Shown in pieces: positions 1 through 64,000 of a stretch of 64,000 bases of DNA. Each line of letters begins with the position of its first letter. Positions within the stretch are counted from its first letter, which is position 1. Below the pieces are notes generated by a model. The model made no database searches and was not told the origin of the DNA. It saw only the letters and a list, made by a program, of their open reading frames with translations. The DNA is from Candidatus Obscuribacter sp. GTDB taxonomy: Bacteria > Cyanobacteriota > Vampirovibrionia > Obscuribacterales > Obscuribacteraceae. Both the position numbers and the translations under genes were made by a program. Where the stretch lies: NCBI GenBank assembly GCA_021772095.1, contig JADYXR010000030.1, positions 124,001 to 188,000 on the forward strand, in the 5' to 3' direction.

Positions 1-669
1 GACGCCACCACAGTCGCACCGTTAATTCAAAGTCCGGTCCTGAAAGTAACATCGCTCAACGGTGACGTCGGCACATCAGTCAACCGCCTGTTAGCGGGTA
101 CAACCGTGACCAGCATCGCGGCCTTTGCTCCTAACGGAAATGTCTTCCTGCAAGGCTCGGTCACTTCAAAAGCGATTCTTGCCGGCGGCGCTGCCGGAAA
201 ATCATTCGACTATAAAGGAACGGGCACCACAACGATCACGGGGAACGTCTCGTCAGGCACTGAAGATTTAAACATCGTGATTAGTGGCCCGGGGACGCTA
301 ACCATCGGCAGCGGAGTGAGTTTAGTCTCCGGCAGAAATATGACCGTGGCCCTTAGCGATCCACTTAATTCCACGAAACTAAAAATCGCTTTCGGCGTCG
401 ACTCATCTTTGCAAACCAAGGCGGCACCCGGCTTCGGGAACATCCTGGTTTCCGTCGGACCGGCAGGCGCACCAGTTGTTGGAACGCCACCAGCTAAGGG
501 AATCGCATTCGTTGAAGTGCCACCAAACAAAATCTTCTGGGGCACCTTCGCACCAACAGGAAAAGGCGTCAACACTGTCTTCGCCAACGGCGCCGATGTT
601 CAATTCACAAATTCATTGAAATCTGGTGCCATCACAGTTGGTGGCGGTGTCACAATCGTTTCGGACTAA
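1..669 (+). CDS. C-terminal part of a repetitive beta-rich surface/secreted protein (5' end outside window)
   Basis: The frame is open from the first base and ends at a TAA at 667-669, so the gene starts upstream of the window. The visible 222 residues are rich in Gly, Thr, Ser, Val and Asn and alternate short hydrophobic strands with small residues. This is typical of beta-helix adhesins of the filamentous-haemagglutinin or autotransporter kind. There is no Cys and no membrane anchor near the C terminus. The next gene is convergent and its stop overlaps this one by three bases. I do not recognise a specific family. A secreted or surface role is inferred from composition only. Confidence 0.6.
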   Translation, partial: DATTVAPLIQSPVLKVTSLNGDVGTSVNRLLAGTTVTSIAAFAPNGNVFLQGSVTSKAILAGGAAGKSFDYKGTGTTTITGNVSSGTEDLNIVISGPGTLTIGSGVSLVSGRNMTVALSDPLNSTKLKIAFGVDSSLQTKAAPGFGNILVSVGPAGAPVVGTPPAKGIAFVEVPPNKIFWGTFAPTGKGVNTVFANGADVQFTNSLKSGAITVGGGVTIVSD

Positions 670-1253
670 GCCGCTTTACCGCTTATCATGATCTTACTGA
701 TCCAGGTTTCGACATTTTCAAAGTTTTTGCCGTAATCAAACAATGCCGTCGCCATCTTGGGTTTGCTCGAACAACGCACTAACCAGCTGTTCTCAGCGAT
801 TGGATTGATCTCTACTTCCATTTCTTCACCGGTGCTGCGCCAGCTCGTTCCGGTCATCGCGCGCGTCACCATTTGCTCCGAATCATCGGAAACCGTTTTG
901 ACATAAGGAATCGTGAGCAGCGCTTCTCGACAGGCGGCCAACACTTCTTTGGAAGTGCCTTCCATTTTTATTTCGCGAACTTGTTCCATTTCAAACACAT
1001 CTTTATAGATACCTTTGGCGAGAAACATTCGCGTAAACAGATCGAGCGGAAGCAAGACAGCAACCCGCAGAATGCCGAATATCAAACCAATGGTCAAGCC
1101 ACTCTTCCAGGCATAATTAAACGCTTGCGGATCATTACTTGTGGTGACGATTACGATCATCACGAACAGACCAACGCCACCGCCGAAACCGAGCGTGCTT
1201 ATGGCTAGCGCTTTGCAGATTCTGTTTATGTAGGACCAAACTTGTTTAACCAT
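666..1253 (-). CDS. Unknown protein with two membrane segments
   Basis: About 195 aa. I prefer the ATG at 1253; an in-frame TTG at 1271 would add six residues and neither has a clear Shine-Dalgarno sequence. Two hydrophobic segments lie near the N terminus (about residues 15-40 and 50-75), the first rich in Gly. They are followed by a soluble domain of about 110 residues with mixed alpha/beta character and a conserved-looking 'TSWRSTGEEMEVEI' stretch. The arrangement suggests an inner-membrane protein with a cytoplasmic C-terminal domain. I recognise no family. The gene converges on the surface protein before it and shares its terminal bases. Confidence 0.6.
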   Translation of the reverse strand: MVKQVWSYINRICKALAISTLGFGGGVGLFVMIVIVTTSNDPQAFNYAWKSGLTIGLIFGILRVAVLLPLDLFTRMFLAKGIYKDVFEMEQVREIKMEGTSKEVLAACREALLTIPYVKTVSDDSEQMVTRAMTGTSWRSTGEEMEVEINPIAENSWLVRCSSKPKMATALFDYGKNFENVETWISKIMISGKAA

Positions 1254-1318
1254 CAAATCGCCATCGGTCAAATGCTGTCATAGCATGCGCTTGTGATTGT
1301 CGAAAGGCAATGGGACAA

Positions 1319-1459
1319 CTAACCTCCTACCGAATCAGATTCGGTAGGTTCTTCATTTGTATCGGTTTCGGTGCGGACGTACCAGCGCACGAAGCGATAC
1401 AACATGTAGAGAGGTGGCATGGAGACGAGCAAGCAAATGATTTTATCCAGGTACTGCAT
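1319..1459 (-). CDS. Possible 46-aa single-span membrane peptide
   Basis: An ATG at 1459 opens a 46-codon frame ending in TAG at 1319-1321. It encodes a hydrophobic N-terminal half (about residues 5-23, with Ile, Leu, Val, Met and Pro), then a basic Tyr/Arg/Trp stretch and an acidic tail. The start lies five bases after the stop of the large Ser/Thr/Pro-rich gene, so it could be translationally coupled to it. The last codons lie in a perfect 10-bp inverted repeat (1326-1348). No strong ribosome-binding site is seen, and the short length limits certainty. Confidence 0.4.
   Translation of the reverse strand: MQYLDKIICLLVSMPPLYMLYRFVRWYVRTETDTNEEPTESDSVGG
1326..1348. repeat. 10-bp inverted repeat at the end of the 46-codon frame
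   Basis: The arms CCTACCGAAT and ATTCGGTAGG are perfect complements separated by three bases. No U-run follows on either strand, so it is not a standard intrinsic terminator. It may be an mRNA 3'-end stabilising hairpin for the minus-strand transcript, or a protein-binding site. Confidence 0.5.
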
Positions 1460-1464
1460 TAGGT

Positions 1465-3039
1465 TCACGAATCACTATCCTCAATTAGTTCACAGGACTC
1501 TTCAAAACCGTCCTCTGCTGCCAGCTTGACACCTTCGGCCTTAATGTCTTCGACATCTACCGATTCTACTTCCAGTTCGTCGACTGTTACTTCAACTGTC
1601 ATTTTGTCTTCATCAACACCGGGGTCATCGAAGGATGCCTCGGTCGCTTGAAATTCATCCTCGGCGCCGAAGATCGAGTCTTCCTCCCCTCCCATCAGCG
1701 ATGTGGTGGCGAAAGCAGCGGCAACACCGGCAATCTTGGCCTGCTGACGCTCCAGACGCGCCTGATCTTTCTCACCTTGCGAACGTTTTGGAAACAAGCG
1801 CTTGCGACACTTAGTACAGAAACAAAAACTGCCCTCTGACAAATGTCCGAAATCGCCTAACTTAAAACCAACGGGAAGATACGCTCTAGTTGAGACAAGG
1901 CGGCGGTCAAGCCCCTTCAATCGGCGCTGGTAAATTTTGACGTATTCATGACGGCAGGTGAGAGGCGAAACATCGGACTTTGGCGCAAAAATTCTTTCTC
2001 GGGCAGGAACCGCTGGCACTGCGGCTTCCATTGTGGTCGGCGGAGATTGTTGGGTCATATCGCCTATCGTGGTTTGCGCCTCCCAGGCAGTGGTACTTCC
2101 GCTCTGTTCTGTCAGTCCGAGAGGCACGCCCTGGGTGGTTAGTGACGGGTTTGCGCCTGGTTCTGTCGGAGGAGAAATTATGCTGACGTCCGCAGGACCG
2201 CCGATAATTCTTTGCCGTTGATGCGGAGGTGGAGGCGGAGGAGCGCTTGTGCTTTTCTCGGTCGTTCCGAAATTTGCGCCTGGCGGGATCGTTCCGGAAA
2301 TGGTGTTTTGCGGGGTCGCTCCAGAGCTTGTGCGGTGCTCAGTGGTTGCGGAGTTTGTGCTTTGCGCGGTCGCTCCGAAATCTGCGGTCGGCTCATTCAT
2401 GGCGGCAAGGCGGCCTTGCCCGCCCATATCGATTGTCGAAGCGCGCGCTGGAAGAGGTTCTCCAGCGTTCGTTACCGGCATCGCCGAATCAATTTGATTT
2501 TCTGAATTCGCGATCGTTTGTTCTACAGCAGGAATTGCGGCTTCAGTTGTCGGAGTGCCCTTCGGCACAGCGACTGAGTCAACAGATGCAGCCGAATCGT
2601 TTTGTACTTCTGAATCGGCAATCGTTTGTTGAAGTGACGGAGTTGGCAGGGTAGAACTAGTTTGTTCGCCAGATGTCGCCAAACCTGAGGTTGCCGAACT
2701 TGATGTCGAGCCGGAGTTCGGTTGATAGGTTTGCGAACCAGCGCTCGTCGAGCCGATATTCATCGGCTGAGTCGCTTGCAAATCTGCGCTCACAGAACCT
2801 GAATTGATTGGCAGCAGAGTCGACGGCCCAGTAGTCTGCGGATCAGCACTCGCAGAACCAGAATCAACCGGCTGATCGCCAGACGCCACCTTAGTTTCAA
2901 CCGTCCCCTCTTGAACAGGAGCAACCACACCTTCAGGCGGATTTCTTCTCGCCCTTCTCAGATGACGCTCCACAAAAGGCGCTTCCTCCACAGGAGCCGC
3001 ATTCTCTTCGGCTGGTATGGAATTATCTTCTGCTGTCAT
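1465..3039 (-). CDS. Ser/Thr/Pro-rich protein with a C-terminal Cys/His motif and acidic tail
   Basis: 524 aa from the ATG at 3039. Residues 1-340 are low complexity (Ser, Thr, Ala, Pro, Gly, Gln) with degenerate repeats built on 'NSGS.SAD.Q' and 'N.GTT..ST'. There is no signal peptide or membrane span. A compact domain at roughly 355-420 carries CRH, then C-F-C-x2-C, and is rich in Arg and Lys, so it could bind a metal ion. The last 80 residues are strongly acidic. It follows the TPR membrane protein gene by about 90 bases on the same strand. I do not recognise the family. A scaffold or regulatory role is conceivable but not shown. Confidence 0.65.
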   Translation of the reverse strand: MTAEDNSIPAEENAAPVEEAPFVERHLRRARRNPPEGVVAPVQEGTVETKVASGDQPVDSGSASADPQTTGPSTLLPINSGSVSADLQATQPMNIGSTSAGSQTYQPNSGSTSSSATSGLATSGEQTSSTLPTPSLQQTIADSEVQNDSAASVDSVAVPKGTPTTEAAIPAVEQTIANSENQIDSAMPVTNAGEPLPARASTIDMGGQGRLAAMNEPTADFGATAQSTNSATTEHRTSSGATPQNTISGTIPPGANFGTTEKSTSAPPPPPPHQRQRIIGGPADVSIISPPTEPGANPSLTTQGVPLGLTEQSGSTTAWEAQTTIGDMTQQSPPTTMEAAVPAVPARERIFAPKSDVSPLTCRHEYVKIYQRRLKGLDRRLVSTRAYLPVGFKLGDFGHLSEGSFCFCTKCRKRLFPKRSQGEKDQARLERQQAKIAGVAAAFATTSLMGGEEDSIFGAEDEFQATEASFDDPGVDEDKMTVEVTVDELEVESVDVEDIKAEGVKLAAEDGFEESCELIEDSDS

Positions 3040-3131
3040 GAGCCTGCTTGGTGACGATGGGGGCGGCAGCCTTGATACGCGAAAGGCTGTTGGTCAGGGG
3101 TTCCAATCGATAGTCTAGCATCTGGAACGAC

Positions 3132-4664
3132 TCACCGCTTAGCGACTGGAAACTCTTTGAGAAACTTGCCTTTCCAGATTATCAAGACTGCCAATTGGTG
3201 GTCATATTTGACAGTTTGCGGACACGAAAAATAGAGCCAACGCTCGCCATCCGGTTCGAACGCAGGAGACGACGGAGTGGTTACCGGCAACATGATGGTG
3301 CCATTTCTTTTGCGGCTGGTATTGTCGAAGAAAACGGCACTGAGAGTCAGATCCGTGATTGGTGCTCCGGTGATGTTCTTAATCTTGATCTTCCCCTCGG
3401 GGGTCAAGCTGTCCTTAGCAAGCCAGTTTCTGGAAAAAACGATCGTGATAGGCGGCTTGTCCGGATCCCATCCGATCGGTTTGTCCGTCAGATCTTCAGG
3501 CGGTACCTCGACATCTTCGCCACCCTTCAACTCAGCCAGTTGTTCTGAAACCCTGGCAGCATGCCCTTTCACCGATATCGATTCCTGATTTTTCTTCTGC
3601 GACGCGAGCAAATCACCCCACGCTACCAGAGCATTGCGCAATTTCTCGAGCAACGGAACCGATGGTCGCAAACTGTTCGCTTCTTCTAGAGCTCTGACAG
3701 CACCAGCATAATTGCGAATCTTCAAATTGATATCGGCCAGTAGTTCGTAATCCTCGACGCTTTTCTCTTTGTCGGTCAGCTCGCTGAGCGCCACTTGCGC
3801 CCTTTCGTAATCCTTCTTTCCAAGCAGAAGTTCAATCAGACGATGACGAACTTCAAGATTGTTGGGATCTTCTTTGCTGACGTGATCGTAGTTTTCGATG
3901 GCCTTATCGGTCTGTCCGGTGCGCGCGTAAATCGCCGCCAGCAGCACGCGCGTGAGTGTTTCATCACACACGGTCAGACTCTGTTCCAGAAGGCGAATCG
4001 CTTCTTTATCATCGTGATTATTCGTCTCAGCGATAGCCGCGAGTTTTCGATAACAATCACTGAGCTTTAAAGGAATGGTTGCTGTAACCGTCTCATCAAG
4101 CCCTTTTGCAAGTTTGTCAGCTTGCTGCAAATGAAAAATCGCATCGTTTAATTTACCATCGGCGATCTCTTTTTCCGACCAGTCTAAATATAATTTCGCT
4201 CGACCGAGATCGAAACTCCGCCCGCTGTGCCGTTTCATCACCGATTGATAGAGTTTCTCAGCTTCCTCATGGTCGCCACGTTTTTGATAGTACTCAGCAA
4301 ACGCTTGAATCGACGGAGCTAACTCTTCTGCTGAAAGCTTGAGCCTGAGCGCGGTATCGAGTGCAGTGCGACCTTCGGCGTAACGTTCGCAAGCCAGATA
4401 ACCTTGCGCCAACCATGTGTAGACGTTGGAATTATCAGGTTCTTCATGAGTCAAACGTTCCAGCACCGGAATCGCCGAAGCAGCTTTTCCGTGTTTGATC
4501 ATCTTCACCGCTTTGGTAAACTCAGTCTCTTTCGGTCTTGTGTACTCGTAAGTTAGATACGCAGCAAGACAAACAATCACAATCAACAAAATGGTGCGCA
4601 GCCACGTGCCACCACTTTTGGTGGCGGGTTCTTGGGCTTCGGTGGGTGTGGTTTGAGTTGACAC
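3132..4664 (-). CDS. N-terminally anchored TPR protein with C-terminal beta domain
   Basis: 510 aa. After a short polar N terminus a single membrane segment (about residues 23-43) precedes a long array of TPR-type helical repeats (about 45-370, with recurrent A..LL.KKDYE and G..DKAIE.Y patterns). The final 110 residues form a beta-rich domain with 'ITIVFSRNWLAKDSL' and a phenylalanine-rich core, resembling FxLYD-like or Ig-like extracytoplasmic domains. TPR arrays bind partner proteins, so an envelope scaffold is the likely role. The gene is divergent from the alpha/beta hydrolase, with only 60 bases between the starts. Confidence 0.75.
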   Translation of the reverse strand: MSTQTTPTEAQEPATKSGGTWLRTILLIVIVCLAAYLTYEYTRPKETEFTKAVKMIKHGKAASAIPVLERLTHEEPDNSNVYTWLAQGYLACERYAEGRTALDTALRLKLSAEELAPSIQAFAEYYQKRGDHEEAEKLYQSVMKRHSGRSFDLGRAKLYLDWSEKEIADGKLNDAIFHLQQADKLAKGLDETVTATIPLKLSDCYRKLAAIAETNNHDDKEAIRLLEQSLTVCDETLTRVLLAAIYARTGQTDKAIENYDHVSKEDPNNLEVRHRLIELLLGKKDYERAQVALSELTDKEKSVEDYELLADINLKIRNYAGAVRALEEANSLRPSVPLLEKLRNALVAWGDLLASQKKNQESISVKGHAARVSEQLAELKGGEDVEVPPEDLTDKPIGWDPDKPPITIVFSRNWLAKDSLTPEGKIKIKNITGAPITDLTLSAVFFDNTSRKRNGTIMLPVTTPSSPAFEPDGERWLYFSCPQTVKYDHQLAVLIIWKGKFLKEFPVAKR

Positions 4665-4707
4665 TATTCTCTGTTTATAACAGGAAGCGCGCAGTTCTTC
4701 CTGAAGC

Positions 4708-4713
4708 TATAAT
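4708..4713 (+). promoter_or_regulatory. Possible -10 box (TATAAT) for the alpha/beta hydrolase
   Basis: A perfect TATAAT lies 11 bases before the ATG at 4725. No convincing -35 hexamer is placed 16-18 bases upstream. Transcription from it would start about five bases before the ATG, giving a nearly leaderless mRNA. The intergenic region serves two divergent genes. Confidence 0.35.
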
Positions 4714-4724
4714 ATCGTCTTGTT

Positions 4725-5597
4725 ATGAACGATGAGATCAACCTGACATCTACTGCCACCAAACTGACCTTTCCTGCCACAAGCGCGGGATTGCCGCCGT
4801 GGAATATTCACGTCCGCACCTGGGGACGCATTGAAGAGTCAAGCGCCGTGGCGCTGCTTGTACACGGACTCGGCGCTCATAGCGGCTGGTTTGAAGCCTT
4901 TGCTCGGCGGCTCAATGACAAAGGCATTTTTGTAATGTCATACGATCAAATCGGCTTCGGCGCCAGACGAAACGAAAAATTCCATTCCAAAGACCAGTGG
5001 CTGGCCGATCTTGTCGCCAGTTTCAACCATCTAAAAGAACGCGCTGACGGCAAACCAATTTATCTGATCGGCAACAGCATGGGCGCAGTGGTGGCATACA
5101 GCCGCGCCGCGCAGCTCAAGCCCGACGCCATGGTGTTGTTCTCACCAGGCTTCGACGGCCATCCCAAAACGTTCAGTTTGCCTTATAAACTACGAGCGCT
5201 GGTAACCGGTCTACTCGCCCCGGACAGCGAACTCACCCTTCCTTATACAGTCGACGACATCACGCCGACACAGAGCGTGCGCGACTTCCTCACAGCTGAC
5301 CCGGACCGCCGATTCACCATCGCTGCCCGCATGGGGATCGAATTGCTGAAGCTGACCGAGTCCATCAAAAAGCAGTCAAAAGCCATTCCCTGTCCGGTTT
5401 TCATGGCCACAGCCGGTCTTGAAAAGATAGTCGATAATACTGCCAGCCAGCGAGTTTTCGATGGCATTCAGGCGCCTTCCAAAACTCAAATCACCCTGAA
5501 GGATTCCTGGCACGATCTGATGTTCGAACCAGAACTGGACAAGCTCGTAACCACCGTCACCGACTGGCTCCGCAGCGTCAAGCCCATGCCCGTTTAA
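4725..5597 (+). CDS. Alpha/beta hydrolase, monoacylglycerol-lipase/lysophospholipase type
   Basis: 290 aa. The fold is the serine hydrolase alpha/beta fold, close to the 'Hydrolase_4' or monoglyceride-lipase group. The oxyanion-hole region VHGLGAHSG is near residue 48, the nucleophile elbow GNSMGA (Ser at about 118) follows, and a late His in 'DSWHDLMFEP' (about residue 266) completes the catalytic set. Such enzymes hydrolyse glycerolipids or other esters in the cytoplasm. No signal peptide is seen. The long-chain acyl-CoA synthetase follows after a 366-bp gap on the same strand. That would fit release and re-activation of fatty acids, but co-transcription is not shown. Confidence 0.85.
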   Translation: MNDEINLTSTATKLTFPATSAGLPPWNIHVRTWGRIEESSAVALLVHGLGAHSGWFEAFARRLNDKGIFVMSYDQIGFGARRNEKFHSKDQWLADLVASFNHLKERADGKPIYLIGNSMGAVVAYSRAAQLKPDAMVLFSPGFDGHPKTFSLPYKLRALVTGLLAPDSELTLPYTVDDITPTQSVRDFLTADPDRRFTIAARMGIELLKLTESIKKQSKAIPCPVFMATAGLEKIVDNTASQRVFDGIQAPSKTQITLKDSWHDLMFEPELDKLVTTVTDWLRSVKPMPV

Positions 5598-5963
5598 CTG
5601 AACGTGTAAATGAAGTTAAGACCGAACTAAACTAACTGCCGCGCTCGAACGCCGCAGTGGAAATTATTGTAATAAACCACATCGATTTCGACCGATTCTG
5701 ATGAGCCCGGCTCAGCCACTCGCTTATCCAGGCAAGAACACGCGCGAACCTGATTTTGGCGTAATCTGTCGCCACCTGAAAACTGATTATAATGTCGCCA
5801 GTTGATGCGATATTAGACATGCATTTGGCGTCCTTCTTTGCCAAAAGGTAACAAGACGCCCGAAAATGGGAACTTTTGTCGGCATTTGCTCAACTTGAAA
5901 AAATGGCACGATCCTGTCGTCCGAAAGGCGCTCGGACAGTGCGTTTAACAGAAGGGTAGGAAA
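5598..5963. other. 366-bp intergenic region, no gene supported
   Basis: The minus-strand open frames here lack start signals and protein-like composition. A TATAAT at 5788-5793 could be the -10 element for the acyl-CoA synthetase gene, but no good -35 is at the right distance. A strong purine-rich ribosome-binding stretch (AGAAGGGTAGGAAA) immediately precedes the GTG start at 5964. Confidence 0.5.
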
Positions 5964-7856
5964 GTGGAAAACAACCTTCAAAATAACATCGCAAAAATCT
6001 TCGCTAAAAGAGTAGCGGAGATGGGTGAGTTTCCGGCTCTCAAATTCAAGATCGGAAAGAATCCATACACATCAATCAGCTGGACGCACTTCGGTCGTCT
6101 CGTCAGAGAAACGGCATACGGACTGGCTCAACTGGGACTTACGGAAAAGTCACGAGTCGGAATTTTCGCCAACACATCACACCTCTGGGTGGTGGCTGAT
6201 TTCGCAACGATCATCAACGGCGCAGTCTCAGTGCCGATTTATCCGACCTGCTCGACGTCAGATATCGAATACATTTTGAACAATTCAGAGGCCGATTTCG
6301 TTTTTGTACAAAACGAAAAACTGCTCGCCAAAGTATTGGGAGTCAAGGACAAACTGCCTCGCGTAAAGGCTTTCGTCGTCATGTTTCCCGGCGCCGACAA
6401 GAAACTTTCGATCGAGAGTTTGAACAAAGAATTCAATTTGAAAGAAGGAGTCATTCTGACATTCGATCAAGTTCACGAACTCGGAAACAAGCATGCCATC
6501 AAGCTTGCCGCCACTATCGACAAGCGCTCCAACTCGATCCAACAGAGCGACTTGCTCACCATCATTTATACATCCGGAACAACCGGCACACCAAAAGGTG
6601 TTCCTCTAACACACGCGAATCTCTTGTCTGTGTGCCAGGATATGACTGTTGTCCTGCCGATTTCGCATGACGAAGTTTATCTCTCGTACTTGCCGATGTC
6701 CCACGTTTTCGAACGAGTCTGCGGCGAATTCTACTGGATGCATAGCGGCGGCACATGCGCCTTTGCAGAAGGCATCGAACACCTCGGCAAGAATATGGCG
6801 GAAGTGAAACCATCGATGATGCTGACGGTTCCACGTGTGCTCGACAAAATCTATTCGAAGGTGAAAAGCGGCATCGATGGCGCGTCCGGACGTCGCCGCC
6901 AATTGATCGAATGGTCGCTCGAAATCTCAAGAGAATTGCGCCGAGCCGGAGCCGATGGCAAAAAACCTGGACCAGGTCTGGTTTTGAAACACTGGCTCGC
7001 CGAAAAATTGGTTCTCGAAAAATTGCGTGAACGGATAGGACCAAAGCTGCGTTTGATCGTCAGCGGTGGTGCACCCGCAACCCCAGCCACGTTAGAATTT
7101 TTCGGAGCCGTTGGCATCACGACACTGGAAGGCTACGGTCTGACAGAAACATCCGCTCCTGCATGCGTCAACCGCTTTCCGAAAAACAAACTCGGAACGG
7201 TTGGTCCGACACTGCCTTCCGTAAAAGCGAAGCTCAGTGAGGAAGGCGAAATCATGGTTAAGGGTGGTAGCGTATTTAGTGGCTACTACAACAACCCCGA
7301 AGCGACTAAAGAAGCTCTGGAAGACGGCTGGTTTAAAACTGGTGACATCGGCACCATCGACAGTGATGGCTATATAAAAATTACCGACCGAAAAAAAGAT
7401 ATCATCGTCAATTCGTCCGGCAAGAACATTGCACCACAAAAGATCGAAGCTGTAATCAAGACTTTGCCGATGATCAATTTGGCAGTGGTGTTCGGCGACA
7501 AACAAAAATACCTCGTCGCTCTGCTCACGTTAGACGAACAGATCGCGATGGACTTCTCGCGCGAGTCCGGCTGGTCGTTCGAAACATATAAGGAACTGAC
7601 TGAAAGCAAAGAGATTCAACAGTACCTGAAGAAAGAAATTCTTCGCCGTACCGCCGATCTGCCCGAGTACGAGCAAGTCAAACGCTTCGTCATTTTGCCG
7701 GAAGAACTCTCGGTAGAAAACGGCGAACTGACTGCAACGCTCAAAATCAAACGCAACGTTGTAGCGAAAAACTACAAGCGCTTAATCGACTCTCTATACG
7801 AAGACGCCACAGTAATCCCAGCGGTCCAGCCCAACTTCGCGAATAGCGCACGTTAA
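5964..7856 (+). CDS. fadD: Long-chain fatty acid-CoA ligase (AMP-forming)
   Basis: 630 aa from a GTG with an excellent ribosome-binding site. This is the ANL-superfamily long-chain acyl-CoA synthetase (FAA1 type). It adenylates a fatty acid with ATP and transfers the acyl group to CoA, or to acyl-carrier protein in the cyanobacterial Aas subtype. The phosphate-binding loop YTSGTTGTPKG is near residues 202-212, the adenine-binding GYGLTETS near 389, the hinge-preceding WFKTGDIG near 455, and the C-terminal lysine region 'KITDRKKDIIVNSSGKNIAP' follows. Length and all core motifs fit the family. It could supply acyl groups for recycling of free fatty acids in the membrane. Confidence 0.92.
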   Translation: MENNLQNNIAKIFAKRVAEMGEFPALKFKIGKNPYTSISWTHFGRLVRETAYGLAQLGLTEKSRVGIFANTSHLWVVADFATIINGAVSVPIYPTCSTSDIEYILNNSEADFVFVQNEKLLAKVLGVKDKLPRVKAFVVMFPGADKKLSIESLNKEFNLKEGVILTFDQVHELGNKHAIKLAATIDKRSNSIQQSDLLTIIYTSGTTGTPKGVPLTHANLLSVCQDMTVVLPISHDEVYLSYLPMSHVFERVCGEFYWMHSGGTCAFAEGIEHLGKNMAEVKPSMMLTVPRVLDKIYSKVKSGIDGASGRRRQLIEWSLEISRELRRAGADGKKPGPGLVLKHWLAEKLVLEKLRERIGPKLRLIVSGGAPATPATLEFFGAVGITTLEGYGLTETSAPACVNRFPKNKLGTVGPTLPSVKAKLSEEGEIMVKGGSVFSGYYNNPEATKEALEDGWFKTGDIGTIDSDGYIKITDRKKDIIVNSSGKNIAPQKIEAVIKTLPMINLAVVFGDKQKYLVALLTLDEQIAMDFSRESGWSFETYKELTESKEIQQYLKKEILRRTADLPEYEQVKRFVILPEELSVENGELTATLKIKRNVVAKNYKRLIDSLYEDATVIPAVQPNFANSAR

Positions 7857-7893
7857 CGACAGATAAACTCAACTTAAAAGATCCAGAAAGATA

Positions 7894-7922
7894 TTGACTC
7901 GCTAAATGCGGGTATGTTTAAT
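7894..7922 (+). promoter_or_regulatory. Predicted sigma-70-type promoter
   Basis: TTGACT (7894-7899) and TTTAAT (7917-7922) are separated by 17 bases, 32 bases ahead of the start of the spermidine-synthase-like gene. Seen by eye only. Confidence 0.45.
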
Positions 7923-7954
7923 CGAATCAATCTTTCAGGCATCGGTACTCACTT

Positions 7955-10123
7955 ATGGAATCAGGCCTAACTGCAAAAATGCGGAGTGCCGAGCTCTTTC
8001 TGCTTAGCGCGCTGTCACTGTACTTCGAACTCGTCGTGGTTCGATGGTTGTCTTCTGAAATTCGCATCTTTTCATATTTCAAAAACATTCCATTGATGGC
8101 TTGTTTGTTTGGCCTCGGTCTGGGCATGGCGCTTGGAGCTTCTTCTGATAAGAAACTGGTGCGCTGGTTTCCACTCGGTCTGTTCGCCATCGTCACTCTG
8201 ATTGTTGTTGCACAACCGTTGCATTTGACTCACGTGGCATTTATCAATCCACTTGAGCACTACATTATCGGCGATTTCTACGACAAAGTTTCTGCCGCTG
8301 AAGATACTCCACTGCGCCGCCTGCAACTCTTCGTACCTGGCATGATGGTTTTGGTCGGCGTGTTCTATTTAATCGTCTTTACCTTCGCCTGCATCGGACA
8401 GAGACTGGGCCAATTGTTCAAAGGGCTTGAGCCGCTTGAAAGTTATTGCATAAACGTGTTCGGCTCATTTTGTGGTATTGCGCTGTTTACACTGATTTCG
8501 TTTCTGTCACTTCCACCAATCTGGTGGATCGCTGTTGGCTTCGCATTCTTAGTGATCTATTTTCGGAAACCGGAACACCTGGTGGCGATGGCGGCGGCGT
8601 TAGCGCTCACTTTTTTCATCAGTCCACCTGATGTCCGCTGGTCGCCGTACTACAGAATCAGCGTGCAGAAGGCGGAAATCCAGGCAGATGGAGAGCATCC
8701 TGCTGCGACTTACGGAAATCATATCAATGTGAATTATGACACCATAGAAGGTGCATACAATAACGACCCGAAATTCATTTCGTCTCTTTCCGAGAAACAA
8801 CGATCGGGTACTGCCGACTACTATGACACGCCTTATATTGCTCTCGGTGATAAACCTCGGTCCGTCCTCATCCTGGCTGCCGGAACTGGTAACGACGTCG
8901 CAGCGGCATTGAGACATGGCGCTACCGATGTGGATTGTGTGGAAATCGATCCGATGATCGCGCAGCTCGGCAGAGAGTTGCATCCAGAGAAACCATACTC
9001 AGATCCGCGCGTCCACGTCATCGTTGATGACGCCCGCGCATTCATTCGCAGAACCGATAAAAAATATGATCTTGTTGTGTTTGCCTATTTGGACAGCCAC
9101 AGCGCATTTTCGTCAATGTCGTCATTGCGATTGGACAACTATGTCTACACTCAAGATTGCTTCAACGATGCTAAACGACTGGTCAAGCCAGACGGCTGCA
9201 TGTCAGTAACTTTCTATTACTTGACCTGGTGGCAACTTACGCGCGTTTATAAATCGCTTGAGGTCGGTTTCGGTGAAACTCCAATCGGTGTCTATTCGAA
9301 AATGGGAAATGGTCCCACATTGCTGGTCGGACCTGGAGTAGATAAGGACGCAGTCAAAAACAGCGGACTTCGAATTTTTTCAAAACAGGACTTTGCAAAA
9401 GAAACTAATTTTACCGATGCGGAATGGAATGAGGTCAATACGACAACAGATGATTGGCCGTTTCTTTTCTTGCGCAGTCGCGGTGTCAGCTGGACTTACG
9501 CTATAGGTTTGATCTTTACGCTCTATTCAGGCTGGTGGCTGGTTGGCAGATGCTTCGGTAAGTTCAGCTCTGATCGTCTTGGACGAACTATGTTTTTTCT
9601 TGGTGCAGCATTCATGCTTGTTGAGACGAAGAGCGTCACGCAGATGGGCTTACTGGCGGGGACGACGTGGATCGTAAACTCTGCTGTGATTGCCGGGGTC
9701 TTAGCTATGATTTTCGTCGCTACCGTAACGCAAATCAAATTTCGTTTTAAAAACGTGAATGTCGTTTATATGTTGCTGTTTGGTGCGCTGTTATTCAACT
9801 TACTGTTTCCGATATCGACTCTGAATGAGCTTCCATCGCTTGCCAGATTGACGTTAGGCGCACTGATTCTGTCTTTACCACTTTTCTTCGCCTCGATCAT
9901 TTTCGCCATAACATTCAGCGAGGCCAAAGATCCAGGAAAAGCACTGGGCATGAACTTGCTTGGCACCCTGATTGGCGGTGCCCTCGAATATTTATCCATG
10001 ATCATCGGTATAAGCGCATTAAATGTAGTCGCTGCAATGCTTTATGCGTTGGCATTCTATTATCATCGTAAGGGTGGCTCGGAATCCAGTGCGGCATCAA
10101 GTACTGTCACTGAAACATCGTGA
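7955..10123 (+). CDS. Membrane-embedded spermidine-synthase-like methyltransferase-fold protein
   Basis: 722 aa. About six or seven hydrophobic spans (residues 10-215) are followed by a Rossmann-fold domain typical of polyamine aminopropyltransferases: LAAGTGNDVAAAL near 305-317, the acidic 'VEIDP' strand end near 330, and 'DPRVHVIVDDARAFIR' near 349-364. A second hydrophobic block of about six spans closes the protein (about 520-705). Soluble spermidine synthases lack these membrane parts. Fusion proteins with flanking spans are known in many bacteria, and their substrate is often undefined. The conserved catalytic Asp-x-x-D region of true SpeE appears as 'FAYLDSHSAF', so spermidine synthesis is uncertain. 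It has its own likely promoter. Confidence 0.8.
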   Translation: MESGLTAKMRSAELFLLSALSLYFELVVVRWLSSEIRIFSYFKNIPLMACLFGLGLGMALGASSDKKLVRWFPLGLFAIVTLIVVAQPLHLTHVAFINPLEHYIIGDFYDKVSAAEDTPLRRLQLFVPGMMVLVGVFYLIVFTFACIGQRLGQLFKGLEPLESYCINVFGSFCGIALFTLISFLSLPPIWWIAVGFAFLVIYFRKPEHLVAMAAALALTFFISPPDVRWSPYYRISVQKAEIQADGEHPAATYGNHINVNYDTIEGAYNNDPKFISSLSEKQRSGTADYYDTPYIALGDKPRSVLILAAGTGNDVAAALRHGATDVDCVEIDPMIAQLGRELHPEKPYSDPRVHVIVDDARAFIRRTDKKYDLVVFAYLDSHSAFSSMSSLRLDNYVYTQDCFNDAKRLVKPDGCMSVTFYYLTWWQLTRVYKSLEVGFGETPIGVYSKMGNGPTLLVGPGVDKDAVKNSGLRIFSKQDFAKETNFTDAEWNEVNTTTDDWPFLFLRSRGVSWTYAIGLIFTLYSGWWLVGRCFGKFSSDRLGRTMFFLGAAFMLVETKSVTQMGLLAGTTWIVNSAVIAGVLAMIFVATVTQIKFRFKNVNVVYMLLFGALLFNLLFPISTLNELPSLARLTLGALILSLPLFFASIIFAITFSEAKDPGKALGMNLLGTLIGGALEYLSMIIGISALNVVAAMLYALAFYYHRKGGSESSAASSTVTETS

Positions 10124-10292
10124 ACATAGCGACTCTGCCTGAATGCCGCCGTTCGGATCGCCCCCCCGGAAAAGTGACGATACTAAATACAGTGCCGGCC
10201 TTTACCGCCCTGCGACCAGCACCCGGTGAGCGATTGAGCTCGGGCAGCATTTAGCACTGGTTCGGATTGCTATCTAAACTAATTTGCCGGCA

Positions 10293-10326
10293 AAGAAAAA
10301 GGCACCAGCTGTGATGCCAGTGCCTT
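10293..10326 (-). terminator. Intrinsic terminator for the beta-propeller gene
   Basis: On the minus strand the arms AAGGCAC and GTGCCTT (14-base loop) are followed by a T-rich run (TTTCTTT). It sits just after the stop of the beta-propeller gene at 10348. Confidence 0.75.
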
Positions 10327-10347
10327 CAATTTTGATGCGCTTATCGG

Positions 10348-11499
10348 CTAGCTCAGCAGCGTCGCCGATTGAGTCCGATCCGCTTTATCAAGCGCTGCCA
10401 CTCGAAGCACTCGGCTGCGTCCAGCTTCGAGAACGAAGAGGGCACCATCCGAACCGAATGCAACTCCTGTCGGATTGATTAATCCGTTCAAGAATGCCTC
10501 GGTGCGCCCTTCTCTGTTGACCCGAACAACGGTTCCAGCACGACCGGCGGTGACATAGAGTCTGCCAAGGCTGTCCATTGCCAGATTGCCATCGTAGCCG
10601 TCAGCAAAGTTGAAACTGTCCGATTCGGCGACACTGACCCGCGAGACTTCTCGACCATCAAGCGATCTTTTCACAATCGCTCCGGTGGCATGCTCGAGGC
10701 ACCACAGGAAACCATCGGGATCAAGGAGTAAGCCTTGAGTTCCGTGTCCTGGTCCGCCGATGAGAACTTCGTACTCACCCGTTCTGTCAATTTTGAATAT
10801 GCCACCAGTATTCGATGGGAAATTGGAAACGTAAACTTCTTCACGTGGCCCGATAGCCAGATCAGAAAGGAACGTACCACCACCGGTGAGGGCACCATCA
10901 AGTTGAGCAAGAATGCGACCTGATTTGTTAGGGTCGATTTTGTAGACAGTGCCTTGAATGGTGGCAACGTACAAAACGCCTTTACGATCGAATCGCAAAC
11001 CGGATATGGTGCTATTGCCGCGAATTCTGGCGTATTCACTCGGTTGTCCCGAGCTGTCAACAAACCAGACGCTGCCGTCGCACGAGAAATAAATTCCGCC
11101 AGGTCCGGCGGTCATTCTTGAAAAACGATTTGAATACGAGGCATTGAGTTGGGAAAGAACTTTGACGGCATAGCCACGAGGCGCATCAGGTAGGTCGATT
11201 ACCGACTGTCCCTTTGTCGCCTCCTTTCCTTCCTTTTCTTCAGGTACCTCGTACGATTCTTCCGCTTCTTCAATTTCCGCTGTCGTGATGTCGATGTGCA
11301 GAATCAAATGCAGAGGAATGAGAATGCGACGAATATGAATCTGACCATCGCTTTCATGCGAATAAGACTCTACATCTATGTGATCGTGGTCAACGCCAAG
11401 AACGCGTCCAGTCACAGTGTTGTGGCAGCCCATCCCGTACCAGATCTGAATTTTCTGCCTGCTTTCAACAAAACCTTGAAGTCTGGTCCTGAAGCTCAT
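10348..11499 (-). CDS. NHL/SMP-30-like beta-propeller protein with Sm-like N-terminal domain
   Basis: 383 aa from the ATG at 11499. The first 75 residues resemble a small Sm-like or PRC-like beta barrel (GRVLGVDHDHIDVES, then RRILIPLHLILHI), followed by an acidic linker of about 30 residues. The remaining 260 residues form six blade-like repeats with motifs such as 'GLRFDRKGVLYVAT', 'LLLDPDGFLWCLEH' and 'VAFGSDGALFVLEA', typical of NHL/strictosidine-synthase/gluconolactonase propellers. No signal peptide is seen, so a cytoplasmic location is likely. The function is not evident. It could bind a ligand or protein, or RNA through the Sm-like part. A clear intrinsic terminator follows. Confidence 0.75.
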   Translation of the reverse strand: MSFRTRLQGFVESRQKIQIWYGMGCHNTVTGRVLGVDHDHIDVESYSHESDGQIHIRRILIPLHLILHIDITTAEIEEAEESYEVPEEKEGKEATKGQSVIDLPDAPRGYAVKVLSQLNASYSNRFSRMTAGPGGIYFSCDGSVWFVDSSGQPSEYARIRGNSTISGLRFDRKGVLYVATIQGTVYKIDPNKSGRILAQLDGALTGGGTFLSDLAIGPREEVYVSNFPSNTGGIFKIDRTGEYEVLIGGPGHGTQGLLLDPDGFLWCLEHATGAIVKRSLDGREVSRVSVAESDSFNFADGYDGNLAMDSLGRLYVTAGRAGTVVRVNREGRTEAFLNGLINPTGVAFGSDGALFVLEAGRSRVLRVAALDKADRTQSATLLS

Positions 11500-11572
11500 A
11501 CCTTATCCCTTACCTCAACTACCCTACCCAATCCTAAAAAGCCCGATCTGTCAGCTTCCCTGACTTCATCAA

Positions 11573-12031
11573 TTACTCAGGCAACTTTCCTGCATCTTCT
11601 AATCTATCATCAGACCACTCAGATTCATCAACTACAAGCCCTTGATTCCAGAATTGTTCAAGCTTGTAGTAATCGCGTTCCTTCTCTTGAAGGATGTGGA
11701 TGATCACGTCGCCGAAGTCAAGAAGAACCCATCGGCCGTCAACCATTCCTTCCATTGCCTTTGCCTTGCGACCAGATTGACCTAATTTGTAGGCAATTTC
11801 TTCAGCGATGGCTTTGACTTGAGATTTCGATTCACCTCCGGTGAAGACAAAATACTCAGCCAGCAAAGTCACTTCTTTTACATAAAGCACCACGGTGGAT
11901 TTTGCTTTTTTTCCGAGTGCTGCATTAGCGGCTTGAAAAGCGGCTTCTCTTGCACCCAGTTCCGACGATGTCGTTGATGGTTGTCCCAACTCAGTCCTAC
12001 TCTCTATAAACGGTATTACCATTGTTCCCAT
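11573..12031 (-). CDS. rsfS: Ribosomal silencing factor RsfS
   Basis: 152 aa. The central and C-terminal parts match the Iojap/RsfS family: 'YFVFTGGESKSQVKAIAEEI', 'VDGRWVLLDFGDVIIHIL' and 'RDYYKLEQFW'. RsfS binds ribosomal protein L14 and blocks joining of the 30S and 50S subunits under starvation. The N-terminal 35 residues extend beyond the core, and a later start is possible. It is 73 bases upstream of the beta-propeller gene on the same strand, so the two may share a transcript. Confidence 0.9.
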   Translation of the reverse strand: MGTMVIPFIESRTELGQPSTTSSELGAREAAFQAANAALGKKAKSTVVLYVKEVTLLAEYFVFTGGESKSQVKAIAEEIAYKLGQSGRKAKAMEGMVDGRWVLLDFGDVIIHILQEKERDYYKLEQFWNQGLVVDESEWSDDRLEDAGKLPE

Positions 12032-12142
12032 TATCTTTCTCTTTTCACAGTATAAACCTAAGATTTTGACTGATGCTCGGCATCTTTGTTGGTCGATTTC
12101 AAAAATATTTTGCTCTCAACTACGAATTTTATCGTGTGGTGG

Positions 12143-12171
12143 TTGTTTCGGGACATAAGATGCTGTATTCT
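12143..12171 (+). promoter_or_regulatory. Predicted promoter of the HU gene
   Basis: TTGTTT (12143-12148) and TATTCT (12166-12171) are 17 bases apart. The predicted transcript starts around 12178, right at the hairpin listed next. Confidence 0.45.
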
Positions 12172-12178
12172 TCCCGAT

Positions 12179-12202
12179 TACGTGGTTGGAAACGACCACG
12201 TA
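12179..12202 (+). other. 5'-UTR hairpin upstream of HU
   Basis: TACGTGGT and ACCACGTA can pair with an 8-base loop. If the predicted promoter is right, this stem forms the very 5' end of the HU mRNA, where it could stabilise the message. Confidence 0.45.
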
Positions 12203-12239
12203 GTTTAGAAATCAGCCTTGTGGGACAGGAGGAGACTCT

Positions 12240-12518
12240 GTGAATAAAGCAGAATTAGCTGCTGCTATAGCCGACCGCACTAACAATACCAAGAAATCCG
12301 TAGAAGAAATGCTTCAGGCTCTGACCGAAGTTGTCATCGATACAGTCGCCAAAGGCGACCGCGTGACTCTCGTCGGTTTCGGTACATTCGAACGTCGCAA
12401 TCGGAATGCACGTGAAACGAACAATCCGCAAAAGCCCGGCGAAAAGATTAAAGTACCCGCGAAGAGAGTGCCTGCATTCTCGCCTGGGAAAGAATTCAAG
12501 GAAAAGGTCAACGGTTAA
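12240..12518 (+). CDS. hup: HU-family DNA-binding protein
   Basis: 92 aa from a GTG preceded by AGGAGGAG at ideal spacing. It has the full HU/IHF fold: N-terminal 'MNKAELAAAIADRT', the core 'VTLVGFGTFERRNR', and the beta-arm with 'NPQKPGEKIKVPAKRVPAF' around residues 60-80. HU homodimers bend and compact DNA. A strong intrinsic terminator follows within 40 bases, so the gene is monocistronic. Confidence 0.96.
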   Translation: MNKAELAAAIADRTNNTKKSVEEMLQALTEVVIDTVAKGDRVTLVGFGTFERRNRNARETNNPQKPGEKIKVPAKRVPAFSPGKEFKEKVNG

Positions 12519-12556
12519 ATCCCGCGACTAATACTTGGACAACGAATAAATCACAA

Positions 12557-12590
12557 AAAGAGAGACGTCTTCGATGTCTCTCTTTCTGTT
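12557..12590 (+). terminator. Intrinsic terminator after HU
   Basis: A long stem (AAAGAGAGAC pairing with GTCTCTCTTT, extended by three inner pairs around a TTC loop) followed by a T-rich stretch. Confidence 0.85.
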
Positions 12591-12999
12591 TGTATATGCG
12601 TGATTTAAGGCGCTTCTCTGAGCTGCTGAACGATTAGATTCGTTCGCGTCGTCAGATTACCCGTCGCTATCAAATAACAACGTCTCTGCCGCGATTGGCT
12701 TGCAAAGCGGCTTTTCCGACACTTCAAAAGAGTCCGTCAAACGTTCGGGAAAACTTCGGCAATCGTTTGCCAAATGAATCGGATTCGATCAATTTCTTCG
12801 GACTAACTTCGAGCAAACAACATTCAAAGTGCAAGATAAAGTGCCCGAGCCAAAGAAATCACATCTTCTCAAATAAAATTTTTCGGTTTTCAGAAATTAT
12901 TTTTTCGAATTTTATTCTTCGCGAAAAAGAATTCGAGGAGTATGACTTCTCGAAAAACACTTTCAAAGGGCAAGATAAACTACCGATGAGCCGATAAGA
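12591..12999. other. About 400 bp non-coding, with an imperfect direct repeat
   Basis: The one long plus-strand frame here (12695-12997) has a composition unlike the neighbouring genes, and I do not call it. The stretch ending 'TTCAAAGTGCAAGATAAA' (about 12823-12840) recurs about 140 bases later as 'TTCAAAGGGCAAGATAAA' (about 12962-12979), with further similarity just upstream of each. The A/T-rich segment between them contains several short inverted repeats around TTTTTCG and CGAAAA. Confidence 0.5.
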
Positions 13000-14238
13000 C
13001 TAGTCGTCTTTCTCGTTTTTCTCTTCTTCCATCTCTTCTTCGTTTTCTACGCCCATAACATCATCAGGATTATCAACATCACTTTTGCCGGCTTCTGGTT
13101 TCGCCGAACTGTCATCCTCGGAAATCCCGGTCTCTGACTCAGGTAACGGAGTGCCGTCTTCTTTATGCGTGCGGCGCCATACAGCGTCGATTCCAAACGG
13201 TTTATATTTCGGCGCCACTTTGAGAAGTTGCTTCGCCTTCTGAGCCTCAGCTCGAGCCTCATTCTTATGACCGGTTTTATCCAGAGTCAAAGACATCAGG
13301 TGATGCGCGCGTGGATCGTTGGGATTAAGTTGAACCGCGTCTTTCGCTTTTGCTAATGCCAACTGCCATTGACCGGCGGTTGCCAGCATACTGACTAGCC
13401 GAATCGATGCTTCAACCATCGTGGGTCTGATATTTAAACAACGAACGTAACTATCTCTAGCCGACAAAATATCTCCAGCCCCCTCACAAGCCTGCCCTAA
13501 TTCGTAGTGAACAAGCGCTTCTTGAAGACTGGATTCGCCGGTTCTTTGATAACCGCGAGTGTTATTGAAAAGTTTGTGGGACTCATTTAGTTTGCCGACG
13601 GCAGAATTAAAATCGCCCGAGATGCGGGCGTTGATGCCCTCATCGTAGAGCCTGTACGCTCTTGCCATAGTTTGATACGACGACTCACGTCTCGAGTTGG
13701 CTTCCACCGCCTCCGGATTTGGTGCCGGTGGCTTGACTACCGTTTCAAGTTTCGCAGCGGGCTCTTCGTGATGATGCGCTCTATGAGCCGGCTTCGCAAT
13801 GACACGTCCATGTCTGTCACGTCGCGTTGAAACTCGTTCGTGTTTCGAAGACTTACTTTCTCTAGCGCTCGACCGTGACGACGACGGATGGCGTCGCTCT
13901 TCTCGACTGCTTCTTGACGATCGAGACGATCTGGTTTCCCTTTGATCTTCACGAGATGATTTTGCACTTCTAGATGACTTACTTTTTGTCGAATTAGCTT
14001 TCGAACTTTTGGTCGAACTGGCTTTCGAACGCGAAGGCGCAGAAGGAGAGCTTTTGCTCGACGTAGTTTTGGACGAAGTTTTTTTACTTCGAGCCTCTGC
14101 TTTCGAAAAATCAGAAATGCCGCTCGACAAAGCGAGCGGCAAAACTAAAATCGAAACTAGCATCGACAATGCCAGACCTGCCTTAATCAGGCAGTTAGAC
14201 AGAGTCTTCACTCTTATCTTTTGTGACACCGTTAACAT
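13000..14238 (-). CDS. Exported Ser/Arg/Lys-rich TPR protein
   Basis: 412 aa. A hydrophobic segment at about residues 18-42 forms a signal peptide or anchor. Residues 48-150 are an extreme Ser/Lys/Arg/Thr low-complexity region with many SSR, SSK and RSS steps. Residues 185-330 contain TPR repeats ('YRLYDEGINARISGDFNSAV', 'AKDAVQLNPNDPRAHHLMSL'). The C terminus is acidic. The start lies nine bases after the pnp stop on the same strand, so it is probably the third gene of an rpsO-pnp operon. The basic low-complexity part could bind RNA, DNA or cell-wall polymers. No function is known to me. Confidence 0.75.
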   Translation of the reverse strand: MLTVSQKIRVKTLSNCLIKAGLALSMLVSILVLPLALSSGISDFSKAEARSKKTSSKTTSSKSSPSAPSRSKASSTKSSKANSTKSKSSRSAKSSREDQRETRSSRSSRSSREERRHPSSSRSSARESKSSKHERVSTRRDRHGRVIAKPAHRAHHHEEPAAKLETVVKPPAPNPEAVEANSRRESSYQTMARAYRLYDEGINARISGDFNSAVGKLNESHKLFNNTRGYQRTGESSLQEALVHYELGQACEGAGDILSARDSYVRCLNIRPTMVEASIRLVSMLATAGQWQLALAKAKDAVQLNPNDPRAHHLMSLTLDKTGHKNEARAEAQKAKQLLKVAPKYKPFGIDAVWRRTHKEDGTPLPESETGISEDDSSAKPEAGKSDVDNPDDVMGVENEEEMEEEKNEKDD

Positions 14239-14247
14239 CCTAGTTGA

Positions 14248-16398
14248 TTAGGAGGTTGCAACCGGCTCGTATTGTGCTTTTTCTTCGTCGGTGACTTCTT
14301 TCATGGTCAGGTTGACGCGATTGCGTTCGTCGATTTCTCTGACTTTAACAATCACGCGTTGACCGACTGCGACTACATCTTCGACTTTGGCTACACGACG
14401 ATTTTCCAATTGCGAAATGTGCACCATGCCTTCTTTGCCTGGCAACAATTCAACGAAACATCCGACTGGAATAATTCGCGTTACTCGTCCGGCGTAGATG
14501 CCACCAATTTCGATGCGCTTGACCAGTCCCAGGATCATGTCGCGAGCGGCGTCGCCGCCGGCGGCTTCGATACTGCCGATTACGATCGTGCCATCGTCCT
14601 CGATATCGATCGTCGCTCCGGTTTCTTCAATGATTCTGCGAATCATCTTGCCACCAGGTCCGATCACCGTTCCGATATCTTCCTGGTTGATGTGGATAGT
14701 TATCAGACGAGGAGCCCATTTCGAGAGAGTCTCTCTGTGGGCAGGCAAGGTTGCTTCCATCTTGTCGATGATGTGCATTCTTCCTTTTCGTGCTTGTTCG
14801 AGGGCAACTCTCATGATTTCAACCGAGATTCCTTGAACCTTGATATCCATTTGCAAGGCGGTGATTCCATCACGCGAACCGGCGACCTTGAAGTCCATGT
14901 CGCCGAGGAAATCTTCCAGACCTTGAATATCCGAAAGGATGGCAAAACGATCGCCTTCTAGAATCAAGCCCATTGCGATACCACCGACGGTTGCCGCCAG
15001 TGGAACACCGGCATCCATCAAAGCGAGACTCGAACCGCATGTCGAAGCCATCGAAGTTGAACCGTTTGATTCAAGAACTTCAGAAACGACACGAAGCGTA
15101 TAAGGGAATGAAGCTTGATCGGGAAGCACAGGCTGCAAAGCGCGCTCAGCAAGCGCACCGTGTCCGATTTCACGACGACCTGGTCCACGCATCGGCTTAA
15201 CTTCGCCGACTGAGAAACCAGGGAAGTTGTAGTGGTGCATCCAGCGTTTTTCTGTTTGCGGATCGATTGAGTCCAGTTTCTGTGCATCACCGGCGATACC
15301 GAGTGTTGCGACCGACAATACTTGCGTGGTGCCGCGGGTGAACAAGCCTGTTCCGTGAGTTCTAGCCAGAACGCCGACTTCGCAGGTGATCGGTCTGATT
15401 TCATCGCATTTACGGCCATCGGCACGAACACCGGTTTCCAACACTTGAGCGCGCATCAATTCTGCTTCGTACTCTTCCAAGTAAGCCTTGATGGTGTTCA
15501 TCGAAACTTTCTTGAGATCGTTATCTTCAGGCAGTTCAGCGATCGTATCGGTAATTGCTTTCAACGCAGCTTCGATACTGGCTTGTCGAACTGATTTGAT
15601 CGTGACGCGATCCATAGATTTTTTGAGATGTTCGGTGGTCTTCTCATGAATGATGGCGTTCAACGCATCATTTTTAGGTGGTTGTTCGTAAGGACGCTTT
15701 TCAATGCCGAGCGATTTAACTAATTCGTTTTGTGCTTCGACTTGTTTTTTGATCAGCTTGTGAGCGTAATCAATTGCGGCCAAGATATCTCTCTCGTTGA
15801 CGAGCTTGCAGCCGGCTTCGACCATCATGATCGAATCTTCCGTTCCTGCCACAACGATATCGATATCGGATTCTTCTAGTTGTTCATAAGTAGGATTACC
15901 GATCAACTTTCCTTTGACGCGTCCGACGCGAACAGCACCAAGAGGACCGGCAAACGGCAGTCCACCCAGGCAGGTGGCGACTGAAGCGCCCAGCATTGCC
16001 AGGACATCAGGTGGATTTTCTTGATCGGCGCTCATTGTGGTGGCGACGATTTGCACATCTTTTCTATAGGTGTAATCGAACAGAGGACGAATTGGTCTGT
16101 CGATCAAACGGCTGGTCAGAATTGCTTTATCAGGAGCTCTGCCTTCGCGTCTCATGAAACTTCCAGGGACACGACCGACTGCATACAATTTTTCTTCGTA
16201 GTCGATCAAAAGTGGGAAGTAGTCGATACCGTCGCGAGCGTTGTTGCCTGCTGTACATGTAACCAGGACCATTGTGTCGCCGCAATAAACTTCGCAGGCA
16301 CCGCTGGCTTGCTTGGCTAAACGACCGGTTTTGATGACGATTTGCTTGCCATCGATTTCCAGTTCAATTTCTTTTCTAGCTTGTTCAGTCATTTGCAC
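14248..16398 (-). CDS. pnp: Polyribonucleotide nucleotidyltransferase (PNPase)
   Basis: 716 aa. A phosphorolytic 3'-to-5' exoribonuclease. Two RNase PH domains (about residues 10-145 and 315-545) with 'GDTMVLVTCTAGN', 'FPLLIDYEEKLYAVGRVPGSF' and 'QMDIKVQGIS' are followed by a KH domain with the GPGGKMIRRI loop (about 560-620) and an S1 domain (about 625-695). Length and order match the family. I favour the GTG at 16398, eight bases after a GAGG, over the ATG two codons later. It lies downstream of rpsO as in many bacteria. Confidence 0.97.
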   Translation of the reverse strand: MQMTEQARKEIELEIDGKQIVIKTGRLAKQASGACEVYCGDTMVLVTCTAGNNARDGIDYFPLLIDYEEKLYAVGRVPGSFMRREGRAPDKAILTSRLIDRPIRPLFDYTYRKDVQIVATTMSADQENPPDVLAMLGASVATCLGGLPFAGPLGAVRVGRVKGKLIGNPTYEQLEESDIDIVVAGTEDSIMMVEAGCKLVNERDILAAIDYAHKLIKKQVEAQNELVKSLGIEKRPYEQPPKNDALNAIIHEKTTEHLKKSMDRVTIKSVRQASIEAALKAITDTIAELPEDNDLKKVSMNTIKAYLEEYEAELMRAQVLETGVRADGRKCDEIRPITCEVGVLARTHGTGLFTRGTTQVLSVATLGIAGDAQKLDSIDPQTEKRWMHHYNFPGFSVGEVKPMRGPGRREIGHGALAERALQPVLPDQASFPYTLRVVSEVLESNGSTSMASTCGSSLALMDAGVPLAATVGGIAMGLILEGDRFAILSDIQGLEDFLGDMDFKVAGSRDGITALQMDIKVQGISVEIMRVALEQARKGRMHIIDKMEATLPAHRETLSKWAPRLITIHINQEDIGTVIGPGGKMIRRIIEETGATIDIEDDGTIVIGSIEAAGGDAARDMILGLVKRIEIGGIYAGRVTRIIPVGCFVELLPGKEGMVHISQLENRRVAKVEDVVAVGQRVIVKVREIDERNRVNLTMKEVTDEEKAQYEPVATS

Positions 16399-16498
16399 TT
16401 ACGTTACCTCTGAAGCGTTTACTTAGTTACTCAAAAAGCGTTTGCATCCGTTCGCACGCGGGTTTCCATCGCACAGACTCGGGCGCAGCAATTTTCTC

Positions 16499-16550
16499 AA
16501 AAAGGCAAAAACTGCCCGAGAGCCTCGCTGAGGCTGCCCGCACAGTTTGC
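16499..16550 (-). terminator. Nested hairpin with T-run in the rpsO-pnp spacer
   Basis: Read on the minus strand, an inner stem AGCCTC/GAGGCT sits inside an outer GCAAACTG/CAGTTTTTGC pairing, followed by a T5 run. It may be a partial terminator or an RNase III-type processing site ahead of pnp. Confidence 0.55.
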
Positions 16551-16566
16551 TTCTTCACTGATGATG

Positions 16567-16584
16567 ACTCAAGTAGGCTTGAGT
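16567..16584. other. Hairpin in the rpsO-pnp spacer
   Basis: ACTCAAG and CTTGAGT pair with a 4-base loop. It lies between the two terminator-like hairpins of the same spacer, giving three consecutive stems between rpsO and pnp. Confidence 0.45.
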
Positions 16585-16613
16585 TTCGCCTGACGAAAAC
16601 TCAGCGATTCCAC

Positions 16614-16640
16614 AAAACAGGCGAGCTTCGTGCCCGCCTG
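16614..16640 (-). terminator. Terminator immediately after rpsO
   Basis: On the minus strand CAGGCG and CGCCTG form a stem, extended by GC/GC around an ACGAA loop, followed by TTTT, starting five bases after the rpsO stop. It is likely to be partial if pnp is expressed by read-through. Confidence 0.65.
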
Positions 16641-16645
16641 ACTGG

Positions 16646-16915
16646 TTACCTTCTCAAACCTAATTTTTCGATCAATTTCTTGTATCGTCCGTGATCTTCA
16701 CGGTTCAAATACTGCAAAAGACGGCGTCTTTTGCCTACCATCATCAACAAACCACGTTGACTTTGAAAGTCTTTCTTGTTGGCCTTGAGGTGGCCCGTGA
16801 GTTCGTTGATACGCTCAGTGAGCATCGCGACTTGAACTTCCGGCGAGCCGGTGTCCTTATCGTTGACGCGATTGGTATCGATGATTTCTTTCTTTTTCTC
16901 TAGAGCAAGTCCCAT
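16646..16915 (-). CDS. rpsO: 30S ribosomal protein S15
   Basis: 89 aa, the standard length for S15. Signature segments are '[20 protein letters not shown]', '[15 protein letters not shown]' and '[20 protein letters not shown]'. S15 binds 16S rRNA at the central-domain three-way junction. It is the first gene of the minus-strand rpsO-pnp cluster and is divergent from the acyltransferase gene. Confidence 0.98.
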
Positions 16916-17050
16916 TACTTCATTCCAATTAAGTTATAGTTCTCAAATTTCGCAAAGCAGATCATAACATATGATGTCTAGCGGTCCTTGCTTCAGCGCT
17001 TGTGTTATTGCTTTCAAGTTACACTTCTTCAATTCAGCCTGGAGACTCGT

Positions 17051-17797
17051 ATGGGTAAAGAAAAAAAGTTTCGGCTCAGGGACGTATTCCTTAAATATCC
17101 ACTCTTGGATAAATTTAGGGTGAGTGGACTGGCCAATCTAATGAGTATTGGCGTGACCATGATCGACGACTCTTTTCGAGCCACCGCTGTGATTTCTCCT
17201 GGAGCGAAACCGTTTGTTATAGCCGTCAATCAAAGCAGACGCCCGGTTCCGATTGCAAACGCTCCATCTTGCCTGTTTGCCTACTTCCACGGTCAGATGG
17301 TCACGCTAATGGCTCTGGCTCCGCGCTCTCGCATGACAACCATCGCAAGCAACAGCCGTGACGGCGAGATGATCGGGCGAGCGGCAGATCAAATGGGATT
17401 TGGAACTGTGCGGGGCTCAAGTACTCAAGGCGGCATGAAAGCCGGACGAGAATTGGTTCGTGAAAGCAATGACGACCGTTGCATTCTTTTCAACGTGGAC
17501 GGGCCACGCGGACCAAGACATGTCGCTAAAAAATCTGTGATTAGAGTTGCCGAACTGGCGGGTATCCCGATCGTTCCAGTCGTTTGCGATGGCAGAAAAA
17601 ATTTGACGGTCAGATCTTGGGACAAATATATGATCCCGTGGCTGCACTCGAGAACGGTCTATATCTTTGGCGAACCAATATTTTTAAAAGAAGATATGAA
17701 TGACGACGATCGCGAAGCAGCACGCGCGACACTTGAAGAACGTCTAAGAGGAATGGATTCTAGATTGACTGACTTCTGGAACGTCGGAATCAATTAG
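17051..17797 (+). CDS. DUF374/LPLAT-type acyltransferase family protein
   Basis: 248 aa from the ATG at 17051, which has GGAG six bases upstream; a longer upstream frame from 16988 has no such signal. It resembles the DUF374 branch of the lysophospholipid/Kdo2-lipid acyltransferase superfamily, with 'FAYFHGQMVTLM', 'IASNSRDGEMIGRAADQMGF', 'VRGSSTQGGMKAGREL', 'FNVDGPRGPRHVAKKSVIR' and 'GIPIVPVV' in order. The family transfers acyl chains to lipid acceptors at the inner membrane. The exact acceptor here is unknown. No long hydrophobic span is seen, so membrane association would be peripheral. Confidence 0.85.
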   Translation: MGKEKKFRLRDVFLKYPLLDKFRVSGLANLMSIGVTMIDDSFRATAVISPGAKPFVIAVNQSRRPVPIANAPSCLFAYFHGQMVTLMALAPRSRMTTIASNSRDGEMIGRAADQMGFGTVRGSSTQGGMKAGRELVRESNDDRCILFNVDGPRGPRHVAKKSVIRVAELAGIPIVPVVCDGRKNLTVRSWDKYMIPWLHSRTVYIFGEPIFLKEDMNDDDREAARATLEERLRGMDSRLTDFWNVGIN

Positions 17798-17946
17798 ACG
17801 GAATATGCAGTTTTGAAATAATTGATTGGGTCTCAATTGGCTGGATCAATTGGCTTGGAGAAATTAACGCGTAGGTCCTTTGCAAAACCGATCTATTCAA
17901 TCGTTTAGTCTTCAGAAATCATTCTTGCCTCAATCCGTCAGTCCGT

Positions 17947-17991
17947 AAAAACAACAACAGGTCTTACGGCTCAGATGAGTCGAAAGACCTG
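17947..17991 (-). terminator. Intrinsic terminator after the ferredoxin gene
   Basis: Arms CAGGTCTT and AAGACCTG (17958-17991) with further inner pairing, followed on the minus strand by TTGTTGTTTTT. Confidence 0.85.
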
Positions 17992-18023
17992 AAGGTCAGA
18001 CTAGTTGTTTAAGCTAAACCTGG

Positions 18024-18248
18024 TTAAGGTTTTTGCAGCTCTGGCTTCCATTCGTCAAGAATAGCGCCTTCAATTGGGCAAGCCGAGAGACAAGCGCCAC
18101 AGTCGATGCATGTTGAATCATCGATCCATGTGTAAGCAGTACTCTTGGTGTTGGTTTTGCCGTCAGCCCAGTGAATGCACTCAACCGGACAAACCGGAAT
18201 ACAGTCGCCTATTCCTTCGCAGACATCAGCCACAATGGTGTATGACAT
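18024..18248 (-). CDS. Two-cluster ferredoxin of cyanobacterial type
   Basis: 74 aa. Cys at residues 10, 16, 20 and 24 and at 47, 50, 53 and 57 gives two cluster motifs, C-x5-C-x3-C-x3-C and C-x2-C-x2-C-x3-C. The first motif lacks the usual second Cys (residues 11-15 are EGIGD), so the first cluster may be a [3Fe-4S]. This layout, with WIDxSTCIDCGxCL and CP(I/V)EGAI, is close to the small ferredoxin family I recall from cyanobacterial genomes. It is a soluble low-potential electron carrier. It is monocistronic, with its own terminator. Confidence 0.92.
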   Translation of the reverse strand: MSYTIVADVCEGIGDCIPVCPVECIHWADGKTNTKSTAYTWIDDSTCIDCGACLSACPIEGAILDEWKPELQKP

Positions 18249-18481
18249 TTTCAGAACTCCTCATTAGCATCCATTAGTAATTGTGAGCCATTCTTCCAAA
18301 GATGCAAGTGTGGATCACGATTTAACGGAAAATAGTCTAACTCATCTGTTATGCCCATCAAACAAATTTCAACATTGTTGACTCAGACTCTTCTTAATCT
18401 GAAAACCCAGATTTGATGCAAAGAGGGGACAATAATACGTACATTGAGAGCGCGCAAAATATTGGGAGCTGAAAACGGGTT

Positions 18482-18769
18482 ATGAGCGACGTCAAAGTTA
18501 ATGTTTACACCCCGACAGGATCGGTTGTCGGTTACTTTCTAAACCCCAGTGTCCAGGCGTTTCCGGAAGGTGACTACGAAGTGTCCGGCGAGTTTTTCGA
18601 CGCCGACGGCGAGCGCATCCAAAAATTGGATTTCAATCCGCAAGCGTTTCCATACACAGCGGACTTGAGCGACCATCCAGGCGCAGCCCACCGAAAGATT
18701 GAAAACGTTTATGTCCAGCGCGGCAGGCAACCAGTCCGAATGTCTGGTAACGCAGGCATTCCTCAATAA
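18482..18769 (+). CDS. Unknown small soluble protein
   Basis: 95 aa from ATG 18482, with GGGAG about 13 bases upstream. No Cys, no membrane segment and no signal peptide. It begins with a beta-rich stretch ('KVNVYTPTGSVVGYFLNPS'), has a central acidic patch, and ends with a Gly/Arg region. I do not recognise the family. A strong stem follows the stop. Confidence 0.6.
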   Translation: MSDVKVNVYTPTGSVVGYFLNPSVQAFPEGDYEVSGEFFDADGERIQKLDFNPQAFPYTADLSDHPGAAHRKIENVYVQRGRQPVRMSGNAGIPQ

Positions 18770-18794
18770 TCGTTCTGGTTTCATACAAAAGTTA

Positions 18795-18817
18795 AGGCAG
18801 CCCTCGGGGGGCTGCCT
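18795..18817 (+). terminator. Strong GC-rich hairpin after the 95-aa gene
   Basis: AGGCAGCCC pairs with GGGCTGCCT around a five-base loop. The downstream sequence (CTAGTAAC) is not a T-run, so termination is probable but not certain. Confidence 0.5.
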
Positions 18818-18827
18818 CTAGTAACTT

Positions 18828-18905
18828 CCTCATCGGTTTCGGTGGACGTGTCTCACATAGTGGGGGCTGGGTGAGGGAACAAGGGACAAATGAAACCGGA
18901 CGAGG
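18828..18905 (+). other. Candidate structured RNA element
   Basis: CCTCATCGGTTTC (18828-18840) is nearly complementary to GAAACCGGACGAGG (18892-18905), and inside it CTCAC (18852-18856) pairs with GTGAG (18871-18875). The nested pairing over about 78 bases lies in a 310-bp gap upstream of the LuxR-type regulator. No open frame of note is present. Confidence 0.35.
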
Positions 18906-19079
18906 CATTTAAAATTGTTCAATAATCAATATATATCAGTACGCGAAGTCCCCGACTTATAGGTTAGACCCTAATTCAATATGGGAATTCCTATGGTAAG
19001 GATGCTTGAAACTGCCGATCAGGAATGGTGAGGAAAACGCAAAACCATCTCATATTCCCTCTTTAACGACAAAACGATA

Positions 19080-20369
19080 ATGGAATCCGAAACGAACGTA
19101 TCGGCTCTTGAGAGCCCAGAACTCCCGGAACGTCATCGGGAACGAATCGTTCTTCTCATCGAACCAATAGATGAGGATAGGAAGAAGTGTGGCAAGGTAA
19201 TCGTTTCGCAGTCCCCTCTTTACGACGTCGATGCCGTGTCTTCCGGCGATCAGGCGATCAAGAAATTCGCCAAACGTGAATATGACGTTGTAGTTATGAA
19301 TTACGATCTTCCGGACATGGCTGGGGAAGAGCTGATTCGCAGCTTGATTCAAATTCATCCCAATTGTCCGATTGTGGTTATGACTGGTATTGACAGCCCC
19401 GAGCTGGCTTTGAAGATTCTCAGATCGGGCGCGATGGACTACTTGCCGAAGATTGGCGAGTATCAACGTTTCTTGCCAAGAACAATCACGACCAATTTGC
19501 AAAGGTCGATGCTGCTCGAAAATCTGCGCGAAATGTATAACCGCGTCGAGCAGGCTTCACGTGATGAGGCACTGCTAAACCGGCTGATTGTCAGTATCCA
19601 CAGCTCACTCGATCTTGCTGACACGATGGAAAACGCGACCAGCAATTTGCTGGAAGAGTTGAAAGTGTCGCGAGTTGTTTGTTGTCTTTGCGATGGACCA
19701 GAGAGCAATATGCGCATCAAGGGCCAGATCACGCAGGACAATGTGGCGTCGATTTCGACGAAGAGTAAACTTTTCGACCTCTATCACGATTTGCTTTTAG
19801 ACGTGGGCGAGCGCCGCCCACTAGTCGTGGTGCAGGACGACACATTCGCTTTTGCACAAGATGTGCGCACCGAGATGGCCACTTATAAAATTCAATCGAT
19901 GATCATGGTGCCTTTACTTTATCGAGGTAAACTGACTGGTCTGTTGCACCTCGATCAAACTGACTTCATGAGATTGTGGACTGTCAGCGAAATCAATCTG
20001 CTCATGCGGATCGCCAACCAATTCGCCATCGCGCTCAGCCAGGCAAAACTGCACCAGATCGTCGAAGCACAGAGCACAAGCATCCACAAACTGACCGATC
20101 TGTGCACGCAACTCAACGACGTCGTCGAATCGACTAAAGAACTGACGCAAAGAACCGCCAGCCGAGAGCGCATTCGAATTCAATTGAGTGAACGCGAAGT
20201 CGAAGTTTTGAAGAAAGTGTCGCTTGGGCTTACCAACCGGGACATCGCCCAAACGCTCAACATCACCGAGGGCACAGTCGAAGTGCACATCTCGAGGCTG
20301 CGGAAGAAATTAGGGCTTGCCAGCCGAGCGGCAATGGTAAAATACGCTTACGACAACCACATTTCCTGA
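19080..20369 (+). CDS. Receiver-GAF-LuxR transcription regulator with degenerate receiver
   Basis: 429 aa. Residues 20-140 form a CheY-like receiver, about 160-325 a GAF domain and 365-425 a LuxR/GerE helix-turn-helix ('LSEREVEVLKKVSLGLTNRD', then 'GTVEVHISRLRKKLG'). In the receiver the position four before the conserved Pro, normally the phosphorylated Asp, is Asn74 (MNYDLP), and the N-terminal acid pair is Glu28-Pro29. The Thr (VMTG) and Lys (LPKIG) are kept. The domain is therefore unlikely to be phosphorylated in the usual way, and the GAF domain may be the true input. The HD hydrolase gene follows after 42 bases, probably in one operon. Confidence 0.88.
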   Translation: MESETNVSALESPELPERHRERIVLLIEPIDEDRKKCGKVIVSQSPLYDVDAVSSGDQAIKKFAKREYDVVVMNYDLPDMAGEELIRSLIQIHPNCPIVVMTGIDSPELALKILRSGAMDYLPKIGEYQRFLPRTITTNLQRSMLLENLREMYNRVEQASRDEALLNRLIVSIHSSLDLADTMENATSNLLEELKVSRVVCCLCDGPESNMRIKGQITQDNVASISTKSKLFDLYHDLLLDVGERRPLVVVQDDTFAFAQDVRTEMATYKIQSMIMVPLLYRGKLTGLLHLDQTDFMRLWTVSEINLLMRIANQFAIALSQAKLHQIVEAQSTSIHKLTDLCTQLNDVVESTKELTQRTASRERIRIQLSEREVEVLKKVSLGLTNRDIAQTLNITEGTVEVHISRLRKKLGLASRAAMVKYAYDNHIS

Positions 20370-20411
20370 GCCACCATTTGCGGTAGCACAGCAAGTTCGG
20401 CGGAGTAGGCG

Positions 20412-20987
20412 ATGACTAACGAACTATCTGAACTGGGCGTGATCTTCGACGCGTTGAGTTACGCTTCAAAAATGCACGCGACGCAACGGCGCAAAGACAA
20501 TAAAGACACGCCTTACATCAATCATCCTATTGATGTTGCACGAATGTTAGTCACTATCGGCGGTATCACGGACTCGAACACGCTGGCAGCCGCGATTTTG
20601 CATGATACCGTGGAAGATACCGAAGCAACAGCTGAAAGTATCGAAGAACTGTTCGGGGCCGCCATTCGCGACCTGGTGCTGGAATGCAGCGACGATAAGT
20701 CGCTCCCGAAAGAGGAACGAAAACGTTTGCAGGTCGTCAACGCTTCGCACAAATCGCAAGCGGCCAAGTGCATTAAGTTGGCTGACAAAATTAGCAATGT
20801 CAGAGATATAAGTGACTCGCCACCGGCGTTTTGGACGGTGCAGCGCATGCAGGAATACTTGGTGTGGGCAGGAAAAGTAGTCGACGGTTTGCGCGGCGCT
20901 AATCAACCGTTGGAAGAACTGTTTGATAGGACTTTAGAAACGGCGAGCATGTCAATTTCGGCGCGTGCGCAAAGCATTGATGAATAG
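20412..20987 (+). CDS. MESH1-type (p)ppGpp hydrolase (small alarmone hydrolase)
   Basis: 191 aa, a stand-alone HD domain close in size and sequence to the MESH1/HDDC3 group rather than full-length RelA/SpoT. Metal ligands expected for the family are present: His38 (YINHP), His64-Asp65 (LLHD-type ILHDTVEDT) and Asp125 (KLADKISN). The segment around 'DDKSLPKEERKRLQV' matches the nucleotide-binding loop. There is no synthetase, TGS or ACT domain. It should remove the 3'-pyrophosphate of (p)ppGpp or hydrolyse NADPH-type substrates as some MESH1 proteins do. It directly follows the LuxR-type regulator. Confidence 0.88.
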   Translation: MTNELSELGVIFDALSYASKMHATQRRKDNKDTPYINHPIDVARMLVTIGGITDSNTLAAAILHDTVEDTEATAESIEELFGAAIRDLVLECSDDKSLPKEERKRLQVVNASHKSQAAKCIKLADKISNVRDISDSPPAFWTVQRMQEYLVWAGKVVDGLRGANQPLEELFDRTLETASMSISARAQSIDE

Positions 20988-21104
20988 CCAGGTTTAGGCG
21001 ACTCTTCGAGCTGCAATGATCGGCACGGCGGATATCAATTCTGGCGCGCACGGTTTCGAACGTAGCGGAGTTACGAAGTTGAAGGTCCATACATTTCCGA
21101 CTCA

Positions 21105-21152
21105 CGCAGTTTGCAGCGCACGCAGTTCGCAGCGCACGCAGTTCGCAGCGCA
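21105..21152. repeat. Three tandem 16-bp repeats
   Basis: Units CGCAGTTTGCAGCGCA, CGCAGTTCGCAGCGCA and CGCAGTTCGCAGCGCA lie end to end, followed by more diverged copies up to about 21205 around a GTTCGA core. They occupy the gap between the MESH1-type gene and the convergent 335-aa exported protein. The period is not a multiple of three and I call no gene here. Confidence 0.75.
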
Positions 21153-21230
21153 TGCGGTTCGAACGCGTGAGTTCGAAACACGTGCAGTTCGAGCAAACCG
21201 TGTTGGGACGAGTTCCAAAACTTGTACGTT

Positions 21231-22238
21231 CTAGCGCTTGGCCGAGCGAATCAAGAACCACGACGATTTCTTCAATTCATTCACAGTCTCGTTGGCTGTG
21301 GGTTTCATGATGCGAACCGGCGCGTTTTGCTTTGGCATTTTGTCTTCTTTGATATCAACTTTTCTCGAGTACTGATACCAGACATCACCATCGCGCAAAC
21401 GAATCGCCATCGCAAGAAGCGAGTTATAGTCAGGATCTTCTGGGAATTTCGCCACTAGCTGGTTGAGCATACCGATCGAATTTAAAAGAGTACCGAACTC
21501 TAGTTCCTTGACAAGGCGCGCCAACAACGCTTCTTCAGTGACAGGTCTGGCGACTGGAACTTTCGTAACTTCTTTTGGAGCGGTGTTATTTCGACTGGGC
21601 GCGACGGCAGGCATCTCGCTGTCTTCTTTGCCCAGAGCCTTCTTCGCCTTATTCTTTTTGCTGACCAATTTTTTCTTCGACGACTTCATTTGTTCGGTTT
21701 TCAAAATCGTTTCGTCATCAGCGTTTCGGATTTCAACCGGCGCGCTGTCTTCGACCAGTTTCGATTCTCGACCGCGGTTCGGCTCGATGTATGGATCGGG
21801 AGTTGGCGCTGCACTTCGATTGATTCTGTCCCCGGAATCCGAAACTGGCTGTTCGGCATCAGCCGAAGATGCGTTTTGATCGCCCATTCCAGACTCAGGC
21901 GCGGACTCCTCTGAATCTGTCACGGCTGTCTCTGCTTCGATTTGAGCAGGAACTTCCACATGAGCAGGCAAACCAGTGGCAGGCGGATTATCGTTGGAGG
22001 CGTCCGGCTGCGGGTCGCGAGTGACTTTGCCCTCTTCCATATCGAGGATCGAAGACCCCCCCTGGCAAAGCAGCACGGCATCCAAGCCCGTTCCCACAAT
22101 ATTATCGAGCTGACGGGAACCACTGAGAACTCGATCGAGTCCCTGGGTTAAACCGCGACTAAATGCTTTTTCTGGCGAGCACGAAAGGCTCAGTGAAACC
22201 GCTAATAGTAAAAAGAATTGTTGCTTGGGCGACCGCAT
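21231..22238 (-). CDS. Exported protein of unknown function
   Basis: 335 aa from the ATG at 22238; an upstream in-frame start at 22304 would overlap the divergent AsmA-like gene. The N terminus has a hydrophobic segment (residues 6-22) ending in SCS, a possible but non-canonical lipobox, so it is a lipoprotein or Sec-exported protein. Residues 75-225 are Ala/Glu/Asp/Ser-rich, then a Lys-rich patch (KKKLVSKKNKAKK), and the C-terminal 110 residues are helical with 'LLARLVKELEFGTLLNSIGM'. It is divergent from and probably shares a promoter region with the AsmA-like gene. I do not recognise the family. Confidence 0.65.
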   Translation of the reverse strand: MRSPKQQFFLLLAVSLSLSCSPEKAFSRGLTQGLDRVLSGSRQLDNIVGTGLDAVLLCQGGSSILDMEEGKVTRDPQPDASNDNPPATGLPAHVEVPAQIEAETAVTDSEESAPESGMGDQNASSADAEQPVSDSGDRINRSAAPTPDPYIEPNRGRESKLVEDSAPVEIRNADDETILKTEQMKSSKKKLVSKKNKAKKALGKEDSEMPAVAPSRNNTAPKEVTKVPVARPVTEEALLARLVKELEFGTLLNSIGMLNQLVAKFPEDPDYNSLLAMAIRLRDGDVWYQYSRKVDIKEDKMPKQNAPVRIMKPTANETVNELKKSSWFLIRSAKR

Positions 22239-22290
22239 AAGGAAAATAAAAGTCTTATTCTGAAGTCTCTCTAGCTTATCATGACCAGAG

Positions 22291-25200
22291 GTGCCAGGAC
22301 CCAAGCGACGAATGCAGAGTGGAACACAAGAGAAAGCGTTAGCTCAAGAGACGGTCACCAGCCGTCCGATTTTGTTCATCATAAGATTTCTCGTATTGTG
22401 GCTGGCAAGCTTAATAGTCGTTTTGGCCGTCACCCTTCTGAACAACGTCAACTGGACGCGGCCATACATTGAGCGTTCTTTGAGCCAGGCGCTCAACCGT
22501 GATGTGAAACTCGGGAAGATGACCTGGAGTCTGGGACTCAATGGCATTGCCATATCGACTCGGGATCTCACTGTCAAGGAACCGTCGGGCGAGCCATTTT
22601 TGACAGCCGGACGCAGCCAGATCGGCTTGTCTGTTTTGCCCTTGATTCAGAAACAACTTGTTATCACTTACATCGAAGTCGATCAAGCCGATGTTCGATT
22701 TGTCAAAACCGGAACCAACACCTGGAATATCGATGACCTCCTTCAGCCGGGTCCGGAAATTCGACTGCTGCAGTTAACTGGAAGTCGAATCGGCGTCTTC
22801 GATCAATCGACCCCGGACATGGCAAAGCAAATCGCTCCAATCAATCTCGAGAAGGTCGAGCTGAAACTAAACTTTCCGAAGAAGAATCGCAAGCGTCCGT
22901 TTTTCATATCGTTTGTTCTTCCGGCGAAGGGCTATTCCAGTTCGTTTACGCTCGATGGTCTGGGTGTCGGTGAATTAGAGAATTGGAAAGACAATCAATA
23001 CACATTCAAAGCCGACGCGCAGAATGTTAATCCACGCGATTTAGAACGTCTAATCAAGTTCATCTCGATCACTCCTGAAAAAATCGTCGCAACCAAGGCG
23101 CCGACTAAGACTGAAGAAACGGTAGTTGCGCAACACAACCTGGCAGCAAAAACTGGAACCATTACTGAGAAGAAAATATCAAAACGAATTGGCGGCACAA
23201 CGTCTGTCGAGCAGTATGCGATCTCGAAACCTGAAGAGGAGGCTGAGAATAAACTGGCGGCAAAGCGCGGAATCCATTCCACAGTGAGCACCCTGGCTCC
23301 CGCAACCACTCACAGTGTCACAGCTACAACCACGCACACTCCGACAAAAACAATTACTCACACTCGCGCAGTAGCGACCACACGCACTCCCACAGCCGCC
23401 ACCACTCGCGCTCTCGTTGCCACATCTCAAACTGTGAAACCTGGAGCCAGTGCGAAGAGTACGAAAAAAGAGATGCTCGATGTTTTGCGCTCAATCAATG
23501 GATTGTTCAATTTCAAAATATCCGGCGAAGGTACTTTTGATAAAGGCATCAAAGCCACCATTGATACCACCGCCAGTGGACTGCAAATCAATAGCGCCAC
23601 CCTCGGACAAATCAATGCCGGCAGCACTGTAGGCTCAGTGGAGGCAAACGTCAGCAACGACAATCTGGTTTGGACCGACTTGATAGTCAAACTTCGTGGA
23701 ATGCAAATGCGCTCATCAGGAGCGCTTTCTAACTGGCAGAAAACCAATCCCGGCATTCAGGCAAACATCGTTGGTAATCTGCCCGACCTCAGCGTTCTGC
23801 AAAATTTGTTGAAGCCAAAGCCCGGTCAATCGGCATCGCGCGCACACGGCTTAAGCGAGCTGACGCAGACGCTAAGTCCAGCACAGCTAACCGGACGAGC
23901 TGAAATTGAAATCAAAATAGATGGCACCGCCAACGCCACCAACCTCACGACAAAAGTGAAGACACGCGACCTTGCCATCAAAGACATGCTGACGAAGGCG
24001 CATCAACGTTTCCCGATTTTGTGCGCCATCGGATTGAGCAATCAAGCCAGAATCGAAACTGACCTGAGGTTGCAAAACTCAGACCGGTTGGAAATAATCA
24101 ACGGCAAACTGATCGGACCAGGCACCAATCTCAGTGCCACCGGCTGGCTTGATTTGAAAAACGACAAAGGCGAATTGACGATCACAGGCGATAAGATAGC
24201 TCTGAGCAACACCGCGGTCGGTATCAGCACCAATGACGGTGCATACAAACAAGTGCTCGGCGCGATTAAACTACCCGGCAAGAACAGTTTCACTCTGGGT
24301 GGAACCGCCACAGCTTACGCCCATCTGAAGACCGACGGCGACCGCTACGCCCTCGATGCGAAGGTTAAACTCAACGACGCGATCTTCGCGCTCCGCGACA
24401 ATTCGCTCAAGCTCGACAACGTCGACGGCAATCTAGCAGTTGTGCAATCCACTAGCGGTGGAATGATGACGCTCTCCGGAATTACCGGTCGTATGGGTGA
24501 AGGCAATTTCCAACTGGACGGCAGAATATCGCTCGCACAAGCCTCCCCGATAGTCGATATCACGCTGCACGCCACGCGTTTTGACATGAAGCATCTGAGT
24601 ACATTAATGAAGTTGTTTCAGGTCCAACAAATGCCGGTCTTGACCGAACGGCAATTGTACGGGCGAGTCAAGGACGTCGTTTTGAGGGTTACTGGAAACA
24701 GCAACAATCCCAACATCTTTTTCAACGCGGTGCCTGACGATCTCTACTATCAACCTCCCGGTCTGGCCAAACCATTGCGAGCCAAATCCGGAGTTATTGT
24801 CTATGACAAGGATCAGTTGATACTGCGGGAAGTGGCACTGATTTCAAACGGAAAAACAATCGTCACCAGCATGACGATCGACAAGGTTTCCAAAGAATGC
24901 ATTCTCAGCCGCGTCAAAACCAAGACTGACAGCATGGAATTGGCTGACATCCATTACTATCTTTCTTCGACAGCTATGCCTCCGCCAATGCGTAAGGCAT
25001 ACCGAGATTTCCTGGCTAAGTACAAAATCTCCGGAATGAATGGCAAAATCTATGGCGATATTCTTTGTTTAATCGGCACCAGGGGCGATGTCATTTTTGA
25101 TGGATTGGTGGGCTGCTACAAAACTGGTGCCAGCGTCGCCGGTTATCCTATAACCAAGATTGAAGGCATTTTTGCCGCATCCGGCGATCAACTTTTGCTA

Positions 25201-27387
25201 CAGGATCTGAGCGGTTATATCCGCGGCAGTAAATTTTCGCTCGATGGTTACATAGATAAGTACAGAAGCAGCTCCCCAACCTGGCGCGCGGAAGTGGCTG
25301 CAAAACTGGCGCCACGCGAACTGTTCGAACTGATACCGCACCTCACCGAGGAGATGAAAACCTCCCGCATCGACGTGAAGTGCAAGGGTCCGCTCACTCT
25401 GCGCGCGAAGGTGCAGGGGAATTTCGACTACAACAAAATTCAGTATTCATTGATCGCCGACAAGAAAGATCGACTGGTGATCGAAGGTCCGTTTGGAAAG
25501 CTCTATCAACCTGCAGACACTGCACTAACTCTCGACGGGCTGGTCGGCGTTAATAAAAACACGATCGAACTGGGCGACACACACATTCTCGTTGGTGAGA
25601 CACTGATTAGCCTTGATGGGCTTTTGAAATTCCCGGAGCCGCCGGTTGAAACCACCACCGTTAAGAGAGCCGATGCGGAGTCTGCCGGCCAGGTTTCGCA
25701 CGAATTGGTCGCGGGCACCTCAGCGGAAGAACTGGTCGAACAACGCAAAGCGCACGAGAGCGCCGCGCAGAAAGTGGTTGGCAACACGGTAAGGAAACCG
25801 GCATCAAAAGCTGAGATCGATAAAGCTCGCAGTCGAGCGCTGGCAAAATTTGTAGAAAATCCGATCGAAACAGTGGCAGAAAAACTCAGCCACACTGCCG
25901 TGCCGATGATCAGATTGAACTTCAAAATTCCACAGAAATCCCCGGTCAACACATTGATCGCAATGGTTGATCCGCCTCTGGCTAAGGAGATTAGCGGCAC
26001 CATCAGCGGCTTCTTAACGATCGATGGCGATCTGCGCAGTCCGAATCTGCTAACCGATATCGCTGTCAACGACATCAAAGTTCCATCGCTTAAGGTGGCC
26101 GGGTTGAATGGTCGCTTGCGAAGCGCTGGTGGCATACCTGCTGCAATTGGCTCAAAGTCGTTGTTGAAGGCCGAGCAGCTATCCGCAATGGGTTTAAAAG
26201 TGCCGGTCAAGACGGAGCAATCCGCAGCTGGATTGAAGTCGCCGGCTAAGTCCAAACAGTCCACCGCGGTTTTGAAGACGCAGACAACGTCCGAACAGTC
26301 AACCGTCGCCACAAAACCGCTCAAAGTCGACAATGACAAACAGTCCACCCGCGCATCATCGAAAACGAAAGAGGTTGAAGACACACCGAAGGACATCAAA
26401 GAAATGGTTTCTCCGTCTGAAAATCCATCTGTTGTCGCAGTGGATCCGGCCAATTCGAACGAGTCGATTCTCGAAATCGATTCAGTCAAGGTCCGCCAGC
26501 TGACCGTCACCAAGTTGAAGGCACACGTCACGTTCACACAGGACGATCAAAACAAATCTGAACCAGTGATCAAAATGGACAAGGGAGAAGCGCGCCTCGC
26601 CGATGGTGTCATGACTTTCGAGGCAAAACTCAATCCTTCGGAGAACCGCATCTGGCTAAAGGCTCTGTTTTCGGACGTTTCCGCCGCCAGAATCGGCGAT
26701 GAATTAGTTGGCTCTCCCGACGAAATTACTGGAAAAGGAAAAGCCTCTATCGTTTTGGAAACACATGGTGAAGACAATCAAAAGATGATGAAAAATCTTC
26801 GCGGACATGGCAGCATCGAGGTCGAAAACGGCATCGTTTCTCGCTTCTCGGATCTGGAAACACGCCTCACTCAATACAATTTGCTGACACAAGGTATTTT
26901 CGGTTTCAACATAAACAACCTTGTCCAGAGCGTTTGGCCTACGCGAACGGGGGAATTCACTTCGCTCAACAACAAATTTTCATTCGCAGACGGTATGCTT
27001 AAAGTCGATGAGATGCGCTTCAACGGCAAGGATATGCGGATGTGGGGCAGTGGCACAGCAAGCCTCGTCAGCAACAAAGTAAGTTTGGAAATAGCCGGAA
27101 AAATTCCGCGTGTTTCTGGAAGCAGAATCGGTGTTGGCGTATCACGTAACATCACTCTGCAAAAGATGATGAAGGTGGTTACGTTAGGAAGACTGGAGAA
27201 CTTGCCCGCGCTGCCGGTTCTCGGTGCGATTGCTACCGATAAGCCGCGGACGTTTATGTTCAGCGTCGACTCCCAGCTTGACAATCCAAAAACTGTAGCG
27301 CGATCGATCGAAAAATCGTTCAAGTGGCTACCGAACAAGCCGGATGCAACGGCTCACCCTGTGCCGGGCATGATTACACCGCTGTGA
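22291..27387 (+). CDS. Giant AsmA-like envelope protein
   Basis: 1,698 aa if the GTG at 22291 is used; an ATG at 22312 would give 1,691. An N-terminal membrane span (about residues 30-48) is followed by an AsmA-type start ('YIERSLSQALNRDVKLGKMT') and then long beta-strand-rich regions. The AsmA C-terminal signature 'MKNLRGHGSIEVENGIVSRF' lies near 1510. Thr/Ala/Pro-rich inserts occur around 340-390, and a 13-14-residue degenerate repeat (K.EQSAxGLK) around 1290-1350. Such proteins form periplasm-spanning lipid-transfer bridges to the outer membrane. This supports a two-membrane cell envelope. It is at the long end for a single AsmA-family chain. Confidence 0.85.
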   Translation: MPGPKRRMQSGTQEKALAQETVTSRPILFIIRFLVLWLASLIVVLAVTLLNNVNWTRPYIERSLSQALNRDVKLGKMTWSLGLNGIAISTRDLTVKEPSGEPFLTAGRSQIGLSVLPLIQKQLVITYIEVDQADVRFVKTGTNTWNIDDLLQPGPEIRLLQLTGSRIGVFDQSTPDMAKQIAPINLEKVELKLNFPKKNRKRPFFISFVLPAKGYSSSFTLDGLGVGELENWKDNQYTFKADAQNVNPRDLERLIKFISITPEKIVATKAPTKTEETVVAQHNLAAKTGTITEKKISKRIGGTTSVEQYAISKPEEEAENKLAAKRGIHSTVSTLAPATTHSVTATTTHTPTKTITHTRAVATTRTPTAATTRALVATSQTVKPGASAKSTKKEMLDVLRSINGLFNFKISGEGTFDKGIKATIDTTASGLQINSATLGQINAGSTVGSVEANVSNDNLVWTDLIVKLRGMQMRSSGALSNWQKTNPGIQANIVGNLPDLSVLQNLLKPKPGQSASRAHGLSELTQTLSPAQLTGRAEIEIKIDGTANATNLTTKVKTRDLAIKDMLTKAHQRFPILCAIGLSNQARIETDLRLQNSDRLEIINGKLIGPGTNLSATGWLDLKNDKGELTITGDKIALSNTAVGISTNDGAYKQVLGAIKLPGKNSFTLGGTATAYAHLKTDGDRYALDAKVKLNDAIFALRDNSLKLDNVDGNLAVVQSTSGGMMTLSGITGRMGEGNFQLDGRISLAQASPIVDITLHATRFDMKHLSTLMKLFQVQQMPVLTERQLYGRVKDVVLRVTGNSNNPNIFFNAVPDDLYYQPPGLAKPLRAKSGVIVYDKDQLILREVALISNGKTIVTSMTIDKVSKECILSRVKTKTDSMELADIHYYLSSTAMPPPMRKAYRDFLAKYKISGMNGKIYGDILCLIGTRGDVIFDGLVGCYKTGASVAGYPITKIEGIFAASGDQLLLQDLSGYIRGSKFSLDGYIDKYRSSSPTWRAEVAAKLAPRELFELIPHLTEEMKTSRIDVKCKGPLTLRAKVQGNFDYNKIQYSLIADKKDRLVIEGPFGKLYQPADTALTLDGLVGVNKNTIELGDTHILVGETLISLDGLLKFPEPPVETTTVKRADAESAGQVSHELVAGTSAEELVEQRKAHESAAQKVVGNTVRKPASKAEIDKARSRALAKFVENPIETVAEKLSHTAVPMIRLNFKIPQKSPVNTLIAMVDPPLAKEISGTISGFLTIDGDLRSPNLLTDIAVNDIKVPSLKVAGLNGRLRSAGGIPAAIGSKSLLKAEQLSAMGLKVPVKTEQSAAGLKSPAKSKQSTAVLKTQTTSEQSTVATKPLKVDNDKQSTRASSKTKEVEDTPKDIKEMVSPSENPSVVAVDPANSNESILEIDSVKVRQLTVTKLKAHVTFTQDDQNKSEPVIKMDKGEARLADGVMTFEAKLNPSENRIWLKALFSDVSAARIGDELVGSPDEITGKGKASIVLETHGEDNQKMMKNLRGHGSIEVENGIVSRFSDLETRLTQYNLLTQGIFGFNINNLVQSVWPTRTGEFTSLNNKFSFADGMLKVDEMRFNGKDMRMWGSGTASLVSNKVSLEIAGKIPRVSGSRIGVGVSRNITLQKMMKVVTLGRLENLPALPVLGAIATDKPRTFMFSVDSQLDNPKTVARSIEKSFKWLPNKPDATAHPVPGMITPL

Positions 27388-27691
27388 TTAGTTGACAGTC
27401 GTCGAGTTAATTGAACAGATATGGTGATTGATTGAACGGCTGTTGTCTGATTGAGATTATCGGATCCAGTTCGATATTCAATCATCAAAATCAATTCGTA
27501 GTGGTCACAAGTTCACGCTCGACACGAGACAAGAAAACATGCTCGGCTCAAAACACAGAGCTATTAGAACTGCCTCTGTCACTCAATCGCGGTCAGGGCG
27601 GTGCAGCCGTTTGGGTTGACCGAAAACAAATGACGAGAACCACCGGGAAGCATCATATACGACACTAGTTTCGCCGGTGGTGGCACAGCAA
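27388..27691. other. About 300 bp intergenic, no gene supported
   Basis: A plus-strand frame at 27432-27668 lacks a start signal and has a scattered composition. Nothing else is recognised before the recombinase promoter. Confidence 0.5.
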
Positions 27692-27719
27692 TTGCATTTA
27701 TCAAGAAGCTGTGTATTAT
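27692..27719 (+). promoter_or_regulatory. Predicted promoter giving a leaderless recombinase mRNA
   Basis: TTGCAT (27692-27697) and TATTAT (27714-27719) are 16 bases apart. The ATG at 27727 is seven bases after the -10 box, so the message would start at or next to the start codon. No Shine-Dalgarno is present. Confidence 0.45.
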
Positions 27720-27726
27720 ATATCTC

Positions 27727-29211
27727 ATGAGCACAATTGAATATCCCTCTCCGGCGGGCGACCAAGCCCGACGTCAGGCTGCGCTTGCAGGACCTACGTC
27801 GGCTGGTGTTCGTGAGACTCCACTTTCGGTGGCAATCTCACTGACCTGCGGGAACTCTTCTGTTCCCTCGATTTCCGGCGGACATGGAGCTAATGAGCAG
27901 AATCAACTATCTGCGCCTTCGACCGTTTCACTCGTGTCGACAGGCTTTGCTCCCGGCTTGGGCGTAAGCGGAGTCAGCACCGCCTATGGTGTCCAGGGTT
28001 TCAGTGGGCCGCAGACTTCGGCGGACCTTGGAACATGCGTTGGTGGCATTTTAAACAAGCTGGCGGAAACCGCGGCAGGATCATCCGCAACTCAATTATC
28101 ATCAGGCAATTCGGAAAAAGATGGACCGAGTTCCGCTACTTCAGCCGGGAAAACCCCTCCGAAAAAACCGAAAGAGCGTGTCGTTTTGCCGCTCGAAAAA
28201 CATTTCAAGGCTTACCTTGGCTATGTTCAGTACGAGCGCGGCTTATCACCAAATACGGTGGCAGCTTATCGGCGTGATATCAAAGCGTTTCTTCTCTGGT
28301 ATCAAAAAACTAAAGGGGCGGCGCCACCATTTCCTACACGATTGGATATTTCAGATTACCTGGCGCACCGCCGCAAAGGCGGCGACCAGCCGTCGTCTTG
28401 CGCGCGAACGCTGGCGAGTTTGCGGGGCTGGTTTGGCTGGTTGAAAAATTCGGCGATGACTACATCTGATCCATGCGATGCGGTGTTCAATCCGCAGAAG
28501 GGCAAGAAACTTCCGACTGTTCTTTCAAACAGTGAAATTACAAGAATGCTCAACGCGGCTGCCAGTGCTCGGGAAGTGGCTATTCTCGAGATGCTTTACG
28601 CGGGCGGACTGAGAGTTTCCGAGCTGATTGGATTAAATATGGAAGACTTGAATCTCGATCAAGGATTCGTGCGATGCCTTGGAAAAGGGCAGAAAGAACG
28701 GATAGTTCCAATTGGTAAGGCGGCTATCAGTGCGCTGCGACTATACATTGAAGATGAAAAACGCGCACACCAGGAGGCGGATGCGAAGCGGCAGTTGGCA
28801 CCCGCTAAAAGAGGTCGCAAGAGCAGCGCCGAACGAAACAGGCAGTATGGTGGACCGGACAACGACCCATTGAAGGAGCCGGTCTTCCGCGATTCGCATA
28901 GACAGCGGCTGAGCAGACTAGTGGTCTGGCAGACAATCAAACGTATCGCGGCTAAAGCGCACGTGACCAAGGACATGTCGCCTCACACTTTTCGGCATAG
29001 CTTCGCCACGCATTTGCTTGAAAACGGCGCCGATCTGCGCTCAGTGCAGGAATTGCTCGGTCACGCCAGCGTCGTGACGACGCAGTTGTACACCCATGTC
29101 AGCCGCCAGCACTTAAAGAAAGCATACGATAGCGCTCAAAGTCAGTTTGGCAATACACTCGCCACAGAGCCCATTTCTCCGCCGTTTCAGGCAGCGATGA
29201 CGAAAATTTAA
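27727..29211 (+). CDS. xerC: XerC/XerD-like tyrosine recombinase with long N-terminal extension
   Basis: 494 aa. The core-binding domain ('FKAYLGYVQYERGLSPNTVAAYRRDI') begins only at about residue 158, after a Gly/Ser/Ala-rich extension. The catalytic set is complete: Arg296 (GGLRVSE), Lys320 (GKGQKE), His420 and Arg423 (HTFRHS), His446 (GHAS) and Tyr455 (LYTH). A basic insert of about 40 residues (350-390) separates Lys320 from His420. Xer proteins resolve chromosome dimers at dif. This could be the housekeeping Xer or a mobile-element integrase. No attachment sites or other mobile genes are seen nearby, which favours the former. The start is uncertain. Confidence 0.87.
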   Translation: MSTIEYPSPAGDQARRQAALAGPTSAGVRETPLSVAISLTCGNSSVPSISGGHGANEQNQLSAPSTVSLVSTGFAPGLGVSGVSTAYGVQGFSGPQTSADLGTCVGGILNKLAETAAGSSATQLSSGNSEKDGPSSATSAGKTPPKKPKERVVLPLEKHFKAYLGYVQYERGLSPNTVAAYRRDIKAFLLWYQKTKGAAPPFPTRLDISDYLAHRRKGGDQPSSCARTLASLRGWFGWLKNSAMTTSDPCDAVFNPQKGKKLPTVLSNSEITRMLNAAASAREVAILEMLYAGGLRVSELIGLNMEDLNLDQGFVRCLGKGQKERIVPIGKAAISALRLYIEDEKRAHQEADAKRQLAPAKRGRKSSAERNRQYGGPDNDPLKEPVFRDSHRQRLSRLVVWQTIKRIAAKAHVTKDMSPHTFRHSFATHLLENGADLRSVQELLGHASVVTTQLYTHVSRQHLKKAYDSAQSQFGNTLATEPISPPFQAAMTKI

Positions 29212-29437
29212 TAAAGCCTTCTAACTCTGATAAGTCATTGTCTGTAAACTTACTTTAGTCCGTTCCGATAGCTCGGTTCCCTCGACTCACTCCACTATGA
29301 TGACTTTCGACTGAATGTCGACATCAACCGGGAGCCTTGAGTGCAAGAAGCTCTTGCAGGACGTCCCGCCCAGTGTTTCACCGAAACCGTAACAGTGAGT
29401 CTGACAAACCAAATCAAGGCGTAGCCAGTCCATGCCG
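29212..29437. other. Intergenic, no gene supported
   Basis: About 225 bp with only short or out-of-context frames on both strands. Confidence 0.5.
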
Positions 29438-29460
29438 CTGACACAACAGAGTTGTGTCAG
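29438..29460. repeat. Perfect 10-bp inverted repeat
   Basis: CTGACACAAC and GTTGTGTCAG flank AGA, 87 bases before the start of the HTH/zinc-ribbon gene. No T-run follows. It is the right size and symmetry for a dimeric repressor operator. Confidence 0.55.
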
Positions 29461-29546
29461 ACATACGGTCAATGAATGACACCAGAGTACAGTTCACAAC
29501 GACAAGTTTGTGCAACACATCGAACATCAAAACTAGGATTTAGTGC

Positions 29547-30713
29547 ATGCGAAAAACAACCAAAGTCACCGGTACTAAAATTGCTCAAGCAGCTAAAGAT
29601 TTAAACGTCACAAGCGTCACGATTCGCCGCTACATTAGTGAATTCGGCATCGAAACAACTACTGACGAAAATGGCATCAAAGTATTGCCGGACGCCGCAA
29701 TGAGCGAGCTTCAAGAAGTTCGCAGATTGAAAGAAGATGGCAACACCAACCCTCAAGTTCTCGAATTTCTTGAAGAAACGAGAGCCAAGGGTGGCGATGT
29801 AAAAGCTGAAGCAAAACCGGAAAAAGAAAAACCAAGAGCAACCAGAATTTCTAAATCTCCTGGCAAAACCAAAGAGAAAGAAGTGGCTCCGGCTGCCGAT
29901 GACGACGATGAAGACGAAGTTCCTCAAGCAGATGCTGAGGAAGAGGACGAAGCGCCTCAAGCTCGTCAAGTAAAAAGACGTCCTGCTGCCAAAAAGCCTG
30001 CTCGCGAAGAATCAGAAGAACAAGAACCTTCTGAAGAAACCGAAGGCGAAGAAGGCGAACGCGGTGAAGGCGGCGACCCATCCGAAGAAGGCGATTCTGC
30101 AGATGGTCGTCTCAAGCACGCGCTCACCTGCCAAACTTGTGGCAAGTCCTTCGAACATATGAATCCGCGATTGAGAGATTGCCTCGATTGCTACAGAGCA
30201 AAACGCAAAGAGAGACGTCGTGGTGGAGACAGGCACAAGAATGTCATCCAACATCCGCTCGCTCAGCAAGTTGCCAGCAAAATGGCTAATCAACAAGCGC
30301 AGCAACAAGATTCCGAAAAAGAAACTCGTCCTGAGCGCCCAGAACGTAGCGAACGTCCAGAACGCGTAGAGCGTCCGGAACGCGCAGAACGCATCGAGCG
30401 CGGCGATCGGGTTGCACCGACTGCACGTCCACCTAGACGTGACCGCGATCAGATTCAACCAACCGCACAAAATGTTGGTGTCACTCAACCAATTATTGGT
30501 GGATTGAAAACCCAAGTTCGCAGCTATAGAAAAGCGATTGAAGAAACCAGAACAATTACTGGATCACTCAAGCGCCGCCTGGAGCGCCCAGATCTGCCGG
30601 AAGGCGATCGCAGATGGCTTGAGCAAATCTACGCCTATCAATTGATCTTGCACCAGGGATGGCGTCACCTCTCCGAGTATCGCTCGACGACGGCAGCGCA
30701 GAAAGAAGACTAA
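29547..30713 (+). CDS. HTH protein with acidic linker, zinc ribbon and Arg/Glu/Pro repeats
   Basis: 388 aa. Residues 1-55 look like a MerR-like winged helix or other helix-turn-helix ('LNVTSVTIRRYISEFGI'). Residues 75-190 are Lys/Glu/Asp low complexity. A four-Cys zinc ribbon follows (CQTC at about 197-200, CLDC at about 214-217), then a basic patch. About 250-290 is a repeat of 'RPER.ER', and the C-terminal 80 residues are an alpha-helical domain ending in 'QIYAYQLILHQGWRHLSEY'. The pieces suggest a nucleic-acid-binding protein. I do not recognise the whole architecture. It is monocistronic with a strong terminator. Confidence 0.75.
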   Translation: MRKTTKVTGTKIAQAAKDLNVTSVTIRRYISEFGIETTTDENGIKVLPDAAMSELQEVRRLKEDGNTNPQVLEFLEETRAKGGDVKAEAKPEKEKPRATRISKSPGKTKEKEVAPAADDDDEDEVPQADAEEEDEAPQARQVKRRPAAKKPAREESEEQEPSEETEGEEGERGEGGDPSEEGDSADGRLKHALTCQTCGKSFEHMNPRLRDCLDCYRAKRKERRRGGDRHKNVIQHPLAQQVASKMANQQAQQQDSEKETRPERPERSERPERVERPERAERIERGDRVAPTARPPRRDRDQIQPTAQNVGVTQPIIGGLKTQVRSYRKAIEETRTITGSLKRRLERPDLPEGDRRWLEQIYAYQLILHQGWRHLSEYRSTTAAQKED

Positions 30714-30756
30714 TTGCTCGCGACGATTGCGTCGCCAGGCAATAAACTAAATGAAT

Positions 30757-30793
30757 AATCCGCGGGATTCACTCTGAGTTCCGCGGATTTTTG
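30757..30793 (+). terminator. Intrinsic terminator
   Basis: AATCCGCGG and CCGCGGATT with a 14-15-base loop, followed by TTTTG. Confidence 0.85.
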
Positions 30794-30988
30794 TATGACG
30801 AGATGTTCATGACAAGCGCTATTCATAAGCGTTCGGGAGATGTTCGCAATCATCAGTTTATTCAGTTCTGGAAAAGTCGATTTGAAACTAGTCGATCGAG
30901 ACGGTTGACGACACAAGACTAACTCGGGTCGCCGATCATCGAACTTGGGTGGTCGCGCATGGCAATTTTTATTCAGAACGCTCGTCGA

Positions 30989-32473
30989 CTAAAACGGTTC
31001 CGGAGTCGACACTTGTGGTGATGAGATCGGAGTTTTGAAGATGCTGTTTGGATCGGTTTCAAACCCAGCCGGCTCCTGCGATACACCACCTGACGGCAGT
31101 TGATTTGGAGACTGCAAATTATTGGGGAAGAACGTTCCTTGATTGACTGGTGGCAATTGGGATGAATTTTGAAAACCGGCTAGTCCTGACCCCGCATTTG
31201 GTGCATACTGCGGCGAGCCGGTTGCGGCTGCGAAATTGGGAGATCCGCTTTGCGGTGCTCCATATTGTGGTGGCATGCCACCACTCTGTCCGGTTAGACC
31301 GGGGACACCGCCTTGGTTCATTCCGGGCACACCACCAAACCCGCCTGGGGCTTGACCTTGACCATTGAATCCTGGGGCGAAACCTGGCACCGCGCCTGGT
31401 GCTAAGCCAGGGATGCTGGACGGTCCTCCACCTTGCATCAAGCCCGGAACACCCGGCACCGCGCCTGGTGGCAGACCATTAAAGCTGTTCAGGGAAGCAA
31501 CGGGATTATCCATTTTGGCAACATCGAGTGATGTGTTCAATTTAACCGAAACAGGGTCGCCTATTTTTAGAAGAAATTCCTTGCCTCGCAGAGTTCTATT
31601 GTGAACCCAAGCGATGCCTGACACTGATGAATACAGCATCCCCTTAACAGCTTGGCCGTAGTCGCCTAAGCTTTGACCAGCCATTTTTACTTTGGGTTCT
31701 GATGTCTGATCGTGAGCGGGATTGTGGTCGATCATTCCGTTTATCTTCGCTGTGCGTCCATCCGGAAACACTATCGTTTTAAGACTGATTGAAAGCCGAC
31801 CAGGCATGCTGCCTCGTTGAAATTTCGCGGCTGACGCATCGACCACGACTCCTAAAATTCTAGAGTTGGGAGGAATAATCTCCACGCCTTCATTAATAAG
31901 TCCGTGCGGCAAGGCAATCGCGAAGACATCGCCGCGTTTGCTTTTTACCGATGACAAATTATTCTCGGATACGCCCGTCAGAATTGTGCCTGGGTTTATT
32001 CGTTTTCCAACAATCCCTTTGAAGAAGTCGGGCATCACACCGCCCTGAGTCGGTTGCACCGGCAGCGGTGGCATACCCGGTTGCGACATTCCGGGCACCA
32101 TTCCTGGAATCTGCCCGGCACCGGTTGGATTCCAACCACCAGGAGCGCCCTGACCGCCAAAACCTGGTTGACCGGCTACAGAACCGGGCTGTCCGCCACC
32201 TGCTTGTCCGCCCAGAAAACTTGGCTGACCATATCCACTCGAAGCACCGGGTTGTCCTGCGCCTGTGAAGCCCGGCAATTGACCTGGTGGCGCCTGATAG
32301 TTGCCGTCGCCGGAGCCGCTGTACCGATTCGTGCCGGGCGGGGCCGTAGGTGGTGCGTCCGGGCGATTCATTTGCCATTGCTCCCGCGCTTGACCAGGTT
32401 GCGCCAGAAGCAGCGTGCAACCAACTGTGAGAAGGAGTTTAAGAGAGGTCGTCTGTTTAATTTTGAAAAGCAA
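30989..32473 (-). CDS. Exported Gly/Pro-rich protein with VirB10/TrbI-like core
   Basis: 494 aa from a TTG with AGGG nine bases upstream. A signal peptide (about residues 8-29, ending AQPGQA) is followed by a Gly/Pro/Gln-rich region to about 145. A beta-rich core of about 190 residues has features of the VirB10/TrbI C-terminal fold: 'GTILTGV', 'IIPPNSRILGVVVDA' and 'TIVFPDGRTAKINGMI'. A second Gly/Pro/Gln-rich tail closes the protein. No conjugation genes are near, so a stand-alone envelope role is more likely than type IV secretion. The resemblance is by eye and should be treated as a suggestion. Confidence 0.65.
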   Translation of the reverse strand: MLFKIKQTTSLKLLLTVGCTLLLAQPGQAREQWQMNRPDAPPTAPPGTNRYSGSGDGNYQAPPGQLPGFTGAGQPGASSGYGQPSFLGGQAGGGQPGSVAGQPGFGGQGAPGGWNPTGAGQIPGMVPGMSQPGMPPLPVQPTQGGVMPDFFKGIVGKRINPGTILTGVSENNLSSVKSKRGDVFAIALPHGLINEGVEIIPPNSRILGVVVDASAAKFQRGSMPGRLSISLKTIVFPDGRTAKINGMIDHNPAHDQTSEPKVKMAGQSLGDYGQAVKGMLYSSVSGIAWVHNRTLRGKEFLLKIGDPVSVKLNTSLDVAKMDNPVASLNSFNGLPPGAVPGVPGLMQGGGPSSIPGLAPGAVPGFAPGFNGQGQAPGGFGGVPGMNQGGVPGLTGQSGGMPPQYGAPQSGSPNFAAATGSPQYAPNAGSGLAGFQNSSQLPPVNQGTFFPNNLQSPNQLPSGGVSQEPAGFETDPNSIFKTPISSPQVSTPEPF

Positions 32474-32744
32474 AGATCTGTTCCCTGGTTAGCGTCCGTG
32501 GTTTCTTTCCACGTCACGAGTAGATCTTATTTGAACCTAATAATACGATCAATGTGAAGAATACGCATGTAACGCGACAAATCCAGTCTTAACACATGAT
32601 AGAATCTGCGATTGCTTCATGATTTCGGGTTGCGAATCCACTTGGACCACTCGCACACCTTTCAATCGTGAGCATTGTTATCCCTTGCCGGCTATCGAGA
32701 ATCACTCGAAAAGCTGGACGCAGACGACCAGAAGGGGAAATTCT
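32474..32744. other. Upstream region of the rpsF operon
   Basis: Contains no supported gene. A TAGAAT at about 32600 could be a -10 box but no strong -35 is paired with it. The frame read through 32619-32744 is the upstream extension of rpsF and is not used. Confidence 0.4.
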
Positions 32745-33080
32745 GTGACTGAACCAAAGTTAGAACAGTACGAAGTCGTATACATAATACGTCCAAACCT
32801 CGATGAAGAAGGCGTTGACAAGTCTGTCGCCGTGGTCGAGGAATTCATGAAGAACCAGGGTTGTGTAATCGAATCCACCGAAAAGAAAGGCCGTAAGCGC
32901 CTTGCCTACGAAGTCAACAAGATGCGTGACGGCTATTACGTTCACACAGTCTTCAAAGCTCCGACGCAATCAATCGCGCCCGTAAAGCGCTGGATGGGTC
33001 TTTCGGAAGATGTCATCCGCAACTTGATCGTGCAGCTGCCAAAAGCAGCAATGTTGGCGCCTCCGCCAGTACAAGCTTAG
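32745..33080 (+). CDS. rpsF: 30S ribosomal protein S6
   Basis: 111 aa from the GTG at 32745, which has GAAGGGG at good spacing; the longer frame from 32619 is not S6-like. Core features are 'YEVVYIIRPNLDEEGVDKSV', 'VIESTEKKGRKRLAYEVNKM' and 'GYYVHTVFKAP'. S6 pairs with S18 on the platform of the 30S subunit. First gene of rpsF-ssb-rpsR. Confidence 0.95.
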   Translation: MTEPKLEQYEVVYIIRPNLDEEGVDKSVAVVEEFMKNQGCVIESTEKKGRKRLAYEVNKMRDGYYVHTVFKAPTQSIAPVKRWMGLSEDVIRNLIVQLPKAAMLAPPPVQA

Positions 33081-33122
33081 AAAGCACACCCTCAGCCCGA
33101 GCTCGAATAAGGTAGGTTCAAC

Positions 33123-33569
33123 ATGAGTTTAACTAAAATTGTTGTCTCTGGACGCGTAATAAAGAGCCCTGAAAAGCGCTTTACACCCAATAACAACGTT
33201 GCAGTGACCGAGTTTGCTATTGCCGTTGAGTCTGCACCCAGACAAGACGGTTCGAAGGAGACCACTGCCGTTAAGGTTGTTACCTGGCGAGACCTCGCTG
33301 AGAGATGCTCTCAAGAAATCAAAAAAGGCGATCTAGTTTGCGTCGATGGACGCTTGCAGATCAACACGCACACTACATCTGACGGACTAAAACGCAGAGA
33401 TGCCGAGATCGACGCAATCAGCGTCGAAAATCTCTCGAGCGTCGGCGCCGGTTCTGCAGACGCAGTGCCCGCTACTCAGGATAAGGTTCCACAAACAGTC
33501 GGAGCCCCGGCTCAAGCTTCTGAAGATCTGGATATGATCTTTGCAAGCGAAGATGAGATCCCGTTCTAA
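33123..33569 (+). CDS. ssb: Single-stranded DNA-binding protein
   Basis: 148 aa. An N-terminal OB fold (about residues 1-105: 'KIVVSGRVIKSPEKRFTPNN', 'VVTWRDLAERCSQEIKKGD', 'VCVDGRLQ') is followed by a flexible linker and the acidic C-terminal tip ending DEIPF, which recruits replication and repair partners. It lies between rpsF and rpsR, the usual place in many bacteria. Confidence 0.96.
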   Translation: MSLTKIVVSGRVIKSPEKRFTPNNNVAVTEFAIAVESAPRQDGSKETTAVKVVTWRDLAERCSQEIKKGDLVCVDGRLQINTHTTSDGLKRRDAEIDAISVENLSSVGAGSADAVPATQDKVPQTVGAPAQASEDLDMIFASEDEIPF

Positions 33570-33624
33570 ACCCTGATTAGCAGCGCGTTTCTGAAACAAT
33601 TTTTCGATTAGGAGATACTGACAA

Positions 33625-33864
33625 ATGGTACGTATGCATGGCGATGGCCCGCCTCGACGAAGAAAGACCTGCAATTTCTGCGCCGATCTTCTGGTATACA
33701 TCGATTACAAAGATCCAAGCAGACTGAAAAAGTACATCACGGAACGAGGCAAAATTTTGCCACGTCGCATCAGCGGCAATTGCGCCCGTCACCAACGTGG
33801 TTTGACCGTCGCAATCAAGCGAGCCCGCGACATTGCCCTTATGCCTTACATGGCTGACGGCTAA
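33625..33864 (+). CDS. rpsR: 30S ribosomal protein S18
   Basis: 79 aa. It contains 'RRRKTCNFC', then '[20 protein letters not shown]', '[15 protein letters not shown]' and the basic helix '[14 protein letters not shown]'. The Cys residues at 16, 19 and 53, with His56, form the zinc-binding type of S18. The usual next gene, rplI (L9), is absent here; tRNA-Leu and infC follow instead. Confidence 0.97.
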
Positions 33865-33970
33865 ACCGAACCGATTAGATTGGTTGGCGTTACCGCCGAC
33901 TAATTGAGATCCGTCGGCGTTGCCGGCGACTCAGAAACTAGAAACCCGTATTTGTTTTCTCATTCGATAG

Positions 33971-34003
33971 GCTGTCAGAAAAACAGTTAGAACTTCTGAC
34001 AGC
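33971..34003 (+). other. 10-bp hairpin after rpsR
   Basis: GCTGTCAGAA (33971-33980) pairs with TTCTGACAGC (33994-34003) around a 13-base loop. No T-run follows, so it may be an mRNA-stabilising stem or weak terminator. Just before it two near-identical GC-rich segments (around 33886 and 33912) repeat the word GGCGTT.CCG.CGACT. Confidence 0.45.
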
Positions 34004-34091
34004 TTGTCGGTGTGAAAAAAAGATCGACTTACTAAACAGGCTAATCCAGCCAACTCCCGGATTCAGAGGGAAGTAAACAGGCTGGAGATGG

Positions 34092-34121
34092 TTGAATGAC
34101 GATTCTCACCTGTTGTAAGAT
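34092..34121 (+). promoter_or_regulatory. Possible promoter for tRNA-Leu/infC
   Basis: TTGAAT (34092-34097) and TAAGAT (34116-34121), 18 bases apart, would place the transcript start a few bases before the tRNA 5' end. By eye only. Confidence 0.3.
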
Positions 34122-34133
34122 TTGCTATAACGT

Positions 34134-34216
34134 GCCGAAGTGGTGAAATGGCAAACACGCTACGTTCAGGGCGTAGTGAGCGCAAGCTCTTGTGGGTTCA
34201 ACTCCCACCTTCGGCA
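34134..34216 (+). tRNA. tRNA-Leu (anticodon CAG)
   Basis: Acceptor arms GCCGAAG (34134-34140) and CTTCGGC (34209-34215) with discriminator A. The anticodon stem CTACG/CGTAG encloses a TTCAGGG loop, giving anticodon CAG (Leu). A long variable arm of class II type (GAGC..GCTC) follows, then a T arm with GTTCAACTC. 83 bases, with no encoded CCA. A run of eight T lies at 34219-34226, immediately before infC. Confidence 0.95.
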
Positions 34217-34246
34217 GATTTTTTTTACTTACAGAGAGGTTAGGCA

Positions 34247-34798
34247 TTGACTCAAGATCCCCGGCTACGTCAAGACCCGCGCAAGGAATTGCCGCTTCTG
34301 AACGAGCGCATTAGAGTGCGAGAAGTTCGACTTATTGACGAGGAAGGAGGTCAGGTTGGGATCGTGCCTACCAGACAAGCCTTAGCGCAAGCAAAAGAGT
34401 CCGGTTTGGATCTTTTTCTAGTGCAACCCGACGCCAATCCGCCCGTGGCCAAGATTATGGACTACGGACGGTACAAGTTCGACCTGGACAAAAAGTCTAG
34501 AGAAACTCGAAAGAAGCAGCATCAGCCAGATATCAAAGAAATCAAGATGCGCTACAAAATCGAAGAGCATGACTATCAAGTTAAGCTCCGTAAAGCGCAA
34601 GAATTTCTGACCCACGGCGATAAGATAAAGTGCGTAATCCCGCTCAGGGGGCGGGAAATGCAGCATAGCAACATCGCTATGGAGCTCGCAAACCGCTTTT
34701 TCGAGGATGTCAAAGAACTAGCAACCATGGACAAAGACGCCAAGATCGAAGGCCGAGCCATTATAATGATACTCTCGCCAATTTCTCCCAAGAAATAG
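34247..34798 (+). CDS. infC: Translation initiation factor IF-3
   Basis: 183 aa from a TTG at 34247 with GAGG seven bases before it. Both IF-3 domains are present: the N-terminal 'LLNERIRVREVRLIDEEGGQ' region and the C-terminal 'KEIKMRYKIEEHDYQVKLRK' region with 'PLRGREMQH'. IF-3 discriminates against non-AUG starts, and infC itself commonly has a rare start codon that allows autoregulation. The TTG here fits that pattern. It lies 30 bases after tRNA-Leu and leads infC-rpmI-rplT. Confidence 0.96.
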   Translation: MTQDPRLRQDPRKELPLLNERIRVREVRLIDEEGGQVGIVPTRQALAQAKESGLDLFLVQPDANPPVAKIMDYGRYKFDLDKKSRETRKKQHQPDIKEIKMRYKIEEHDYQVKLRKAQEFLTHGDKIKCVIPLRGREMQHSNIAMELANRFFEDVKELATMDKDAKIEGRAIIMILSPISPKK

Positions 34799-34854
34799 GC
34801 GCCATTAGAACGTAGATTGCCTGCTCTCAGGCTAGCAACCTTGGAATACAAATC

Positions 34855-35064
34855 ATGCCTAAAATGAAAACAAATAAGGCAGCTGCCCGCCGGTTCAAAA
34901 TCACCGGAACAGGCAAGGTCATGCGTACTCAGTCGGGAACAAGACACATCAACGAATGGATGTCCCCTTCTGCAAAACGCAACTTGCGCGGGTTTGCTTC
35001 CGTGAACGAAGACGTTAAAGAACACGTTCTCTCAATGTTTCCATATCGCAAATATCTCAGATAG
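34855..35064 (+). CDS. rpmI: 50S ribosomal protein L35
   Basis: 69 aa, with 'MPKMKTNKAAARRFKITGTG' and 'HINEWMSPSAKRNLRG' in the usual order. It is part of the infC-rpmI-rplT operon. The 111-bp spacer to rplT contains a small GATAC/GTATC stem that might take part in L20 control, but no clear pseudoknot is seen. Confidence 0.97.
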   Translation: MPKMKTNKAAARRFKITGTGKVMRTQSGTRHINEWMSPSAKRNLRGFASVNEDVKEHVLSMFPYRKYLR

Positions 35065-35175
35065 AGATACGGTATCGATTCAATGTGACCAAGTCTAAGG
35101 GACTCTCCTCCCCGATGGCGGGCACGCTTGAGTAACGCATAGAACTTTTTTTCTCAATCAAGTAGGAGATTGAAA

Positions 35176-35538
35176 ATGGCCAAAGTAAAACGCGGCAACG
35201 TGCTGAGAAATCGGCACAAGAAAATTCTGAAATACGCACGGGGCTTCCGCGGCTCTAACTCAAAACTTTTTATCGCTGCAAACCAAACGATCATGAAGGC
35301 ATGGAGAAATGCCTTCCGTGACAGACGCAAACGCAAACGCGTTTTCCGCCGTCTGTGGATCTCTAGAATCAACGCAGCATGCCGTCCGCACGGAATCGTG
35401 TACAGCAGACTGATCAATGGTCTGATGAAAGCAAACATCACAGTGAACCGTAAGCTTCTTGCTGAACTCGCTGTCAATGACAAAAACGCTTTCAACAAAC
35501 TCGTTGATGTAGCCAAAGAGCACGCTCCGAAAAACTAG
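35176..35538 (+). CDS. rplT: 50S ribosomal protein L20
   Basis: 120 aa from the ATG at 35176, preceded by AGGAG at seven bases; the TTG two codons upstream is not needed. Signature segments are '[20 protein letters not shown]', '[20 protein letters not shown]' and '[10 protein letters not shown]'. L20 is an early assembly protein of the 50S subunit and often represses its own operon. Confidence 0.97.
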
Positions 35539-35558
35539 GCTATTTTAGATAGCCACGA

Positions 35559-36377
35559 ATGGAAATAATTCCCGTCACAAGCGCCGCGAATTCTCTATTG
35601 AAGAGGATACGGTTGCTACATAACGCCTCCGGCAGAAAGAAAGAAGGTCGCTTCCTCATTGAGGGAATGAAACTCTTTGATGAAGCCGTGAAGCATAACA
35701 TCGGCATCGAAGATGTCGTTGTGTCGGAGAGCTTTCTTGAGCGTGAATTTGATCCGCATAATATAGACAGCGCGTTTAACAACGTTGTCTCCCAGGTGGT
35801 GGTCGTCGAAGACCGGCTGTTCGCGCAGCTCGCCACAACTGAAACTCCGCAAGGGCTAGTCGCCGTTGCGGAGTTAAAAACATCTGCATACGAAGATCTG
35901 TTTCTCGGTGCCGCACCACTGGTGGTGGTAGCCGATCGGGTTCAAGATCCAGGCAACTTAGGAACGATGATGCGAACGGCGTTGGCTCTAGGAGCTACCG
36001 GCATGATGCTGACCAAAGGATCGGTCGACGCTTTCAATCCAAAAGTGGTGCGCTCGGCCGCCGGCGCATTGTTCTCCCTTCCATTTGCAGAAAACCTTTC
36101 CATCGAAAGTTGCATCATCGACTGTCGCAAACGCGGACTGCAAGTACTCGCGCTATCGGCTGATGGCGACTCGCCTTTAGCAGAAGTAGATTTGACTAAA
36201 CCATCATTGCTGTTGCTCGGAAACGAAGCAAACGGTCTGGAAAAATCGGTAGAGAAAAGTGCAGACTTGATGGTATCAATCCCAATGTCCACCGACAGCG
36301 AATCTTTGAACGTCGCGATTGCAAATGCGATCGTTTTATACGAAGCCTCATCGCAACGCCGCAACGGCAGTCACTGA
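35559..36377 (+). CDS. SpoU/TrmH-family RNA 2'-O-methyltransferase
   Basis: 272 aa. The N-terminal 100 residues form the L30e-like substrate-binding part ('GRFLIEGMKLFDEAVK'). The C-terminal SPOUT domain has motif 1 'DRVQDPGNLGTMMRTA', motif 2 'LLLGNEANGL' and motif 3 'IPMSTDSESLNVAIANAI'. These enzymes methylate ribose 2'-O in rRNA or tRNA using S-adenosylmethionine. The closest functional group is the 23S rRNA TsnR/RlmB-like branch, so the exact base is open. It is 20 bases after rplT, so probably co-transcribed. Confidence 0.92.
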   Translation: MEIIPVTSAANSLLKRIRLLHNASGRKKEGRFLIEGMKLFDEAVKHNIGIEDVVVSESFLEREFDPHNIDSAFNNVVSQVVVVEDRLFAQLATTETPQGLVAVAELKTSAYEDLFLGAAPLVVVADRVQDPGNLGTMMRTALALGATGMMLTKGSVDAFNPKVVRSAAGALFSLPFAENLSIESCIIDCRKRGLQVLALSADGDSPLAEVDLTKPSLLLLGNEANGLEKSVEKSADLMVSIPMSTDSESLNVAIANAIVLYEASSQRRNGSH

Positions 36378-36523
36378 CGGAGTTAGCTCGTCAACCGCCC
36401 GCCCGCTGGTTGGGTGAATTGTTTAAGGAATAACGAAAGAATCGAGGAAGTCAAGCGACCGTTGCTATAGTGGTTAAACGTTCGATTTCTTAGTAACAAC
36501 CTCTCAAACGAGTCCAAAGCAAA

Positions 36524-38086
36524 ATGAGTACGCTCTGGCGCGGCTTCGCGTCGCAATTTTTCCTGTTGATGTGTGTCTCAAATCAAAGCGCTTTCGCCGC
36601 GGAACCACTCGTCGGCAACATCGAGAAGATCGAGCTGGGCGGCACAGCAGATTCTGCCAGTCTTCAAGGCTCCGCGAAGACTTCTACCTCAAGCTTGAAT
36701 GCATTCGCGAACCGAGATGGAGCAAGTTTAAATTCGTCCGCGAACCATGGCTCATCGAATTTGAATTCGATCCTCAATAACAACTCCAAGAATTTGAATT
36801 CGTCTGCGACTCACATTGCCAGCCCTGGGCTCGTTCTTCAGGGTGGTATCGAAGATGGTGGTGCGCTGAATAACTCAGCTAAGTTGATTCCGGACGGTGC
36901 TTCCAAGCCGACTTTGCTCAAAGGCGAAACTAAGCAAATCAATTTTCCGATAGCGGATTCGAGAGATCAAAATCCACCGAAGAAACCGGTTCCGTTATTT
37001 CCGATTTCGATAACGCCGAGTCCGTTTGGTGCTCCGCATATCATTCCACCGATCTCCAGTTATACTCTTTCGCCTGGAATCGGCATCGTAAGCACGCCTG
37101 GTTACAACGTTCCAACTGTTAAATCGGTTAAGGGCGTGAGTGCATACGTTCCCGGGTTTGAAGTTTCAACTGTCAGAAGTAACGACCACATCATCACCAC
37201 GCAACAAACGCGACACTCGGAAGGCGTCACCCGCAGTGGCGGTGTTACCTCGTATGGTTCGGGCTACAGTGTGCAATCTATTCGCGATCTACATTACGGC
37301 ACCGCTTCTGGTGGCGGAGGTGGATACTCGACCGGACGCGGTGTTGTCACCTACGTCTCGGGATTCGACGTGGCGACGGTGCCGTCAGTCAACTACACGG
37401 CGGCAAACAATGCTCGCTCGAATACCAATGTGATCACCACTCGCAGTGGCATCTCTTCATACGTGCCGGGCTTTGAAGTAGCAATTGCATCTCCGCCGAA
37501 AGTTACAAACACATGGCACCCCGGCAAAGTCGAGATAGTCGCGATGGCGGACCACAGCAAAAATACTTTATCTGGCGTTTGGTACTCACCTTCCTCGTTG
37601 GAGTCCATGCCACAGTTGTTGGCAGGAACCGAAGCTTTGCCTGCGAATAAAACATATGCGCACGCGATCGTTGCCGAAGATAATCAAGGACTGAAAGCCA
37701 CAGCTCAAATTCTCAGCAAGCCGCACACTGCGATGGGTTCGGATTGGGATGCCTGGTATGACAAAGTCGGGCGGTCTATATACAGTAGATGGCAGCGGGC
37801 CGAAGTTGGACCTGGTTCGGCTAAGGTTCGCATCAATGTCGATCAATTCCGCAACTTGTCCTGTGAAGTCGTGGACTTCCGTCCAGCCGCCTATGTGGAC
37901 AGCGACTCAGTCTCCGAAACCGCGTTTCGCGTCACGGCTCTGCGCGCGGTTCATGACCTCAGTCAATATGAAATTCCGGAGTTGCCGCCGCTTCCTGCGC
38001 ATAAGTATGCTGTAACGTTCGATATCGAAATGGCACGCGCAGTCAACGGACCAACCGGTTTCATCGTCGCCGCTCCGCGGTTTTAG
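36524..38086 (+). CDS. Exported protein with repeats and TonB/TolA-like C-terminal domain
   Basis: 520 aa. A signal peptide (about residues 5-26, ending AFA) precedes an Asn/Ser-rich repeat region (45-110) and then several copies of a 20-30-residue motif with 'YVPGFEV' or 'YVSGFDV' (about 195-325). The last 115 residues resemble a TonB/TolA C-terminal domain: 'WYDKVGRSIYSRWQR', central 'VRINVDQFRNLSCEVVDF', and a final 'YAVTFDIEMA'. Such domains bind outer-membrane receptors. No ExbB/D genes are in the window. The gene precedes tatC. Confidence 0.7.
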   Translation: MSTLWRGFASQFFLLMCVSNQSAFAAEPLVGNIEKIELGGTADSASLQGSAKTSTSSLNAFANRDGASLNSSANHGSSNLNSILNNNSKNLNSSATHIASPGLVLQGGIEDGGALNNSAKLIPDGASKPTLLKGETKQINFPIADSRDQNPPKKPVPLFPISITPSPFGAPHIIPPISSYTLSPGIGIVSTPGYNVPTVKSVKGVSAYVPGFEVSTVRSNDHIITTQQTRHSEGVTRSGGVTSYGSGYSVQSIRDLHYGTASGGGGGYSTGRGVVTYVSGFDVATVPSVNYTAANNARSNTNVITTRSGISSYVPGFEVAIASPPKVTNTWHPGKVEIVAMADHSKNTLSGVWYSPSSLESMPQLLAGTEALPANKTYAHAIVAEDNQGLKATAQILSKPHTAMGSDWDAWYDKVGRSIYSRWQRAEVGPGSAKVRINVDQFRNLSCEVVDFRPAAYVDSDSVSETAFRVTALRAVHDLSQYEIPELPPLPAHKYAVTFDIEMARAVNGPTGFIVAAPRF

Positions 38087-38232
38087 ACCGGGTTTGCGGG
38101 AGCAGGAGCCTGCGGAGGGTTTGGCGGACGGCGCCACAACTACTGTTTTAAAGGTAACTCGACTTATCGAACTTGGTAGAATGTCGGTGAAGTCGAGTAC
38201 CTGATGACAGTAGGAAAACGGTTACTGGCCCT

Positions 38233-39228
38233 ATGCCTGCCGAGAACGATCTACCTCCGAATAATATAAAGCCGGACGAACCTGTCTTCGATCTGACGCC
38301 ACGCGAATTGGCAGAGGAATTCTCGTTCGCGCGGCCGGATGAGCAGTCATCGGAATCTGGGTCCGATCAGCATCCAGAGAATTTCGATGTCGATGATGCT
38401 GGGATAAAGCTCAACACCGCCGACCAGAAGAACTTCAATGACAACCTGACTCAGGTTGATCCGAATGGTGACGACGGCGACCAATCAGATAACGACAGTC
38501 TTGCGAACATTGACGGAGACGAGCCTGAGGAGCCCGGTGCGATGACTCTGGTCGAGCATCTGACCGAACTTCGTGATCGTCTGGTCAGATGTCTCGCATA
38601 TGTCGGATCGGCATTCGCACTCGCACTTTATCTCGGCAGATACATTATTGAGTTTCTGCAGCGGCCTGCCGGCGACATGAAGTTTCAAGCACTGTCTATC
38701 GAAGAACCGCTTATCGTCTACTTTAAAGTCTGCTTCTATGCGTCGCTGATAATCGCATCGCCATTTATTTTGTCTGAAGTTTCGCGATTTATTGCTCCCG
38801 GTTTGACAAAGAAAGAACGTCAGATCGTCACTCCGGCGTTAGTCGGTGGACCAGTACTATTCGTTATGGGTGCGGCTTTCGCGTATTACTGTTTGCTGCC
38901 GACGATGTTCCATTTCTTCAATACTTTTGGTCAAGGCATCGCACCGATTCACCAGCGCCTCGACTTCTATATGTCTCTGGTGGCATCGATTCTTTTATAC
39001 ATGGGCCTCTGCTTCCAGCTCCCCATCGTACTCTTCGCGCTTTCGTTTACCGGGCTCGTCACGTCGAATCAATTGATCAAGATTTGGCGATACGCTGTTT
39101 TTGCAGCGTCACTTGTCGCACTTGTTATAACGCCTGATCCGACGGCGTTTTCAATGCTGCTCGTGATGGGCGCACTTGTTGGTCTTTACACCATATCGGT
39201 GTTGTTGCTAAAACTTTTTGGGCGCTGA
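38233..39228 (+). CDS. tatC: Sec-independent translocase subunit TatC with acidic N-terminal extension
   Basis: 331 aa. From about residue 108 it has the full six-span TatC with 'LVEHLTELRDRLVRC', 'FKVCFYASLIIASPFILSEV', 'FIAPGLTKKER' and the last-span 'VITPDPTAFSMLLVMGAL'. TatC recognises twin-arginine signal peptides and exports folded proteins. The first about 105 residues are an acidic Asp/Glu/Asn region that ordinary TatC proteins (about 250 aa) lack. No tatA is visible nearby. Confidence 0.95.
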   Translation: MPAENDLPPNNIKPDEPVFDLTPRELAEEFSFARPDEQSSESGSDQHPENFDVDDAGIKLNTADQKNFNDNLTQVDPNGDDGDQSDNDSLANIDGDEPEEPGAMTLVEHLTELRDRLVRCLAYVGSAFALALYLGRYIIEFLQRPAGDMKFQALSIEEPLIVYFKVCFYASLIIASPFILSEVSRFIAPGLTKKERQIVTPALVGGPVLFVMGAAFAYYCLLPTMFHFFNTFGQGIAPIHQRLDFYMSLVASILLYMGLCFQLPIVLFALSFTGLVTSNQLIKIWRYAVFAASLVALVITPDPTAFSMLLVMGALVGLYTISVLLLKLFGR

Positions 39229-39240
39229 GGAAACACAGGC

Positions 39241-40449
39241 ATGGATGAGCTAGAGCAACTACGCGTGCTGGATTGGCAAATCCTTATTTGGATTCCTTTG
39301 TCGATCATAACCGCAATCGGTGTCAAGAAAAATTGGCGAGAAATTTGGGATGTCGATCTGAGCACACGCGATCGCGGCGAGTTGCAGAAGATCAACGCGT
39401 ACTTCGTACTGCCGCTCTCAGTGCTGTTTCACGAGTGCGGACATGCACTGGCCACGCTCTGGGCAAACGGAAAAGTTGCCGAATTCCATTTCGCGATTTG
39501 GTCCGGTTACGTAATTTCTCTTGGTGCGTTTAGTCCTGCTGAGAAACTGATCATTGACCTTGCGGGCACTGTGTTTCAGCTCGCCATGGTATTCGCGTTT
39601 CTGATTGCGGCGCTATTTGTCCGGTCACCAGCAGTAGTGGCACTGCTAGTTTATGCCGGGCTGACGGCCTATGGTATCGCGGTCGTCACTTACCCGCTGC
39701 TCGGATTGGTCGGCATGTACGGCGACTGGGTCCACATCTACACCTCGCCACTGACCGACTGGTTGGTCGTAGTGGGAGTCATTCACGCCTTATTAGTCGT
39801 CGGATTTCTGTACCTTGTATATGGAACCAGACCGCGCCTCTGGTATTCCGGCAAGACTCGACCGAAGTGGCGGAAAGACTACCTGCAGGCGCTCGCTAAT
39901 GTCGGCAAAGACCCGTCAGCCGTGAATTACCTGAGTCTGGCCTGGGACTATTATTTGATTGGTTTAGACAAGCTGGCCTGGAAAACGCTCGATATTGTCG
40001 AACAGAAAGATCCGAATCTGATGGAACGATATTTCCTGATCGCCAACTTGCGAAACAACAAAGAGGATACCGAGGGCGCAGTCGCCGCTTACGAAACCAT
40101 TGTCGACTCACCGATCGCCCAGCCGATCACAAAAGTGCGCGCCTTGCTGTCGATCGGTCACAGCCTGACCTACAGAGTCGAGGACCCCAATGTCAGAAAA
40201 GGTAAAAAGCCTACAATTGAGGACTACAGCCAGCCTTTGACGGTTTATGACCAGGCTGCGGCGATGGAACCGGAGTTTGCTGACGCCCACTATTACAAGG
40301 CCACGATCCTTAATAAAGTTGGGCTTCACATTGAAGCCGAAAAAGAGTTGAAAGATTTACAAAGGAAAAAATGGCTAGACCCGGCGCTTTCCGACTTACA
40401 TCTACTCGAATTGAAGGTTGCCAGGAAGTCCGATAACCCGAAGCAATAA
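39241..40449 (+). CDS. Membrane protein: M50B-like metallopeptidase domain plus TPR
   Basis: 402 aa. The first 200 residues have about five spans and include HECGH (His64, Glu65, His68) with 'LFHECGHALATLW', then 'EKLIIDLAGTVFQLA', in the pattern of the M50B branch of site-2-type zinc proteases. The third metal ligand is not clear by eye. The C-terminal half (about 215-400) has TPR-like helices ('YLSLAWDYYLIGLDKLAWKT'). It starts 12 bases after tatC and may be translationally coupled. A role in membrane proteolysis is plausible but unproven. Confidence 0.78.
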   Translation: MDELEQLRVLDWQILIWIPLSIITAIGVKKNWREIWDVDLSTRDRGELQKINAYFVLPLSVLFHECGHALATLWANGKVAEFHFAIWSGYVISLGAFSPAEKLIIDLAGTVFQLAMVFAFLIAALFVRSPAVVALLVYAGLTAYGIAVVTYPLLGLVGMYGDWVHIYTSPLTDWLVVVGVIHALLVVGFLYLVYGTRPRLWYSGKTRPKWRKDYLQALANVGKDPSAVNYLSLAWDYYLIGLDKLAWKTLDIVEQKDPNLMERYFLIANLRNNKEDTEGAVAAYETIVDSPIAQPITKVRALLSIGHSLTYRVEDPNVRKGKKPTIEDYSQPLTVYDQAAAMEPEFADAHYYKATILNKVGLHIEAEKELKDLQRKKWLDPALSDLHLLELKVARKSDNPKQ

Positions 40450-40530
40450 AATTCTCTCAGACTTGTCATGTTAGGGCTCAATATAATGTCAAGCTCAAAC
40501 GGCAACCCGTACTATTGACAAGCTGGAATC

Positions 40531-41772
40531 ATGTTCCCAGACCCAAACAATCTATCTCTGTGGTGCATCTCGGGAGTTTCACTCCTGGTGGCACTCGACA
40601 CCGCCGTCCGAATCTGGACAGAACGGCACCGCATGTCGAAAGACGACCTCAATGACGAGGATCGCTCGCTAATCTGGCGCATCGTTCTCTTCCTGGTCTT
40701 TCCGGCGCTGACACTGCTCGAGTTGCGCAGCACGATGGTTACTTGCGATTTGTTCGGCGGTCACATCCACGATTGGAAGTACGGCTTGTTGTGGTTCGAA
40801 GCAACACCGCAAGGTTTAAATCCAACTGAGCTGGTGCAATCTTTATTTTCAGGAGAAGTCGCTCAAGCGGTGCTTGTAGTCTGCCTCTTCGCCACCCTCC
40901 TTTTCCGCCCGCATCCGTTTCTCGCGACACTGATCGGTTACTCCGCCTGCTTCACGCTCGGGCTCAACCTGGTTGTTGAACCGCTATTGGCGATCTCCGG
41001 TTTAGCCGGCAACAAATGGGATCTTGCCCTCAAGCAAGCAACACTGGAACAACAAGTGCCACTAATAGCGGTGCACGCTATTCTTGCCATCGTTTTCCTT
41101 TGCGCCATTCGCAACAGCCTGATCAGAATGTGGTTCTCCGATCTGACGCGCCCCGACGCCAGCGACCGTTTAAAAGCCGCTCTGTCAGACCACTCCACCA
41201 ATCCTGAAAGTGCTCGCCTCACTTGCCGCCTGGGCTTGATGTATGACCGCGCCGGTCTCAGACGTCAGGCAAAACGACAACTCAAAAGTTTGAAGCGCGA
41301 TTATCGCGAATCGATTTACACCGCTTTCCTCGATGCCTTGATGTCGTACAAACGGCACAACTACAGCCTCGCCTGCAAACAGTTTCTGCGCGCTTCGGAA
41401 TATCCGGAGATCGACGGCGAACTCAAAGCAAGCTTGCTTGCCGCGGCCGCGTGCGCATCGTTTGCCTCCGGTGACACCACTGGTGCATTGAATCTTTCAG
41501 AACGTGCCCTGGAATTCGACGACGGCTCGATGGTCGCGCGCATGGTCAAAGTCGACGCGTTTCTAAAACTCGGGCGCAAAGAACAAGCCGCCGAAGAAAT
41601 CCTGGTCGCCATGCACTCCGGCATGCCGCTCGATCTGGAGAACAAAGTTCCACTAGACATGGACAGAACTTTCGAATCAATCGTTTTAATCGAAGAAACC
41701 AAACGTGGTCGCCGTTTACTCGAGACTCTCAACTCAGCAGAGCTGACGAGCCAGGCAAGCGGAACCAACTAA
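40531..41772 (+). CDS. Polytopic membrane protein with TPR-like C terminus
   Basis: 413 aa. About five spans in residues 10-210 are followed by helical repeats (230-380) with 'LGLMYDRAGLRRQAKRQLKS' and 'ACASFASGDTTGALNLSERA'. The domain order copies the preceding gene, but the HExxH is absent, so it may be an inactive partner of the putative peptidase. A TATAAT at 40482-40487 could give it its own promoter. I do not recognise a named family. Confidence 0.7.
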   Translation: MFPDPNNLSLWCISGVSLLVALDTAVRIWTERHRMSKDDLNDEDRSLIWRIVLFLVFPALTLLELRSTMVTCDLFGGHIHDWKYGLLWFEATPQGLNPTELVQSLFSGEVAQAVLVVCLFATLLFRPHPFLATLIGYSACFTLGLNLVVEPLLAISGLAGNKWDLALKQATLEQQVPLIAVHAILAIVFLCAIRNSLIRMWFSDLTRPDASDRLKAALSDHSTNPESARLTCRLGLMYDRAGLRRQAKRQLKSLKRDYRESIYTAFLDALMSYKRHNYSLACKQFLRASEYPEIDGELKASLLAAAACASFASGDTTGALNLSERALEFDDGSMVARMVKVDAFLKLGRKEQAAEEILVAMHSGMPLDLENKVPLDMDRTFESIVLIEETKRGRRLLETLNSAELTSQASGTN

Positions 41773-42063
41773 TGAGCAAAAACTAACCTCAAAATCGGCA
41801 GTAGCAGCCAGATCTTCGAAAACCGCTACAGTTAAGCAGGTATCCCGTTCAACCCCGGTCAATACGTAGGAACCCCATTTAGCCGCAGAATATCTACTGA
41901 TTTTGCGCATTTTGCCCATTTTGCACTCTGGTTTATAGAACTATAATTCTCACGGCATCCTGTAAATCCGACCGAGTTGAACAAACGCCCCGAATCCAGT
42001 TTAAGTAGGCTACAAAGCCGACGAGAGCAGGTATCGATGCACCCCAGATTATAAGCGTAGCCA
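41773..42063. other. About 290-bp upstream region of the GGDEF gene
   Basis: Contains TTGCAC (41921-41926) and TATAAT (41942-41947), 15 bases apart, a short-spaced promoter candidate. The 9-bp word ATTTTGC(G/C)C occurs three times in a row at about 41899-41925. No gene is supported. Confidence 0.4.
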
Positions 42064-45000
42064 ATGCTCAGTAAACTCACCTCCAACCTGAATATCAGAA
42101 CGCGCTTGCTGCTGCTTTGTCTCGGCGTCGCTCTCCCGCTTCTCGCAATCGGTAGCTTCTCGATTTGGAAGCAATACGGATCCCTTAAAGATGAAGCGCA
42201 TCGCGCCACAACTTTCCAGGCTGCAATCGCGGCACGTACGCTGACGCATTGGACCGAAGCGCAGATCAAGACATTGACCGCACTGTCCAATCTCGGCCAG
42301 CTCAGAAAGTTCGACGCGGGCACATCCAAACCTATATTTGTAACTGCACTGCAAGCACAACCGGACTGGGAAGAACTAATCCTTGTAAAGCCGGATGGAA
42401 AAACTCAGTTTGCAGTCAGTCAGGACGAAACGGTTGAATCCACTGCTGCGCCGCACCAGCACGTAGACACGGGCACGGCTTGCAACGATCAGACGTCGCT
42501 CAATCAAGTTTTAAAATCGAAAAAACCACTGTTGTCGAACTTCTGTCACTCACCATGGACAGGCAAGCCGGCACTACTGGTGATGGCACCAATAGTCGAA
42601 GCCGGCAAGGTAAAATCCATACTGGTGGCTACGATCAAACCGGAATCGGTTTTCCGAGTGTTCCACGGTTTGACCAAAAACGGCGCCGTAATAACAGTAG
42701 TAGATAAGAATCGCAGAGTGGTAACACGCACTTTGCAGAACAATTACTGGCAAGGCAAAGACTTCTCAAACTCGGTCACAGTGAGAGCTGCGAACAAATC
42801 GAAGTCGGGCAGTTTGGAAGCAGTCGGTATCGCCGATCCAATCGCGCGGGCTTACGCTTTCGATCACGCTGCCAACGATTGGATCCTGATCGTCGGTGTG
42901 CCGAAAACAGAAATCTATGGAATCGCCCATGACTGGCTGTATACGATGCTCACACTCGCCTGCCTGGCGATTGGAGTATCGGTCGGTTTAGCCTACGCAG
43001 TCACCTCTCACTTCACAAGAGTAATTCATTGTCTGGTCAAAGAATCCTTGTCAATCGGTAAGGGCGACTTCACAAAACGAGTGCACGTGCCTGCTCGCGA
43101 TGAATTCGGCTTGCTTGCCCGCGCGTTCAATGAAATGGCCGACATGCTTTTGTTCGACAAAGAACACAAAGCCATGGTGCAGGGCATCTCGAATTCGATC
43201 AGACAGAGTTTGGACCTCGACGATATTCTCAACACAACCGTTCGTGAGCTTGGCAAACATCTGGAAGCCAGTCGTTGCTGCCTGGCGCTCTACGACACCC
43301 GCGGAACGAAGACATCCGCCGACGATGAACTCGTATTCGATTACGTTTGGTACAACAAAAAATTGAACGGCGCACCGCTGCAAAATCATTCTATATTGAT
43401 CACCGAGCACAGCGTTCTCAAAACAATTCTGAAGCACGGCGGCATAATTTCTCTGGATGTTCTTGATGAATCCAAGGGTGTTCCGCTGTTCGAAAACGCA
43501 GACAGCTCGCCGCCTGACTGGAAATCAGTCAAGTCACTAATCGCTTGCCCGATCAGCACCAAAGACGGTCCGCTCGGAATGATTCTCGTACATCAATGCG
43601 ACAGTCTTCGCGTCTGGACAGAGTCAGAACTCGGACTGGTCGAAGCAATCGCCGGACAAGTAACAATGGCGATGGAACACGGCAGATTGTTCGAGAGAAC
43701 AAAACGCATGGCCGAGCAAGAAGTGCTGATCAATCACATCGTTAAATCAGTGCGCAGCTCGCTTGACCTTGACACCATATTAAATACCGTCACTCGAGAA
43801 CTACTTGGTGCACTCGGTGTCGAGCGCGTTCAAATCGCTCAACCACGCTCCGAGAATCCACTGGTGATCACGCATGAATTCACCCTTGAAGGGCTGGAGT
43901 CTTGCGTCAATGCCACCATGTATCCGGACAACTTAGACTTCACACCGCAGATGTCTTCTGCTCGTTCACAGGGCACCAGGCGCAATACCGTACTTGGTAT
44001 CAACCTCGATGGACTGATCGATGCCAGTGCCGAAGATGACCAAGAAATTCAGATCAAACCTATGACCGCCGTGGACCAATCCACGACCATGCGCGAAGCT
44101 CCGATTGCAGTCATTCACAATGTCGATAAGGACAGTCGATGCTTGCCGTTCCAGGCGTTTATTCATAAAGTAGGATCGAAATCTCTGATTGCCGCACCGC
44201 TTTTGCATGAAAGCAGACTAGTTGGATTGCTGATTGTGCATCAGTGCTCAAGCGATCGAGAATGGCAGCACATGGACGTTCAGCTAGTTACAGCAATCGC
44301 GGATCAATTGGCCATTGCGATTACTCACGCGCATCTTTTCGCACAAGTTCGACATCAGGCGATCACCGATGGACTCACCAATCTGTACAATCACGTATAC
44401 TTCAAGAACCGCTTGAAGGAAGAGCTGAAGCTCGCCGACAGAAAAGGCACTTCGTGTTCACTCGTGATGATCGACCTCGACAAATTGAAAATGATCAACG
44501 ACAACTTCGGACACCCGGTCGGCGACCAGGCAATCCGGAAGGTTGCAGAGATCCTCAAGACCATCCTGCGGAGCGGCGATACAGCAGCTCGCTACGGTGG
44601 CGAAGAATTCGCAGTCATTCTGCCTGAGACTTCACTTCTTGAAGCAGCATTGATCGCAGATCGTTTATGCACACAGATTCGCAACGCGCATGTTCCAGGA
44701 CTGGGACGCATCACAGCATCGCTCGGTGCGGCAACCTATCCAAAACAAGCCATGAGCGCCGAAGAACTCGTTGAACGCGCAGACATAGCGTTGTACAAAT
44801 CGAAGAACAGCGGGCGCGACCAGGCACAAATTTACGAACCTGATGAGTCAGAAGCATTACCGAATTTCGACACACCGAAACAAGTGGAAGAATTCGAACC
44901 AATCAACACGATGGAAATCGTCGTCGACTACATGAGCGGTCGCCCTGTGCAGCCCGGCGCCAAGAAAAAAGACGACTTGAATTTCGCCAGCCACGGCACG

Positions 45001-45090
45001 TTTTCTCTGCTTCCAGAGTCGACTTCAAACCGAAAACAATCACCTCCACAAGACTCCGACAAATCCGGTCGCGAAGATCTACATAGATAG
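42064..45090 (+). CDS. Diguanylate cyclase with sensor, HAMP and two GAF domains
   Basis: 1,008 aa. An N-terminal span (about 10-35), an extracytoplasmic Cache-like sensor (35-295), a second span (about 297-320) and a HAMP ('HCLVKESLSIGKGDFTKRVH', 320-375) are followed by two GAF domains (about 385-550 and 565-770) and a C-terminal GGDEF domain (about 775-945). The active site is GGEEF (845-849), and an inhibitory-site RxxD (Arg836, Asp839) is present, so it should make c-di-GMP and be product-inhibited. No EAL domain is present. It is followed after eight bases by a HAD phosphatase gene. Confidence 0.93.
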   Translation: MLSKLTSNLNIRTRLLLLCLGVALPLLAIGSFSIWKQYGSLKDEAHRATTFQAAIAARTLTHWTEAQIKTLTALSNLGQLRKFDAGTSKPIFVTALQAQPDWEELILVKPDGKTQFAVSQDETVESTAAPHQHVDTGTACNDQTSLNQVLKSKKPLLSNFCHSPWTGKPALLVMAPIVEAGKVKSILVATIKPESVFRVFHGLTKNGAVITVVDKNRRVVTRTLQNNYWQGKDFSNSVTVRAANKSKSGSLEAVGIADPIARAYAFDHAANDWILIVGVPKTEIYGIAHDWLYTMLTLACLAIGVSVGLAYAVTSHFTRVIHCLVKESLSIGKGDFTKRVHVPARDEFGLLARAFNEMADMLLFDKEHKAMVQGISNSIRQSLDLDDILNTTVRELGKHLEASRCCLALYDTRGTKTSADDELVFDYVWYNKKLNGAPLQNHSILITEHSVLKTILKHGGIISLDVLDESKGVPLFENADSSPPDWKSVKSLIACPISTKDGPLGMILVHQCDSLRVWTESELGLVEAIAGQVTMAMEHGRLFERTKRMAEQEVLINHIVKSVRSSLDLDTILNTVTRELLGALGVERVQIAQPRSENPLVITHEFTLEGLESCVNATMYPDNLDFTPQMSSARSQGTRRNTVLGINLDGLIDASAEDDQEIQIKPMTAVDQSTTMREAPIAVIHNVDKDSRCLPFQAFIHKVGSKSLIAAPLLHESRLVGLLIVHQCSSDREWQHMDVQLVTAIADQLAIAITHAHLFAQVRHQAITDGLTNLYNHVYFKNRLKEELKLADRKGTSCSLVMIDLDKLKMINDNFGHPVGDQAIRKVAEILKTILRSGDTAARYGGEEFAVILPETSLLEAALIADRLCTQIRNAHVPGLGRITASLGAATYPKQAMSAEELVERADIALYKSKNSGRDQAQIYEPDESEALPNFDTPKQVEEFEPINTMEIVVDYMSGRPVQPGAKKKDDLNFASHGTFSLLPESTSNRKQSPPQDSDKSGREDLHR

Positions 45091-45098
45091 AGACGAAT

Positions 45099-45797
45099 GT
45101 GGAAAGACTAGTTCTGTTCGATATAGACGAAACCATAACCGCCTCTGATGGTGCCGGTCGCCGTGCCATAGGGCGCGCGCTCAACGACATCTACGGTATC
45201 GACGCGAGCAAAATTACACTCAGCATGTCCGGAAAAACCGACCCGCAAATTCTCAGGGAGATTTTTAAAGCCGTCGAGAAAAACGACGAAGAGATTGATG
45301 AGATGCTGGGCCGCAAAGACGAGATGTTCAACATCTATCTCGATTTGTTGGAAGAAGAACTAAAGAACGCGAAATATTTTATCGTGCACCAGGGCGTTGT
45401 CGAGCTACTGGAGAGCCTCTCCGCGCACTCCAACGGATACCTGGGTTTGCTCACCGGCAACATCGAGCGTGGTGCTCGCTTGAAGCTCGAACAGTTTGGA
45501 TTGAACAAATACTTTCCACTCGGCGCGTATGGCTCTGACCATGCCAGTCGCAACGAGTTACCTGCAATCGCGACGTTGAGAGCAAAAGAACATTTCAAAG
45601 TAGATTTCAGACCGGAACAAGTAGTCATCATCGGCGATAGCATCTATGACGTTCTCTGCGCGAAGGGCTACGGCGCCAGAAGCATCGCGGTAAACACCGG
45701 TAAAACTAGCAAGGCTGATCTGGAAGAACAGAAACCTGATTATCTGTTTGCGAATCTAACCGATACGCATGCAGTGATTGAAGCGATCTTTGCGTAG
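45099..45797 (+). CDS. HAD-superfamily phosphatase, phosphoglycolate-phosphatase-like
   Basis: 232 aa from a GTG eight bases after the diguanylate cyclase stop. Motif I is FDIDET (the Asp nucleophile near residue 8), motif II is LTG (near 119), and motif IV is 'IIGDSIYDVLCAK' (near 174). The helical cap of about 80 residues fits class C1 HADs of the phosphoglycolate/beta-phosphoglucomutase kind. The substrate cannot be told from sequence. Confidence 0.9.
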   Translation: MERLVLFDIDETITASDGAGRRAIGRALNDIYGIDASKITLSMSGKTDPQILREIFKAVEKNDEEIDEMLGRKDEMFNIYLDLLEEELKNAKYFIVHQGVVELLESLSAHSNGYLGLLTGNIERGARLKLEQFGLNKYFPLGAYGSDHASRNELPAIATLRAKEHFKVDFRPEQVVIIGDSIYDVLCAKGYGARSIAVNTGKTSKADLEEQKPDYLFANLTDTHAVIEAIFA

Positions 45798-45921
45798 TGA
45801 TTTTGATATGCCGCAGTGATTGGGTCAAACTTCGCGCAGCGGTTCCAATACTCATGCAGTGATCAAGCCGACCTTCACGTGACAATTCCAAGACGCACTG
45901 ATTGAAGCAATCTTCGCGACG
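45771..45921. repeat. Four degenerate tandem copies of the 3' end of the HAD gene
   Basis: Copies beginning GCAGTGATTGAAGCGATC (45771), GCAGTGATTGGGTCAAAC (45813), GCAGTGATCAAGCCGACC (45856) and GCACTGATTGAAGCAATC (45895) are spaced 42, 43 and 39 bases apart. The first is the C-terminal coding end of the HAD gene. The rest lie beyond its stop, so an original in-frame tandem duplication appears to have decayed. Confidence 0.55.
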
Positions 45922-45991
45922 ATACAAGATTTTGCGTAGTCGGCTACGTTGTAGTCGTTTTACAGCGAAGTCGCTCTATAGCGTAGTTATT

Positions 45992-47224
45992 TTAGTTAAA
46001 CAGCTTGCTCAACCAATTCGAATTTCGACGATTGTTGTTCCGATCATTGCGATCACGGCGATCGTGGTGGTCATTACGATCGTATCGACGGTTTTGACCG
46101 TAGGAATCATAATAATTCCGATTGCCATATCTGCGATCGTAATCATTTCCACATTGATCTTGTCTTCCGCCGGAGTAGCGCTCGTAGCCATCACCACTAT
46201 AATCGTACGATCGATCGTATCCGCGATCTGAGCGGTAAATTTGTTGACGTTGATATGGATTGCAATCGTTTCCATACCGATTTCTATCCAGTGCGGAAAG
46301 CAAAAACGGTGCGACAAATCGAGTCACAGTGCCAATCGTTTCGCCAAGGTTGAAACGTTTGCGCGGTTCCTCGCTTCGTTCGCTTCGTTCACCCCTATCG
46401 CTTCTATCGTTTCGATCTCGGTCTCTATCTCTAACGCTACCGCGATCATCACGACTGCTACTTCTTCTTGAATCACTGTCCCGATCACGATCGCGATCAC
46501 TGCTGTGATTTTCTTTCTTACGAGTTTTTCCATCGGAACTGTCTTCGTGCGATCGTTTTTTCGGCGAATCACCATCTTTTGATTTGCGACTTTCGCTCGA
46601 ACCGACTTCTTTGGATGAGTCTTTCTTATCGCTCTTCTTCTCTAAATTCCCGCCTTTCTTTTTCTCGTCCGGTTGCCGCTCCGATTTTTCTACTTCGCCG
46701 ACAAGAAACGATTTGCCATTCATGCTCCGGCTCCATACATCGCCGTGAAAAGATGCCAGTCGGTCGTCCTGGTAGCGCTGTTGTTTAAAGCTCCCATCGC
46801 CCGAGCGCGATGCGCGCATCACGACTTGCTCGGCTTTCTGTTGATCCAAACCGTAGCAATGCAGCAATGTGCTGTCGCCGACTTTTTCGGTTTCCAATCT
46901 AAACTGACGCGTGGTGCCGTCTTTGTCCTTCATCGAAAACTTCTCGACGCCACCATCCGCTAACTTGCCTAAGGCGTTGAGCCGAGCCGTCGCTGTGGTC
47001 GCTTTGCTTAGTTCCTCAACTGTTTTCGCAATCGCTTTATCATCGAGGTTACCGACGATTTTGCAATCGCATACCGCCGTCTGCCCTTTGCCGTCCTGGT
47101 GTTTCGCGTTAGCCTCCTTCCAATCATCTTTATTGATTTGAACTTTAGGCACATCGCGTTCCCCGCCAGGAGTTTTATTCGGGGCATCGGCGGGTTTTGG
47201 AGGAGTGAAGGCTTTGTCGGACAT
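45992..47224 (-). CDS. Arg/Asp/Ser-rich protein of unknown function
   Basis: 410 aa from the ATG at 47224; a longer in-frame start at 47281 adds residues with no support. Residues 1-185 are a folded-looking domain ('VCDCKIVGNLDDKAIAKTVE', 'FRLETEKVGDSTLLHCYGLD') and residues 190-320 are Lys/Glu/Ser then Asp/Arg/Ser repeats (RDRDRD, SRDDR, SDRGERSE) like eukaryotic RS/RD tracts. A hydrophobic patch follows (about 320-335), then a Tyr/Arg/Asp/Asn-rich tail ('YDRRYGNRNYY'). No signal peptide is seen. An RNA-binding or condensate-forming role is conceivable but not shown. Confidence 0.65.
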   Translation of the reverse strand: MSDKAFTPPKPADAPNKTPGGERDVPKVQINKDDWKEANAKHQDGKGQTAVCDCKIVGNLDDKAIAKTVEELSKATTATARLNALGKLADGGVEKFSMKDKDGTTRQFRLETEKVGDSTLLHCYGLDQQKAEQVVMRASRSGDGSFKQQRYQDDRLASFHGDVWSRSMNGKSFLVGEVEKSERQPDEKKKGGNLEKKSDKKDSSKEVGSSESRKSKDGDSPKKRSHEDSSDGKTRKKENHSSDRDRDRDSDSRRSSSRDDRGSVRDRDRDRNDRSDRGERSERSEEPRKRFNLGETIGTVTRFVAPFLLSALDRNRYGNDCNPYQRQQIYRSDRGYDRSYDYSGDGYERYSGGRQDQCGNDYDRRYGNRNYYDSYGQNRRYDRNDHHDRRDRNDRNNNRRNSNWLSKLFN

Positions 47225-47281
47225 ACGGAGAATAACCTCAGATTCGTGACCCCCTGAGAGTACCGAAAAAAGTCTGAACAA

Positions 47282-47770
47282 GGTCTGAACTGCTCTGCCG
47301 AAACTACGAAGGATGCCACAAATACACAGCTGCAGGCACTCGTTCGTCCACCCTGCCGTTCACGCTTGGTCCACTTGCATCCACGCTGGTCCACCCTTGC
47401 GTTCAAGTTTGGTCCACCGATTTCAAAAAACGCTGTGAAACGCAGTTTTAGAAATAAGGGAGCGCGCAGAATGACGGCTTCGCGAAAAATACCCGCGTTC
47501 CCTCTGCAGTGTTGAATATCTATTAGATATCCGCGCCACTACCGGTGGAGGCACTTAAGAACCCAAGATGCTAGCCAGTTCAGACTCCATTCGCTTGACA
47601 ATAAAATTAGAGAACACTCATGAAACATAAATTGGAGGCGGCCGTCTCTGAGAGAGTAAGTGAAACACGAAACACGAATGGTATACGAAAAGGCGGTCTC
47701 TGGCTGTTCCCCCACAGTTTGATCGCCATCTGAAGGTTTACTTCCCGCGTCCGACACGCGAAAGTGCCAC
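47282..47770. other. About 490-bp gap: repeats and hairpins, no supported gene
   Basis: GGTCCAC words recur at about 47370-47417. GAATATCT/AGATATCC is an inverted repeat near 47513-47532. CGCGT/ACGCG forms a small stem near 47748. A TTGACA at 47595-47600 has no good -10 box. It leads into the strong hairpin at 47771. The small open frames do not look like protein. Confidence 0.45.
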
Positions 47771-47815
47771 CTAGAACGCCCTAAGCACTCCCCGTGCGAA
47801 GGGGCGTTCTAGTTT
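47771..47815 (+). terminator. Strong double hairpin with TTTG
   Basis: CTAGAACGCCC (47771-47781) pairs perfectly with GGGCGTTCTAG (47802-47812), with an inner GCAC/GTGC stem, followed by TTTG. It would end a plus-strand transcript from the gap upstream. Confidence 0.65.
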
Positions 47816-48746
47816 GTACAATTATTCGAACTCGCTGGGAAGACATCACTTGCAAGACGATCATAAATACGATCAGGCAGACAATCAAAAAGACGATCGT
47901 TTAGACGATCCGAAAATCGATCAGACGAACGATCATCGAGTCGATCAATCAGAAGATCATCTTGTCGATCAAATAAAAGATCATCTTGTAGATCAAACAA
48001 GAGATCGTCCAGACGTTCATACAAATGATTCGAAAGTCGATACGTCAAATTTTTCGACAAGCGCGCGTCCGCGTACCGGCGAAGCGATTCAAAAGTTTTG
48101 CCTTCTCATAGTATTGCTATGCACCGTGGCAATTACCTCACTAAATGTTCTCCCCGACTTACTCTTGCATGCGCCTGCACAAACGTGGCGCGTTGAAAAG
48201 TCCGATGTGATCATCGTGCTGGGCACGCCTGCTAACAAAAAAGGGAAAGCTGGTCCAACACTACGCGAGCGTGTTTTGAAAGGAGTCGAACTTTTGAAGG
48301 ATGGCTATGCTCCATACATAATGTTTACCGGTGCCGCGGCGCACAATGGCTTCGTTGAAGCGGAAGTAATGTCGGACTTAGCCAAAACAAGAGGCGTCGA
48401 CGAGTCGCAAATTGTTCTGGAACCAGAAGCAAAAAATACTGCGCAAAATGCGTTTGACTCTGTCGCCATCATGAGAAAGCGCGGGTGGAAATCTGCAATT
48501 GTGGTAACGTCGGCGGCTCACATTCGCCGCTCTAATTTTATTTTTTCGCACTATCCGATCAAATACAGCGTCATCGGTTGCGAAGATCCTCAAGAGCAGT
48601 CACTCTACGATCGCCTTGTGTTCGACCAGCGCGAGAAGTTTTATTTGCTAAATGCACTGATAACGAGACAGCCCTCATCGTGGGATCTCACTGAGAGCCA
48701 GGCCGCAGAGTTGAAAAAAATGGAACAAAGTCCTGAAGATAAATAG
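47814..48746 (+). CDS. YdcF/DUF218-like membrane protein with Asp-rich repeat leader
   Basis: 310 aa if the TTG at 47814 is used; a TTG at 47850, with GGGA nearby, would give 298 aa. The N-terminal 65 residues are a four-residue repeat with Asp in the first position, encoded by a 12-bp GATC-phased DNA array. A span (about residues 97-117) precedes a DUF218 domain with 'VIIVLGTPANKKGKAGPTLR', 'YIMFTGAAAH' and 'NTAQNAFDSVAIMRKRG'. YdcF/SanA-like proteins act at the envelope, with unknown chemistry. The true start is unclear. Confidence 0.8.
   Translation: MYNYSNSLGRHHLQDDHKYDQADNQKDDRLDDPKIDQTNDHRVDQSEDHLVDQIKDHLVDQTRDRPDVHTNDSKVDTSNFSTSARPRTGEAIQKFCLLIVLLCTVAITSLNVLPDLLLHAPAQTWRVEKSDVIIVLGTPANKKGKAGPTLRERVLKGVELLKDGYAPYIMFTGAAAHNGFVEAEVMSDLAKTRGVDESQIVLEPEAKNTAQNAFDSVAIMRKRGWKSAIVVTSAAHIRRSNFIFSHYPIKYSVIGCEDPQEQSLYDRLVFDQREKFYLLNALITRQPSSWDLTESQAAELKKMEQSPEDK
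47859..48050 (+). repeat. 12-bp periodic array with GATC in nearly every unit
   Basis: GATC occurs at exactly 12-base steps at 47859, 47871, 47895, 47907, 47919, 47931, 47943, 47955, 47967, 47979, 47991 and 48003. The 47883 unit reads AATC, and the last three units (48015, 48027, 48039) have GTTC, GATT and GATA. Sixteen units in all. It encodes the Asp-led four-residue repeats of the YdcF-like protein. Confidence 0.9.
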
Positions 48747-48819
48747 AGTTGAAAGCAATGCCAACCGGATCATGCGCTGAAATCGTTGCACGCACATAAC
48801 CTAGTTATCGCGTTTCACT

Positions 48820-49920
48820 TTAGAAAAACTCGACAGTGTAGTTTCTTTTCGAGGCGACTGCGCGGAACAGGTCGTCAGGCACGCCTTCAGGTTTTGCAGA
48901 ATAGAAATCGGTGACGACTTGCACCACTTCGCCTGGAGTCATCGCGCGTGCATCGCTGAGCGCACCAGCGTCACCATAAGATTCACTCACGCCTAATGGA
49001 TCGTTGATCGCGAATGGTGGCACTTTTTTGCCTAGCAATTCAACAAACGCATCGGTGTGCAGAACTCTAGTCATTAAGCCAGGTTTCACGGATATTGTCG
49101 GCACTGGATAAGTCACACCAAGCTCGAGCAAATCGTCGAGTGCACCCATTCGAAAACGAACCTTGTCGAAATTCAAATCATCCATTCGTTTCAAAAGTGA
49201 CAGTCCATCGATAAAAGCTTGCTTGCTGTTCCAAGCCCATTCGAAAACATCCAGAGTTCGATTAGTTCGATCTTTTATGTTCCAGAGAATGTATCCATCA
49301 TCATGAACAAACGCGCAAATCTGTCGCTCGGGATGATTGAGCAGTCGGCGCCATTGCAAGTCCCCTCGCTTGATACTGAGACTGCTTTGTTTGATCCATT
49401 CGTCGTGAATTGGTTTCAACGGATCATAGTGATCCGGATGAAGGCGTCGATAAGTGGTGGCATCTCCGAGGTCCGGCAACGATCTTATCTCTAGCTCGAC
49501 CATGTGCTGCAAATCAGTGACTTCGTAGCCCATGCGTTTGTAAAAGGGATAAGAAAACGGCCAGAGCGCTGTGAGCGGCACGCGCTTGCGGTGCGACTCG
49601 GCGAGCCCGGCAGCTACACACTTTCGAACTAATCCGCGCTGACGATGAGCAGGATCAGACGCAACGGCACAGACGCCGGCGCAAGGCACGAGCTGATCGC
49701 CAAACCACATTTGGAAGTTTGTAATACCGACTATGGTGACAAGATAATCATCGGCATAAGCGCCGATCGCAGTGTCCAGGAAGGAATCGTAAAACATAGA
49801 CCAGCGGTCGCGGTCGAGAAAACCGAAAGACAGTGACCATATGTCGATTGCGCGGGACAGATCGCCCGACTGAATTGGTTTGACATCGTAGTCGCTTGTG
49901 ATTGCCTTGGTCGTGTTCAT
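48820..49920 (-). CDS. Eis-type GNAT N-acetyltransferase
   Basis: 366 aa from the ATG at 49920; the frame extends to 49974. It has the GNAT acetyl-CoA motif 'VASDPAHRQRGLVRKCV' (about residues 86-102) and 'ALWPFSYPFYKRMGYEV', a second degenerate GNAT domain, and a C-terminal SCP2-like domain ending in aromatic residues. This is the three-domain layout of Eis proteins, which acetylate amino groups, for example of aminoglycosides. The native substrate here is unknown. It converges with the YdcF-like gene. Confidence 0.88.
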   Translation of the reverse strand: MNTTKAITSDYDVKPIQSGDLSRAIDIWSLSFGFLDRDRWSMFYDSFLDTAIGAYADDYLVTIVGITNFQMWFGDQLVPCAGVCAVASDPAHRQRGLVRKCVAAGLAESHRKRVPLTALWPFSYPFYKRMGYEVTDLQHMVELEIRSLPDLGDATTYRRLHPDHYDPLKPIHDEWIKQSSLSIKRGDLQWRRLLNHPERQICAFVHDDGYILWNIKDRTNRTLDVFEWAWNSKQAFIDGLSLLKRMDDLNFDKVRFRMGALDDLLELGVTYPVPTISVKPGLMTRVLHTDAFVELLGKKVPPFAINDPLGVSESYGDAGALSDARAMTPGEVVQVVTDFYSAKPEGVPDDLFRAVASKRNYTVEFF

Positions 49921-50122
49921 AGTTGAGCCTATCGCCTCAGAATCCGCACCAGTCAGGTAAACAAACAAATTCAAGTCAAGGAGTCCATTTTATACCACTC
50001 GATAGATATAATTTATCGATGCAACGAAATGACAACAGCAGAAATCGTATACTCGATCCTGGCTGTGCAGGCGGTAAGCTGATGATGCGGGGTCAATCAA
50101 TTTCGGCTCCCAGGGAGATTCG

Positions 50123-50701
50123 GTGACAGAACAAAGAAAATTCAGAGGCAACCAACGCCGCGTTACTGCATATTTGGGGCTCGGCTCCAATGAAGGCGAT
50201 CGCGTCGGCTTCATTCAACAAGCTGTCCAGTTTCTCAAAGACTACCCGCAGATCAAAGTGATCGAATGCTCCAGCTTGTACGAAACGGAGCCGATTGGCG
50301 ACGAGTACACCGATTGGTTCGTCAACGCCGTTTTGATTATCGAAACAGAGCTCTCCGGCGAAGAATTATTGGATGTACTCAGAGATATCGAGGCTCGTCT
50401 AACCGGCATGAACAGAGCCGATGCAGCGAACGCTCCGCGCTCTAAGGAAAAACGAGGACGTGTGCGAATCATCGATCTCGACATTTTGTTTTTCGGAAAC
50501 GAAGTTTTGGAAACCTCTTATCTCCACGTTCCGCATCCACGCGTCCATCGTAGAGCTTTCGCGCTGGTACCACTGCTTGAGATAGCACCAGATATGGTGC
50601 ACCCATCTTTGAACAAAACCGTAGCTCAGTTGCATGAAGAACTTCCAGAACCAGAACAAGTTCTACTTTATGGCACCAGAAGACCGGATGAAAGACGATG
50701 A
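50123..50701 (+). CDS. folK: 2-amino-4-hydroxy-6-hydroxymethyldihydropteridine pyrophosphokinase
   Basis: 192 aa from a GTG preceded by AGGGAG. HPPK signatures are 'YLGLGSNEGDRVGFIQQAV', 'SSLYETEPIG' and 'RVRIIDLDILFFGN'. It transfers pyrophosphate from ATP to the pterin in folate synthesis. It overlaps the start of acpS by four bases, so the two are translationally coupled. Confidence 0.95.
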   Translation: MTEQRKFRGNQRRVTAYLGLGSNEGDRVGFIQQAVQFLKDYPQIKVIECSSLYETEPIGDEYTDWFVNAVLIIETELSGEELLDVLRDIEARLTGMNRADAANAPRSKEKRGRVRIIDLDILFFGNEVLETSYLHVPHPRVHRRAFALVPLLEIAPDMVHPSLNKTVAQLHEELPEPEQVLLYGTRRPDERR

Positions 50702-51102
50702 ATTTTTCTGCAGAACAACTAGTGAAACCCGGACTAAGAGTAGGAGTAGACATTTGCTCCGTCGCGCGCATCACTGATGTATATTCGAAATACGGAGAGA
50801 AATTTCTACGCCGCGTGCTCACTGAAGAAGAAATTGCGTACGTGAAAAGTTCCGAAAGACATTTGATCACGAGAGTAGCCGCGCGTTTTGCAGCAAAAGA
50901 AGCGGCCGTGAAAGTACTTGGCACCGGATGGATTGGTGTCGGTTGGCAGGAAGTCGAAGTGAAAAGAAAACCTTCAGGCGAACCGCGACTATATCTCACT
51001 GGCCGAGCTGCTGCCCGCGCAGAACAGCTTGGATTAACACGTTTTGAACTTAGCATGAGCCACGAGAAAGAATTCGCAGTGGCATTCTTGGTGGCATACT
51101 AG
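50698..51102 (+). CDS. acpS: Holo-[acyl-carrier-protein] synthase
   Basis: 134 aa from the ATG at 50698, overlapping the folK stop (ATGA). AcpS motifs 'VGVDICSVARI' and 'ARFAAKEAAVKVLGTG' carry the Mg-binding acid residues. It attaches the phosphopantetheine group of CoA to acyl carrier protein. Confidence 0.95.
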   Translation: MNFSAEQLVKPGLRVGVDICSVARITDVYSKYGEKFLRRVLTEEEIAYVKSSERHLITRVAARFAAKEAAVKVLGTGWIGVGWQEVEVKRKPSGEPRLYLTGRAAARAEQLGLTRFELSMSHEKEFAVAFLVAY

Positions 51103-51235
51103 TTTAAAGCGGATACGATCGACGACCGGTCGAGCAACGACCGATAGTTTTTACCACTTCACACAAATATCACTCTAATCTTATATACGTGGAATAACTG
51201 TATTGGAAGAAAGGCTTCCTCTACAGTTTAGGACC

Positions 51236-51904
51236 ATGGACGACGTGAAAGACGACGACAAATCAAGCGCAACAACAGAAGGGTCAACCGACGCGAAAGC
51301 CGCTCCCGAAGCGAATGGCGCAGACGCTAAAGACCTGGCGGAGATTGAGGCACTCGCTTCAGTGTTCGCTGAAACAGCGACTCCATCGACTTCCACGACA
51401 AATGGCGAGGCGCCAAAACCGCCTGAGACCAGTCCACGTGTCGAATCAGCTCCGCCGGCTCCAGCAGGACCATCAGGCGGAATTGCGACTCCAACAAAAG
51501 AGGTAGAGCCTGTGCAATCCATTTCAAGACCGCCAGTAGTAAACGATAAAGAAAGCGAGCTCACGACGTTAAGTGGTCTGATGCTTATCGGCTTAGCGGC
51601 TGCAATGTTTTACGTGGGCACCGTGGTCTTCGCCAAAGACTCTCTGATCTTCTTCGCTGGAATTTTCGTCTACCTGATCGTGGCACCTCCCGGCACATAC
51701 GCCCAGGGCAAATCTAAAATGGTGAGCTTCACCAAAGAAGTGGCCATCGCATTCGCGCTCACATTCGTTCTATTTGTAATCTTGAAATCGGCTCTACCAG
51801 CCGACGCGGACCAAGCTCAACTCTTCACGGTCGTACTGGCAGTTCTCGGCATCAAGCTGGTTCACTTCCCGTACTACAACACGAAAAACGAAGAAGACGA
51901 ATAG
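51236..51904 (+). CDS. Unknown membrane protein with low-complexity acidic N terminus
   Basis: 222 aa from the ATG at 51236; a TTG at 51203 would add 11 residues. Residues 1-105 are Asp/Glu/Ala/Pro-rich, followed by about four hydrophobic segments (115-210: 'LSGLMLIGLAAAMFYVGTVV', 'LIFFAGIFVYLIVAPPGTYA', 'VAIAFALTFVLFVILKSALP'). The end is acidic (KNEEDE). There is no recognised family. Confidence 0.6.
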   Translation: MDDVKDDDKSSATTEGSTDAKAAPEANGADAKDLAEIEALASVFAETATPSTSTTNGEAPKPPETSPRVESAPPAPAGPSGGIATPTKEVEPVQSISRPPVVNDKESELTTLSGLMLIGLAAAMFYVGTVVFAKDSLIFFAGIFVYLIVAPPGTYAQGKSKMVSFTKEVAIAFALTFVLFVILKSALPADADQAQLFTVVLAVLGIKLVHFPYYNTKNEEDE

Positions 51905-52038
51905 CATTTCATTCGACCATTTTAAAAGCAAAAGCCGATTCATTTATATAAGTGCAGAACATTTTTATGCCGTGGATGCGATGCCGACGCAAACATCCAA
52001 GCGATTTTTCTACAGTTTTTTACGGCTCAAAACAACGC

Positions 52039-52054
52039 GTCCCTTATAAGGGAC
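52039..52054. repeat. Perfect 16-bp palindrome
   Basis: GTCCCTTATAAGGGAC, in the gap after the MazF-like gene. It may be a small terminator stem for that gene (on the minus strand followed by GCGTTGTTTT) or a regulator site. Confidence 0.5.
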
Positions 52055-52079
52055 AGCGAAATTTTGACCCAACCGCCGT

Positions 52080-52529
52080 CTAGAGCGAAAGCGCTCCGGA
52101 CGTCGGACCAGCCGCTGGATCTTCGCCGTCATCAATCGGGCGACCAATAGCCATGGCGATCATCAGGCACTGATCGACTCGTTCCATCACTTCCTGTGGG
52201 AACGAACCAATTTTGCTGACCAACAAAGTTTTCGGAATCGTGGCGATCACTGTGCAGTCGATGACGCTGTCCAATCGCAAGCCGCCTTGCTTACCTTCGG
52301 GCGTTTCCATCTTTACGACTACCTGGGTAGGCTCGCGCGTGGCTCTAGTGACGTTGCTGGTTAATGGAACGAGCAAGACGTCGTCCAGGCGAGCGTTATT
52401 GTAGTCGTTCGAAATAAGCACAGCAGGACGCCGCTTGGTCTGGGTTTGACCATCGTCGGTGGTGTACGGAAAGGAGACGAGTACAACATCGCCTTTCTTG
52501 TACGCTGAAGGTTTTGTTGTGGACATCAA
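52080..52529 (-). CDS. MazF/PemK-family endoribonuclease toxin
   Basis: 149 aa. The PemK/MazF fold signatures are 'YKKGDVVLVSFPYTTDDGQT', 'KRRPAVLISND', 'DDVLLVPLTSN' and 'LRLDSVIDCTVIATIPK'. Family members cleave mRNA at short sequence motifs. The C-terminal about 20 residues (Gly/Pro/Asp-rich) extend past the usual length. No antitoxin gene directly precedes it; the only upstream frame is the 65-aa gene beyond a terminator-like stem. It may be a solitary or chromosomally repurposed toxin. Confidence 0.85.
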   Translation of the reverse strand: MMSTTKPSAYKKGDVVLVSFPYTTDDGQTQTKRRPAVLISNDYNNARLDDVLLVPLTSNVTRATREPTQVVVKMETPEGKQGGLRLDSVIDCTVIATIPKTLLVSKIGSFPQEVMERVDQCLMIAMAIGRPIDDGEDPAAGPTSGALSL

Positions 52530-52629
52530 GGGATGGACACTACTAAGTTGAGCGAGGCAGTAAATCCTGCACGCTTAATTGTACCAACCTGAAGCGCACT
52601 TTACTAAAGCAAATTCGCCAACCAACACC

Positions 52630-52655
52630 AAAAGGGTCCCTTGGGAACCCTTTTT
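52630..52655. terminator. Bidirectional terminator-like hairpin
   Basis: AAAAGGGTCCC and GGGAACCCTTTTT form a stem with a bulged A. It has a T-run on the plus strand and a shorter one on the minus strand, where it separates the 65-aa frame from mazF. Confidence 0.6.
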
Positions 52656-52683
52656 CATTTTGAACACAGAAAACAAACTGGAC

Positions 52684-52881
52684 TTAAACGTCAGCGTAAG
52701 CATCTTCCATCAAAGTATCACGGGTTTGCAGGAGCGCATTACCGCAGAAAGCAACTGCAGTGTTGCGATCGACATTCCAGTTCTCTTTCATGAATTGGAA
52801 TGCATCAAGCAACCCGGCCTTGAAGGTCATAGGCTCGGATTTGTTTTCATTGTTGTCGTTGAAGTTTTCAAAATACGACAT
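52684..52881 (-). CDS. Possible small protein, 65 aa
   Basis: ATG at 52881; a longer frame begins at 52950. The sequence (SYFENFNDNNENKSEPMTF, then 'LLDAFQFMKENWNVDRNTAV') looks protein-like, with no membrane segment. It ends about 23 bases before the terminator-like stem preceding mazF on the same strand. An antitoxin role cannot be claimed from sequence. No strong ribosome-binding site is seen. Confidence 0.4.
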   Translation of the reverse strand: MSYFENFNDNNENKSEPMTFKAGLLDAFQFMKENWNVDRNTAVAFCGNALLQTRDTLMEDAYADV

Positions 52882-53115
52882 CGGCTGAATGGGCCTCTCA
52901 AGAAAATTGGCGAAAGTACTGATTCCCTGGGGAGTATAACAGGCTTTCAAGAGATAAATCCAGCGTTTTTAATGTTAAAACTCAGATTTAATCTTTTTCG
53001 GACTGTTCGGACAGAGTCTCCCGTTCTTGGATATACCCATTCGGGAGATTCTAATCACGCTTTTTCGAACTCTTTTATAAGAAAAACGAAATATAGCGCG
53101 CGAAATACATGTCAC

Positions 53116-53535
53116 TTAGTTAAAACGGTCAGGGAAGCGCGTTTTTAAGAAATCGATGGTTCGGGCGGTTCCGCCACCAGGCACGATTATTTCGCTGATG
53201 CCCTTGCCCAGCAGCATCTCGCGATCCTCGTCCGGAATAACGCCGCCGCCAAAAACCAGAATATCGTCGGCGCCTTTGTCTTTGAGAATCGCTACCACCT
53301 TCGGCAACAGCGTCATATGCGCTCCGGAAAGAATAGAAAGCCCGATGGCGTCTACGTCTTCTTGAATCGCAGTTTCCACGATCTCTTCAGGAGAGCGATG
53401 AAGACCGGTATAAACAACTTCCATCCCGGCGTCCCGAAGTGCCCGCGCGATTACTTTAGCGCCGCGGTCATGCCCATCCAATCCGGGTTTGCCTATCAAA
53501 ACTCTGAGCTTTCTTTTCGTCATTGTCGTCGTCAT
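53116..53535 (-). CDS. Stand-alone B12-binding domain (methylmalonyl-CoA mutase C-terminal type)
   Basis: 139 aa. It contains 'KPGLDGHDRGAKVIARAL' with the cobalt-ligating His22, the SxL region ('GLSILSGAHMTLLPKVV') and the GG motif 'VFGGGVIPDED'. This is the cobalamin-binding domain found at the C terminus, or as the small subunit, of methylmalonyl-CoA mutase and related carbon-skeleton mutases. The catalytic TIM-barrel subunit is not in the window. The start may instead be the ATG at 53523. Confidence 0.92.
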   Translation of the reverse strand: MTTTMTKRKLRVLIGKPGLDGHDRGAKVIARALRDAGMEVVYTGLHRSPEEIVETAIQEDVDAIGLSILSGAHMTLLPKVVAILKDKGADDILVFGGGVIPDEDREMLLGKGISEIIVPGGGTARTIDFLKTRFPDRFN

Positions 53536-53611
53536 TCCTGTTCAAATCCTCACAAAGTGAGCTGAGATATCAATCTCGGAGCCGAGAATCTCTCATGTGA
53601 AGTATAAAACC

Positions 53612-54325
53612 TCACGCGTTCTTATCTTCAATCGGCGCTGGCATCTTAGCGGAAATTATCTCAGCCAATTCGTAATAAGGTTTGAGGTCGTACTTATTCA
53701 GCAGATAAAACGTCTTTGTCGTTCGCAAAATCGAGAATTTCAAAAACTTGGGCTGCTCGAACGCCACCAACTGCTCCCAGCCCAGCCGAACTCTCCAGAA
53801 GAGCGTGCTGAGCTTAATGCCAGTCGAATCGGTTTTGACCTTGTTGACTTCAAATATCGCCGGGATCAACATGAAAACATCGATAAATCCGACGACACCG
53901 AAAAAGAACAATTCCTTGAGCGGATCCATCGTCTGGTGCCTTGGCAGCCGTTCGGCGAAACTCATGACTAAGGCGACGTTGAGAATCACCAGCATGAAGC
54001 ATAGTGGATAGCGCATGAAGTGCTTCCAGGCTGCGCGTTCAAACTCGTGAGGCAGCTCTGGATCGATAAACGATTTGTATTCTTGCTTCTTGACACCAGC
54101 CAGCTTGGCGAGAAACGAGGGATCGGTCTGGTGCGTGGCGCGTAGTAAATTTGGTGCGTTTGACTCTGCTAGCTGCGGCTCTGCTGGCTGCGCCTCTGCT
54201 GGCTGCGGAGCCGCAACCGACTCGTCATCGACAACCAACTCGTCCAACGCAGGAATATCATTCTGCTCGCTGGCCGACCCTGGCTGCGCAGGGACTCGCT
54301 TTAGCTTTCTCTTGCTTTTCGACAC
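53612..54325 (-). CDS. Unknown two-span membrane protein
   Basis: 237 aa. The N-terminal basic stretch (KSKRKLKRVP) is followed by a Pro/Ala/Glu-rich linker (about 30-65), then two spans (about 108-125 and 138-158), then a beta-rich domain with 'DSTGIKLSTLFWRVRLGWEQ', similar in style to PH-like bacterial membrane domains. I recognise no named family. It is divergent from the pyruvate decarboxylase gene. Confidence 0.6.
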   Translation of the reverse strand: MSKSKRKLKRVPAQPGSASEQNDIPALDELVVDDESVAAPQPAEAQPAEPQLAESNAPNLLRATHQTDPSFLAKLAGVKKQEYKSFIDPELPHEFERAAWKHFMRYPLCFMLVILNVALVMSFAERLPRHQTMDPLKELFFFGVVGFIDVFMLIPAIFEVNKVKTDSTGIKLSTLFWRVRLGWEQLVAFEQPKFLKFSILRTTKTFYLLNKYDLKPYYELAEIISAKMPAPIEDKNA

Positions 54326-54532
54326 TTCTTATAGTCCGTTTCGTTCGCTCAGTACCTTGACTTACTGCGATCACTTCACTTTCGAACGTCTTCTAATCCC
54401 GATCTTCAGCATTTTAAGCGGATTTGAGATAGAAATTGGAAGTCAAAAAAAGGTACAACATCAAGATTATCAGTGATGGGGTCAATTCGTTAGACTCCGT
54501 CCAATCCCTCCGCGAATTTCGGTGAAAACGTA

Positions 54533-56173
54533 ATGTCGAAAAGCAAGCTGGCTGACTATCTCTTCGAGAAAATCAAAAAACACGGTGTCGATTGCACATT
54601 CGGAATCCCTGGTGATTTCGTGCTTCCTCTCTACGCGGCTCAAGAACGCGCCGAGTTGAAAACCGTGGTTATGACTCACGAACCGTCGGTCGGCTTTGCT
54701 GCTGACGCCTACGCGCGACTGCGCGGGTTGGGCGTCGCGATGGTCACGTACGGTGCCGGCGGGCTCAATATGGTCAATCCGATCGGACTTGCCTACGCCG
54801 AAGAATCGCCGGTGCTGGTTTTGAGCGGCTCACCCGAGACGCGCTACAGAAGCCAGAAGCCGCATCTGCACCACTGCGTCAAAACCTTTGATACGCAATA
54901 CAACGTCTTCAGAGAAGTGACCGAATCGCAAGCGCTACTGACGAGTTCAACGACTGCGCAAGATGAAATCGATCGCGTAATCGACACCACCCTGAGCACA
55001 TCGCGCCCGGGCTACATTGAGATTCCACGCGATATGGTCAATCACGAAATTCCAATCGAACACAAAGAACGCGCACCAGAACCCGAGCCATCACCGGCGC
55101 TTGCCGAAGTAATGAGCGAAGTGATTGAACGGTTGAAGAATGCCAAACGCCCTGTAGTACTGGCTGGCGTTGAAGTCAGACGCTTTGGTCTGAAAGACAA
55201 AATCGTTCAGCTCGTCCAGGCGCTCAATCTGCCGGTCGTCACTTCGATTCTTGGCAAAGCCTCCTTTCCCGAGAGCCATCCGAATTTTATCGGCAATTAT
55301 TTCGGTCAGTTCGGCAGCCCAAAACTCAAAGAGTATGTTGAAGATTCCGACCTGATTCTCTCTCTTGGCACCGTTCTCACCGAGATGGAAACCGCCGGCT
55401 TCACCGCCAAGCTTCCTCTGGAAAACCTGATTCAAGCGACTGCCACGGAAGTAAATATCGGCTACCACACATATCCTGGCGTCCGGCTCAACGACTTCGT
55501 CGATTCGCTCATCGAGAAGCTGACCAGCAAAGTTAAGCCTGCGATGCGCTTCGAGATTCCGGATATCGAACCGGAAATTCTCATACCGCACAAAGGTAAG
55601 AAAGATCTGTCAGTAGCAGCGATTATTGAAGATTTGAATGAGCTGCTAAACAAACATTATTCAGTCGTGTCAGACGTCGGAGATTGCCTCTACGCCGGGC
55701 TGAGCTTGAAAACCGATATCTTCATCGCTCCTGGTTATTACTCGAGCATGGGATTCGGAGTGCCCGCCGGTATCGGCGCTCAAGTCGCAGAACCAAGACG
55801 GCGTTCGGTCATTCTTGTCGGAGACGGCGGTTTCCAAATGACTGGAATGGAGATGAGCACTGCTTGTAAGCTAGGACTAAACCCTATCATCATCGTCTTC
55901 AACAACGCGAGTTACGCAATGCTGCGCTTCATCGATCAAGATCGGAAGTACTACGATCTGCAACGGTGGGATTATGCCGGCTTGGCCAAAGCAGTTGGCG
56001 GCGACGGCGTTCAAGCGACCACGCGCGATGAATTTAAACGAGCGCTCACCGATGCAGCCAGCAGCGACAAGATGTTCTTGATCGATGCAGTTATTGAGAA
56101 AGATGATATTTCGCCAACGTTGAGAAGACTGACTGACCACTTCGGTGCCAAGGTCAAAGCTGCTATCGGCTAG
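54533..56173 (+). CDS. pdc: Pyruvate/indolepyruvate decarboxylase-type TPP enzyme
   Basis: 546 aa. Glu50 in THEPSVG matches the cofactor-activating Glu of pyruvate decarboxylase, and the His113-His114 pair (HLHHC) matches the catalytic HH of the bacterial enzyme. The TPP motif GDGGFQ plus NN sits near 424-453. TPP-dependent 2-oxo-acid decarboxylases with this pair act on pyruvate, indolepyruvate or phenylpyruvate. The choice here is not settled. The product would be acetaldehyde or an aryl-acetaldehyde. It is single-gene, with no alcohol dehydrogenase next to it. Confidence 0.88.
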   Translation: MSKSKLADYLFEKIKKHGVDCTFGIPGDFVLPLYAAQERAELKTVVMTHEPSVGFAADAYARLRGLGVAMVTYGAGGLNMVNPIGLAYAEESPVLVLSGSPETRYRSQKPHLHHCVKTFDTQYNVFREVTESQALLTSSTTAQDEIDRVIDTTLSTSRPGYIEIPRDMVNHEIPIEHKERAPEPEPSPALAEVMSEVIERLKNAKRPVVLAGVEVRRFGLKDKIVQLVQALNLPVVTSILGKASFPESHPNFIGNYFGQFGSPKLKEYVEDSDLILSLGTVLTEMETAGFTAKLPLENLIQATATEVNIGYHTYPGVRLNDFVDSLIEKLTSKVKPAMRFEIPDIEPEILIPHKGKKDLSVAAIIEDLNELLNKHYSVVSDVGDCLYAGLSLKTDIFIAPGYYSSMGFGVPAGIGAQVAEPRRRSVILVGDGGFQMTGMEMSTACKLGLNPIIIVFNNASYAMLRFIDQDRKYYDLQRWDYAGLAKAVGGDGVQATTRDEFKRALTDAASSDKMFLIDAVIEKDDISPTLRRLTDHFGAKVKAAIG

Positions 56174-56379
56174 ACCGGTTCAGGCTCTACATCCGATTCT
56201 ACAAATTGAGGCCGCCCTGCTTTAAGTCGCATGCACTTGAAACACGGCCGTACTTCTTTATCGATCACACACGGCAGGCCACCGAGGCTCTGCAACCAGG
56301 GATTGTCGAAGATTCGGGTTTCGAGAACCTGGCAGACCCACCTGAACGGGTGTGTCCACGAAAACTCAAATCGGTTCAT
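56170..56379 (-). CDS. Possible small Cys-containing protein, 69 aa
   Basis: ATG at 56379 (longer frame from 56421). It has a balanced composition with 'FEFSWTHPFRWVCQVLETRI' and a late CFKC motif, and its stop overlaps the decarboxylase stop convergently. There is no clear ribosome-binding site. Plus-strand frames through the same stretch are also open, so the call is tentative. Confidence 0.35.
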   Translation of the reverse strand: MNRFEFSWTHPFRWVCQVLETRIFDNPWLQSLGGLPCVIDKEVRPCFKCMRLKAGRPQFVESDVEPEPV

Positions 56380-56451
56380 GTTGGAATTAGTCCAGGTTGA
56401 AAAGCTGTTGGACTGGTACAATCGCGGCAGCCCACCGAGATTTCAAAACCA

Positions 56452-57309
56452 ATGCCGAAAAGTTCTCGCTCAGTTTTGACCAGCATCACATGGTCCAGCC
56501 GCTCGTGCGAAAACACGTCGACCAATCGCTCGTACGAAAACACGTCGTCAAGTCGCTCGTGCGAAAACGCGTTCTCGATCGCTATTTTGAAAACTCTCGC
56601 GGTGGCGGCCGGAATGCTATTTTTCGCGGCGCAAACTCCTGCGTATGCCGGTGACTGGGTTGAAGACAAAAGCGCCGACGAGTTCGACTTAACTGCGGTT
56701 CCGTCACTGAATGGCTTAAACAGTAAGAGTTCAACTGGTACGACAAGCAGCACTGGTTCGAGTCAAAGCACACGAAAAAAACATGCGCCATACATGATGC
56801 TGTCCACTCCATCAACGGGCAGTGCAACGTCATCTTCTCGTTCTTCATCATCGGCTTCGGCTCCTGGTGCGAACTCAAAAAAATCTCAAGAGTACGACCT
56901 TGAAATCAGCTCAGATGACTCAGCCAATAGCTCATCACCCACGCGCAAGAAAAACATTCTTTCCCGCGTAGCCGGTGGACCGGCAAAAGCTCTTGGTGTC
57001 ACTTGCGGTGTCATGGTTGGCGTGCCTGTGAGCATCGCCCGAGATACCAGAAAGTACACGGGACAAATGAAGAAGAGCATGAACGATGGACTCGCCGTCG
57101 AACAAACTGGTGACCTGACAGGTCACTTCTGGGCGGGCGCCTCCGCTGTGCCATTCGGTATCGGCAGCGGGCTGGTTCATGGCAGCGTGACCGGGTTCCA
57201 ACGCGCATTAGAACACGGCAAAGCTCAACCGTTCAGCAAAGAATCAATGAGTCTCGGTGCTAAATCCAGGTCGTTGTCAAACCGCCCAGACGGCGCAGAC
57301 AACAATTAA
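56452..57309 (+). CDS. Exported protein with repeat-bearing N terminus
   Basis: 285 aa from ATG 56452. The first 45 residues before the signal-type hydrophobic stretch (about 46-66, ending TPAYA-GD) are a nine-residue repeat encoded by the 27-bp array listed next. The mature part is Ser-rich (85-145), then has a basic/hydrophobic region with 'GVTCGVMVGVPVSIARDTRK' and 'GHFWAGASAVPFGIGSGLVH'. The true start could be the TTG at 56587, just before the signal sequence, if the repeat is untranslated. There is no known family. Confidence 0.55.
   Translation: MPKSSRSVLTSITWSSRSCENTSTNRSYENTSSSRSCENAFSIAILKTLAVAAGMLFFAAQTPAYAGDWVEDKSADEFDLTAVPSLNGLNSKSSTGTTSSTGSSQSTRKKHAPYMMLSTPSTGSATSSSRSSSSASAPGANSKKSQEYDLEISSDDSANSSSPTRKKNILSRVAGGPAKALGVTCGVMVGVPVSIARDTRKYTGQMKKSMNDGLAVEQTGDLTGHFWAGASAVPFGIGSGLVHGSVTGFQRALEHGKAQPFSKESMSLGAKSRSLSNRPDGADNN
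56500..56580 (+). repeat. Three tandem 27-bp repeats
   Basis: Units 56500-56526, 56527-56553 and 56554-56580, each beginning CGCTCGTGCGAAAAC or CGCTCGTACGAAAAC. The period is nine codons, in frame with the exported protein, upstream of its signal sequence. Confidence 0.8.
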
Positions 57310-57357
57310 ACTGTCGTTTTATAATTAGGTTACTTTGGCATCCGCGGAGTTTTCCAA

Positions 57358-58515
57358 ATGAGTTTCGACTTTGAGTTTGCTGTGGTTGGTGCCGGTGGAA
57401 TGGGCAGCGCGGCCGCGTATTATTTGGCGCGCGAAGGCAAGTCCGTTGTCGTGATCGAGCAGTTCGAAATCGGACACATTCGGGGCGCGTCGCACGGAGA
57501 AAATCGAATCATTCGATATTCGTACGAATATCAAGACTACGTCAAACTCGCGAAAGAATCTTATCGGCTCTGGGCTGAAGCATCGGCAGAAATTGAACTG
57601 CCTTTGCTAACCACGACAGCCGGACTCGATCTCGGCTATCCCGAGAATGGTGACTTCGATAAGTGCATCGAGATGCTCACTCTTGAAAATGTCGACCACG
57701 AAATTCTGGATCGGCGCGAGATCAATAATCGTTTTCCACAGTTTAATGTCGAAGAAAATGTACGGGGAGTTTATCAAAAAGATGCGGGCTATCTCGAGCC
57801 TGACGTGTGCGTTCCGGCGTTTTTGCGACTGGCACAAAACCATGGAGCCGTAATCAAGGATAATACCGTCCTTGATGGCATCAATATCACAGATGATTTC
57901 GTTGATATCCAAACCGACAAAGAAAAGATTCGCGTCAAGAAAATCATTTTGGCGCTGGGACCATGGGCATCGCCAATGATTGAGAAGCTCACTGGAATCA
58001 ACATTCCAATCTCAGTCACCTTCGAACAGTATTCGTTTTTCACACCAAAACATCCTGAACAATTTGAAGAAAACAAATTTCCAGTTTTCATTGTCTACGT
58101 CAATCCCGGCGAAGAAAATTTATACGGCTTCCCATTCTTTGGTGACCTCGGAGTCAAAGTGGCAGAGCATCGTGCCGGAGCAGTCACCGAGGCGGCAACC
58201 CGCACATTCACACCCGATCCTGACAAAATTGCGCGCCTCACCAAACGAGCGCAAAAACTATTTCCCGATTTAACCACTGAGATTACAAAAACAGGCACCT
58301 GCCTTTACTCCAACACACCGGACCGCCATTTCATCATCGACAAGCTCCCCCGCCACGATAACGTCATCGTTGCCGCCGGTTTCTCCGGTCATGGTTTCAA
58401 GTTCGTTCCGTTAGTAGGAAGTATTTTGAAAGATCTGGCGATCAACGGGCAAACCGCGCAGCCAATCGGAATGTTTCAAATCCAAAGATTTGCATCAGCG
58501 AGCGTCCGAGAATAG
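57358..58515 (+). CDS. FAD-dependent sarcosine/N-methyl-amino-acid oxidase-type enzyme
   Basis: 385 aa. The N-terminal dinucleotide-binding motif 'VVGAGGMGSAAAYYLAREGK' and 'GASHGENRIIRYSY' fit the monomeric sarcosine oxidase family. Cys315 ('TGTCLYSNTPDRHF') is at exactly the position of the residue that covalently binds FAD in that family, followed by 'VAAGFSGHGFKFVP'. It should oxidise a secondary amine (sarcosine, N-methyltryptophan, proline or pipecolate), giving H2O2. The substrate is not determined. There is a good ribosome-binding site. Confidence 0.9.
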   Translation: MSFDFEFAVVGAGGMGSAAAYYLAREGKSVVVIEQFEIGHIRGASHGENRIIRYSYEYQDYVKLAKESYRLWAEASAEIELPLLTTTAGLDLGYPENGDFDKCIEMLTLENVDHEILDRREINNRFPQFNVEENVRGVYQKDAGYLEPDVCVPAFLRLAQNHGAVIKDNTVLDGINITDDFVDIQTDKEKIRVKKIILALGPWASPMIEKLTGINIPISVTFEQYSFFTPKHPEQFEENKFPVFIVYVNPGEENLYGFPFFGDLGVKVAEHRAGAVTEAATRTFTPDPDKIARLTKRAQKLFPDLTTEITKTGTCLYSNTPDRHFIIDKLPRHDNVIVAAGFSGHGFKFVPLVGSILKDLAINGQTAQPIGMFQIQRFASASVRE

Positions 58516-58569
58516 TGAGTAAACAAAGGGCAAGTAGAATAAACGAACCGGCTCAACTACATTAATACG

Positions 58570-59793
58570 ATGACCGATAGCCCAGATAATTCCAAAGCAC
58601 CCAAAGTCTTCGTATCCTTCACAGATCCGGAGGAATTCGAATCGCCCGTGCTCGAAGCAATCGTGTCGCGCGATCCTCCAGTCGACGGTCACCAACTCCG
58701 CGATTACAAAATCCTGGAAAAAATTGGCGAAGGTGCCATGGCGATCGTTTACAAGGCTCGTCAGATTTCGACCAATCGAATCGTCGCAATCAAAACTTTG
58801 AAGTTCGTCGATCAGTCTCTAGCGGAGCGGTTCTCCAGAGAGGTTTCGATTCACAGTAATCTCAAACACAAAAATATTGTAGAAGCTATCGAATGCATCT
58901 CAACTCCATTTGGGCGCTCTTACTTTGTGATGGAGTATCTCGATGGAATCACTCTTGAAGACCAGCTTGAACAACGAGGACGTTGCAACCGACCAGAAAA
59001 TATTGCTCATATCTTGTCACAAATTTGCGAAGCTCTGGATTGCGCTCACCGTCAGGGAATTATTCATCGAGACGTAAAGCCTGAAAATATCGTATTGGTA
59101 AACGATGGTAGTCCGATGACCGTTAAAGTTTTGGATTTTGGTGTGGCGAAAATTCAAGAGGACCTGCAGCGACTAACCAAAACCGGAGTGGTACTTGGAT
59201 CGCCTGCATACATGAGCCCGGAGCAGTGTTTGGGGCGCAATCTGGATCCTCGTTCTGATATCTATTCACTAGGTGTGGTGGCATTCGAACTGATCACAGG
59301 CAATCTCCCTTATAACAAGGAAACGGCAGTGGACATGATGGAAGCCCACTGTGACCCTGATATAAAGCCAACTTCCGTCAGTGCACACCGTACTGATCTT
59401 CCAGCAATGAAAGAACTGGAAGAATTTTTTGAACGCGTTTTTCAAGTCGAACCAGAAGATCGTCCTGCCACTATCAGTGATTTTAAAACAGAATTAGGCA
59501 AATGGTGGAAGGTCGCTAATGAAAAAAATCCAGATGCGCCAAACCCATTCGCCGTGGACGAGCGCGCAAGGGCTCAAGCGCCGAGACCTTCGCGCGTCCT
59601 CGACACCATGGAAGTGCAGACACTGGATAAGCTCGCCGGGCGCGTCAAACCACCAGATCCAAAAAAAGAAAGCGCTCAGCTAGCCCAAATTGCTAAGATT
59701 CCAACGCCAGTATTCATGGGGCTCGCGGCGGTTATTTTAATAGGGCTATCATTGCTTTTTGCATTTTTCTTGGTTAACACGCTTAAGCATTAG
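58570..59793 (+). CDS. Ser/Thr protein kinase with C-terminal membrane anchor
   Basis: 407 aa. Hanks-type kinase domain at about residues 45-310: glycine loop GEGAMAIV (53-60), Lys75, HRDVKPEN (catalytic Asp168), DFG (Asp189) and activation-loop 'GSPAYMSPEQ'. After a Pro-rich linker a single span (about 378-402) ends the protein, with only a few residues outside. There is no PASTA, TPR or other sensor domain, so regulation must come from partners. It is located just upstream of the trp leader region. Confidence 0.94.
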   Translation: MTDSPDNSKAPKVFVSFTDPEEFESPVLEAIVSRDPPVDGHQLRDYKILEKIGEGAMAIVYKARQISTNRIVAIKTLKFVDQSLAERFSREVSIHSNLKHKNIVEAIECISTPFGRSYFVMEYLDGITLEDQLEQRGRCNRPENIAHILSQICEALDCAHRQGIIHRDVKPENIVLVNDGSPMTVKVLDFGVAKIQEDLQRLTKTGVVLGSPAYMSPEQCLGRNLDPRSDIYSLGVVAFELITGNLPYNKETAVDMMEAHCDPDIKPTSVSAHRTDLPAMKELEEFFERVFQVEPEDRPATISDFKTELGKWWKVANEKNPDAPNPFAVDERARAQAPRPSRVLDTMEVQTLDKLAGRVKPPDPKKESAQLAQIAKIPTPVFMGLAAVILIGLSLLFAFFLVNTLKH

Positions 59794-59935
59794 ATTGCAC
59801 GAGAATTACAACCTCTTCGGCTTGCAGCTGCCTCGCACGCGTAACAGCGCGAGATGAGCCAGCCTCCAGGCGTCTGACACTCCGCGCGATTCAACATTTG
59901 TTTACCACATCTCACAAAACACTTGCATTTGTAAT
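59794..59935. other. Upstream trp region, no gene supported
   Basis: A minus-strand Cys-containing frame (59790-59975) overlaps the kinase stop and the trp promoter, and is not called. No other structure is seen. Confidence 0.4.
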
Positions 59936-59964
59936 TTGCCGTGATAACATTGCCTGCATATTCG
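59936..59964 (+). promoter_or_regulatory. Predicted trp promoter
   Basis: TTGCCG (59936-59941) and TATTCG (59959-59964), 17 bases apart. An alternative is TTGCAT (59923-59928) with TAACAT (59945-59950). Both lie 45-90 bases before the leader peptide ATG. Confidence 0.4.
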
Positions 59965-60008
59965 ACATCTCGCACGGCACGAATTTGCCGGCAACAATAG
60001 AGAAGATA

Positions 60009-60086
60009 ATGGCTACGAACTCATTCAACGCTCAATCATGGTGGACCTGGTGCAAACTTGCAGACGGGCCGCGTTGGCGCTGGTGA
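60009..60086 (+). CDS. trpL: trp operon leader peptide (five Trp in 25 residues)
   Basis: ATG 60009 to TGA 60084-60086, with AGAGAAG just upstream. Trp codons (TGG) are residues 11, 12, 14, 23 and 25, the last directly before the stop. Its position 150 bases ahead of trpE and 32 bases before a strong terminator fits ribosome-mediated attenuation. When charged tRNA-Trp is scarce, the ribosome stalls on these codons and the terminator should not form. The second Trp pair at the very C terminus is unusual. Confidence 0.85.
   Translation: MATNSFNAQSWWTWCKLADGPRWRW

Positions 60087-64000: not shown

Follow-up and report, generated by a model that had tools for sequence, protein, structure and literature searches.

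Gene content of the locus

The window, that is, the whole stretch of 64,000 nucleotides that was analysed, contains a gene for a DUF218 membrane protein that opens with a tandem array of 12-bp units (Table 1). The ORF listing gave its frame as 47814-48746, 310 aa counted from the upstream TTG. On the forward strand the frame is open from 47775, passes through all sixteen units and continues into the DUF218 domain; the two remaining forward frames are interrupted by stops within the tract. The PF02698 match (E=1.2e-26; 93.7 bits, cut-off 27.6) places the protein in the DUF218 family. Using Foldseek, the best PDB match was E. coli YdcF (3ca8, E=6.2e-05), with a modest TM-score of 0.39-0.44 over 191 columns. 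A first-pass annotation had placed the array at the start of a YdcF-like gene. Against the ElyC equivalog (NF007794) the protein scored 41.9 bits, below the cut-off of 205, and a sequence search of solved structures returned none at E<=0.1. Residues T197, H224, E170 and E262 are invariant in a seven-sequence alignment.

AlphaFold modelled most of the DUF218 domain with high confidence. A single transmembrane segment is predicted (hydropathy 2.54 across 19 residues), corresponding to model helix 75-99. By analogy with SanA and ElyC (PMC12176290), this segment probably anchors the protein ahead of a periplasmic DUF218 domain with a role in envelope building, and the repeat extension probably forms a flexible acidic tail on the cytoplasmic side. 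The N-terminal extension contains 20 acidic residues and 9 Lys/Arg among 66 residues. For the repeat tract itself the model is of low confidence (pLDDT about 45-57), and the helix that it shows at residues 34-50 is doubtful.

Table 1. Features of the DUF218 locus, in window coordinates.
Feature	Position	Strand	Basis
Hairpin with 12-bp outer stem, directly 5' of the gene	47771-47812	+	folding z = -3.9 for 47740-47900
DUF218 (SanA/ElyC-like) coding sequence from its putative start, repeat at the N-terminus	47850-48746	+	ORF, open frame, PF02698
Sixteen 12-bp units, four-residue xD[H/Q/R/P]x repeats	47856-48047	+	GATC in 12 of the first 13 units
Predicted transmembrane segment FCLLIVLLCTVAITSLNVL	48096-48152	+	hydropathy, model helix
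DUF218 domain	48204-48587	+	PF02698 profile; fold match to E. coli YdcF 3ca8

Two usual start codons lie in frame upstream of the array, TTG 47814 and TTG 47850. We infer that translation starts at the latter, because GGGAAG stands seven bases before it and 47814 abuts the hairpin. No ATG, GTG or TTG occurs in frame between the last unit and the membrane segment; therefore, any expression of the gene from a usual start codon would entail translation of the tract. In the related genome G032 the orthologue starts shortly before its membrane helix.

The hairpin ahead of the gene may be a 5' leader structure tied to it. The region that holds it (111 bases, 47740-47850) is single copy in the genome, which rules out a mobile or repeated upstream element. 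Hairpins were also observed just ahead of the start of the G032 orthologue (z = -2.1). The only known RNA element in the window at gathering thresholds was a tRNA (34134-34216).

Several other observations were made in the window. The minus strand carries a divergent 429-aa ORF at 45992-47281; it contains low-complexity tracts rich in Ser, Arg and Asp, and Pfam gave no match for it. Further short tandem repeats are found at 47346-47418, 21103-21192 and 56500-56572, with periods of 23, 16 and 27 bp, respectively. GGCC is the most extreme of the 16 four-base palindromes, with 85 occurrences against 234 expected from trinucleotides (0.36), a scarcity that possibly reflects restriction-site avoidance.

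Distribution of the protein and its extension

With a threshold of E<=1e-20, two of 50 family genomes gave a match to the DUF218 protein, the own genome and G032; neither of the two congeners did. The G032 protein, the sole orthologue in the family, is 58% identical over residues 87-306 and has no repeat tract. A scan of genome contigs yielded 11 relatives. N-terminal regions were compared for six distant ones from Nostoc and Acidobacteriota (L025-L030), the five more distant relatives (L031-L035) being left out, and none of the six has a comparable repeat. Because the G032 orthologue and these six relatives lack one, the N-terminal extension looks lineage-specific. When the 50 family genomes were searched with the tract itself, the hits beyond self and its own antisense were two weak ones (E=0.067 and 0.099). 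Among phages there were three hits to Lactococcus phages, also weak (E=0.06); they were attributed to composition and rejected as relatives of the tract.

GATC recurs at 12-bp steps

GATC stands at a fixed offset in 12 of the 13 leading units, namely 1, 2 and 4-13 (slots 47856-48011). Unit 3 reads AATC in its place, and units 14, 15 and 16 read GTTC, GATT and GATA. The spaced pair GATC-N8-GATC occurs 14 times in the window, compared with 1.8 on average in 100 dinucleotide shuffles (at most 8), and 10 of the 14 pairs fall inside the array tract. At period 12, the best GATC count over 13 slots was 12 in the window and 2-3 in 60 order-1 Markov sequences; at the other periods from 6 to 24 the count in the window was at most 7. 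The sixteen-unit array with GATC at 12-base steps, as originally noticed, was thus confirmed by the unit count, the shuffles and the Markov nulls: the phased pattern is real and lies far beyond chance. Folded as single-stranded DNA, the array gave z = -2.1.

The step of 12 bp had also been equated with about one helical turn, and the array proposed as a DNA-binding target with that spacing. Both ideas fail on geometry. At 10.5 bp per turn, each 12-bp step rotates the site by 51 degrees, amounting to 1.7 surplus turns across 12 steps, and helical phasing of the GATC sites is thereby ruled out.

The array encodes an Asp tetrapeptide repeat

Translated in the DUF218 frame, units 1-8 read DDHK, YDQA, DNQK, DDRL, DDPK, IDQT, NDHR and VDQS, and units 9-16 read EDHL, VDQI, KDHL, VDQT, RDRP, DVHT, NDSK and VDTS. 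The array does code for four-residue Asp repeats, the second residue being nearly fixed as Asp (14 of 16 units). GATC appears every 12 bp because this Asp is encoded by GAT and is usually followed by His, Gln, Arg or Pro, with codons that here begin with C. With sixteen units of 12 bp, a multiple of three, and a frame continuous with DUF218, the tract belongs to the coding tandem repeats, which supports the simplest reading offered for it, that of a protein repeat. In the forward frame, dN/dS between units 1-13 was 1.03; therefore, there is no sign of amino-acid constraint outside the Asp. A value of about 1 between units fits the regime of relaxed and positive selection on freshly copied protein repeats that is described by Persi, Wolf and Koonin (PMC5120217).

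The phased Asp is encoded by GAT in all 14 instances, and the Asp one position earlier (unit position 1) by GAC in all five, a contrast that counts against a pure protein-repeat explanation. Across the 35 ORFs of the window, GAT was used 492 times and GAC 412 times (54% GAT, or 63% before C). From this usage, GAT in every one of the 12 GATC units has a probability of 4e-4, or 2e-3 with the before-C usage, on the assumption of independent units, which fails since tandem units are copies of one another. A rough drift estimate, taken from two other wobble columns, puts the chance of zero GAT-to-GAC changes in 16 units at 0.01-0.25, the value varying with the fraction of such changes that is assumed. 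The exclusive use of GAT is mildly unusual, and GATC may be retained in weak excess.

Phased 12-bp arrays in related genomes

Four-unit phased arrays were searched in 50 family genomes, with CTAG, the reversed GATC, as control. They were present in 13 genomes for GATC, in 16 for GACC and in 8 for CTAG, and forward four-unit matches summed over the 50 genomes numbered 33 for GATC and 37 for CTAG. Arrays of 12-bp units are general in this bacterial family. A genome-wide check for further GATC arrays, which the first-pass annotation had advised, located four GATC array loci in the own genome (C191, C197, C226, C251) and zero GACC arrays. The other long array among them, C191, encodes DPRx repeats with GATCC and GACCC mixed; hence, GATC is not protected there. 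Among 386 phylum genomes, six-unit arrays were found in 20 for GATC and in 3 for the reversed control, an excess that argues against a protein repeat as the sole explanation.

Of the 12 six-unit GATC loci examined, 11 have a longest frame that reads Asp in phase, mostly as Asp-Pro, the exception being L076. The same holds for 7 of the 13 four-unit loci examined (L036, L037, L039, L040, L043, L045, L048). The longest frame of the other six (L038, L041, L042, L044, L046, L047) does not read Asp in phase, and the second-longest frame reads Asp in L038, L042, L044 and L046. Consequently, some GATC arrays are something other than Asp repeats; that most phased GATC arrays elsewhere do encode such repeats adds to the support for the protein repeat.

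Two other arrays were observed in relatives. In genome G028, a long 12-bp array with GACC in every unit lies at a contig end (C147:2-317). In genome G166, a 12-bp array of six units or more (L072, C1:5940213-5940324) is built on GCGATCGCCCAT; its sequence is HIP1-like, yet it encodes DRMG repeats in a 547-aa frame. Titles and abstract openings retrieved on GATC clusters and arrays, and passages of PMC9684165, are not about a coding GATC array of 12-bp units.

Origin of the array

The tract is very probably a lineage-specific coding minisatellite whose phased palindrome is a by-product of the Asp tetrapeptide repeat and not a DNA signal. In favour of this, tetranucleotides other than GATC form 12-bp arrays just as often in the family. 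In-frame expansion of a 12-bp unit at the 5' end of the gene for the membrane-anchored DUF218 protein, by a mechanism that is itself presumed, would have added ~64 mostly disordered, Asp-rich and probably cytoplasmic residues before the membrane helix. Each unit would keep Asp (GAT) and a C-initial codon, giving GATC every four codons, so that the phased GATC would be the outcome of the ancestral unit and of Asp retention. The extension would serve as an acidic, flexible tail whose sequence, the Asp apart, is little constrained. Besides the phylum-wide excess, the codon contrast and the four-unit arrays whose longest frame does not read Asp, it counts against this explanation that expression of the gene and use of a TTG start are both presumed.

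Alternatively, slippage could alter the unit number and thereby the length of the protein tail, making the tract a contingency locus. A coding tandem repeat with a unit that is a multiple of three bases would be suited to this, and a 24-bp higher-order similarity (47917-48006, 80% matches) points in the same direction. However, the array units are strongly diverged from each other, so frequent present-day or very recent slippage is unlikely, and in-frame changes would leave the gene switched on. We regard a contingency locus as very improbable.

That the tract is a cluster of Dam-methylated GATC sites, serving to control the gene downstream or to mark hemimethylated post-replication DNA, is very improbable. 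The search for a Dam-type methylase, also advised at the outset, did identify two Dam-family matches of the Pfam D12 class in the own genome: the C241 methylase (187.9 bits) exceeds the curated cut-off of 114.85, and the C97 methylase (114.5 bits) falls just below it. The array can thus be called a methylation target in a trivial way, since Dam-family methylases are encoded in the genome, but nothing links them to the tract. The GATC columns are the best conserved columns of the 12-bp unit and, as noted, GAT alone is used at the phased Asp, both of which would suit such a cluster. On the other hand, the array lies inside a coding frame rather than in a promoter region, and the window as a whole shows no GATC enrichment (372 observed, 433 expected). 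Dam-family matches occur in 43 of the 50 family genomes and this array in one, so their presence says little about the tract, and G031, a genome 83% complete, has a GATC array but gave no Dam match. SeqA (PF03925) had no match in the own genome, whereas the E. coli control was found by the same search.

Also very improbable is an Asp repeat that doubles as a DNA device, its twelve closely spaced Dam sites at the start of the gene providing a post-replication methylation state that influences expression of the envelope gene, with GAT kept while the unit drifts. Overall, a DNA role for the GATC pattern is unlikely. A constrained gene on the opposite strand (47809-48105, xDRL repeats), with the forward frame incidental, can practically be dismissed: it is open from stop to stop over 98 codons and, of the six frames, shows the smallest dN/dS between units (0.56), but this lies within the column-permutation null, where shuffling the non-GATC columns produced an equally low value in 13% of trials for that frame and in 38% for some frame, the family search beyond the locus was weak and gave no convincing relatives (best E=0.017), and the forward frame holds a known domain.

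Read as a coding minisatellite, the tract carries a caution, in that a phased palindrome can result from a short peptide repeat: an Asp tetrapeptide repeat coded by GAT and followed by His, Gln, Pro or most Leu/Arg codons gives a 12-bp GATC array. An acidic tail restricted to one lineage, carried by a DUF218 envelope protein, is of modest interest.

Comparison with known systems

SeqA binds GATC clusters at oriC of E. coli. Dense GATC sites are common to those clusters and to the present array; here, however, the sites are coding and phased at 12 bp, and SeqA was not found. With HIP1 (GCGATCGC) of cyanobacteria the array has the GATC core in common, and HIP1-rich cyanobacteria carry GATC- and CGATCG-specific methylases, according to PMC4390886. 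HIP1 is an interspersed octamer, whereas the array is tandem and phased. GCGATCGC occurs 3 times in the window, and HIP1 identity of the array is ruled out by its sole CGATCG, which is flanked by A and T.

SanA and ElyC of E. coli are DUF218 envelope proteins with a Thr-His-Glu triad, as described in PMC12176290. A DUF218 domain and a predicted membrane anchor are present in these proteins and in ours, and the invariant Thr, His and Glu are compatible with the triad by residue type. In contrast to them, the protein scores under the ElyC equivalog cut-off and has an N-terminal repeat. The Asp-led tetrapeptide repeats of related genomes (DPxx, DQTK, DPRx) share with the array a 12-bp unit, Asp followed by a C-initial codon and one GATC per unit. 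The present repeat differs in that its third residue is mostly His or Gln, its units have diverged further from one another than those of most arrays observed, and the tract sits before a membrane helix.
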